From the IMG/VR virus record IMGVR_UViG_3300025853_000641, positions 1 through 24,144 of that record: a stretch of 24,144 nucleotides of DNA. One strand, given 5' to 3'. Each line of letters opens with the position of its first letter. Within the stretch, counting starts at the first letter, position 1. Of the stretch, positions 1 to 24,144 are shown piece by piece. Under the pieces are notes generated by a model. That model saw nothing but the letters and a program-made list of their open reading frames with translations. It had not been told where the DNA came from and ran no database searches. The stretch is from a virus. The position numbers and the translations under genes are program-made.

Positions 1-104
1 GGCCATTCTTCTCTTAAATCTTCCCAATGTTTTACAAAATCATGTATAAATTTGTGTGGTGTATAACCATCTGTTGTCATTATAGTATCAGGTATATTAA
101 TCAT
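1..104 (-). CDS. Partial unrecognised protein, N-terminal 34 residues
   Basis: An open frame starts with ATG at 104 and runs off the left edge without a stop. It begins MINIPDTIMTTDGYTPHKF and continues with an acidic, aromatic stretch containing KHWEDLREEW. Its ATG overlaps the TGA stop of the ParB-like gene (ATGA), the same tight coupling seen throughout this operon, and this is the main support for calling it real. Too little is visible to name a family. Confidence 0.6.
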   Translation of the reverse strand, partial: MINIPDTIMTTDGYTPHKFIHDFVKHWEDLREEW

Positions 105-529
105 CTCGGTGCCTTATCGTGTGGTATGTGTAAGTCACTTCTTATTTTTGATTTTATTTCTTTGTTAGTTATTAGATATCCTTCTATGTGTGTGTAACCT
201 TTTTCTCTAGCCCAAAAAACTCTTTTGTTACCTGTCTGAACATATAGACCAGGTCTAACTTCACCATTTGCTTTTATGTGTTGAGGTTTTTTGTATTCGC
301 CGTTTACAGTTTGTTTAATGATACCTTGTACCCAATCTTCGGTATGTGGCGATACTGTAATAGGATAAATCATACCATGTTTTTCAAAAGAAGTCCAATA
401 ATCAAACTCGTCCATTCTTTGTTTCAACCAATCATCATTTGGCATACATTTGATTTCTGTTAAATCAAACTCTTGTATATCGCCGTAGATACTATCAGGA
501 TGTTTTTGTGCTCTTAATACTATTCTCAT
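101..529 (-). CDS. ParB/sulfiredoxin-fold-like phage protein
   Basis: This is a 142-residue protein. The middle has the pattern of the ParB N-terminal (ParB/Srx) fold: a segment EKHGMIYPITVSPH, resembling the 'G...PI.V' strand, and later GLYVQTGNKRVFWAREKGY, resembling the 'y.v..G.rR..A....G' signature that binds nucleotide in ParB-like domains. No helix-turn-helix domain follows, so it is a lone fold domain as often found in phages, not a partition protein. I place the start at the ATG at 529; the frame is also open from a TTG at 535, but neither has a clear Shine-Dalgarno site. The gene overlaps the 3' end of the resolvase gene by about 35 bases. Its role is unknown; it is last but one in the visible nucleotide-metabolism operon. 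The assignment rests on motif resemblance only. Confidence 0.55.
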   Translation of the reverse strand: MRIVLRAQKHPDSIYGDIQEFDLTEIKCMPNDDWLKQRMDEFDYWTSFEKHGMIYPITVSPHTEDWVQGIIKQTVNGEYKKPQHIKANGEVRPGLYVQTGNKRVFWAREKGYTHIEGYLITNKEIKSKIRSDLHIPHDKAPR

Positions 530-1097
530 AACCAACTTTTTGTATAAAATAACTATCTGCTATATCAGATACAGGATTACCAACTTTATCTGTTTCTAAA
601 ATAGACTTTAGGTCAATATTTGTTTCAGCTACAAATGCGTTATACATCATTTCTTTGTCCGCATTTCCTTTTCCCGTAGCGCCTTTTTTAACCACACTCG
701 GGACAACTGTATCATAAGGGATTTGTTCTTCTTGTAATCTGTACTTGAGGATTCCACAGTTTTCGGCAATTTGAAATATGCCTTGACCTTTTGAACCAAA
801 GGAGTAACCCTCAATATATACCAAAGGGTTAATGAGTGGAGAAATAATATCCAATGCAAAGTCAGATATATATTTAAATCTTTCAATCGGGTCTTTCCAT
901 TCTTTATGTTCATAACCTACAATCTCCTCACTCATCATTCCGATATACTTCTTTTTAGAAGTCAAATAATAAAACATTAAGCCTGCGTCACCATCTATAT
1001 TTACACAGATAGCAGGACTTGTTAAACTATAATCAATTCCAATTATCGTCTTCGTTACTGTCGTCATTTGACCAGACTTCTTCGGTTTCGTCTTCAT
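495..1097 (-). CDS. RuvC-like Holliday junction resolvase
   Basis: This is a 200-residue RNase H-fold nuclease expected to cut branched DNA (Holliday junctions) during phage recombination and packaging. The acidic active site can be traced: D22 in IIGIDYSLTSPAI (first strand), E96 in VYIEGYSFGSKGQG, and D178 and D181 in the final helix (VSDIADSYF). The stretch VKKGATGKGNADKE (about 136-149) matches the 'K...tG.g.A.K' segment of RuvC-type enzymes. The ATG at 1097 has a GAGGT Shine-Dalgarno site a few bases upstream, which favours it over the internal ATG at 1067, although it leaves a 65-base overlap with the zinc ribbon gene. T4 uses the unrelated endonuclease VII for this job; a RuvC-like enzyme would be a functional replacement. 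The family is well supported; the substrate is inferred. Confidence 0.8.
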   Translation of the reverse strand: MKTKPKKSGQMTTVTKTIIGIDYSLTSPAICVNIDGDAGLMFYYLTSKKKYIGMMSEEIVGYEHKEWKDPIERFKYISDFALDIISPLINPLVYIEGYSFGSKGQGIFQIAENCGILKYRLQEEQIPYDTVVPSVVKKGATGKGNADKEMMYNAFVAETNIDLKSILETDKVGNPVSDIADSYFIQKVGYENSIKSTKTS

Positions 1098-1218
1098 CTT
1101 CTACCTCATATCCACAGAAAGGACAAGTAAGAGGTTCTAAATCTTGCTCTTCAATGTCCCAAACTATATTATATTTAGTTTCACAGGAAGTACAGGTCTT
1201 TTGTCGTTTTTCTGCCAT
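1033..1218 (-). CDS. Small zinc-ribbon protein
   Basis: A 61-residue protein with two CxxC pairs, CTSC (residues 9-12) and CPFC (32-35), followed by a very acidic tail rich in Asp and Glu. Four cysteines at this spacing make a compact zinc ribbon. The ATG overlaps the TAA stop of nrdB (TAATG), so it is translationally coupled to it, and its 3' end overlaps the resolvase gene. Small zinc-ribbon proteins of this sort are common in T4-like phages next to replication genes; a DNA, RNA or protein-binding role is possible but cannot be told from the sequence. Confidence 0.7.
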   Translation of the reverse strand: MAEKRQKTCTSCETKYNIVWDIEEQDLEPLTCPFCGYEVEDEDETEEVWSNDDSNEDDNWN

Positions 1219-2318
1219 TATAGTTTAAATTTCTTAAATTGGTCCTTCTTAACATCTTGTTTGATACCACCAATTACATATGATTCAATCTCTGTTTCTT
1301 GTGGTGCGTTTTGTGTACCCTTTGAATTCAGCCAATGGTCTACCCACGGAAGTGGATTTGTTTTTTGGTCGTATTGTGGTGTAAGGCCGATTGCCTTCAT
1401 TCTTCGATTGGCCATATATTCTACAAACTGGTGTAACAGTTTTTCTGATAAACCAATCATACTTCCTTTGGAAAATAGATATGTTGCCCACCTTTTCTCC
1501 TCGTTCAATGCGTCATCATACATTTTATATAGGTCTTTCTCACATTCTTTTTTAATCTTTAACATATCTTTGTCATCATTTCTATCATGCCAATTATTAA
1601 TGATAGTTTGTGACATTGCTAAATGTTGTGATTCATCTCTTGCAATAAAAGAAATAATCTTAGCAGAGCCTTCTAACATTTTAAGTTCACCAAAGGCAAA
1701 ACTACAAGCAAAAGATACATAAAATCTAAGGCCTTCTAAAATGTTTACAGTTGCCATTGCAAGATACATTTTCTTTTTAAGTTCGTAAAGGTCAACCTTA
1801 TCTTTATTAAGGTGCCATTTATAACCCATTTCAATTAGCTCATCATATGCTTTTGTAACTGAGGCACTTCTAGCTTCAATCTTTTCATCATGTATAATAG
1901 TGTCAAACACTTCATTTGGATTAGAATATAAATTCTTAATGATGTATGTATAACTTCTACTGTGTATTGTTTCCATGAAATCCCATGTAATAATACAACC
2001 CTCTAATTCAGGATTAGATACAAATGGTAAAAATGCCAAACACGGACCTCTACCTTGTACACTATCTAACATAGTTTGATACTTTAAGTTAGATGTAAAA
2101 ATAAACTTTTGTTGTTCATTTAAATTTAAATAATCGTTTCTATCTTTTTGTAAAGATACTTCTTCAGGTCTCCAAAAATAACCTAATTGTTGCTGGTTTA
2201 GTTTATCAAATATAGGATACTTCATATCCGCATATTGTTGGACTTGTAGGTCTTCACCAAAAAACATTGGTTGTTTCGCCACTTCTAGTCCCTTATCTCT
2301 GTTAAATACATTCTTCAT
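1218..2318 (-). CDS. nrdB: Ribonucleotide reductase class Ia small subunit (R2)
   Basis: This 366-residue protein houses the diiron-tyrosyl radical cofactor that starts ribonucleotide reduction by NrdA, supplying dNTPs for phage replication. All metal ligands are visible: D85 in YQTMLDSVQGR, E116 and H119 in FMETIHSRSY, E195 in NILEGLRFY, and E229 and H232 in ARDESQHLA. The radical tyrosine is Y123 in HSRSYTYII, so this is a classical class Ia enzyme, not a radical-less variant. The C-terminal peptide ends QFKKFKL, a hydrophobic tail like the one that docks into the large subunit. Length is normal for the family. The ATG overlaps the stop of the upstream unknown gene (TAATG), and the stop overlaps the zinc ribbon start. 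nrdA lies one gene upstream in the same operon. Confidence 0.97.
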   Translation of the reverse strand: MKNVFNRDKGLEVAKQPMFFGEDLQVQQYADMKYPIFDKLNQQQLGYFWRPEEVSLQKDRNDYLNLNEQQKFIFTSNLKYQTMLDSVQGRGPCLAFLPFVSNPELEGCIITWDFMETIHSRSYTYIIKNLYSNPNEVFDTIIHDEKIEARSASVTKAYDELIEMGYKWHLNKDKVDLYELKKKMYLAMATVNILEGLRFYVSFACSFAFGELKMLEGSAKIISFIARDESQHLAMSQTIINNWHDRNDDKDMLKIKKECEKDLYKMYDDALNEEKRWATYLFSKGSMIGLSEKLLHQFVEYMANRRMKAIGLTPQYDQKTNPLPWVDHWLNSKGTQNAPQETEIESYVIGGIKQDVKKDQFKKFKL

Positions 2319-2962
2319 TATTCTTTTCTCTCCTCTAAATCATAAAAAAACTTATCGTCATCACCAGCTGTCCACTTTTGTTCACATTCTACACTATACT
2401 CTTTGGTGGACACATTAAAGTCTGGAAACTTTAATTCACTAGGAGTATAACTCTTATCATAAAAGATAACTCTATTGTTAGGTTGAGCGGCAAAGTAACC
2501 GTTCTCTAACTTTAAAATATTAAATGACTTATGTTGACTAGGTACTTCACTATAAGTCACATTTCTTTCTAAATTTGTTGAGTTAGCATTGTCTATTGTA
2601 AACATATACCAACCTTTATACCATTTTTTACTTGGCGACAAATACTTACATTGATTGCCTGAAAGCATTTGTTTTTCAATAATTGTAATATCATAACTAA
2701 AACAATCCCATAATTGCAATTCTGTCAACGGTACATCTTCTTTTATATCTTTTTTCCATACAAATGCACTTATTGGTAACTTATCATACAAAGCGCCATA
2801 CTCTGGAATATAAGTTTCAAAGTATAATGCTCTGCCTTGTATTGACTTAGCTGTTACCCATACTCCTTCGACTAACTCACCATGTCCTTTGTTACCATCA
2901 TATAGATACTCTTTCTTAACATACACATCAACATGAGGTGTATTGACACACAAATATGCCAT
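2318..2962 (-). CDS. Unrecognised protein encoded between nrdA and nrdB
   Basis: A 214-residue soluble protein without signal peptide or membrane helix. It is rich in aromatic residues (many Tyr, Trp and Phe) and predicted beta strands, starting MAYLCVNTPHVDVYVKKEY; the C-terminal end is acidic (DDDKFFYDLEERKE). I do not recognise a catalytic motif. It lies between the two ribonucleotide reductase subunit genes, with a 13-base gap after nrdA and a TAATG overlap into nrdB, so it is co-translated with them. An accessory role in nucleotide metabolism is guilt by position only; genes inserted between nrdA and nrdB are common in T4-like phages and include homing endonucleases, but nothing here resembles one. 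Confidence 0.7.
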   Translation of the reverse strand: MAYLCVNTPHVDVYVKKEYLYDGNKGHGELVEGVWVTAKSIQGRALYFETYIPEYGALYDKLPISAFVWKKDIKEDVPLTELQLWDCFSYDITIIEKQMLSGNQCKYLSPSKKWYKGWYMFTIDNANSTNLERNVTYSEVPSQHKSFNILKLENGYFAAQPNNRVIFYDKSYTPSELKFPDFNVSTKEYSVECEQKWTAGDDDKFFYDLEERKE

Positions 2963-2975
2963 AGGTTACCTTTCT

Positions 2976-5309
2976 CTATATTGTACAAGACTCGCAATAC
3001 TCCTCGTATTCTTCGTCAGTACCGTTAAACTCTGTTCGCTCAACTGGATTTTCTTTTACATTATCTGCCCAACCTACTGGATGTGTTGGTTCATCAATAT
3101 CTTTTTTAGCGTCATATGTATTTTGATAATAAGAAGTCTTCCAACCTAATCTGTATGTTGACAAAAGGTCTTGTGCCATTACTGATACAGGCACCTGATT
3201 GTCTTCATAATTTTCGGGATTGTAAGACCAGTTACCACTAATTGCCTGGTCAAAATACTTTTGCATTACTGCAACGATATTTATATATCCTTCATTACTA
3301 GCCATGTCCCATAATAAAGTATAATTATTCTTTAATGTTGCATATTGAGGCACAATCTGTTTTAAAGTACCTTTTTTTGATTTTTTAATACTTAAATAAT
3401 CTCTAGGTGGTTCAATGCCGTTTGTTGCATTAGATACCACACTAGAGGATTCTGATGGCATTTGAGCTGAAAGTGTGCTATGTCGCAGCCCATGTTTTTT
3501 GATTTCTTTTCTTAACCATTCCCAATCGTAGCTGAGTTTTCGTTTAACGATTTCATCTACTTCGGGTTTGTAAGTATCAATCGGGAGGATACCATCTGAA
3601 TATTTTGTTCTATCAAAAAATTCATTCTTACCTTTTTCTTGTGCAAGAACATTACTATGTTTTAATAGATAGAATTGGAATGCTTCTGTTAGTTCATCAA
3701 CTAACTTCCATGCTTCTTTATCTGAATACTTAACTTTATGTTTAGCAATATAATGTGCAAGGCCAATATAACCAATACCTAAACTTCTTCTTGCCTTTGT
3801 AGATACTTCGGCAGCCTTAACAGGATAAAGTTGATGGTCAATAATCTCATCTAAACTTCTTACTGCAAGTTCACATAAAGGTTCTAGTTCTTCAATATTA
3901 TTAATCTTACCTACATTTAATGCACTTAAAATACATAACGCAATTTCTCCAGCACCATCAATGTGTTGAATAGGGTCTGTTGGTAATGTAATTTCTTGGC
4001 ATAGATTTGACATTGTAATCTTATCTTTAAAACTAGAATGAGTATTACAATGGTCAATATTCATTATGTAGATACGGCCTGTTTCTGCTCTTTCTTTGAG
4101 CATATCCATGAATAGTGTTTGAGCGCTGACTTTGGTTTTTGATACACTTGTTTTTCGCTCGGCTGTTTTGTATAATTCATCAAATTCTGGACTACCCCAA
4201 GCTTCGTACAACTCTGGCACTTCATGTGGTGAGAACAAGGTGATTTCTTCATCATTAATAAACCTTTCATAAAATAATTTTGATAACTGAATAGAATAGT
4301 CTAACTTTCTAACTCTGTTATCCTCTGTACCTTTATTGTTCTTTAAAACAATAATGTCTTCTATTTCTTTGTGCCAAATAGGGAAGTGAACCGTTGCACT
4401 CCCTCCACGAACACCGTTTTGAGTACAGCACTTAACTGTCGCTTCGAATTTTTTGAGGAATGGTATAACTCCTGTGTGCTGGACTTCACCGCCTCTAATT
4501 CTGGAGTTAATCCCTCTGATTCTACCGGCATTAATACCAATACCAGCCCTTTGTGCAACATAATTGCCAATAGCCATATCACTACTGAAAATACTAGGCA
4601 AAGTGTCATCAACATCAACCAAAACGCAACTAGCATATTGGCGAATAGGTGTTCTAACACCGGCCATAACCGGAGTAGGAATATTGATTTTAAACTTTGA
4701 AATAGCGTCATAATATTTTTTAACATATGTCATTCTCTTTCCGTTTTTATAGTTTTTGAAAATGGTAGCCGCAATTAACATATACATCATTTGAGGCGTT
4801 TCAAAAACTTGTCCATTACTTCTATCTTGTACAAGGTATTTGTCAATCACTTGACGCAAACCTGCATAAGTAAAGTCGTAATCTCTTTCATGGTCAATCC
4901 AGCCTTCCATTCTATCAAACTCGGCCTTTGTATACCATTTTAAAATATTTTCATCATATACACCTAACTCTATACCTTTTTTAGTGTGGTCGTAAAGTTT
5001 AGGGTGGTCCCATAACTTACCAATAACTTGTTTTCTTAAACTGAATAGTAGAAGTCTGCCAGCTACAAACTGATAATTTGGATTGTCTAAAGAGATAAGG
5101 TCAGAAGCGGACTTAACTAGTATCTGTTGAATTTCGTCTGTAGAAATACCATCATAAAATTGTAAACCAGAATTCATCTCTACGGAAGATGATGAAACAC
5201 CTGCAATATCTTCACAAGCATACTCAACCATTTCGTGTATCTTGTCAATGTTTAGTGGTTCTTTACCTCGACCATTTCTTTTTTGTACTAGTATTTCTTT
5301 TTCCGTCAT
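2976..5309 (-). CDS. nrdA: Ribonucleotide reductase class Ia large subunit (R1)
   Basis: This 777-residue catalytic subunit reduces ribonucleoside diphosphates to deoxy forms. The N-terminal 90 or so residues form an ATP-cone (starting near VQKRNGRGKEPLNIDKIHE), so allosteric activity control is probably retained. Active-site residues: redox pair C228 (RQYASCVLVD) and C459 (GEIALCILSALNVG); thiyl-radical C437 within MSNLCQEI together with N435 and E439; stacked tyrosines Y727-Y728 (SYYQNT) on the radical path; and a C-terminal thiol pair C772/C775 (CESCTI) that re-reduces the active site. The C-terminal pair is Cx2C rather than the Cx4C of E. coli. AGGAG lies just upstream of the ATG. The gene follows the primase gene by 12 bases and probably shares its promoter at 6328-6356. 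Confidence 0.97.
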   Translation of the reverse strand: MTEKEILVQKRNGRGKEPLNIDKIHEMVEYACEDIAGVSSSSVEMNSGLQFYDGISTDEIQQILVKSASDLISLDNPNYQFVAGRLLLFSLRKQVIGKLWDHPKLYDHTKKGIELGVYDENILKWYTKAEFDRMEGWIDHERDYDFTYAGLRQVIDKYLVQDRSNGQVFETPQMMYMLIAATIFKNYKNGKRMTYVKKYYDAISKFKINIPTPVMAGVRTPIRQYASCVLVDVDDTLPSIFSSDMAIGNYVAQRAGIGINAGRIRGINSRIRGGEVQHTGVIPFLKKFEATVKCCTQNGVRGGSATVHFPIWHKEIEDIIVLKNNKGTEDNRVRKLDYSIQLSKLFYERFINDEEITLFSPHEVPELYEAWGSPEFDELYKTAERKTSVSKTKVSAQTLFMDMLKERAETGRIYIMNIDHCNTHSSFKDKITMSNLCQEITLPTDPIQHIDGAGEIALCILSALNVGKINNIEELEPLCELAVRSLDEIIDHQLYPVKAAEVSTKARRSLGIGYIGLAHYIAKHKVKYSDKEAWKLVDELTEAFQFYLLKHSNVLAQEKGKNEFFDRTKYSDGILPIDTYKPEVDEIVKRKLSYDWEWLRKEIKKHGLRHSTLSAQMPSESSSVVSNATNGIEPPRDYLSIKKSKKGTLKQIVPQYATLKNNYTLLWDMASNEGYINIVAVMQKYFDQAISGNWSYNPENYEDNQVPVSVMAQDLLSTYRLGWKTSYYQNTYDAKKDIDEPTHPVGWADNVKENPVERTEFNGTDEEYEEYCESCTI

Positions 5310-5321
5310 TCTTATCTCCTA

Positions 5322-6317
5322 TTAAATCTTTTTCCAATTGTTGAGTTTCGTCAAGGCTTCCAACTTTGAACAAGTGTTGGTACTTATAATATCATTTATT
5401 TCCGAAATGGCAAGTTTCCCTAGAATCATATCGTTAATGTCTTTATGTCGCATATCATTTGGCCACACGACAAGGTTGTAATCTTTTTCTATTACATCAA
5501 ACATTCTTTTTACAATTTCTTTATTTCTAGGTTCGTTGTCAAATATATATGTCACCTGTTCAGGTGGCACTCTATCAAAAAACATATCAGCGCCACCCAT
5601 AGCCAGACAGTTATCTAAAAATAAAGAGTCAATCGGACCTTCAACGATTTTAATATCGTCTGTCAGATTAACTCTTTCTAATCCATAAATTTTTCGTTTG
5701 TTTTCGTCTAGTTTAATTGTAACATATTTTGGTTGTTCATTGCCAAAGGCACGGCCTTGAAACGCAAATAACTTACCAGTTGTATCGTAAAAAGGAATAA
5801 CTAATCTTGGATGGTCATTCTTTATTACAATATCTTTTTTTACTTTTTTAACTAGTTCGTAAAACTTATCTACTAGATAAAATTTATCAAAGTGTTTTTC
5901 AGGTATCTTCCTGTCTTTAACATATTTTTTAGCTGGGTGTTTATTATCTAGTTCACTTATCTTTTTGTAATTATCTAATATCGTTTTATCTTCAAACACA
6001 GGTTTGAAGTTTGTAAACTTCGGCTTCGGGGTCGAAGGCGCCGAGCGTTTATAGCGTTCTAACAAATATTCTTCATACAGTTTAGGGTCGATAAACTTTA
6101 TAAAATTTGCTAGTGATTGACCTGTACCACAATTGTGGCACTTATAAAACATATCGTTTTTTACACGATAGAAAAAACCTCTGGCCTTGGTTTTATTCTT
6201 TTGAGAATCACCACAATGAGGACATCTAAAATTAAAAAGGTAATCACCTTTCTTTTTAAATAGTGTCAACCGTGATGAAATATCATTAATAAATTTTAAA
6301 TCAATATAACTCGACAT
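5322..6317 (-). CDS. 61: DNA primase, T4 gp61 type
   Basis: A 331-residue primase that makes RNA primers for lagging-strand synthesis, in T4 as a partner of the gp41 helicase. The N-terminal zinc-binding domain has C32/C35 (RCPHCGDSQ) and C60/C63 (CHNCG), followed by KARGFFY as in T4 gp61. The central PRLVIPFYDTTGKLFAFQGRA region leads to the Toprim core: E226 in VEGPIDS, D260 and E262 in IFDNEPRNKEIVKRM, and D293 in HKDINDMI. Order, motifs and length (T4: 342 residues) all match gp61. The start MSSYID parallels the T4 protein start. The gene has a near-perfect sigma70 promoter just upstream and so little leader that no Shine-Dalgarno site fits; translation may be near-leaderless. Confidence 0.93.
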   Translation of the reverse strand: MSSYIDLKFINDISSRLTLFKKKGDYLFNFRCPHCGDSQKNKTKARGFFYRVKNDMFYKCHNCGTGQSLANFIKFIDPKLYEEYLLERYKRSAPSTPKPKFTNFKPVFEDKTILDNYKKISELDNKHPAKKYVKDRKIPEKHFDKFYLVDKFYELVKKVKKDIVIKNDHPRLVIPFYDTTGKLFAFQGRAFGNEQPKYVTIKLDENKRKIYGLERVNLTDDIKIVEGPIDSLFLDNCLAMGGADMFFDRVPPEQVTYIFDNEPRNKEIVKRMFDVIEKDYNLVVWPNDMRHKDINDMILGKLAISEINDIISTNTCSKLEALTKLNNWKKI

Positions 6318-6327
6318 AGCAACTCAC

Positions 6328-6356
6328 ATTATATAGTATCACACTTGATTTGTCAA
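6328..6356 (-). promoter_or_regulatory. Consensus sigma70 promoter for the primase-nrd operon
   Basis: Reading the minus strand, TTGACA (6356-6351), a 17-base spacer and TATAAT (6333-6328) match the bacterial sigma70 consensus at all 12 positions. Transcription should start near 6321, only a few bases before the primase ATG at 6317. This implies transcription by unmodified host RNA polymerase early in infection. It separates the DNA-metabolism operon from the upstream genes. Confidence 0.85.
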
Positions 6357-6357
6357 G
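6344..6357. repeat. Inverted repeat overlapping the -35 box
   Basis: CTTGA-TTTG-TCAAG is a perfect 5-base inverted repeat with a four-base loop, and it contains the -35 hexamer of the primase promoter. It starts right after the stop of the upstream coiled-coil gene. It could be a repressor operator or a weak RNA hairpin at the end of the upstream transcript; no U-run follows, so a terminator is less likely. Confidence 0.5.
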
Positions 6358-6363
6358 CGTGGT

Positions 6364-6792
6364 TTAGGACATCATTTCGATTATTGTTTTGAAGTTTGTT
6401 GAGAGGATCCAACCAATTACCAATGCTCCACCCATAATCAACCATCTGTATTTCTCTATTATACTCACTCTGGCCCCTAAGTCAAGCTTCATTTGCCTAA
6501 TCTCTAGGAGTAATTTTTTCTCTACCTGTTGGATTTCTTTTGATAATTCTCTATGAACGGTATCAATTTCACCTGCTCGTTCTTTTAATTTTTCAAAAAT
6601 AATTTCGTCTATTTGTTCTTGTCTTTGTATCTTTTCTTCGTGTACAGCCAACATAGATTTAATAGAAGTTGATACATCTGTCAACTTCTCAATAGCCGTA
6701 TCCAATCTACTATTGAGATTGTTTACATTTTCTACATCTTTTTTTACACCCTCAATTTGCACTTTGAGGTCTGTTATGCCATTCTCTGCCAT
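6364..6792 (-). CDS. Coiled-coil protein with C-terminal membrane anchor
   Basis: A 142-residue protein, almost all heptad-rich coiled coil (about residues 5-110), followed by one hydrophobic helix at about 116-132 (YRWLIMGGALVIGWIL) and a short tail. The architecture is that of a tail-anchored membrane protein and resembles phage XhlA-type proteins and similar small proteins in marine T4-like phages. It has no enzyme motif. It is the last gene before the primase promoter. A role at the inner membrane, possibly in lysis or superinfection control, is only inferred from architecture. Confidence 0.75.
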   Translation of the reverse strand: MAENGITDLKVQIEGVKKDVENVNNLNSRLDTAIEKLTDVSTSIKSMLAVHEEKIQRQEQIDEIIFEKLKERAGEIDTVHRELSKEIQQVEKKLLLEIRQMKLDLGARVSIIEKYRWLIMGGALVIGWILSTNFKTIIEMMS

Positions 6793-6814
6793 TGATTTTC
6801 TCTCTATGTTACTA

Positions 6815-6898
6815 TCCTTGCAAGGACGAATAATAAGGCCTCAATTTACTTACTTGAAGATTATTTTATATAACCCTTTACTATATTGGCCTATTATT
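6815..6898. repeat. Structured intergenic region with two inverted repeats
   Basis: The 116-base gap 6793-6908 has no convincing gene. It holds a perfect 12-base palindrome TCCTTGCAAGGA (6815-6826), and a longer inverted repeat in which AATAATAAGGCC (6829-6840) can pair with GGCCTATTATT (6888-6898) with one bulge around a loop of about 47 bases. The region forms the leader of the downstream coiled-coil gene, or the end of the upstream transcript. AT-rich boxes are present, but I see no clear promoter. Confidence 0.5.
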
Positions 6899-6908
6899 AT
6901 TTAGTTTT

Positions 6909-7106
6909 TTACGCTGCTATACGGTGACCTAATTCTTTACTTCTTTGTATTTTGTAAAGTTTTTTAAGTGTTCGCCTCCTTCGTCTATCTTTTTGTTTTC
7001 TAATTTCAATCCAATGTAAAAATAATAAGTATAATCTTGTTCTATGGTCTGCTCTTGTTCTTTTTTTAAATACTTTATATAATTTTCGTTGTTGCAATTT
7101 AGTCAA
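6909..7106 (-). CDS. Small highly basic protein, TTG start
   Basis: A 65-residue protein with more than one third Arg and Lys, including a run KQKDRRRRRTLKKLYK, and a hydrophobic middle (RLYLLFLHWIEI). The start is TTG at 7106, chosen because a perfect GGAGGT Shine-Dalgarno site lies five or so bases upstream (ACGGAGGTCAAT before TTG) and no ATG is available in frame. Strong basicity suggests nucleic acid or anionic membrane binding. It lies between the cyclase gene and the coiled-coil gene on the same strand. No family recognised; the ribosome site is the best evidence that it is translated. Confidence 0.6.
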   Translation of the reverse strand: MTKLQQRKLYKVFKKRTRADHRTRLYLLFLHWIEIRKQKDRRRRRTLKKLYKIQRSKELGHRIAA

Positions 7107-7162
7107 ATTGACCTCCGTTGATTAGAAAAAAATGTTTAGATTATATACAGCATACCTCCTTT

Positions 7163-9013
7163 TTAATTCACAGGTTTATAAATTGTTACTAGTTCGTCTT
7201 TACCTTTGACCTTAATTTTATCTAATTCAACTGATTTAATATTTTTCAATTGGTCGTGGGTATAAGATGAATATATTAATGGCTCAATGCCAGTTTCAGT
7301 TTTATAGTTTCTTGTAGAAGCTTCTAGTCTAGCAGCTAAGTTTACTGCGTCACCTATAACTGAATAGTCAAACCTTGTATCACTTCCCATATTACCAACA
7401 ATACAGGTGCCTGTGTTTACACCTGAACCAATGTTAATGGGTGGTAATCCTTTTTCTTTAAATATCTTTTTTAACTTCTCTGTTTCTTTAGCACACTCTA
7501 TACCTGTTTTAACAGCCATCTCTGCGTGATTAGGACAATCAATCGGTGCGTTCCAAAATGCCATGATACAATCGCCCATGTACTTATCAACACAACCACC
7601 ATTGTCAAGGACAATCTTTGTCATTCTATTTAAGTAATCATTTATTAATGCAACAAGTCCTTCGGGGTCATCATTGTTTTTATAGTATTCGGATATAGGT
7701 GTAAATCCTACAATATCCATGAATAAGAAACTCATCTCTTTTCTTTCGCCACCCAATTTTAGTTTACTAGGGTCTTTTTGTAGTATTGCAACTTGTCGTG
7801 GGTCAAGGTAAGATTCAAATTGTTTTCTTATTTGTTGTTTTAGTCTAAACTCTAAAATAAATCTATTAAATACTGCATGAAATCCTACAATAGTTAATGT
7901 AATTATAATCCAAGTACCATCAACTAACATTAATTTCTTATCAAAGAAATATTGAACACCAAGATAGGTAAAGAAATAGAAACCTAATAGTATAATACCT
8001 AACATCCAGTAAGGTAAAAATCTTGCCATTATTACTATAACACAACCTACTAAAAAGGCAACAGCTAATTCAACAATAAATGATATGTCCACCCTCTCTA
8101 TATTTGTGCCATCTATGACTGTCTGAAGTGTATTAGCAATGACAGTATAATCGTATTGTCCGCCTATCGGAGTAGCGACCACACCGCCTAATCCTTCAGC
8201 TTTGACGCCTATTATAATTGTCTTATTCTCTAAACTAATCTCGTTTGTATCTAAATCTGCCAATGATATTTCTGCATATGACTTATTCCATGTCAACCAT
8301 ATTCGAGCATTTGCGTCTGTTTTAATTGTTGCATAACCTGGTACTCTCATAGCAGTAATACCAGCCTCACTTGCTTTTACTTGATAGCTAGGGTCACCAA
8401 CTGCAACTCTAATTACTTCTATAGCAATATTAGGAAATACATCATTACCTATTTTCATAAGTAAAGGCATTCTTCTTACGACACCATCTATTTCAGGTGC
8501 GACATTTGTTGTACCTACACCAGCTGCATTATCGCCAATTTTAGGTATTGGACCTACCATACCTGGCCATTCAAATAAAAATTCTAAAGGATTACCTATT
8601 TTTGCAACACCTCTAGGATATCCGTTTTGTGTTGTTTGATGTGAACCTGTTTGTGATATTACTACAAAGTTGCCATTTAAAGTCATTGCTAATAAACCAT
8701 CACCACCCAATCTATCTTCCTCTGAAAATAAAATAGGCATGACAATAACACCAGCGCCTTGACTTCTTAATTTAATTATTGTTTCTGCTAAGACTTCTCT
8801 GTTCCATGGCCATTGACCATACTTTTCTATAGACTTTTCATCTATAGTTACAATAGCAATGTCTTGTGAGATTTCTTTTTCTTGTGATTGTAGTAAAAGG
8901 TCAAATGATTTTAACCTAAGAATTTCTTTTACTTGTGGGTCTTGTAAACCTATCCAAGTCAAGGCAAACAAGGTAACAAAAGCAAATGTCCAATGTGTAA
9001 ATAATTTCTTCAT
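7163..9013 (-). CDS. CHASE2-domain class III adenylyl cyclase
   Basis: A 616-residue membrane sensor enzyme predicted to make cAMP from ATP. An N-terminal helix (about 6-23) leads to an extracytoplasmic CHASE2 domain (about 30-305; IAIVTIDEKSIEKYGQWPWNR is typical), then three membrane helices (about 311-331, 335-356 and 364-385), and the cytoplasmic cyclase domain (about 420-616). Catalytic residues are intact: metal-binding D433 (FMDIVGFT) and D481 (YMGDCIMAF), base-contact K477, and transition-state N558 and R562 (VNLAARLE). S551 replaces the adenine-contact Asp, the Thr/Ser variant of class IIIb adenylyl cyclases, so ATP is more likely than GTP. AGGA precedes the ATG; the gene follows the PA14-curlin gene by nine bases. 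In bacteria CHASE2 cyclases often neighbour FecR genes, as here. An intact cyclase is very unusual in a phage. Confidence 0.93.
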   Translation of the reverse strand: MKKLFTHWTFAFVTLFALTWIGLQDPQVKEILRLKSFDLLLQSQEKEISQDIAIVTIDEKSIEKYGQWPWNREVLAETIIKLRSQGAGVIVMPILFSEEDRLGGDGLLAMTLNGNFVVISQTGSHQTTQNGYPRGVAKIGNPLEFLFEWPGMVGPIPKIGDNAAGVGTTNVAPEIDGVVRRMPLLMKIGNDVFPNIAIEVIRVAVGDPSYQVKASEAGITAMRVPGYATIKTDANARIWLTWNKSYAEISLADLDTNEISLENKTIIIGVKAEGLGGVVATPIGGQYDYTVIANTLQTVIDGTNIERVDISFIVELAVAFLVGCVIVIMARFLPYWMLGIILLGFYFFTYLGVQYFFDKKLMLVDGTWIIITLTIVGFHAVFNRFILEFRLKQQIRKQFESYLDPRQVAILQKDPSKLKLGGERKEMSFLFMDIVGFTPISEYYKNNDDPEGLVALINDYLNRMTKIVLDNGGCVDKYMGDCIMAFWNAPIDCPNHAEMAVKTGIECAKETEKLKKIFKEKGLPPINIGSGVNTGTCIVGNMGSDTRFDYSVIGDAVNLAARLEASTRNYKTETGIEPLIYSSYTHDQLKNIKSVELDKIKVKGKDELVTIYKPVN

Positions 9014-9022
9014 TATTCCTAT

Positions 9023-10327
9023 TTAGTTCTGTGTGACAGTTGCTGAACAACTTGCCTGTGTACAGTTTTGATATAGATAATAGTTTTGTGAGGTACTACT
9101 ATCTTGCGTCAATGTTACACTAGAAGTATTACCACTTAAATTAATTGTGGCATTGTGGTCACCACTTCCGTCTTGCGTTACATCTACATTATGACTATCA
9201 GTCAAGGTTATTTCTGCATAGTGATTGCCTGTGCCTTTTTGGTTTAAAGCCAAATTATTAGAACCATCTATGTCTATAAATGCCTTTTTATTTCCTGTTT
9301 CTGTCTGGTCTATATCAACATTATTACTATTGCCTGCTATGATAACTTCCATATAATGTTCACCAACATAGTTGATTGCTGATTGGTCTAAATCTACATT
9401 GTTTGATGAACCTGTTATATCTAGTATTGCTCTTTGGTCTTCGTTTTGTGTGACTGCCACATTGTTTGATGAACCAACAATATCTAAACCTAAAACATTA
9501 TCATTACCAATTTGGTCTAAATCTAAAGCATTATTATCACCAGTTATTACAGCTGATGAAGTTAAGTCTGTACCAATAATTAAGTTATCGTCACCGTCTT
9601 GTAATATGTTTAGTGTGTTACTATTTCCTGTTTGTGTAATATAAATTTGATTACCGTTTACGGCCTTATTTCTAGCATTATTGAAACTCGTTGTTTGTGC
9701 ATTTGTTATACCTGAGGTTGGTGTAACTTGTGTTGTTGAAAACCATGAAGTTGGTATATCTGTTTGACAAGAAGTTGAATAAGAGTTAGTCATACAGTAA
9801 TTAATATCTAAAGCGGCACCGCCACCCCATTCATACATCCATACTGTAATTTCATATTGTTGACCAGCAGTCTTTGTTAATGAACCAGTTGCGTTCCAAG
9901 TAGCAGTACCTTGTTGTTGCCAATCTTGTATAACATTTGTACCATCTATGTTCATAAACACACCATCATCAGCCGCTACACCAAAGTAAACTGTTGTCTG
10001 TTGTCCTGTTGTACCTGGCCAAGTGATATAACCTGTGATTTCTACTGCCACAGAATCACTTCTTCCACTATCTAATACCTGACCACTACCCCAATAATAT
10101 CCACTTGGACTTGATATAGTTCCTGTGCTGAGTACACTACCTAAACCGTTTGGACTGGAATTTGAACCATCTGTGTTATAACCTGCCACATTATCATAGA
10201 AAGGAAATTCTAGGCTTGGTGCATAGGTAGTTATAGCATATGTTTTATAATTTAAAACTCCTGCATTTGCTAAAGTTGTAAACAAGAAACAAATTAAAAA
10301 ACTAACGCTGATTAATATAGATTTCAT
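9023..10327 (-). CDS. Secreted PA14-like domain fused to curlin repeats
   Basis: A 434-residue exported protein. Signal peptide: residues 1-22, probable cleavage at ANA|G. Residues about 30-197 look like a PA14/GLEYA-type beta domain: VYFGVAADDGVFMNIDG and YEITVWMYEWGGGAALDI match the 'aDDG..l.idg' and late-strand patterns of that carbohydrate-binding family, with DD at 120-121 as likely calcium ligands. Residues about 226-434 are curlin-type repeats, as in NQIYITQTGNSN and NALDLDQIGNDN, that would fold into an amyloid beta-solenoid. It is thus a candidate fibre subunit or tip adhesin secreted through CsgG. AAGGAG lies just before the ATG. The gene overlaps the end of the FecR gene by 26 bases. 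Repeat assignment is firm; the PA14 assignment is good but by eye. Confidence 0.85.
   Translation of the reverse strand: MKSILISVSFLICFLFTTLANAGVLNYKTYAITTYAPSLEFPFYDNVAGYNTDGSNSSPNGLGSVLSTGTISSPSGYYWGSGQVLDSGRSDSVAVEITGYITWPGTTGQQTTVYFGVAADDGVFMNIDGTNVIQDWQQQGTATWNATGSLTKTAGQQYEITVWMYEWGGGAALDINYCMTNSYSTSCQTDIPTSWFSTTQVTPTSGITNAQTTSFNNARNKAVNGNQIYITQTGNSNTLNILQDGDDNLIIGTDLTSSAVITGDNNALDLDQIGNDNVLGLDIVGSSNNVAVTQNEDQRAILDITGSSNNVDLDQSAINYVGEHYMEVIIAGNSNNVDIDQTETGNKKAFIDIDGSNNLALNQKGTGNHYAEITLTDSHNVDVTQDGSGDHNATINLSGNTSSVTLTQDSSTSQNYYLYQNCTQASCSATVTQN
9026..9652 (-). repeat. Curlin-type repeat array within the PA14 fusion protein
   Basis: About eight degenerate repeats of roughly 20-25 residues. 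Each has two short beta strands, one ending in a Gln (x-V-x-x-x-Q) and one ending in G-S/N-S-N, with Asn at the turns: for example NVAVTQ and ILDITGSSN, NVDIDQ and AFIDIDGSN. These follow the Gln/Asn ladder logic of CsgA/CsgB repeats, but the canonical first Ser is often missing and Asp is enriched. DNA identity between repeats is low, so the array looks old rather than freshly amplified. Confidence 0.8.
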
Positions 10328-11414
10328 TATCTCCTTCTCCTAATTGATAATCTCTAATTTCTACATCACCTTGTGTGACATTTATATTATAACCATTTTC
10401 TTGGTTTAATCTTAATTCAATATTATTGTTTGATTCATCACTTCTTTTCCATACCCAATATGGAGCTTCATCTAATAATATAACACCAAACTCATCTTTA
10501 CCTGTTTTCTTTTTATCTTTACCTTTATCAAATTCGTTTCGCATTTGTAAGGCAAGTTGTTTATTTAATTGTTCTAAAATATCAACTAAAAAGTTTTGGT
10601 CTAAAAAATCTATTTCTAAAGCTGTATTTGCCTCGTCTTCTTCCGTTTCTAATAAGTCAACTTCTAAATCATCAAACTTTAAAAAGTCTATATCTAAAGC
10701 GTTAGCAATTACTTTTAATTTTGACTCTTGTTCAATTGCGTCTTCTAGTTTAGCAGGTTTTTGTACAATTAATAAGTTGTTAATTAAACTTTCATCTAAA
10801 TCCAATATAACTGGTTTTAAAGGATTACTTTCAGGTGTATCAACTTGTGTGGCCTGAAATGCCTGATTTAATATAACTTGGCCTGCGTCACTCTCAACTG
10901 ATATTTCTCCAACAAAACAATATCCATTTGTATCACAACTTGGTAATAATATAATTGTTGATGAACCTAACTCATCAATAGTCATGGCAAAATCTGTACC
11001 TCTAACAGATACAGTTGCTGTTGGTGTTTTTATTGAAATGTTTTGTGCTGAATTTTTGGCAATTTGACCACTAGCATATCTTACAGTACCTAGTGTTGCC
11101 TTTAATGAAAGTTTACCTGTCTTTTGATTTGGGTCGTAAACAAAATCATCAATGATAAGTTTAGAGTGCTGTGTAATGTCAACTCTGGTTTCATCCAGAA
11201 ATTCTATAGCAACTTGACCCTTACCTGTTTTTACCGTGTCGTAAGAGAAGATGTCAAGGTCTTTTTCAACTTTGACACCTCTCTCACCATCTTTTCTGTC
11301 TATTATAGAGTTACCTTTACTTAAAGTAACATCACCAATAGATGTATTACTTCTTGCTGGTAAAGTCGTAAGGATTAAGGCTAAGCATAAAATTATAAAA
11401 TTTATAACTTGCAT
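10302..11414 (-). CDS. Exported FecR-domain protein with curlin-like C-terminus
   Basis: A 370-residue exported protein with an N-terminal signal peptide (about 1-22; MQVINFIILCLALILTTLPA). Residues about 45-150 are a FecR domain: DTVKTGKGQVAIEFLDETRV, then GTVRYASGQIAK and PTATVSVRGTDFAM are the family's hallmark strands. A long acidic, leucine-rich linker follows (about 195-300). The last 40 residues (NNIELRLNQENGYNINVTQ and NEIYINQR) resemble one or two curlin repeat units, so the protein may cap or join the amyloid. In bacteria, exported FecR-domain proteins often neighbour CHASE2 cyclases, one of which is encoded two genes downstream. It may sense envelope state or fibre assembly; this is inference. 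Its Shine-Dalgarno site is weak (AGGA, about 11 bases from ATG). Confidence 0.88.
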   Translation of the reverse strand: MQVINFIILCLALILTTLPARSNTSIGDVTLSKGNSIIDRKDGERGVKVEKDLDIFSYDTVKTGKGQVAIEFLDETRVDITQHSKLIIDDFVYDPNQKTGKLSLKATLGTVRYASGQIAKNSAQNISIKTPTATVSVRGTDFAMTIDELGSSTIILLPSCDTNGYCFVGEISVESDAGQVILNQAFQATQVDTPESNPLKPVILDLDESLINNLLIVQKPAKLEDAIEQESKLKVIANALDIDFLKFDDLEVDLLETEEDEANTALEIDFLDQNFLVDILEQLNKQLALQMRNEFDKGKDKKKTGKDEFGVILLDEAPYWVWKRSDESNNNIELRLNQENGYNINVTQGDVEIRDYQLGEGDNEIYINQR

Positions 11415-11450
11415 ATATTATTAATCCTGTTAATAGTAAAAAACTTATCA

Positions 11451-12140
11451 TTAGTCCCTCTGTATAATGTCAATGTCAGCGTTGTCGCCACTTGTTGTTA
11501 AGTTAATTAAGTTATCATTGATACCTGATTGTGTAATATCAACATCAGCTGTACCACCTGTATGAGTATGTACCAATGTATGACCATTTACATCACCATT
11601 ACCATCTATGTCAATTAAGTAATTATTAGTATCACCGTTTACTGTGATTGTTAATACAGCGCTTGTGCCGTCAATAGTAGCAGCTACTGTATTTGAATCA
11701 GAGCCTGTGTTACCGACAATATCAACATCAGCATTTGAAGCGTCTGAAGTTTCGCCAATATCTAAATCAATATCGTTTGAGTTACCTGTAAAGTTAACTA
11801 CAGCATTGACAGTTCCACATGATGAGTTGCCGTTTGTACTGTCACAATTTAAATCAACATCATTCGAATCACCTTGTAGGTTAATAACACCTGTATATGT
11901 CGCACCATTAATTTGATAAGTGATAACATTCGAATTACCAACTTGGTCTATATTCAAATTAGTTGTTGCGCCAGTTGAGGCAGATGATGTTGTACTATTA
12001 CCGATTGTATTGTTTTCACCGTCTTGTAAAATATCTAAAGTTAAACTTGCACCAGATTGAGTAACATAAATGTCATTCGCCAATATTGGAGAGGTAATCA
12101 TAAACATAACAAACATAACGAAGCTTATTATTGTTTTCAT
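11451..12140 (-). CDS. Curlin-repeat amyloid subunit (CsgA/CsgB-like)
   Basis: A 229-residue exported protein with a signal peptide (about 1-21; cleavage near ILA|N). The mature part begins at once with curlin repeats (NDIYVTQSGASLTLDILQDGENN) and is rich in Asn, Asp, Ser, Thr and Gly throughout. Later repeats (NLNIDQVGNSN, VDITQSGINDN, ADIDIIQRD) keep the Gln/Asn ladder, while the middle (about 75-165) has lost most Gln and is Asp-rich. Two Cys near residues 99 and 107 may form a disulfide. With no other domain it is the simplest candidate for the main fibre subunit. It follows csgG by 20 bases and has an AGGAGG Shine-Dalgarno site about 10 bases before ATG. Whether it plays the CsgA or CsgB role cannot be told. 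Confidence 0.85.
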   Translation of the reverse strand: MKTIISFVMFVMFMITSPILANDIYVTQSGASLTLDILQDGENNTIGNSTTSSASTGATTNLNIDQVGNSNVITYQINGATYTGVINLQGDSNDVDLNCDSTNGNSSCGTVNAVVNFTGNSNDIDLDIGETSDASNADVDIVGNTGSDSNTVAATIDGTSAVLTITVNGDTNNYLIDIDGNGDVNGHTLVHTHTGGTADVDITQSGINDNLINLTTSGDNADIDIIQRD

Positions 12141-12160
12141 AGTTTCTTATCCTCCTGGTT

Positions 12161-13009
12161 CTAGCCTCTTATAGCGTTGCTATGAACCTTTGGTATTTCT
12201 ATTTCCTTCTCTTTATATTTCCAAAAACCTTGTTTCTCACCTGATTGTATCAGTTGTAAAACTGCAAACTCGATAGCAGTCCGTATTGCATAGTTAACAG
12301 GTTCGTTTACGGCCACGCCTGTTTCTAATTCTAACGCTTTTGTACCCATGTCTAAAAACCTGAATACATCTCCACCACTAGAATGACTAGCAATGGTTTT
12401 AGTTACATTAGTTGTCAATAATATTTCACCAGTTTGTACTGATACAATTCTCATTGATACAGTTACCTGGTCTACTCTATATTGCTCACTCAAACCTATG
12501 CCAAAATATCTTGCACCTTGACCACCTGATTGTGTGTTACTATCGTAACCTACAATACCACCTTCAATTATCAAGCCTGCAAATAACATTGGCTTTAAAA
12601 CTTGTTTTATTTCTTGTTCACCATCATATAAATCTCTTGTACTTCTAATCAATTGTCTTTCTTTGACAAGATTGTCTAAACCATTTCTTTCGACAACTTG
12701 AAACCATGTACCATTTGATACAGATTTCAAAGCATTAATTACAAATACATCACTACCTTGTGTTACGGCAGTTGATAGTTGAGAAAACTTTGTACTTGGT
12801 TTTCTCTGACCTGTTAAGTCTGTAAACCGATAGACAGCAATACTAATTTGTGGTTGGTCTAACTCCGGTAAATCTTTTAATAATTCATGCGTAGGAGTAC
12901 CTTCTACATAAGGCATACTACCTTTAAAAGTGCTAGTGTTTTTCGAAGTTGTAGAGGCACAACTTGACAACACTATTCCCATAATTATTACCAACAATGC
13001 TTTTAGCAT
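12161..13009 (-). CDS. csgG: Curli secretion pore lipoprotein CsgG
   Basis: A 282-residue outer-membrane lipoprotein that forms the nonameric curli export channel. Lipobox LSSC places the lipidated Cys at residue 17. The match to E. coli CsgG runs end to end: ISIAVYRFTDLTGQRKP, WFQVVERNGLDNLVKERQ, IIEGGIVGYDSN, QGARYFGIG, QYRVDQVTVSMRIVSVQTGEIL, VFRFLD, NEPVNYAIRTAIEF and GFWKYK. Length is as in E. coli (277). The loop that forms the pore constriction (residues 72-78, between KP and STAV) differs: E. coli has Y51, N55 and F56 in six residues, while here there are seven (STKFSQL), so the gate is altered. AGGAG with a TAATG overlap couples it to the small membrane protein upstream; csgF is one gene further upstream. 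Confidence 0.96.
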   Translation of the reverse strand: MLKALLVIIMGIVLSSCASTTSKNTSTFKGSMPYVEGTPTHELLKDLPELDQPQISIAVYRFTDLTGQRKPSTKFSQLSTAVTQGSDVFVINALKSVSNGTWFQVVERNGLDNLVKERQLIRSTRDLYDGEQEIKQVLKPMLFAGLIIEGGIVGYDSNTQSGGQGARYFGIGLSEQYRVDQVTVSMRIVSVQTGEILLTTNVTKTIASHSSGGDVFRFLDMGTKALELETGVAVNEPVNYAIRTAIEFAVLQLIQSGEKQGFWKYKEKEIEIPKVHSNAIRG

Positions 13010-13290
13010 TAATCTCTCCTTGCGTCTTCTTTACCATCAGCTCTACTAATTCTTTCTTCATCTTGCCTTAAATTTAAGGCATCTGAAATCTGTATGTCTA
13101 ATTTAATCATATCATTATTCATATTCTTAACTCTATTCTCTAATCCCATAATGATACCGTGCATACCAGAAACTTGGCCTACGACAGATTCTAAAATGTA
13201 TTTTATAATTAAGAAGATGAAAAAACCCATAACAACCGAAGCGGCTACGGGCAATCCAAATTTAACTAGTATATCAAAAAATAATTCCAT
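13009..13290 (-). CDS. One-helix membrane protein with coiled coil, between csgF and csgG
   Basis: A 93-residue protein with an N-terminal membrane helix (about residues 11-34 after MELFFDILVKFG) and a C-terminal amphipathic coiled coil ending in a charged tail. It is a paralogue of the protein at 13857-14111: both share the plan M-short-DIL-x-(K/R)-(F/Y)-G, helix, then a G-M-x-G-(I/V)-(I/L)-x-G-L pattern and an ND-x-I-x-L segment. I chose the ATG at 13290 because it aligns with that paralogue; an upstream in-frame TTG would overlap csgF. The csgF stop and this ATG are one base apart. Architecture resembles small phage holins of the BhlA/UviB type. A pore partner of the curli channel or a holin are both possible. 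Confidence 0.75.
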   Translation of the reverse strand: MELFFDILVKFGLPVAASVVMGFFIFLIIKYILESVVGQVSGMHGIIMGLENRVKNMNNDMIKLDIQISDALNLRQDEERISRADGKEDARRD

Positions 13291-13291
13291 A

Positions 13292-13780
13292 CTAGAATAC
13301 AAAATCTCCTATTGGCACACTCATACTTGTAACTGTGCCATCTTCAGCCGTAATGGTTAATGTAATAATCTCTGTTGTGGTATCTTTGACCCAATATATG
13401 GTCGCACCCTCAATCTCTGAGGTACCACTTGTTGGACAAGTTGTTGTACTTGAATCACAACTTGTACCAAACATATTGTCAACCAGCTGTTTAGACAGGT
13501 TGGCATAAATTCTACTTTCCACATTAGCAATAAACTTGTTAATTGTGGTGTTTTTTTCTGCTCTTTCAGCGGCCGCAGCTGCCGATTTAGCGTCATCTAT
13601 ATTTTTCTGTTTTCTTTGTTCTTGTAACTGGTCGACAGAAAGCACATGGTTTGAATAACCGTCACCACTAAAGGCTGGGTTTTTAAAGCCATGTACCAGT
13701 TCGGATGCTAGTATTTTTGTATTCAGGAGAGTTAATGTAAGTGCCACTACTAACATCATTGTTTTAAATGATGTTTTCAT
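13292..13780 (-). CDS. csgF: Curli assembly factor CsgF
   Basis: A 162-residue exported protein with a signal peptide ending about residue 26 (KILAS). The mature N-terminus has LVHGFKNPAF; the FxNPxF core (F32-F37) matches the FRNPNF of E. coli CsgF, the segment that inserts in the CsgG channel and forms a second constriction. An Ala/Lys-rich helix (about 55-85) follows, then a region with two Cys (CDSSTTTC) and a C-terminal beta part ending IPIGDFVF, like the ISVSG...DF end of CsgF. In E. coli CsgF holds the nucleator on the cell surface at the pore. The gene leads the curli block, with TATAAATA just before its ATG and no Shine-Dalgarno site visible. It is longer than E. coli CsgF (138) mainly in the linker. 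Confidence 0.85.
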   Translation of the reverse strand: MKTSFKTMMLVVALTLTLLNTKILASELVHGFKNPAFSGDGYSNHVLSVDQLQEQRKQKNIDDAKSAAAAAERAEKNTTINKFIANVESRIYANLSKQLVDNMFGTSCDSSTTTCPTSGTSEIEGATIYWVKDTTTEIITLTITAEDGTVTSMSVPIGDFVF

Positions 13781-13785
13781 ACTAC

Positions 13786-13793
13786 TATTTATA
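13786..13793 (-). promoter_or_regulatory. T4-type late promoter octamer upstream of csgF
   Basis: TATAAATA on the minus strand is an exact match to the T4 late promoter box recognised by the gp55 sigma factor. It ends five bases before the csgF ATG, so a transcript starting at the usual distance would be leaderless or nearly so. It lies directly after a hairpin and at the boundary between lysis genes and the curli block. In this AT-rich genome chance occurrence is a real possibility. Confidence 0.5.
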
Positions 13794-13797
13794 AGAT

Positions 13798-13817
13798 AGT
13801 GTCATTGGATTGACACT
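13798..13817 (-). terminator. Hairpin between lysis block and csgF, possible terminator
   Basis: AGTGTCA-ATCCAA-TGACACT on the minus strand is a perfect 7-base stem with a six-base loop. It lies in the 76-base gap (13781-13856) between the end of the small membrane protein gene and csgF. It is followed by AT-rich sequence (ATCTTATAAATAG) rather than a run of T, so termination would be weak; it could instead be an RNA processing or stability element. Confidence 0.5.
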
Positions 13818-13856
13818 TATTATTTGACTATCGGCTATGTCAGGAGGTTGACTATG

Positions 13857-14111
13857 TTACTTTTTTGACTTTGTTCTCTTTTCGTTCTCACGCACGGTCA
13901 ATATGGTGTTTAACTTTGAGCGTAAACGAATTAAGTCATTGTCCAGCATACGAATTCTGTCTATGAGACCAATTAGCACACCATTCATTTCACCTAATTT
14001 TACTTTAATCTGTGTGGTAATATATATGTAAATAAAATAAACAAACCAACCTAGACCTATAGCGGCCAATGTTGCAAATCCATATCTGTTTAAAATATCA
14101 ACAATATCCAT
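13857..14111 (-). CDS. One-helix membrane protein with coiled coil, holin-like
   Basis: An 84-residue protein with an N-terminal membrane helix (about 11-33, GFATLAAIGLGWFVYFIYIYI), then an amphipathic coiled coil (LGEMNGVLIGLIDRIRMLDNDLIRL) and a Lys-rich tail. It is a paralogue of the protein at 13009-13290 and the two flank csgF. Its ATG overlaps the stop of the outer spanin gene (TAATG) with AAAGAG just upstream, so it is the last gene of the lysis block. The size and plan fit BhlA/UviB-like phage holins. With another holin-like protein encoded at 14890-15048, this one could be the holin, an antiholin, or a partner of the curli pore. Confidence 0.72.
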   Translation of the reverse strand: MDIVDILNRYGFATLAAIGLGWFVYFIYIYITTQIKVKLGEMNGVLIGLIDRIRMLDNDLIRLRSKLNTILTVRENEKRTKSKK

Positions 14112-14491
14112 TACTCTTTAGTTTCTTCTTCGCTCTCATAATATTCTTTATACTTGTCTAATAAAGCATTAGTTTCTACTAATTTATTTCTAATCTGAGC
14201 AAAGTTCTTTGCTAATAGTTCAAAGTCTTTATCTGTTAATCCCCATAATACCGGGTCAATACCATCAGCCTCTAATTTAGCAAACACTTCAGCTGCATTT
14301 TCACTGGTAATAATATGCCAATGAATTTGTTCCATTTGTAATGGAGTTGGTTTTTCTAAATTAAGTTTAGCTCTAGGTACTTCTTCTTTAAATATACTTA
14401 ACTCTTTTACTCCAGCACAACTAGTAAGGAATATAGTTAGGGTTAGCAATAGAAGGACACTCTGTATTGATTTCAGACTTCTTCGTAGCAT
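14111..14491 (-). CDS. Outer-membrane spanin-like lipoprotein (Rz1-like)
   Basis: A 126-residue lipoprotein with signal TIFLTSCAG; the lipobox LTSC places the lipidated Cys at residue 25. The mature part is mainly helical with conserved-looking PTPLQMEQIHWHIITSENAAEVF and a helix toward the C-terminus. The ATG lies inside the 3' end of the upstream Rz-like gene (71-base overlap in another frame), the classical arrangement of overlapping inner and outer spanin genes. Together they would span the periplasm and fuse the two membranes at lysis, so the host is Gram-negative. It is larger than lambda Rz1 and not proline-rich, so the outer spanin call rests on lipobox plus gene overlap. Confidence 0.78.
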   Translation of the reverse strand: MLRRSLKSIQSVLLLLTLTIFLTSCAGVKELSIFKEEVPRAKLNLEKPTPLQMEQIHWHIITSENAAEVFAKLEADGIDPVLWGLTDKDFELLAKNFAQIRNKLVETNALLDKYKEYYESEEETKE

Positions 14492-14885
14492 TAATCTCTT
14501 TCTCCGTCAATGGTGAACCACTTGCGATTTCTATACATCTGTTAGCCTTATCACTAGCAGAGTTAGTAATTCTTTCAATTGTTTTTGTTTTTTCAATTGC
14601 AAGTAAACCAACATCTCTGTTTTTCTTATTAAATCGTTTATCTAAATCGGCAAAATCTGTTTTTAGTTTGCCAATTAGTTCGTTCATTTCTTTGTTAGCC
14701 ACAAGTATGGCCTCAAAATCTTTTTTTTGATTTTCAATTAGTGTTTTTTGGTCAGCGATTGCTGATTCCATTTTGATAGCGTTTGCTTTTAAAATTGCAT
14801 TATCTTTTTGCAACTTCAAAACATAGAAGCCACCGCCGGCTAAGGCGGTGACTATAAGTCCTATAAAAAATAATCTAATTCCCAT
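14421..14885 (-). CDS. Inner-membrane spanin-like protein (Rz-like)
   Basis: A 154-residue protein with one N-terminal membrane helix (about 4-23) followed by a long periplasmic coiled coil (about 25-75) and a C-terminal region with two Cys (NRCIEIASG and NTECPSI). This is the plan of i-spanins: type II membrane protein, coiled-coil shaft and a C-terminal part that meets the outer-membrane lipoprotein. The gene starts four bases after the holin-like gene with AAGGA as ribosome site, and the lipoprotein gene begins inside its 3' end. The family assignment is by architecture and context. Confidence 0.8.
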   Translation of the reverse strand: MGIRLFFIGLIVTALAGGGFYVLKLQKDNAILKANAIKMESAIADQKTLIENQKKDFEAILVANKEMNELIGKLKTDFADLDKRFNKKNRDVGLLAIEKTKTIERITNSASDKANRCIEIASGSPLTEKEINATKKSEINTECPSIANPNYIPY

Positions 14886-14889
14886 CAGG

Positions 14890-15048
14890 TCAGTCCTTTT
14901 TTACTATGGATATAATACCCCATATCACAGCTGCCCATGCCAACATATTGACAAACGGACCTCCTAATATAATCATAGCGCCTAAGCCAATCAAGGCTGC
15001 GCCTGACCAACTTGACATTTCTTTTACTCTATCTACTATCCAGTTCAT
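14890..15048 (-). CDS. 52-residue holin-like membrane protein
   Basis: A short gene starting with ATG at 15048 (MNWIVDRVKEMSSWSG) and ending TGA at 14890. An AAGGAGG Shine-Dalgarno site lies seven bases before the ATG, one of the strongest in the window. The protein has two hydrophobic segments (about 17-31, AALIGLGAMIILGGP, and 34-48, NMLAWAAVIWGIISI) around a Gly-Pro turn, and ends in KKD. Two membrane helices, very small size and a position four bases before the i-spanin gene fit a class II holin or pinholin-like protein that would depolarise or open the inner membrane. Function is inferred from architecture and neighbours. Confidence 0.8.
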   Translation of the reverse strand: MNWIVDRVKEMSSWSGAALIGLGAMIILGGPFVNMLAWAAVIWGIISIVKKD

Positions 15049-15069
15049 ACTTGAACCTCCTTTTTGTAT

Positions 15070-15651
15070 TTAAATCTTAGCGTTGACTTTACGGTGTTTA
15101 TTCCACGCCATAAAACCACCTAGTCTTAACGACCAGTATGCTAAGTAGTTCATAAGATAGAAACCATTTACTTCAATATTAATATCTCTAAAGATTTCGT
15201 CTGCTCTTTTTTGAGATATAACACCCATGGTATCTTTCTTATTTAACATTAATAGGGTTTGATACTTGTAAGCATAATCATGTACAAGACCGCCTATTAA
15301 TAGTACGCCAACCGGTGATAAAAAAGTATGAAGAAACTTCGGAATTGAAGCACCATCAAATTTAAAACCTGCCGGAATGACATATTTTTTACCCTCTATT
15401 TGAAAGTCAAAATCTTTTACGATTTCCCAATGTCTAGTTCCTAATAACCACATTAGTATGCCTTTCCAAAAACCTTTACCTTTTGTTTTAATTGGTATCG
15501 GTTTCATATGAGGAAAATTTGTATATTTAAAATTTACTCTATTGTTATCTATCTTCTTATCAAATAGGTTGATAACAAAACCTAATATTATTAAGGCAAT
15601 TAGTATTGACCATTGCCAGAATTTCATCGCTAAAGCTATTACTAATTCCAT
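15070..15651 (-). CDS. DUF1353-family protein with N-terminal membrane helix
   Basis: A 193-residue protein with a hydrophobic N-terminal helix (about 13-30). The central part has the DUF1353 signature: WEIVKDFDFQIEGKKYVIPAG, then FKFDGASIPKFLHTFLSP and GGLVHDYAYKYQ with a His-Asp pair. DUF1353 proteins are common in phages, but their activity is not established as far as I know; the conserved Asp and His suggest a metal site or hydrolase. As first gene of the lysis block, anchored in the inner membrane, it might help in wall degradation or take the place of an endolysin, which is otherwise not seen here. That is a hypothesis. Confidence 0.8.
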   Translation of the reverse strand: MELVIALAMKFWQWSILIALIILGFVINLFDKKIDNNRVNFKYTNFPHMKPIPIKTKGKGFWKGILMWLLGTRHWEIVKDFDFQIEGKKYVIPAGFKFDGASIPKFLHTFLSPVGVLLIGGLVHDYAYKYQTLLMLNKKDTMGVISQKRADEIFRDINIEVNGFYLMNYLAYWSLRLGGFMAWNKHRKVNAKI

Positions 15652-15652
15652 A

Positions 15653-16108
15653 TTAGTCCTTCTTTTTTGTTTGATTTATATATGTTTGATAGACTTTATG
15701 AGCTGCGCCTAAGTCTTTTTTCTTTTGTGGGTCTTTTGCCCTTTGACTTGCCACTTTTGCTCTTTGTGACATTGCAATAGCAGCTTGTATTTTATGTGCA
15801 TGGGTTTTACCTGAACCTTTAATTTTATTTATAGATTCTCTTGCCTTAGCGGCGTCTGTAAAACCTAATCCATGAATTGTACCTTTTGGATTTTCGTCTG
15901 TATATAAGTCGGAATGTTTATCTGAACCAGCCTTTTGGCCTGGTTTTCTTGCTATTCTAGGATTTTTATTTGCGTGTAAACCTACACCTCGGCTATCTTT
16001 ACCAGCCTGACCTTTTGGTGGTAAATCTCCTAAACTTGCAATAGGTTCAATGTTATCATAGTTACCTAATCTAACACCGCCTAGATATTCTTTAAATGTC
16101 TTTGGCAT
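15653..16108 (-). CDS. Basic virion-type protein, unrecognised
   Basis: 151 residues from ATG at 16108 (MPKTFKEYLGGVRLGNYDN). The frame is open to a TTG at 16147, but the ATG gives the MPK start also used by the next gene upstream. It is very basic, with disordered Lys/Gly-rich middle (PPKGQAGKDSRGVGLHANKN) and a helical domain GLGFTDAAKARESINKIKGSG followed by THAHKIQAAIAMSQRAKVA; that module recurs in marine phage structural proteins as I recall. The N-terminal peptide resembles a capsid-targeting sequence. A DNA-binding internal head protein is a reasonable guess. Confidence 0.65.
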   Translation of the reverse strand: MPKTFKEYLGGVRLGNYDNIEPIASLGDLPPKGQAGKDSRGVGLHANKNPRIARKPGQKAGSDKHSDLYTDENPKGTIHGLGFTDAAKARESINKIKGSGKTHAHKIQAAIAMSQRAKVASQRAKDPQKKKDLGAAHKVYQTYINQTKKKD

Positions 16109-16439
16109 ATTTCGATTTGAAAGATTTATGTTCTTTCTCCTCAACAAACTCTACTTTGTTTTCAATACCAGATAATCTATCAACTGCTTCGTCAATCTTA
16201 TCTAGTTTATCTAACACACCTTTTAAAACCACATTGTTATTATCATTGTCTTCTTTAATTTTACCTGACATTTTTTTCATAATAATATCCATAAGTTTTG
16301 CTGGCACTTCATCTTTTTTCTTTTTCTTGCCTGCATTAGGAGCCATATCAACTCCGCCATGTGCTACAGCGTTTGTTGGTGCGTCTTCATCCATTTTATT
16401 GATGATTTCATCCATCATTTCTTTATAGTGTTTTGGCAT
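16092..16439 (-). CDS. Small charged coiled-coil protein, probable virion component
   Basis: 115 residues from ATG at 16439 (MPKHYKEMMDEIINKMDED), chosen because GGAG lies about eight bases upstream; the frame stays open further upstream inside the neighbouring gene. The N-terminal helix is followed by a low-complexity stretch (VAHGGVDMAPNAGKKKKKDE) and a coiled coil (VVLKGVLDKLDKIDEAVDRLSG), ending KSKYAKDI. Proteins of this plan are common in marine T4-like phages near head genes. It overlaps both neighbours by about 17 bases. No enzyme motif. Confidence 0.65.
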   Translation of the reverse strand: MPKHYKEMMDEIINKMDEDAPTNAVAHGGVDMAPNAGKKKKKDEVPAKLMDIIMKKMSGKIKEDNDNNNVVLKGVLDKLDKIDEAVDRLSGIENKVEFVEEKEHKSFKSKYAKDI

Positions 16440-16902
16440 AATCGTACTCCGATACCAGTTCATTATCTTTTTCATACACACTTATACCAAAACAAGTCAT
16501 GTATGGTTCTTCGTTAATATCTGGTATTTCTCTAACTTCGTTTAACATTTCTTCAAATAAATTTTCATCTTTTAAATGTTTGATAACTGTTTGTTCAATT
16601 AAAGTCTTATGTTGTGCATAAGATTTATCTTCTTTAATTAATAAGGCTAAGGCAACGGCAAACGAGCCTAATCTACTACCTAAACCAACTTTTTGTAAAA
16701 TTCGTTTTAGGTTAAAGACAAATCTATGTAAGAGGGTATATGATTTTCTTTCTTTCTCTAATTTAAGAGATTTATATTTCTTTAATACTTTACCTTTGTC
16801 GTCAATAATACCAAACTTATATGCCTCTTGTTTTTCAAAAGGTGTTACAAGTAGTTTGACCACTCTGTAAGTTATTAAAAAATCTATTCCTCGACTTGCC
16901 AT
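16423..16902 (-). CDS. Conserved T4-like phage protein, unknown function
   Basis: A 159-residue protein starting MASRGIDFLITYRVVKLLV, with a helical basic centre (LLHRFVFNLKRILQKVGLGSRLGSFAVALALLIK) and an acidic C-terminus (NEVREIPDINEEPYM). I recall very similar starts (MASRGIDFLxTYRxVKLLVTPFEKQEAFKFGIID) in marine T4-like phages, annotated only as hypothetical or virion protein. It is coupled by a TAATG overlap to the gene before it. The hydrophobic centre is amphipathic rather than a clear membrane helix. Confidence 0.7.
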   Translation of the reverse strand: MASRGIDFLITYRVVKLLVTPFEKQEAYKFGIIDDKGKVLKKYKSLKLEKERKSYTLLHRFVFNLKRILQKVGLGSRLGSFAVALALLIKEDKSYAQHKTLIEQTVIKHLKDENLFEEMLNEVREIPDINEEPYMTCFGISVYEKDNELVSEYDYAKTL

Positions 16903-17267
16903 TATAGTTCCTTTAGTCCTTCACTTATCTTTTTATCTTCATTGACATCATTGAGTTCATGTGGATACAAATAGTCTAGGTAAACTAAAAATGATTTTAA
17001 TGCCGGCCAGTATGGTTTATCTATCTTAAACAATAGAAGTGTACACGCTGATTCTACACCAAAAACATTATTTAAAACTATGATATGGTTTAATACCAAT
17101 CTTAGCTTAAGGTTACCTGTAACCTTGTATTTACGAAAGAGCCGTTTAAGATATTTAAATCTTTTAACATCATCATAAAATTCCTTATCCTTTTCCAAGG
17201 TTGGATTATCATAATTACTTTGTGCATAAAGTAACCAATTGTCCTTCGTAATCTCTCTGAACATCAT
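16902..17267 (-). CDS. Conserved T4-like phage protein, helical, unknown function
   Basis: A 121-residue mainly helical protein: MMFREITKDNWLLYAQSNYDNP, then EEFYDD-like KEFYDDVKRFKYLKRLFRKYK, LKLRLVLNHIIVLNNVFG and a hydrophobic CTLLLFKIDKPYWPALKSFL. Close relatives of this pattern (an MMFxEIT start, FYDDxKRFKYxKRL, and RLxLNHxIVLNNVFG) occur in many marine T4-like phages as an uncharacterised family. It ends overlapping the next ATG (TAATG). It has no enzyme motif; soluble, small and conserved with structural neighbours, so probably a morphogenesis or head-associated factor. Confidence 0.72.
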   Translation of the reverse strand: MMFREITKDNWLLYAQSNYDNPTLEKDKEFYDDVKRFKYLKRLFRKYKVTGNLKLRLVLNHIIVLNNVFGVESACTLLLFKIDKPYWPALKSFLVYLDYLYPHELNDVNEDKKISEGLKEL

Positions 17268-17282
17268 TACTCCAGTTTAGTA

Positions 17283-17708
17283 TTAAACTAACTTGGCGTA
17301 AACTTTAGATGAACCTGTATTTAAGGTTTCATAAGTTACTTCTAACTTTAATCCACCTTCTTTTCTATGAGATATTCCATCATCATTTAAATCGGCACCA
17401 TCCAAGTCTTTACCAAATCTACCGCCGAATTGTTTTACTTCAGCAGTTACTTTACCGTTATCACCTGTCATTTCTACTGGACTAATTTCTAATCCAATTG
17501 TTTTTAGTTTGTTTGCTAATGCTTCAATTGCAGCTTTAGGGTTTAAATATTCCTGTTCAGCAATAGAACCAACAAAAGCATTTACTCTTTTAAGGATTTC
17601 TGCGTTCTCAATGTTGTGTGCGCCAATATTACTGTCTTCAACAGAATTAGCAGTTTCAACACCTACACCGTCTATCCCTTCTTTAAGCATTTGTTTAAAT
17701 GTTTTCAT
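17283..17708 (-). CDS. Possible internal head protein with capsid-targeting-like N-terminus
   Basis: 141 residues from ATG at 17708, chosen because AGAGGA lies upstream and because it yields the start MKTFKQMLKEGIDGVGVE; the frame is open 15 codons further without a better site. The first ten residues resemble the T4 internal protein capsid-targeting sequence MKTYQEFIAEA, and L8-K9-E10|G11 fits the (L/I)xE cleavage rule of the gp21 prohead protease. The rest has a helical part (about 35-80) and a beta-rich C-terminal part with an EF-hand-like DLDGADLNDDG stretch (about 106-116). Function unknown; if packaged, it might be injected with the DNA. Confidence 0.65.
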   Translation of the reverse strand: MKTFKQMLKEGIDGVGVETANSVEDSNIGAHNIENAEILKRVNAFVGSIAEQEYLNPKAAIEALANKLKTIGLEISPVEMTGDNGKVTAEVKQFGGRFGKDLDGADLNDDGISHRKEGGLKLEVTYETLNTGSSKVYAKLV

Positions 17709-17718
17709 TTTTTTCCTC

Positions 17719-17925
17719 TTACTTATATTTGTCTGATACTTTTTTGTTACCATCGCTTCGGGGTATCAAACCCTTAGCTTTAAGATGTGCAATATCTGTA
17801 AAACCAGCCTTACCTGCTTTGTGCCTTTTCATGGCGTCAGCAGTATTAGGTGGTGTTTCTTTCAAAACATCTTCCTCGAAATCGTTTAAGTTTTGTTCTT
17901 TTACAAAAGTCTTAAATTGTTTCAT
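17719..17925 (-). CDS. Small protein with capsid-targeting-like N-terminus
   Basis: A 68-residue protein starting MKQFKTFVKEQNLNDFEED, again a short amphipathic MKxFKxx(hydrophobic)KE start like T4 internal proteins, then a basic segment AMKRHKAGKAGFTDIAHLKAKGLIPRSDGNKKV. Its ATG overlaps the stop of the preceding gene (TAATG), and it ends about ten bases before the next gene of similar start. A packaged small internal protein is a plausible role; no family is recognised. Confidence 0.62.
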   Translation of the reverse strand: MKQFKTFVKEQNLNDFEEDVLKETPPNTADAMKRHKAGKAGFTDIAHLKAKGLIPRSDGNKKVSDKYK

Positions 17926-18155
17926 TAACTTGTCGCTAAATTAAGCGCCTTCTCTTTTTCGTCAGGCATTTTAGTTGTTTCTTCCGACATCTTAATTAGT
18001 TTGTCCACTTGTTGAATAGCACCGTGTACAGCATTCAAATTACTTTTCATTTGAATTAACTCAGCGTCAACTTGTTTAATTCTATCTTTAAGAGCTTCAA
18101 AATCTTTTACTAAAACATCTCTTTCGTTTTGCAAATCAGTTGTGTTTATAGACAT
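17925..18155 (-). CDS. Small coiled-coil protein
   Basis: A 76-residue, nearly all-helical protein with a heptad pattern over about residues 8-58 (DLQNERDVLVKDFEALKDRI and VHGAIQQVDKLIKMSEE). AGAGGAG precedes the ATG. It is coupled to the next gene by TAATG. No catalytic or metal motif. It probably oligomerises as a virion or assembly component; nothing more can be said. Confidence 0.65.
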   Translation of the reverse strand: MSINTTDLQNERDVLVKDFEALKDRIKQVDAELIQMKSNLNAVHGAIQQVDKLIKMSEETTKMPDEKEKALNLATS

Positions 18156-18170
18156 TATATAACTCCTCTA

Positions 18171-18629
18171 TTAAGCGATTGTTGGTACATTACCACCAAT
18201 TACATACCATTTTGAATTTTTAAAAATACATACTGCACTTTCGCCTGGAGCGTCAAGTGTAATAGTTGAATTTGAAAAATTTGCTGGTGTAATTGTGATT
18301 GCATTAGTACCAGATGTAGATGTATTTACAATAATCTTTACTTGACCATCTGAACCATCTGCTAAAGCACAACTATGTGTAGCTGATGTTGCGTTAATCT
18401 CTGTTACTGCTGATGTTACATCAACTGCTGTAGTTGTAGAACCGTCTGCTGTAATTGTTTGAGAAGTTTGTTTTAAACCTAGCCAACTTGGAATGTTATT
18501 AAAAACATCTTCAGCTGCTACTTTTTTATTTACTGGTGTTCCGCTTGGGTCATCAACCACATGGAACAAATCAGCACTTGCTAAATTATCGCCTAAGTCT
18601 GTTAAGGCGGTTACTTTTTTATCTGCCAT
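18171..18629 (-). CDS. Virion-type beta protein ([14 protein letters not shown] family)
   Basis: A 152-residue protein. The N-terminal part [20 protein letters not shown] followed by [21 protein letters not shown] recurs at the start of many marine phage structural and tail-fibre-like proteins, as I recall. The C-terminal two thirds is Thr/Ser/Ala-rich with short strands ([20 protein letters not shown] and [17 protein letters not shown]), like a small capsid decoration or fibre domain. AGGAG precedes the ATG. A terminator hairpin and a late-promoter-like box lie upstream, suggesting its own late transcript, in keeping with an abundant structural protein. Confidence 0.7.
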
Positions 18630-18645
18630 TTTTTTCTCCTGTTAA

Positions 18646-18683
18646 CCTCTTTTGAGGAATGCTACTCTGTGCATATACACAGA
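18646..18683 (-). promoter_or_regulatory. Two small hairpins in the leader of the 18171-18629 gene
   Basis: CCTC-AAAA-GAGG (18657-18646) and TCTGTG-TATATG-CACAGA (18683-18666) on the minus strand are perfect short stems in the untranslated leader, upstream of the AGGAG site. Late T4 mRNAs often carry 5' hairpins that protect them from decay; that is a possible role here. Confidence 0.4.
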
Positions 18684-18697
18684 CCACTTTATTAATA

Positions 18698-18705
18698 TAC
18701 TTATA
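18698..18705 (-). promoter_or_regulatory. Late-promoter-like box, one mismatch
   Basis: TATAAGTA on the minus strand differs at one position from the T4 late box TATAAATA. It lies just after the terminator hairpin at 18711-18732 and about 69 bases before the ATG at 18629, a layout like that of the exact box before the 18746-19027 gene. Weak by itself; context raises it. Confidence 0.35.
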
Positions 18706-18710
18706 TGTAT

Positions 18711-18732
18711 AAGGGCACCCGAAGGCGCCCCT
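18711..18732 (-). terminator. UUCG-tetraloop hairpin, probable terminator
   Basis: On the minus strand AGGGGCGCC-TTCG-GGTGCCCTT forms a nine-pair GC-rich stem (two G-U pairs) with a UUCG loop closed by C-G, an exceptionally stable form also used in T4 terminators. It lies 14 bases after the stop of the 18746-19027 gene. The following sequence is AT-rich but not a pure T-run, so it may stop or only attenuate transcription. Confidence 0.7.
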
Positions 18733-18745
18733 ATAAATTATTTTA

Positions 18746-19027
18746 TTATGCTGGGTTTGCTAAAGCAACCAAACATTCGTATTTGACTCTTGAAGTTGTA
18801 TTATTAGTAAACTTCAAATTCCAACCCATGTGAGCTGCGCCTGTAGGCACTTCACTTGAATCGTAGTTAAATAAACCTACTGTCATACCAGAAATAAACT
18901 CATCTGCTGTATTATCTTCAAATAAGTTTGTTCTGTTTGCACTTGACGGTGCATTATTAGTTTGCAACTGTGTAGCAGCCCATAAAGGTGCTCCAGCAGC
19001 GTCATCTGTATTTGACCAACTTGACAT
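18746..19027 (-). CDS. Small virion-type protein (MSSWSNTDDAAGAPLWAA family)
   Basis: A 93-residue protein starting MSSWSNTDDAAGAPLWAATQ, then FEDNTADEFISGMTVGLFNYD and a C-terminal AHMGWNLKFTNNTTSRVKYECLVAL. I recall this start and the 'HxGWxL....RvxYE.LVA' end from small structural proteins of marine T4-like phages. The sequence is beta-rich and without signal peptide. It is flanked by an exact T4 late promoter box and leader hairpin upstream and a strong terminator hairpin downstream, so it is probably transcribed alone and in quantity, as expected for an abundant virion protein. Confidence 0.75.
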   Translation of the reverse strand: MSSWSNTDDAAGAPLWAATQLQTNNAPSSANRTNLFEDNTADEFISGMTVGLFNYDSSEVPTGAAHMGWNLKFTNNTTSRVKYECLVALANPA

Positions 19028-19055
19028 ATTATTCTCTCCCTTTTTAAATGTTAAT

Positions 19056-19082
19056 AGGTACTCAATTTTCTATATAGTACCT
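19056..19082 (-). promoter_or_regulatory. Leader hairpin of the 18746-19027 gene
   Basis: AGGTACT ... AGTACCT is a perfect 7-base inverted repeat with a 13-base AT-rich loop. It begins right after the late promoter box, so it would sit at the very 5' end of the transcript, where T4 late mRNAs such as soc carry protective hairpins. Confidence 0.55.
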
Positions 19083-19083
19083 A

Positions 19084-19091
19084 TATTTATA
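19084..19091 (-). promoter_or_regulatory. T4-type late promoter box
   Basis: An exact TATAAATA octamer on the minus strand, 57 bases before the ATG of the virion-type gene at 18746-19027 and in a non-coding gap. T4 late promoters consist of this octamer alone. Position between the nucleotidase gene and a virion gene fits late transcription. Confidence 0.7.
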
Positions 19092-19102
19092 AGGGAGATT
19101 GA

Positions 19103-19597
19103 TTAGAAACCGAGTTTTTTCAACTCTGCGATTGTTTGATTAGCGTTTTGAAATGTAATTCCTATACCACCTCTTTGAGTAAACTCTTTGGTGTTCTTAA
19201 CATAATCGTCAATTAAGATAGCTGGTTGACCAGCCACTTTAGCATAGTTCTTTTTTTGACTTCTCATTACTAGATTGATTTTACTTCTATCAATATTAGT
19301 GTTTCTCAAAACCCATTGAGATTTGCCTGGAATGCAATTAGGGTCATGTGCGTGTTCTACATAAGCACTTAATATATGTGGATTGTACTTCTTAACAAAA
19401 TTGTATAGTTTCTTACCCTCACTAAGCCATGGTCCTTTTGACCAAAAATCTTTCTTAGCTATGATAGGATCCCAACGCTCTTTTCTTCCGAGGTCAGTCC
19501 ACTTATTAATACTTAAACCTGTTGTCTGTTCAATGTTCTTTACAAAGTCAAATAGAACACCGTCCATGTCAAGGTATATTCTAGGTAAGTTTTTCAT
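19103..19597 (-). CDS. HAD-family 5'(3')-deoxyribonucleotidase-like phosphatase
   Basis: A 164-residue HAD hydrolase. Motif I is D10-M-D12-G-V in RIYLDMDGVLFDF, the DxDGVxxD form of the NT5C nucleotidases, where D10 is the nucleophile and D12 the acid-base residue. S77 in PHILSAY is motif II. A Lys near 116 or 120 (KKNYAK) and D130-D131 (AILIDDYVKNTKEF) complete motifs III and IV. The enzyme probably removes phosphate from nucleoside monophosphates, adjusting pools in step with the ribonucleotide reductase. It is a metabolic gene set among virion genes and may have its own sigma70-like promoter. Exact substrate cannot be told. Confidence 0.85.
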   Translation of the reverse strand: MKNLPRIYLDMDGVLFDFVKNIEQTTGLSINKWTDLGRKERWDPIIAKKDFWSKGPWLSEGKKLYNFVKKYNPHILSAYVEHAHDPNCIPGKSQWVLRNTNIDRSKINLVMRSQKKNYAKVAGQPAILIDDYVKNTKEFTQRGGIGITFQNANQTIAELKKLGF

Positions 19598-19622
19598 AGT
19601 GTTTTCCTTTTTATTATGACTT

Positions 19623-19651
19623 ATCCTAACATATTCCTAGCCATATGGCAA
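19623..19651 (-). promoter_or_regulatory. Possible sigma70-like promoter for the nucleotidase gene
   Basis: Minus strand TTGCCA (19651-19646), 17-base spacer, TAGGAT (19628-19623): five of six and four of six matches to consensus, in the 90-base gap before the nucleotidase ATG at 19597. The -35 box overlaps a GCCATATGGC palindrome that could be an operator. It would allow this metabolic gene to be expressed earlier than its virion neighbours. Confidence 0.4.
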
Positions 19652-19687
19652 CAGCTTTTTTTAATTATTTTTTGAAGCCTGGTATGA

Positions 19688-20617
19688 CTATTTTTGGTAG
19701 TCTACCTTTGGTTCTGTTTCAACCTTAGTTTTTGCACTTCCGACCAATGTTTTGCCCTTTGTTTTTTCTGATTCGCCATCAGCGTCATTATTAGGTGCGA
19801 CATCTTGTGCTTTCATATACTTGGAGTTTTTCTTCATTTCTTCCAAGTCTTTAGCTGCATTTGACCATAAAGTATTAACATCTTCTTTTAATTTCTCTAC
19901 ATCAAAGCTTTCTTCTTCTTGTGTAACTACAGGTTTCTTTTCACCTTTTTTAGGGTCATTATAACTGTCGTGTTTCTTTTGATTGATTACACCGTCAACA
20001 GATTCTTTTTTATCTTCTTTATCTTTGATTGCTTTTTGTAAAGCAGGTGGTAACTTCTTTTGTGCTGAAGTTAATTCATCTACTTTTGCCTCGTTTACTC
20101 CTTCAAAATAAATATCAACATCACTATCGTCTAATTTACCTAATCGCTTTTCATTACCTAATTTTTTTAACACATCATACATTTTATCATATTCTCTATC
20201 ATTACTAGGTCTATTTCCTGAAGTTAATTTAAGTTGTTGTACATAGTTTTTATTTTTTTCATTATAGTAAACAAAGAAATTTATATTAACACCTCTAAAT
20301 TTATAGTATTTACCACCACCCATAAAACTACCGTGTCTTTTTAGGTAAGATACCTCAGCGCCATCGCCTTTCATAAAATTAATATCTGTACTTTCTTTTA
20401 ATGCTTTTTTGTTTAGGTCTTCGTTTTTGCCTTTATATTTTTTGTCTATGTTATTAAAAAAGTCTTTCTTTTCCATATCAGACATTGCGCCGATACCTTT
20501 ACCAGCTTTTTCTAGTTCTTTTTTAAATAGTTTTTGGTAGGCGTTATCATTTAAATTCTTTTGCATTTCTTTGATAGACGCTTCTATACTACCATCTTTT
20601 GATTTTAAGTATGACAT
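19688..20617 (-). CDS. Modular virion or head-core type protein
   Basis: A 309-residue hydrophilic, Lys/Glu-rich protein. The first 70 residues (ASIKEMQKNLNDNAYQKLFKK and MEKKDFFNNIDKKYKGKNE) form a helical module that recurs in marine phage structural proteins. A small alpha-beta part follows (about 85-175; GGKYYKFRGVNINFFVYYNE), then LTSAQKKLPPALQKAIKDKE, a common short module, and DVEKLKEDVNTLWSNAAKDLEEM near the C-terminus. The modules look like interchangeable head-core or scaffold segments. Coupled to the preceding gene by TAATG. Specific role unknown. Confidence 0.7.
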   Translation of the reverse strand: MSYLKSKDGSIEASIKEMQKNLNDNAYQKLFKKELEKAGKGIGAMSDMEKKDFFNNIDKKYKGKNEDLNKKALKESTDINFMKGDGAEVSYLKRHGSFMGGGKYYKFRGVNINFFVYYNEKNKNYVQQLKLTSGNRPSNDREYDKMYDVLKKLGNEKRLGKLDDSDVDIYFEGVNEAKVDELTSAQKKLPPALQKAIKDKEDKKESVDGVINQKKHDSYNDPKKGEKKPVVTQEEESFDVEKLKEDVNTLWSNAAKDLEEMKKNSKYMKAQDVAPNNDADGESEKTKGKTLVGSAKTKVETEPKVDYQK

Positions 20618-22776
20618 TATTTTCCCCTTACTTGTTTCGCTAAATCTTTGTCAGCGCCACCCCATGTTCCAGAGGATTTAGTTACAAATGAATTTACTCT
20701 AGCAAATGCCCATTGTTGCTGTGAAGCACCTGGTCGGTGTCCACCTCTCCAAGCGGCCATGCCTCTATCGTAAACTTTCTTTAATATTGAATATGGCATT
20801 CCAGATTTTTCAGCTTTCTTTTTTAAACCTGCAATCTGTTCGAATTTCATCTTTGCCAAATCGTGTTGTGTTTCTTCTTTTTTTGGTTTTAAACCTTGTT
20901 TCTTCATTCTTTCAAGGTCTGATAAAGTAGGTGCATTTTCTTCAGCCTTAACTGTTGCGCCATAAAAGTTTTTAAGGTCTGTAGCATACTTGTTAAGGTC
21001 ATCACCTTTACCATCAACTTTCATTACTAAACCTTTTGCATGAATAGTAAAACCATGTTTTGCTAAATCAGTAGAGGCTTTTGCCATCTTATCCATAGTT
21101 TTAAAAGTAACAGTCATTTTTTTAAACTCTTTGATTGTTTCTTCTTTTTTCATACCCATTAGTTTATCAGCAATCTCATGTCCTTTTTTGATTGTTTTTT
21201 TCTCTAATGGTGGTTCGTCATTGTATTTCTTTTTAGCAGTTGCCATACCAATTGCATATGCTTTGTCTTTGGCCATTTCATCTAAACTTTCATTAACTCT
21301 TTTTAATACTTTCAGTACATCTGGATGTTGAGATAAACCCTTTGCAATTTTTTCGATAGCTTTAACAGCACCTGAATAGTTACCTGCTTTATATCTTTTA
21401 TCATTTGCAACACCATATGCCATTTTAATTTGTTGAGATGTAAATGATTTTTCTGTTATAGTTTCTTCTTTTTGCATTTTATCTCTGATATGTTTGTAAG
21501 CAATACCAACTTGTAAAAGTGGTTCGCCTGTTTCAGGATTTACCAACTTTTCAGTTTCTTTTTTCATAGTCTTTGCTTTTTCAGTTTCAGCCTTTGTTTT
21601 TAACATGGCAATTTCATCATCTTTTTTTTCTAATTCTGCTTTTAATTTTTCTTTATCGTCTTCTTTAGTTTCTTTTTTAGGTTCATCTTTTACTGACGGT
21701 TGCTTTTCTGCTTCGTCATCTTCAGGTTTAATTTCTTCACCTAAAATAGACTTAACCACTTTAACAGATAGTTTTAATTCTTTTGCAATATCAGCTGCTG
21801 TTGCACCTGCTTTTCTCATTGCGTCAATCTCTGACATTCTGCCTTCGTTAATATATTCTTCAGCTTTTAAACCATTACCTTGAGCAGCTAACTGCATATC
21901 TAAAATCTTTCTCATGTTACCAGATAGTTCTATACCACCTGAAACTTCTTTTACTTTTAGACTATGTTGTTTTGCAAGAGAAATCATATTTAATTTTTCT
22001 TTATCGTTTCTAAAACCTTTGATAGTACCTGTGCCTTCTTCTAACACTTCTACTTCTTCAGCTACTTTAATTTTTTTAATTTTATCTGCTGTGTAACCAT
22101 GTTTAGAAATTAATCTAGCCATAGCCATTTGTGAAATAAATGGTATATTACCGCCATATAATTTTTCTAAAGCATTTTTATTACTATCAAACTTTGTAAA
22201 CATAGCACCAAGTTTGTTTGCGTTAGTAACTGAAATTCTTGCACCTCTTAAAGGTTCATATTCTTTTTTTAACTTAGCAATCTGTTGGTCTGAAAATGCT
22301 TCAATCATATGTTCAGTAGCAAAGTCTGGATTATATGTCATGTAATCTACAACTGAATTGATATAGTCTTTTGCTTTTGTAATTTTAGATTGTACCCATG
22401 CTTCAAGTTGGTCGTCATCTGATTTGTCTTGTAACATTGATGATAATTTTAGAGCCTTATCAGCAACTGCTTCAAGTTCACCTCTTGCCATAGATATTTC
22501 GTGGTCATCTGCTTCAACTAATTTAGACAACTGATTAATGTTTGCGTGTTTGATGGCTAATTGAGTAGGAATATCCATCTTTTTAATCATATCTCTAATA
22601 GCTGGTGTGACATCTTTTGCTGTCTTCATAGCCCAAGTTTTTTTGATATTGTTAATCTGTGTATCAGTCATTTTAGATTTTAAGTAATCTGCTGATTCTG
22701 ACATCATTGTAATGTCGTCTTTTGGAGTTCTTACTTGTTCTAGTAAGTCACTCATAGTTTGTCTGTATCTACTCAT
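20617..22776 (-). CDS. Large mosaic virion protein with DUF5824-like C-terminus
   Basis: A 719-residue, highly charged protein built of separable modules: a helical region (about 88-150, DHEISMARGELEAVADKALKL then a Trp-containing coiled coil), a module EPLRGARISVTNANKLGAMF through MARLISKHGYTADKI (about 174-235), a helix-turn-helix-like segment (about 312-346), a Lys/Glu-rich disordered stretch (about 350-405), further repeats of acidic 'EET' linkers, and a C-terminal domain of about 70 residues (GMPYSILKKVYDRGMAAWRGG, WAFARVNSFVTKSSGTWGGAD) typical of DUF5824 in phages. There is no signal peptide and no clear ribosome site before the ATG. Probably a prohead core or internal virion protein; the enzyme potential of the last domain is unknown. 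Confidence 0.7.
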   Translation of the reverse strand: MSRYRQTMSDLLEQVRTPKDDITMMSESADYLKSKMTDTQINNIKKTWAMKTAKDVTPAIRDMIKKMDIPTQLAIKHANINQLSKLVEADDHEISMARGELEAVADKALKLSSMLQDKSDDDQLEAWVQSKITKAKDYINSVVDYMTYNPDFATEHMIEAFSDQQIAKLKKEYEPLRGARISVTNANKLGAMFTKFDSNKNALEKLYGGNIPFISQMAMARLISKHGYTADKIKKIKVAEEVEVLEEGTGTIKGFRNDKEKLNMISLAKQHSLKVKEVSGGIELSGNMRKILDMQLAAQGNGLKAEEYINEGRMSEIDAMRKAGATAADIAKELKLSVKVVKSILGEEIKPEDDEAEKQPSVKDEPKKETKEDDKEKLKAELEKKDDEIAMLKTKAETEKAKTMKKETEKLVNPETGEPLLQVGIAYKHIRDKMQKEETITEKSFTSQQIKMAYGVANDKRYKAGNYSGAVKAIEKIAKGLSQHPDVLKVLKRVNESLDEMAKDKAYAIGMATAKKKYNDEPPLEKKTIKKGHEIADKLMGMKKEETIKEFKKMTVTFKTMDKMAKASTDLAKHGFTIHAKGLVMKVDGKGDDLNKYATDLKNFYGATVKAEENAPTLSDLERMKKQGLKPKKEETQHDLAKMKFEQIAGLKKKAEKSGMPYSILKKVYDRGMAAWRGGHRPGASQQQWAFARVNSFVTKSSGTWGGADKDLAKQVRGK

Positions 22777-22777
22777 T

Positions 22778-23128
22778 TTAGTTGTCTACCTTTGCTCCGC
22801 TTCTCCATTGATAACACGACCAATATCTAGCTTTAGTTTTAGGACCTGGATTTTCACAGTTATGCCTTGCTCTAAAAGACTTTCTCCGTGCCGGGTCATC
22901 TCGTTTAATTTCCATGTTAGGGTCTCCGAAAGTCACTTTGACCACATTACCCTTTTCGTTTGTGACATAAACGGCAAACTTTTTAGGTCCGCCAGGAGTT
23001 CTCATAGGATTATTCAATGTTACTTTTTTACCTTGATATTCAGCCTCGTAAATACCCTCAGCCTCATGTTCGAAGATACACTCCTCACACAATTTATCAA
23101 TGTTTTCGTATTCTTTTAAAGTTTTCAT
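22778..23128 (-). CDS. Virion-type protein with basic Cys-containing C-terminal domain
   Basis: A 116-residue protein. The N-terminus MKTLKEYENIDKLCEECIF again starts like a capsid-targeting peptide and has a CEEC pair. From about residue 30 a compact domain follows (YQGKKVTLNNPMRTPGGPKKF, VTFGDPNMEIKRDD, RRKSFRARHNCENPGPKTKA, ARYWSCYQW) that I recall as a recurring module in marine phage head proteins, sometimes attached to proteases or core proteins. Four Cys in all. The ATG overlaps the TGA of the preceding gene (ATGA). Function unknown. Confidence 0.68.
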   Translation of the reverse strand: MKTLKEYENIDKLCEECIFEHEAEGIYEAEYQGKKVTLNNPMRTPGGPKKFAVYVTNEKGNVVKVTFGDPNMEIKRDDPARRKSFRARHNCENPGPKTKARYWSCYQWRSGAKVDN

Positions 23129-24144
23129 AGTTTATCTATCATTTTGGTCACAACTTCTTTAAGTTTATTTGACCATTCCTCTTTATATCTTTGCTTATAT
23201 TTATCTATTACTTCATCTGAAGCTGCCCATTCTTTAATATCTTTTTCATCTGGACTAGATTCTCTGTCAATAATACCTTTTTTCTTCTCTACTTCCACAC
23301 TCTGGCCAGGTGTTACTCTCTTTGTGTGGTCTGCATAGTCTTTACCTATTTCATATGATTCAGGTACATAACCATTTACTTTCATTGCGTCTTCCATACT
23401 CATACTTTCTGGTACACAATTTGGTACTTGTTTACCACCTTTGTTTTTCATACCAACTTGTTTGTAACCTGTCCAACAAGCGTCATGTAAATTCTTTTTA
23501 AACTCACCAAACATCTTCTTATATTTTTGTGTATGAATACTCGGTTTTGTCTTAGCATCCTTATCGCCTGGTGCTGGTTTGTTGTCGTTCTTTGTAGTAT
23601 CTTTACTTTTAAAATAGTCGGCTCTTTTCTTTTTAGTATCTTTACTTAAATTTTTATAATACTTTTTAGGTTGTGTGCCTTTTACTTTTTTAACATCTCT
23701 ATCTTGTGGTTGAGCGTCTAAATCTTCTTTAATTTCTGATACTGCTTCGAAGCCATAGTCAACATCTAAATCATGTTCTCTCACTTCTACCTCTCTGTCT
23801 GCTGGAATTGGAATACAATCCCAAATCCATGCTTTATGTAAATTGTTATTGTTATCTTCAAGTACAATATAATTTGTACCTTTTCTTACTACTTTACCTT
23901 TTACATCTTCTTTGATATAATCAACTTCATCATTTATATTAAATATCATTTCTCTTATGTAAAGGTCTCTAATTTGTTTTTGTTCAAATTCTTCAAGGCT
24001 GGCAATTGGTCTAACATTTTGTATATAATGATAGTTAGCGGCCAATCTCATGCCTCGTCTTACATCTTTCATTAGGGCGTCTGCGTTCACACCACTAGGT
24101 AAACCTTTTGAAAAACTTGATAGGTCACCTTTGGCAGCTGCAGC
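23125..24144 (-). CDS. Partial virion-type protein, N-terminus beyond window
   Basis: 339 codons visible without the true start: the frame is open to the right edge (AAAAKGDLSSFSKGLPSG precedes an in-frame GTG at 24090 that has no ribosome site), so the gene very probably begins outside. The visible protein has LAANYHYIQNVRPIASLEEF and a small beta domain (VKGKVVRKGTNYIVLEDNNN) resembling conserved marine T4-like virion proteins, a basic linker (about 150-200), the module HDACWTGYKQVGMKNKGGKQ with VPNCVPE, widespread in marine phage structural proteins, and a C-terminal helix. It is coupled by ATGA overlap to the next gene. Specific role unknown. Confidence 0.72.
   Translation of the reverse strand, partial: AAAAKGDLSSFSKGLPSGVNADALMKDVRRGMRLAANYHYIQNVRPIASLEEFEQKQIRDLYIREMIFNINDEVDYIKEDVKGKVVRKGTNYIVLEDNNNNLHKAWIWDCIPIPADREVEVREHDLDVDYGFEAVSEIKEDLDAQPQDRDVKKVKGTQPKKYYKNLSKDTKKKRADYFKSKDTTKNDNKPAPGDKDAKTKPSIHTQKYKKMFGEFKKNLHDACWTGYKQVGMKNKGGKQVPNCVPESMSMEDAMKVNGYVPESYEIGKDYADHTKRVTPGQSVEVEKKKGIIDRESSPDEKDIKEWAASDEVIDKYKQRYKEEWSNKLKEVVTKMIDKL

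Follow-up and report, generated by a model that had tools for sequence, protein, structure and literature searches.

A membrane class IIIb-type adenylyl cyclase in a phage curli module and its linkage to FecR-domain proteins and two export systems

Background

SAR11 podo- and myophages have been described in which genes for an adenylate cyclase and a FecR protein adjoin those for CsgF, CsgG and curlins (PMC9599517). The passages of that paper that deal with this module provide phylogeny and metatranscriptome evidence that the curli genes are expressed, and hold that FecR and the cyclase are not part of bacterial curli operons; these same passages make no mention of CHASE2, of a T1SS variant or of a missing host receptor. 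The cyclase is annotated in the Pelagibacter phage HTVC008M and in four isolates of the Methylophilales phage Melnitz, and it has its own PHROG (phrog_35576, 1.3e-271). The function of the curli module has been called a mystery in the literature, and a pinholin-like role has been proposed for CsgGF in Melnitz (PMC9004378).

FecR-domain proteins encoded with CHASE2 sensors have also been described in bacteria. In S. meliloti, the gene of the FecR-domain protein SMc02177 (NsrA) adjoins that of the CHASE2 cyclase CyaD1, and NsrA together with CyaK or CyaD1/D2 converts an external signal to cAMP, which is read by Clr. One study of this species found smc02177 to be dispensable for shoot-signal perception, and later work identified NsrA as the receptor. 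In Burkholderia, a FecR protein and a CHASE2 histidine kinase are encoded in one operon named for biofilm regulation.

Results and discussion

A viral contig related to Pelagibacter phages

The DNA analysed here (24,144 nt of the IMG/VR record IMGVR_UViG_3300025853_000641; hereafter the window) comes from a viral record whose closest relatives are the Pelagibacter phages HTVC008M and Mosig. Its primase is closest to that of Mosig (67%) and its DUF1353 protein to that of HTVC008M (78%), as is its cyclase, for which gp019 of HTVC008M (YP_007517885.1, adenylate/guanylyl cyclase) displays the same architecture with 67% identity over 99%. Since the nearest relatives are Pelagibacter phages, the host is probably SAR11. 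Both the neighbouring genes and these relatives are of phage type, which rules out the contaminating bacterial contig that would have spoken against a phage-encoded cyclase, as proposed in an earlier reading of this DNA made without database searches (the sequence-only reading). The novelty implied by that reading was nevertheless too high, the gene being annotated in HTVC008M and Melnitz and discussed in the relevant passages of PMC9599517, and the module in the window is a further instance of the published pelagiphage curli-FecR-cyclase module. In Mosig, no homologue of the cyclase, CsgG or FecR was found, and close relatives of the window phage may lack the cyclase.

Architecture and catalytic residues of the cyclase

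The CDS located at 7163..9013 on the minus strand starts with ATG and encodes a CHASE2 adenylyl cyclase of 616 aa, as assigned by Pfam, a residue check, an AlphaFold model and superposition on PDB structures. Pfam matches far over the cut-off were obtained for CHASE2 at residues 17-322 (E=1e-41) and for Guanylate_cyc at residues 425-610 (E=3.8e-17). In the model (mean pLDDT 87.1), the CHASE2 domain (about 25-300) is flanked by one N-terminal membrane helix (7-24) and three C-terminal ones (311-332, 335-360 and 367-399) that precede the cyclase domain (421-616); a hydropathy scan taken alone detected the C-terminal helix group only. Pfam and the model thus agree on the layout of a CHASE2 receptor, and the CHASE2 domain and four membrane helices of the sequence-only reading are both recovered, in a predicted topology that would place CHASE2 in the periplasm and the cyclase domain in the cytoplasm.

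The six residues D433, K477, D481, S551, N558 and R562 are all present where they had been read, each within the expected motif, with the metal-binding D433 and D481 and the transition-state N558 and R562 that characterize class III nucleotidyl cyclases. The signature of class IIIb is a Lys paired with Thr or Ser, rather than Asp, as the substrate-specifying pair. K477 with S551 conforms to this pattern so that the earlier assignment, made from Ser551, stands and the protein, as judged from these residues, is a class IIIb-type adenylyl cyclase. A guanylyl cyclase is less likely because position 477 is occupied by Lys, as opposed to the Glu found there in the guanylyl cyclase Cya2 (2w01). In a structure comparison covering the cyclase domain only, this domain superposed on CyaB of P. 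aeruginosa (3r5g; Z 25.0; rmsd 2.1 for 184 residues at 38% identity), and it also matched further class III cyclases. Such features predict that the enzyme would be active.

The cyclase gene closes a curli module

The cyclase gene ends a co-directional module (csgF, small TM protein, csgG, curlin-like, FecR, PA14-curlin, cyclase) in which genes overlap or almost touch, all on the minus strand. CsgF, the curli anchoring factor (13292..13780; Pfam CsgF 5.2e-13), and CsgG, the outer-membrane curli export pore (12161..13009; Pfam CsgG 9.6e-52), are followed by a curlin-repeat-like fibre subunit with a signal peptide (11451..12140), whose match to NCBIfam CsgB (1.1e-3) is below cut-off and which is syntenic with a gene annotated as CsgB in HTVC008M. 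Next come an exported FecR-domain protein (10302..11414; FecR at residues 59-148, Pfam 6.5e-10) and, 9 nt upstream of the cyclase, a second curlin-repeat protein (9023..10327; Pfam Curlin_rpt 5.3e-5; NCBIfam CsgB 2.1e-6, under cut-off) that carries a PA14 domain (residues 76-173; Pfam 8.2e-9). This contiguous, co-directional set of csgF, csgG, curlins, FecR and cyclase is that of the pelagiphage T8SS module, and the csgF-csgG-curlin-FecR-curlin-cyclase order of HTVC008M is the same; unlike in HTVC008M, csgF lies between two small TM genes in the window, and the flanking genes also differ. Canonical bacterial curli systems also include a csgE gate and a csgD regulator; nothing resembling csgE stood out in the annotation of nearby genes in the window, which is a fragment, and neither an RNA family nor a tRNA was found in it.

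Two of these products have features that may relate to the fibre. The N-terminal PA14 of the second curlin-repeat protein suggests a fibre bearing a ligand-binding head. The FecR protein, whose predicted structure has a mean pLDDT of only 34, holds conserved curlin-like segments in its C-terminal 45 residues, as indicated by a C-terminal comparison and an alignment, and therefore may join or cap the fibre.

The small TM and coiled-coil proteins 'hol2' (13009..13302, minus strand, 97 aa) and 'hol1' (13857..14111, minus strand, 84 aa) are paralogues without a significant Pfam match; whether export is by curli or by T1SS (see below), nearly all loci have them beside the module. They may be the 'histidine kinases' mentioned in the relevant passages of PMC9599517; both are too short for a kinase domain, and none is present. 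Beside the curli module, at 14111-14885, overlapping genes for a TM/coiled-coil protein and a lipoprotein resemble a spanin pair and have no profile match.

Such neighbours could suggest that lysis is timed by the cyclase acting with the small membrane proteins and the pores formed by CsgGF, lysis timing being one of the roles raised in the sequence-only reading. The adjoining small TM/coiled-coil genes, the spanin-like membrane-protein and lipoprotein pair and the role proposed for CsgGF in Melnitz are in line with this, but the profile search identified no lysis gene, the DUF1353 gene that is near the module in the window is apart from it in HTVC008M and Melnitz, and a mechanism tying cAMP to lysis is lacking here. 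We regard a lysis timer as very improbable.

Conservation and selection

In IMG/VR, relatives of the cyclase are found in at least 596 stretches. Across 83 phage sequences, D433, K477 and D481 are invariant, and S551, N558 and R562 deviate in Melnitz only or are absent from one truncated row. When the comparison was widened to 234 homologues (residue 477 being unresolved in two rows), the phage signature was DKDSNR except in Melnitz, which has DKDDSR, and position 551 of the bacterial relatives is Ser in 70 and Thr in 8. Informative pairs gave a dN of about 0.01-0.12 for the cyclase domain at a dS of 0.2 to over 1, with dN/dS mostly about 0.03-0.13; along the protein, conservation is highest in this domain, and the membrane part is the fastest-evolving. 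The number of relatives, the conserved residues and purifying selection indicate that the cyclase is not there by chance, and, judging by sequence, phages retain a working enzyme. The catalytic integrity claimed by the sequence-only reading thus appears sound, with six residues present and a cyclase domain under purifying selection, and a degenerate or pseudo-cyclase is ruled out for the window protein; Melnitz, however, is substituted at two catalytic positions.

The Melnitz cyclase (L082:8998-11046) belongs to the same module and has 49% identity to that of the window, from which it differs by an Asp at 551, a Ser replacing the catalytic Asn558 and a C-terminal extension, the host being OM43. 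This enzyme is possibly altered or inactive.

FecR and the cyclase are associated with two export systems

A second scan of IMG/VR was run with the cyclase of a phage-like contig (L084) as query, and its best 80 further loci were considered. Many of these adjoin TolC, ABC and HlyD genes of a T1SS, in which a cadherin or RTX adhesin gene precedes TolC. Such uncultivated phages, found among L163-L242 (for example L207:2480-12617 and L209:1545-12467), combine a FecR-cadherin/RTX adhesin with a CHASE2 cyclase: an N-terminal FecR domain was detected by Pfam in 6/6 distinct full T1SS adhesins tested (L191, L207, L209, L181, L204 and L188), and the T1SS-linked cyclases also retain the six catalytic residues. 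Baseplate connector and other phage families are present in two T1SS-type records (G003 and G004), and T4 Gp23 was not found in the T1SS-type records or G002. A comparison with 50,697 phage records gave no match to the TolC-like outer-membrane gene of this T1SS, and a search of the literature, which was covered in part and thus weighs little, returned no report of a phage T1SS.

When the best 80 hits of each of the two scans were combined, all 33 phage contigs in which the sequence upstream of the cyclase extends for 6 kb or more carried a FecR domain and an export system, curli in 25 and T1SS in 8, a count that represents few lineages and not 33 independent events. The link to fibres suggested by the sequence-only reading is therefore found well beyond the window. 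Curli-linked and T1SS-linked cyclases form separate clades in the tree, and two phage contigs (L165 and L228) have a curli module with two different CHASE2 cyclases, the former also having T1SS genes. FecR and the CHASE2 cyclase are thus retained while the export system is swapped between curli and T1SS.

A bacterial curli locus with the phage gene order

One among the best 80 bacterial relatives, a contig of a Caulobacteraceae MAG (L083), displays csgF-csgG-curlin-curlin-FecR-CHASE2 cyclase at 5992-12049, in the phage order and surrounded by genes that were named from their sequences as glycosyltransferases, an S9 peptidase and a TonB receptor. At least one bacterial curli operon hence includes FecR and the cyclase, which is at odds with what the relevant passage of PMC9599517 holds. 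In three other alphaproteobacterial curli loci, neither FecR nor a cyclase was found within roughly 8-9 kb on each side, which rules out this layout as the general alphaproteobacterial curli arrangement and makes the Caulobacteraceae case a single one, compatible with transfer in either direction. In the tree, its cyclase is placed beside that of a podophage (L261), joining two long branches, so this position is unsure.

The Caulobacteraceae locus raises the alternative that the cyclase is inherited cargo of a bacterial curli operon, kept for a structural purpose such as anchoring FecR to the membrane while its enzymatic output is of little use. The identical gene order, a host with no known receptor (see below) and the persistence of the gene in Melnitz despite the D551 and S558 substitutions are compatible with this. 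On the other hand, the cyclase domain is better conserved than the rest of the protein and is under strong purifying selection, and the six residues are invariant in the other phages including the T1SS-linked lineage. We consider inherited cargo unlikely.

cAMP receptors and cyclases are nearly absent from SAR11

SAR11-family genomes were picked by means of probe SAR11-441R, both hits of which also match three more SAR11 probe sites exactly. Among the 197 genomes obtained, the cNMP_binding domain occurs in 12 and HTH_Crp_2 over the cut-off in 2, and a class I cyclase in none. A class III cyclase over the cut-off was detected in 2/197; in both cases (L249/L260 and L250/L261) the gene is carried by a podophage-type contig that harbours the curli-FecR-cyclase module and was binned with the SAR11 genome. 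One of these contigs (L260) has a terminase and a portal. A cyclase native to SAR11 is thereby rejected for the genomes tested, and AMG surveys should beware of contamination by podophage-type contigs such as these, binned inside SAR11 genomes. No cNMP-binding domain was found in seven phage records even at E<=10, some of these records being perhaps fragments, so that a phage-encoded receptor of this kind is set aside for the genomes tested.

These results bear on the simplest scenario, in which the phage cyclase lifts cAMP and switches host promoters via Crp, and which corresponds to the 'direct grip on host signalling' of the sequence-only reading. The catalytic machinery is intact, and in Alphaproteobacteria taken together Crp-type proteins are frequent (cNMP_binding in 287/385 genomes), so that a phage of another host could use one. 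Neither the phage records tested nor most genomes of the SAR11 family, the probable host lineage, however, display a Crp-cAMP pathway, and the only two class III hits over the cut-off in that family sit on podophage-type contigs with the curli module. A simple take-over of host cAMP signalling thus has no known receptor and appears improbable; the near-absence of Crp-type receptors from the genomes tested means that an as yet unrecognised phage or host receptor would be needed.

A proposed role in sensing fibre export

The explanation that we favour, with some reservation, is that this membrane class IIIb-type adenylyl cyclase would be the signalling arm of a phage surface-fibre export module and would report the state of export via FecR and CHASE2. 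FecR-domain partners of CHASE2 sensors in S. meliloti and Burkholderia offer bacterial precedents, although the study in which smc02177 was dispensable speaks against the idea. The predicted periplasmic CHASE2 domain probably responds to, and presumably contacts, the FecR domain of its exported partner, which could allow it to read whether a fibre or adhesin waits in the periplasm, passes out or is anchored. The signal would then run from FecR and CHASE2 to the cytoplasmic cyclase, whose dimerisation or activity would be altered with a resulting shift in cAMP level, and cAMP would act on a target other than a Crp-type host receptor, namely an unrecognised receptor of the phage or host. A broader and more tentative possibility is that, in marine phages, the FecR protein and the CHASE2 cyclase form a portable sensing unit joined to two unrelated export systems, and that in SAR11, which has no known cAMP pathway, this unit installs a new second messenger with a receptor of a new kind.

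The surprise lies in the recurrence of FecR and a CHASE2 cyclase with two export systems, and in the absence of a receptor, rather than in the presence of the gene, since the cyclase was already known in pelagiphage-type phages (HTVC008M, Melnitz and those covered by the relevant passages of PMC9599517). What is new here is the linkage to FecR and export in 33/33 contigs, the Caulobacteraceae gene order and the near-absence of cAMP machinery in SAR11. For the curli module, the cyclase supplies a measurable output, cAMP, and the FecR-CHASE2 pairing across two export systems provides a concrete hypothesis for the input of CHASE2. That phages of a lineage nearly devoid of cAMP receptors and of cyclases of its own maintain a cAMP synthase by strong purifying selection implies a new cAMP receptor, or else some non-classical use of cAMP, still to be found. 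Either could be tested with HTVC008M and HTCC1062, which are available as a cultured pair.

Comparison with known sensing systems

CyaK, CyaD1 and CyaD2 of S. meliloti resemble the cyclase of the window in being CHASE2 cyclases with a FecR-domain partner, NsrA. They differ in being encoded on a bacterial chromosome together with a Crp-family receptor, Clr, and NsrA has been described as an outer-membrane beta-barrel protein and not as a component of a fibre. The BiofilmReg operon of Burkholderia likewise encodes a FecR-domain protein next to a CHASE2 sensor, the output of which is a histidine kinase with a response regulator, as opposed to the cAMP expected from the phage module.

Follow-up and report, generated by a model that had tools for sequence, protein, structure and literature searches.

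Type VIII secretion (curli) modules have been reported in marine phages. The question raised by this locus is what a phage would gain from secreting curlin-repeat proteins. The DNA analyzed here, referred to as the window, comprises 24,144 nt and corresponds to positions 1 to 24,144 of IMG/VR virus record IMGVR_UViG_3300025853_000641. A preliminary description, made from the letters and their open reading frames, had recognized a compact curli system inside a T4-like phage genome. Profile matches to PF10614, PF03783 and PF07012 bore out the first part, and the second agrees with the primase, whose closest relatives are those of Pelagibacter phage Mosig (67%) and HTVC008M (50%), both T4-like Kyanoviridae.

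Layout of the curli module and its relatives

The module occupies 7163–13780 on the minus strand and contains, in order, csgF, a small membrane gene, csgG, a curlin-repeat gene, a FecR-domain gene, a second curlin gene, and a gene for a CHASE2 class III cyclase (Table 1). The reported position between lysis and replication genes is correct, with Rz/Rz1 spanin genes on one side and primase and RNR genes on the other. csgF, csgG and the two curlin genes had been described as adjacent and coupled on one strand. They do share one strand, but a 93-aa transmembrane (TM) protein is encoded between csgF and csgG, and the coupling is partial: csgF and the TM gene are 1 nt apart, the TM gene and csgG overlap at ATGA, and the FecR and second curlin genes overlap by 26 nt, whereas gaps of 20 nt (csgG to curlin) and 36 nt (curlin to FecR) interrupt the series; the cyclase gene follows the second curlin gene after 9 nt. 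The preliminary description had missed the FecR and CHASE2-cyclase genes, the TM gene that separates csgF from csgG, the late promoter and the PA14 head on the second curlin.

Table 1. Features of the module and its lysis-gene flank (coordinates are those of the window).
Feature	Coordinates	Strand	Evidence
CHASE2 sensor + class III nucleotide cyclase	7163..9013	-	PF05226 1e-41, PF00211 4e-17
Head-shaft (second) curlin: signal peptide, PA14 head, linker, curlin solenoid	9023..10327	-	PF07012 5e-5, PF07691 8e-9
Curlin shaft, residues 226-434, conserved part	9026..9652	-	regular strand-pair repeats
PA14 head, residues 23-200, exchangeable part	9728..10261	-	DDG at residues 120-122
Exported FecR-domain protein	10302..11414	-	PF04773 6.5e-10
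Curlin-repeat protein 1 (CsgA/B-like), signal peptide	11451..12140	-	E 8e-16, 37% identity to second curlin
CsgG outer-membrane lipoprotein pore	12161..13009	-	PF03783 1e-51 over residues 49-265; PDB CsgG 5e-64
TM-a, 93-aa single-TM coiled-coil protein between csgF and csgG	13009..13290	-	phrog_18771
CsgF plug/assembly factor, signal peptide	13292..13780	-	PF10614 5e-13, phrog_35372, motif GFKNPAF
T4-type late promoter TATAAATA	13786..13793	-	exact match, exactly 13 nt ahead of csgF ATG
TM-b, 84-aa single-TM coiled-coil protein, TM-a paralogue	13857..14111	-	phrog_18771
Rz/Rz1-like spanin pair (lysis), outside module	14111..14885	-	phrog_739/812

About 80 viral loci keep the order TM-TM-csgF-csgG-curlin-FecR-head-curlin-cyclase; the module is also present in the isolated phages HTVC008M and Melnitz, but not in Pelagibacter phage Mosig. 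A chimeric contig, which the preliminary description had named as a possible refutation, was ruled out by these loci, by the isolate HTVC008M, by a second, independent contig (L002) whose module is identical, and by GC content that stays flat at the module boundaries. The genes are under purifying selection, with dN/dS of 0.08-0.18 for csgF, csgG and the curlins and 0.01-0.18 for the module genes overall. Because phage modules of like composition have already been published (PMC7029224, PMC9599517, PMC9004378), the presence of the module is not new, as had been suspected. The order csgF-csgG-curlin-FecR-curlin-cyclase in a SAR11-type phage is that of the pelagiphage T8SS module (Wittmers et al. 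2022), and HTVC008M (gp011-gp019) and other pelagiphages share genes and order with the window (PMC7029224, PMC9599517). Compared with HTVC008M, only the window lineage has a single TM gene between csgF and csgG and spanins adjoining the module. The methylophage Melnitz (PMC9004378) has all module genes, including two curlins, at 50-55% identity. Bacterial curli operons (E. coli csg and alphaproteobacterial csgF-csgG-curlin) have CsgG, CsgF and curlin repeats in common with the window, which lacks their CsgE, CsgC and CsgD; in five alphaproteobacterial operons, the surrounding sequence of about 9 kb contained neither a TM pair nor a FecR gene of phage type nor a CHASE2 gene. To the published modules this analysis adds the swappable PA14 head, the late promoter, the probable relabeling of the histidine kinase (HK) as a TM pair, and a FecR protein without an anti-sigma part.

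Secretion components, accessory genes and late promoter

The pore and plug had been judged intact, and both assignments hold. The CsgG lipobox is LSSC, with Cys17 invariant in 19 diverse phage homologues, and CsgF has the N-terminal FxNPxF motif of type VIII secretion systems. Both curlin-repeat proteins have signal peptides by sequence, as described. The second curlin matches PF07012; curlin 1 by itself has no Pfam match and was assigned by homology to the second. The claim that the system could secrete amyloid stands at the level of gene content, namely a pore, a plug, two exported curlins and purifying selection. Several features count against secretion of a lectin-tipped amyloid, the reading favored below: the CsgG constriction has FSQLS where E. 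coli has the Y51/N55/F56 stretch, the curlins showed no N22-type secretion signal of known kind, and a PA14 head could pass through the pore only if it stayed unfolded.

CsgE, CsgC and CsgD were not seen in the preliminary description, and no match to them was found among the 20 window proteins scanned; the missing CsgE was likewise counted against that reading. The CsgE gate is present in E. coli and often missing elsewhere, and T8SS can do without it. To our knowledge, the published phage modules also lack CsgE. Because the gate was not found, the pore may be open, which would suit the proposal that CsgG takes up large nutrients or cofactors during infection (PMC7029224, PMC9599517). We consider this highly improbable, as it leaves CsgF, the curlins, the heads and the late timing unexplained.

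The late timing is deduced from the promoter, whose predicted transcript start lies at or next to the csgF start codon. NATAAATA was found within -40 to -6 of csgF in 60 of 82 loci, and at exactly -13 in 53 of them, with 0.011 expected per locus. The structural genes of HTVC008M (tail, baseplate) have the same late-promoter class at the same spacing, and on this evidence the operon resembles a late unit. A sigma-70 promoter scan scored the real sequence no better than shuffles.

TM-a and TM-b were found in all informative module loci. Among 50,697 phage genome records, the pair occurs in exactly the 6 that have csgF-csgG. Of the viral loci, 11 have a TM gene but no csg genes, and in every one of these the TM gene lies near a contig end. 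The start of TM-a is likely ATG 13290, chosen from homologues (the listed TTG 13302 would give 97 aa), and its C-terminus carries a near-invariant DGKxDARRD. The pelagiphage literature labels one module component a histidine kinase and FecR as iron-dependent (PMC7029224, PMC9599517). Since position, number and shortness agree, the published HK (Wittmers et al. 2022) is probably this pair of ~90-aa single-TM coiled-coil proteins and not a kinase; a Pfam search of 26 members (84-93 aa) gave no HisKA, HATPase_c or other kinase family. The two proteins may be inner-membrane helpers specific to the module, which might stand in for CsgE by linking the inner membrane with the pore.

These small proteins bear on the proposal made for Melnitz (PMC9004378) that CsgG-CsgF now serves to time lysis as a pinholin- or secretin-like pore, with the curlins as leftovers or regulators. 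The late promoter, the spanins adjoining the module in the window and the holin-like size of the two TM proteins are in line with it. However, CsgG sits in the outer membrane, so its opening would not collapse the inner-membrane potential, and in HTVC008M the spanins are not next to the module. The curlins and heads show conservation and purifying selection, and head exchange has diversified them. The Melnitz paper states that curlin genes are absent (PMC9004378), contrary to the annotation of Melnitz gp101 and gp103 as curlin repeat proteins. We therefore regard a lysis-timing pore as quite improbable. Holin families, including the BhlA/UviB type, gave no match to the TM pair at E<=1, the likeness being one of general shape, and a role as general phage lysis genes was ruled out by their occurrence only alongside csgF-csgG.

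The FecR protein consists of a signal peptide and a FecR domain from residue 59, with no further Pfam domain; the cytoplasmic N-terminal anti-sigma region and TM segment that precede the FecR domain in iron anti-sigma regulators were not found. A curlin repeat at its C-terminus (ending ...GxxNEIxIxQ) was unsupported by BLASTP and profile-profile comparison, and its AlphaFold model (16 sequences, pLDDT 35) was not used. The cyclase has the residues that a class III adenylyl cyclase needs for catalysis and for ATP as its substrate, with two metal Asp (D433, D481), a Lys/Asp purine pair (K477, D549) and an Asn/Arg transition-state pair (N558, R562); D433, D481, K477 and R562 are invariant in 28 homologues, and D549 and N558 are rarely substituted. 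FecR and CHASE2 genes are also known side by side in bacteria, in an operon linked to biofilms (PMC5192318). The two proteins may form a phage-borne envelope signaling pair that senses the state of the periplasm and produces cAMP. Literature searches for a cAMP receptor in the host yielded nothing usable.

The head and shaft of the second curlin protein

The head of the second curlin was compared with PDB profiles and matched PA14 proteins (6qe7, 6e-13) and an RTX adhesin (6m8m, 2e-4). Foldseek matched its AF2 model best to the sugar-binding PA14 domain of MpAFP, an ice-binding adhesin from Marinomonas (prob 1.0, E 3e-4 to 8e-4), and to yeast Flo lectins, and superposition on MpAFP PA14 gave a Z of about 9 over about 130 residues. 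The DDG motif is invariant in 10 of 10 PA14 heads. The PF07691 match, this motif and the MpAFP fold match together identify a PA14 fold with an Asp-Asp calcium site, and fold and motif suggest a putative sugar-binding domain. MpAFP and the yeast Flo/Epa lectins share the fold and Asp-Asp motif, whereas the phage head is fused to a curlin solenoid. Curli-repeat and pectate-lyase/SufB matches in the structure comparison reflect generic solenoid shape and were not taken as homology.

In 22 of 46 pairs with shafts more than 80% identical, the heads are less than 30% identical (unrelated), and the opposite pattern occurs in L045/L068, with heads 91% and shafts 39% identical. The other operon proteins of HTVC008M are 65-73% identical to those of the window, but its head is 88% and its shaft 87% identical. 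A second head type is globular; its profile had no match in PDB, and one member has a sub-threshold match to ThuA. The second curlin of certain phages is short and has no head, so the head is dispensable. Sequence comparison shows the second curlin protein to consist of a conserved curlin shaft that bears an exchangeable N-terminal head. PA14 occurs 0 times in the pelagiphage T8SS literature, which mentions neither head nor head exchange (PMC7029224, PMC9599517). The second curlin of Melnitz has no PA14 head, and the clumping result cited below comes from this phage.

Head exchange resembles receptor-binding diversification, and the promoter class and spacing are shared with tail and baseplate genes. 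Both would fit fibers on the virion or on released debris that serve free phages as accessory adhesins, and not fibers on living infected cells. We find this unlikely, since Sec signal peptides and an outer-membrane pore would put the fiber outside the cell, while virions assemble in the cytoplasm and would meet it only after lysis.

Proposed function of the module

The CsgG pore, the CsgF plug, two exported curlin-repeat proteins (one PA14-headed), the late-promoter motif and strong purifying selection are seen in the sequence. The best reading, which we consider about evenly balanced between right and wrong, is a phage-encoded type VIII secretion (curli) operon that would act late in infection, secreting a lectin-tipped amyloid for adhesion. 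CsgG-CsgF would assemble in the host outer membrane and secrete curlin 1 as amyloid, and the head-shaft curlin would enter the fiber via its repeats and display the sugar-binding head. The head could then attach the infected cell, or else the progeny and what is left of the cell, to neighboring cells or particles, and head exchange between phages would retarget the adhesin. Apparent switching on late with the virion genes, together with an exchangeable, putatively sugar-binding tip, suggests that cells or debris are glued to one another at about the time of virus release. Counted against late adhesion, no clumping was seen in Melnitz-infected cultures (PMC9004378).

A fiber coat could also block superinfection by competing phages, as proposed in PMC9599517, whose discussion notes that curli can shield cells from phages; putative glycan-binding heads could mask receptors. 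Late expression would leave most of the infection unprotected, and we rate this as rather unlikely. An egress pore, also raised in the preliminary description, is less likely because the substrates are exported and the lectin-like heads exchangeable.

Returning to late adhesion, we tentatively propose, with somewhat less confidence, that marine T4-like phages possess an amyloid adhesin whose target can be changed: recombination would exchange N-terminal heads of unrelated kinds (PA14 lectin type, second globular type, or none) on a conserved curlin shaft, and the adhesin would be secreted late via phage CsgG-CsgF and monitored by a phage-encoded FecR-CHASE2 cAMP relay. SAR11 hosts have no curli genes (PMC9599517), and the phage would therefore equip the most abundant bacteria of the ocean with a surface structure that is new to them. 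Late adhesion is the hypothesis on which the late promoter, the exchangeable lectin-like head and the corrected gene labels converge. Transcripts of pelagiphage T8SS genes have been reported from the environment (PMC9599517), and gp018 of the cultured phage HTVC008M, which bears the closely similar head, is a directly testable protein.

Gene content and setting of the curli block

The curli genes form a single block that encodes, in order, CsgF, a 93-aa TM protein, CsgG, curlin 1, a FecR-domain protein, a PA14-curlin (the head-shaft curlin) and a CHASE2-cyclase. Spanins lie upstream and primase/RNR downstream. The preliminary description had placed a compact system at 9023-13780 with csgF and csgG adjacent; that interval lies within the unit but covers only part of it, and a TM gene separates the two. 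CsgG and CsgF exceeded the Pfam cut-offs, and curlin 1, which gave no Pfam match, is homologous to the second curlin. The closest primase is that of Pelagibacter phage Mosig, followed by HTVC008M, so the host is probably SAR11-like.

Positions of the curli block and related features
Feature	Sequence	Position	Strand
Curli block	window	7163-13780	minus
Head-shaft curlin	window	9023-10327	minus
Curlin 1	window	11451-12140	minus
TM gene between csgF and csgG	window	13009-13302	minus
Module slot of Mosig EXVC030M	L184	26717-31462	
SoxY-SoxZ fusion gene	L077	5739-6482	
1028-aa ORF	L039	5562-8648	
1028-aa ORF	L065	12147-15233	
Broken head-shaft curlin ORF	L051	10626-11880	

csgF/csgG of pelagimyophages were reported in 2020 (PMC7029224). 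In 2022, complete modules that include curlins, FecR, cyclase and 'histidine kinase' were described in podo- and myophages, together with transcripts from the environment and an origin in alphaproteobacteria (PMC9599517); the gene set is therefore of a known kind. The 2022 report describes a short 'histidine kinase, sometimes two', left out of its phylogeny, which by position and size is most simply the TM pair. These two paralogues (80-115 aa, one TM helix plus a coiled coil) had no kinase or holin match and carry near-invariant motifs (LDNRxxTMNNDxIKLD...DGKxDARRD; LIDRIRMLDNDLIRLR).

A role as 'iron-dependent regulator' is unsupported for the FecR-domain protein, which is exported and lacks an anti-sigma region. 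In bacteria, FecR adjoins CHASE2 in an operon linked to biofilms (PMC5192318), its partner there being a kinase. The phage CHASE2 protein is a cyclase and retains catalytic and ATP-specificity residues.

Conservation and distribution

Gene order was kept across the viral csgG loci compared (the best 80 of 209 IMG/VR candidates). dN/dS was 0.01-0.18 across the measured genes (curlin shaft from one pair only), which indicates that the module genes are used. The TM pair was present in all informative loci and, among 50,697 phage records, in exactly the six carrying csgF-csgG. The only other csgG record in that set, a 1.5-kb contig deposited as Salmonella phage (L084, OR851715), is probably bacterial carry-over. 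In the window lineage, one TM gene has shifted from its place upstream of csgF into the csgF/csgG interval; other lineages (L045, L054, L059, L079) have the pair at a different nearby site, on the opposite strand or after the cyclase.

The module is accessory. It was entirely absent from the region examined in Mosig, the nearest isolate by primase. There, the same slot adjoining the primase is occupied by two unrelated proteins with signal peptides (611 and 257 aa) plus a 3TM holin of GTA type, a set that may be an alternative cassette for export. Among alphaproteobacteria, five curli operons lying on long contigs had csgF-csgG, or csgG, with curlins, but neither the TM pair nor genes for phage-type FecR or CHASE2 were found nearby; because the profiles were derived from phage sequences, more divergent forms could have gone undetected. 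The Rhodobacteraceae bin Water_Bin34 (L086) contains four csgF-csgG modules of phage type, with TM pairs (L165, L179, L180, L181); these are probably phage contigs that were mis-binned. One FecR/head-shaft curlin junction of a phage operon holds an inserted SoxY-SoxZ fusion gene (sulfur carrier), and two head-shaft curlin/cyclase junctions hold a 1028-aa ORF lacking a Pfam match.

Late-promoter motif at csgF

In the window, TATAAATA lies at -13 to -6 relative to the csgF start. The motif NATAAATA lay between -40 and -6 of csgF in 60/82 loci, exactly at -13 in 53 (expected 0.011 per locus), although the loci are related and the 60 occurrences are thus not independent events. In HTVC008M, NATAAATA stood exactly 13 nt before the ATG in 7/80 genes; these seven are mostly structural and include tape measure, end protector and baseplate genes. 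In T4 numbering, TATAAATA is centred at -10. Applied here, this would put the csgF transcription start at the AUG, giving a leaderless late mRNA; such mRNAs are likewise predicted in T4-like HTVC008M.

Head-shaft curlin and proposed function

Residues 24-200 form a PA14 domain, as indicated by Pfam (8e-9), PDB profile matches and a structure model (mean pLDDT 66, pTM 0.48) whose best Foldseek matches were the sugar-binding PA14 of Marinomonas MpAFP (VIA Z ~9). Residues 226-434 make a regular strand-pair solenoid bearing the curlin repeats. Heads were <30% identical in 22 of the 46 pairs with shafts >80% identical, with the exchange boundary near residues 200-225; conversely, L045 and L068 are 91% identical in the head and 39% in the shaft. 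Relatives carry PA14 heads with an invariant DDG, a second globular type in two related groups (alignments A7, A8), or no head (proteins of 111-121 aa; in L079 and Melnitz, of about 320-340 aa). Such exchange on a kept shaft is the pattern shown by the tips of adhesins or receptor-binding proteins.

Gene content, selection, head exchange and the late-promoter motif were observed, and from these the module would secrete amyloid late in infection, its fibres bearing a lectin-type, sugar-binding tip through which infected cells or debris would adhere, with signalling; we consider this the most likely reading, at about an even chance. The same genes could instead serve as a virion or debris adhesin or a superinfection barrier. 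The Melnitz module was interpreted as a pore without curlins (PMC9004378), and a lysis pore or an uptake pore are further rivals. Clumping was missing in Melnitz cultures (PMC9004378), which speaks against aggregation of cells as a general outcome, but Melnitz, unlike the window, has no PA14 head. In locus L051, the head-shaft curlin ORF is broken into 257 and 82 aa; it is intact in the near relative L052.

Follow-up and report, generated by a model that had tools for sequence, protein, structure and literature searches.

A curli module in bacteriophages was reported in 2020 (PMC7029224), and in 2022 FecR, a cyclase and a second CsgA/B-type gene, at the position of the gene that we call here cur2, were added to it, in a study that also reported from ocean metatranscriptomes that phage curli genes are expressed and proposed an alphaproteobacterial origin for them (PMC9599517). 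The module of phage Melnitz has been given an interpretation in terms of pore formation and lysis (PMC9004378). The type VIII modules of pelagiphages (HTVC008M, the HTVC023P type and Melnitz) share the same operon, composed of csgF, csgG, a CsgA/B-like curlin, FecR, a second curlin and an adenylate cyclase. Their purpose in phages of SAR11 and related bacteria is unexplained, and sibling capture, competitor exclusion, a pore and lysis timing have all been considered. In the three papers cited the second curlin figures only as CsgA/B, with neither an alternative head nor head exchange, and the term "PA14" is absent from all of them. We analysed a stretch of viral DNA of 24,144 nucleotides (IMG/VR record IMGVR_UViG_3300025853_000641, hereafter the window) in which the second curlin gene encodes a PA14 domain fused to curlin repeats. 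The first-pass annotation of this DNA knew of no described phage protein with such a pairing. This holds for the open-access literature, where "curlin" and "PA14 domain" occur together in one paper, a review of adhesin cross-beta interactions (the fusion could be described elsewhere), but the pairing was already present in GenBank, since the same fusion is encoded by the cultured phage HTVC008M (AGE60352.1, covering 98% of the query, with a 92.7% identical head) under the annotation "hypothetical protein".

The curli module of a pelagimyophage contig

The window is a pelagimyophage contig similar to HTVC008M in gene content, with ribonucleotide reductase and other T4-like genes nearby according to our reading of the list of open reading frames. 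Its curli module comprises eight genes (Table 1), and the core neighbourhood csgF-csgG-curlin-FecR-cur2-cyclase is conserved across phages, HTVC008M and Melnitz having the same core order. The two small proteins that flank csgF (84-97 aa) lack any Pfam match; they may correspond to the "histidine kinase" mentioned in PMC9599517, although their length is insufficient for a kinase. CsgE, likewise reported missing in phage curli modules (PMC9599517), had no Pfam match among the ten module ORFs scanned. An overlapping pair of Rz/Rz1-like spanin genes lies on the minus strand directly upstream of the module (14421-14885 and, for the lipoprotein, 14111-14491, phrog_812). A T4-type late promoter TATAAATA at 13786-13793 on the minus strand, 6 nt before csgF, was dropped as a candidate, with four matches in the window for 4.6 expected.

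Table 1. Genes of the module, in their order along the minus strand, and subdivisions of cur2
Feature	Coordinates	Strand	Basis or remarks
Small TM protein (phrog_18771), second copy, upstream of csgF	13857..14111	minus	
csgF, curli pore partner	13292..13780	minus	Pfam CsgF E=5e-13
Small single-TM protein (phrog_18771), between csgF and csgG	13009..13302	minus	
csgG, curli outer-membrane secretion pore	12161..13009	minus	Pfam CsgG E=1e-51
First curlin (CsgA/B-like), headless	11451..12140	minus	homologous to the cur2 body and to HTVC008M "CsgB"; weak NCBIfam CsgB match
FecR-domain protein, exported	10302..11414	minus	Pfam FecR E=6.5e-10; curlin-like h-x-h-x-Q C-terminal strands
cur2, PA14-curlin fusion protein	9023..10327	minus	434 aa, ATG start; second curlin gene of the module
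cur2, Sec signal peptide, residues 1-22	10262..10327	minus	sequence inspection
cur2, PA14 head cassette, residues 23-200	9728..10261	minus	Pfam PF07691, Foldseek and VIA PA14 matches, cassette borders
cur2, DDG motif, residues 120-122	9962..9970	minus	putative equivalent of the Ca-binding DcisD of PA14 lectins
cur2, curlin body, residues 201-434	9026..9727	minus	8-9 repeats, predicted beta-solenoid
CHASE2 and class III adenylate/guanylate cyclase, last gene of the module	7163..9013	minus	Pfam CHASE2 E=1e-41, Guanylate_cyc E=4e-17

The C-terminal strands of FecR, which occupy about the last 45 residues of the protein in the window, recur in 64 of 71 phage relatives, where shuffling would give 7.7, so that curlin strands are present in three of the proteins that the module encodes. 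To judge from its sequence, FecR may be a nucleator or anchor of the fibre instead of an iron regulator. These strands and the gene order fecR-cur2-cyclase would also suit a signalling device, the main structural alternative to a fibre subunit, in which a periplasmic or pore-associated cur2 would sense a ligand, bind the exported FecR and modulate the CHASE2 adenylate cyclase, thereby changing host cAMP in response to a sugar or to the state of the envelope. The presence of csgG, curlin, FecR and the CHASE2 cyclase on a Hyphomonas contig, described below, adds to this possibility by indicating that FecR and the cyclase travel with curli. However, in ten FecR clusters fecR is followed by the cyclase with no cur2 between them, as in Hyphomonas, so signalling needs no cur2, and the rapid exchange of heads is more in keeping with an external binding target than with an internal sensor. 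We therefore consider a signalling role of cur2 to be quite unlikely.

Signal peptide, PA14 head and curlin body of cur2

The cur2 gene and the 3' end of fecR share 26 nt. A plus-strand or chance reading of this interval was rejected, as the plus strand is stop-rich and non-coding and the minus-strand ORF is real. By inspection, the signal peptide is cleaved between MKSILISVSFLICFLFTTLANA and G, and in relatives the segment that encodes it travels with fecR and not with the head (the DNA of two loci, L053 and L054, is 97% identical up to the signal-peptide end). The open reading frame, the Pfam matches and the predicted fold all confirmed the initial proposal that a signal peptide, a PA14 domain with a DDG motif and curlin repeats are joined here in a single protein, and the domain reading, a PA14 domain plus curlin amyloid repeats in one phage protein, is right.

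Residues 76-173 match the Pfam PA14 family (PF07691) with E=8.2e-9 and a score of 35.9 bits (gathering cutoff 24), and the best solved relative of the head by sequence is the PA14 domain of RsgI3 (phmmer E=7.8e-8; profile E=2.5e-13). In an AlphaFold model of cur2 built from seven sequences and of moderate confidence (mean pLDDT 65.5), residues 15-204 adopt the PA14 beta-sandwich fold (Foldseek E about 1e-6). VIA aligned the head with RsgI3 6qe7 (Z 17.8, rmsd 2.5 over 139 residues), with the trehalose-bound MpPA14 lectin 6xa5 (Z 14.4) and with Flo/Epa lectins (Z about 11.5). The first-pass annotation had staked its reading in advance on this structural comparison, and residues 15-204 do match PA14 structures. 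In MpPA14, the calcium in contact with the sugar is coordinated by the Asp pair (PMC8092209). The 21 distinct PA14-type heads that we extracted from related phages all retain the DD-G pattern, of which only the first D counts as independent, as extraction used the [DN]DG motif. Like PA14 lectins, the cur2 head may bind glycans. Two loci of a subtype labelled as PA14 (L099 and L104) show weak Pfam support, with E=0.003 for the former and none for the latter.

The rest of the protein resembles known curlins both in sequence and in its repetitive architecture. It matches Pfam Curlin_rpt (PF07012; E=5e-5, 23.5 bits vs a cutoff of 20.7), gives a weak match to the CsgB profile and can be related by sequence to solved curlins (8c50, E=2.8e-9; E. 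coli CsgA 8enq, E=0.006). Strands of the form N-x-h-x-h-x-Q occur at residues 226, 237, 266, 289, 310, 336, 358, 380, (402) and 415, with a spacing of about 22 residues, and the 14 overlapping matches to the repeat motif contrast with 0.6 (maximum 4) in 2000 shuffles. We count 8-9 repeats, which bears out the earlier estimate of about eight. Modelling of the repeats as a beta-solenoid was the other point on which the annotation had been made to depend: residues 222-433 of the model form such a solenoid and match beta-helices and solenoids, with Z 17.0 to a beta-helix chain of SufB-SufC-SufD and 11.8 to GH87.

Exchange of heads on a conserved body

Relatives were gathered through the curlin body or FecR and classed by what precedes the body. 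Across 71 FecR-distinct phage loci, the gene that follows fecR has a PA14 head in 20 (a count inflated by the fact that some searches were PA14-seeded), a GIFT/GATase-like head in 16, no head in 15 and a short form in 3, is absent in 10 and is unclassed in the other 7. The 49 clusters that hold a FecR-seeded locus divide into 14 headless, 11 with the second head, 10 without the gene, 4 with PA14, 3 short and 7 unclassed. Since the head, or the gene altogether, is missing from many relatives, cur2 is dispensable in some lineages, which counts against the fibre subunit proposed below.

The exchange of heads is evident from the contrast between head and body identities. The near-identical loci L053 and L054 differ in the head alone: their DNA is 97.3% identical over the end of fecR and the signal peptide, has no blastn match across the head and is again 95.3% identical over the body, the two heads sharing 50% of their amino acids and being 44% identical at fourfold sites. 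The head of the window is 94-96% identical in amino acids to those of L005 and L053 and 94-96% at fourfold sites (95-98% with slightly different borders and with HTVC008M included), whereas elsewhere the same loci differ widely, with 56-61% amino acid identity in the body and 48-50% at FecR fourfold sites, just 10 of which were compared for the cut FecR of L053. The reverse case is provided by L031 and L043, whose bodies are 86-90% identical to that of the window in amino acids and 80-83% at fourfold sites but whose heads are only 18-26% identical. DNA identity profiles drop sharply near residues 20-25 and 200. These contrasts imply that heads and bodies travelled separately among phages in which the flanking genes approach synonymous saturation: the head is exchanged by recombination on a conserved body. 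This exchangeable head cassette looks like the new part of the system, and the exchange pattern is the part most worth following.

Most of the loci are metagenomic, and head swaps might in principle come from chimeric contigs. We regard this explanation as extremely improbable: the same head occurs in the genome of the cultured phage HTVC008M, the pattern recurs in contigs of different metagenomes, and the heads of L053 and L054, with no blastn match between them, have too little common DNA for k-mer joining inside the head.

The alternative head, folded alone (pLDDT 83), has a Rossmann fold of the GIFT/ThuA/GATase type, with Z 17.6 to IFT52 and 15-16 to OST48-type subunits and GH42 domains, and our consideration of it as a new fold was abandoned for this reason. 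The two heads are thus different folds on one chassis. The alternative head has its fold in common with GIFT and class I glutamine-amidotransferase-like domains (IFT52, OST48, ThuA-like) but shares with them no Pfam or PDB sequence match; among 15 such heads, one gave a sub-cutoff match to ThuA, and tblastn against annotated phage records returned no match. A domain of the same GIFT-like fold is present in BFVD A0A6J5R861, a 613-aa protein of an uncultured Caudovirales annotated as an autotransporter beta-domain (TMq 0.71, E=2e-9).

The headless form is that of Melnitz. This phage was described as being without csgA and csgB (PMC9004378); its GenBank record (MZ577097, L002 in our set) annotates two curlin-repeat proteins and FecR in the module. 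The explanation proposed for it, in which the CsgG-CsgF complex would be a lysis-timing pore or an uptake channel and the curlin genes mere passengers, agrees with the position of the spanin genes directly upstream of the module in the window. It accords poorly with the conservation of the curlin body, which is 85-91% identical in amino acids in L001, L007, L010, L011, L031 and L043 as against 66-86% for their csgG, with the active recombination of the heads, neither of which is the behaviour of passengers, and with the two curlin-repeat proteins and FecR encoded by Melnitz itself. A pore-centred module thus appears very unlikely to us.

A partial sampling of 1,149 bacterial genomes (385 Alphaproteobacteria, 369 from the class of Halomonas and 395 from the phylum of a Flavobacteriaceae MAG) contained no PA14-curlin fusion outside phage contigs. 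It gave PA14-only and curlin-only matches and just one long match, to the curlin portion of a GIFT-type fusion carried by a T4-like phage contig that had been binned into a MAG. A scan of genome contigs with the PA14-curlin alignment retrieved no fusion, and a PA14 HMM of the phage heads had 0 matches near bacterial csgG, in 80 csgG loci and 151 curlin-like ORFs chosen by a simple motif, some of them out of frame. We reject a bacterial origin of the fusion on these searches, absence from a partial sampling not being proof. A 705-kb contig of Hyphomonas sp. TMED17 with bacterial flanking genes (L180, positions 7402-13494) carries csgF-like, csgG, curlin, FecR and CHASE2-adenylate cyclase genes without cur2, an arrangement that fits the alphaproteobacterial origin proposed for the phage curli genes (PMC9599517). 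Several apparent phage contigs with a curli module lie inside bacterial MAGs (L156-L164, L168, L173, L175 and L224, with T4-like genes adjoining the module in L173, L175 and L162) and are a source of false "bacterial curli" matches. The 1.5-kb record OR851715.1, "Salmonella phage S.Kent 1-2-1", has a CsgG-like gene 42% identical to that of the window and is probably host DNA.

A proposed fibre subunit and its known counterparts

That the second curlin bears a lectin-type head, in whose place relatives have an unrelated one, points to a binding function of the fibre, and the adjacency of csgF, csgG, the first curlin and FecR to cur2 in one operon makes display on a curli-type fibre plausible. 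We judge it somewhat more probable than the contrary that cur2 is a minor curli-type subunit, an exchangeable assemblage of signal peptide, ligand-binding head and curlin body whose head is displayed on the fibre. We infer the steps from secretion onward as follows. During infection, the host would export the first curlin and cur2 through the phage CsgG-CsgF pore, and the curlin bodies would co-assemble into an amyloid fibre at the cell surface, with the PA14 head placed on the fibre or at its end. There it could bind, in a Ca-dependent manner, glycans of neighbouring host cells, of particles or of the envelope of the infected cell itself. Head swapping would retune the stickiness of the fibre as happens with tail-fibre tips, although this fibre would be made by the infected cell and not carried on the virion. 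The benefit is probably either the capture of sibling hosts at lysis or the blocking of competing phages; our data favour neither.

The main doubt about this fibre concerns secretion. CsgG passes unfolded chains, and fusions of mCherry, Bla and PhoA to CsgA were not secreted (PMC6302416); a head of 178 aa might fold already in the periplasm and block CsgG. The head of cur2 is moreover N-terminal, whereas the working CsgA fusions are C-terminal (PMC6302416, PMC6898321). For phage Melnitz, clumping was not observed (PMC9004378), a result that does not test a head-bearing fibre because the Melnitz gene is headless, and the headless form may be the reason for it. The binding function is testable in the cultured phage HTVC008M on HTCC1062.

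The main functional alternative is receptor masking, in which a fibre-borne lectin would bind the glycans of the infected cell itself and hide receptors from competing phages, the variety of heads tracking that of host surfaces. It relies on the same anatomy as the fibre subunit just described, from which it differs only in the location of the ligand. Curli have been proposed as a barrier to competing viruses (PMC9599517), and pelagimyophages also encode LPS-modifying glycosyltransferases (PMC7029224). Superinfection exclusion of this kind seems to us rather unlikely. Returning to the displayed adhesin, a wider reading, which we put forward tentatively and at somewhat less than even confidence, is that marine phages build an amyloid fibre on the infected cell and, through head cassettes of unrelated folds exchanged by recombination, diversify an adhesin outside the virion, on the infected cell or on lysis debris.

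Cur2 shares with CsgA and CsgB of E. coli the curlin repeats, the CsgG and CsgF partners and the sequence match to solved curlins. Unlike them, it bears an N-terminal head of 178 aa and has no recognisable N22 segment (no clear N22-like stretch was seen by eye), within a module with no recognisable CsgE; the E. coli proteins have five repeats and cur2 has more. Its head resembles PA14 lectin adhesins, such as Marinomonas MpPA14 and yeast Flo/Epa (PMC8092209), in the beta-sandwich fold and in the consecutive Asp pair followed by Gly, but it is joined to a phage-encoded amyloid subunit, whereas those lectins stand on RTX or cell-wall stalks. The nearest likeness in design is with engineered curli, in which CsgA fused to single-domain antibodies or trefoil factors is secreted and displayed by the E. 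coli curli machinery (PMC6302416, PMC6898321). Both place a binding domain on a curli subunit, and cur2, as a natural counterpart of such functionalised curli, would show how a folded head passes CsgG or avoids passing it; in contrast with the engineered versions, the cur2 fusion occurs in nature, is encoded by a phage, has its binding domain at the N terminus and is diversified by recombination.
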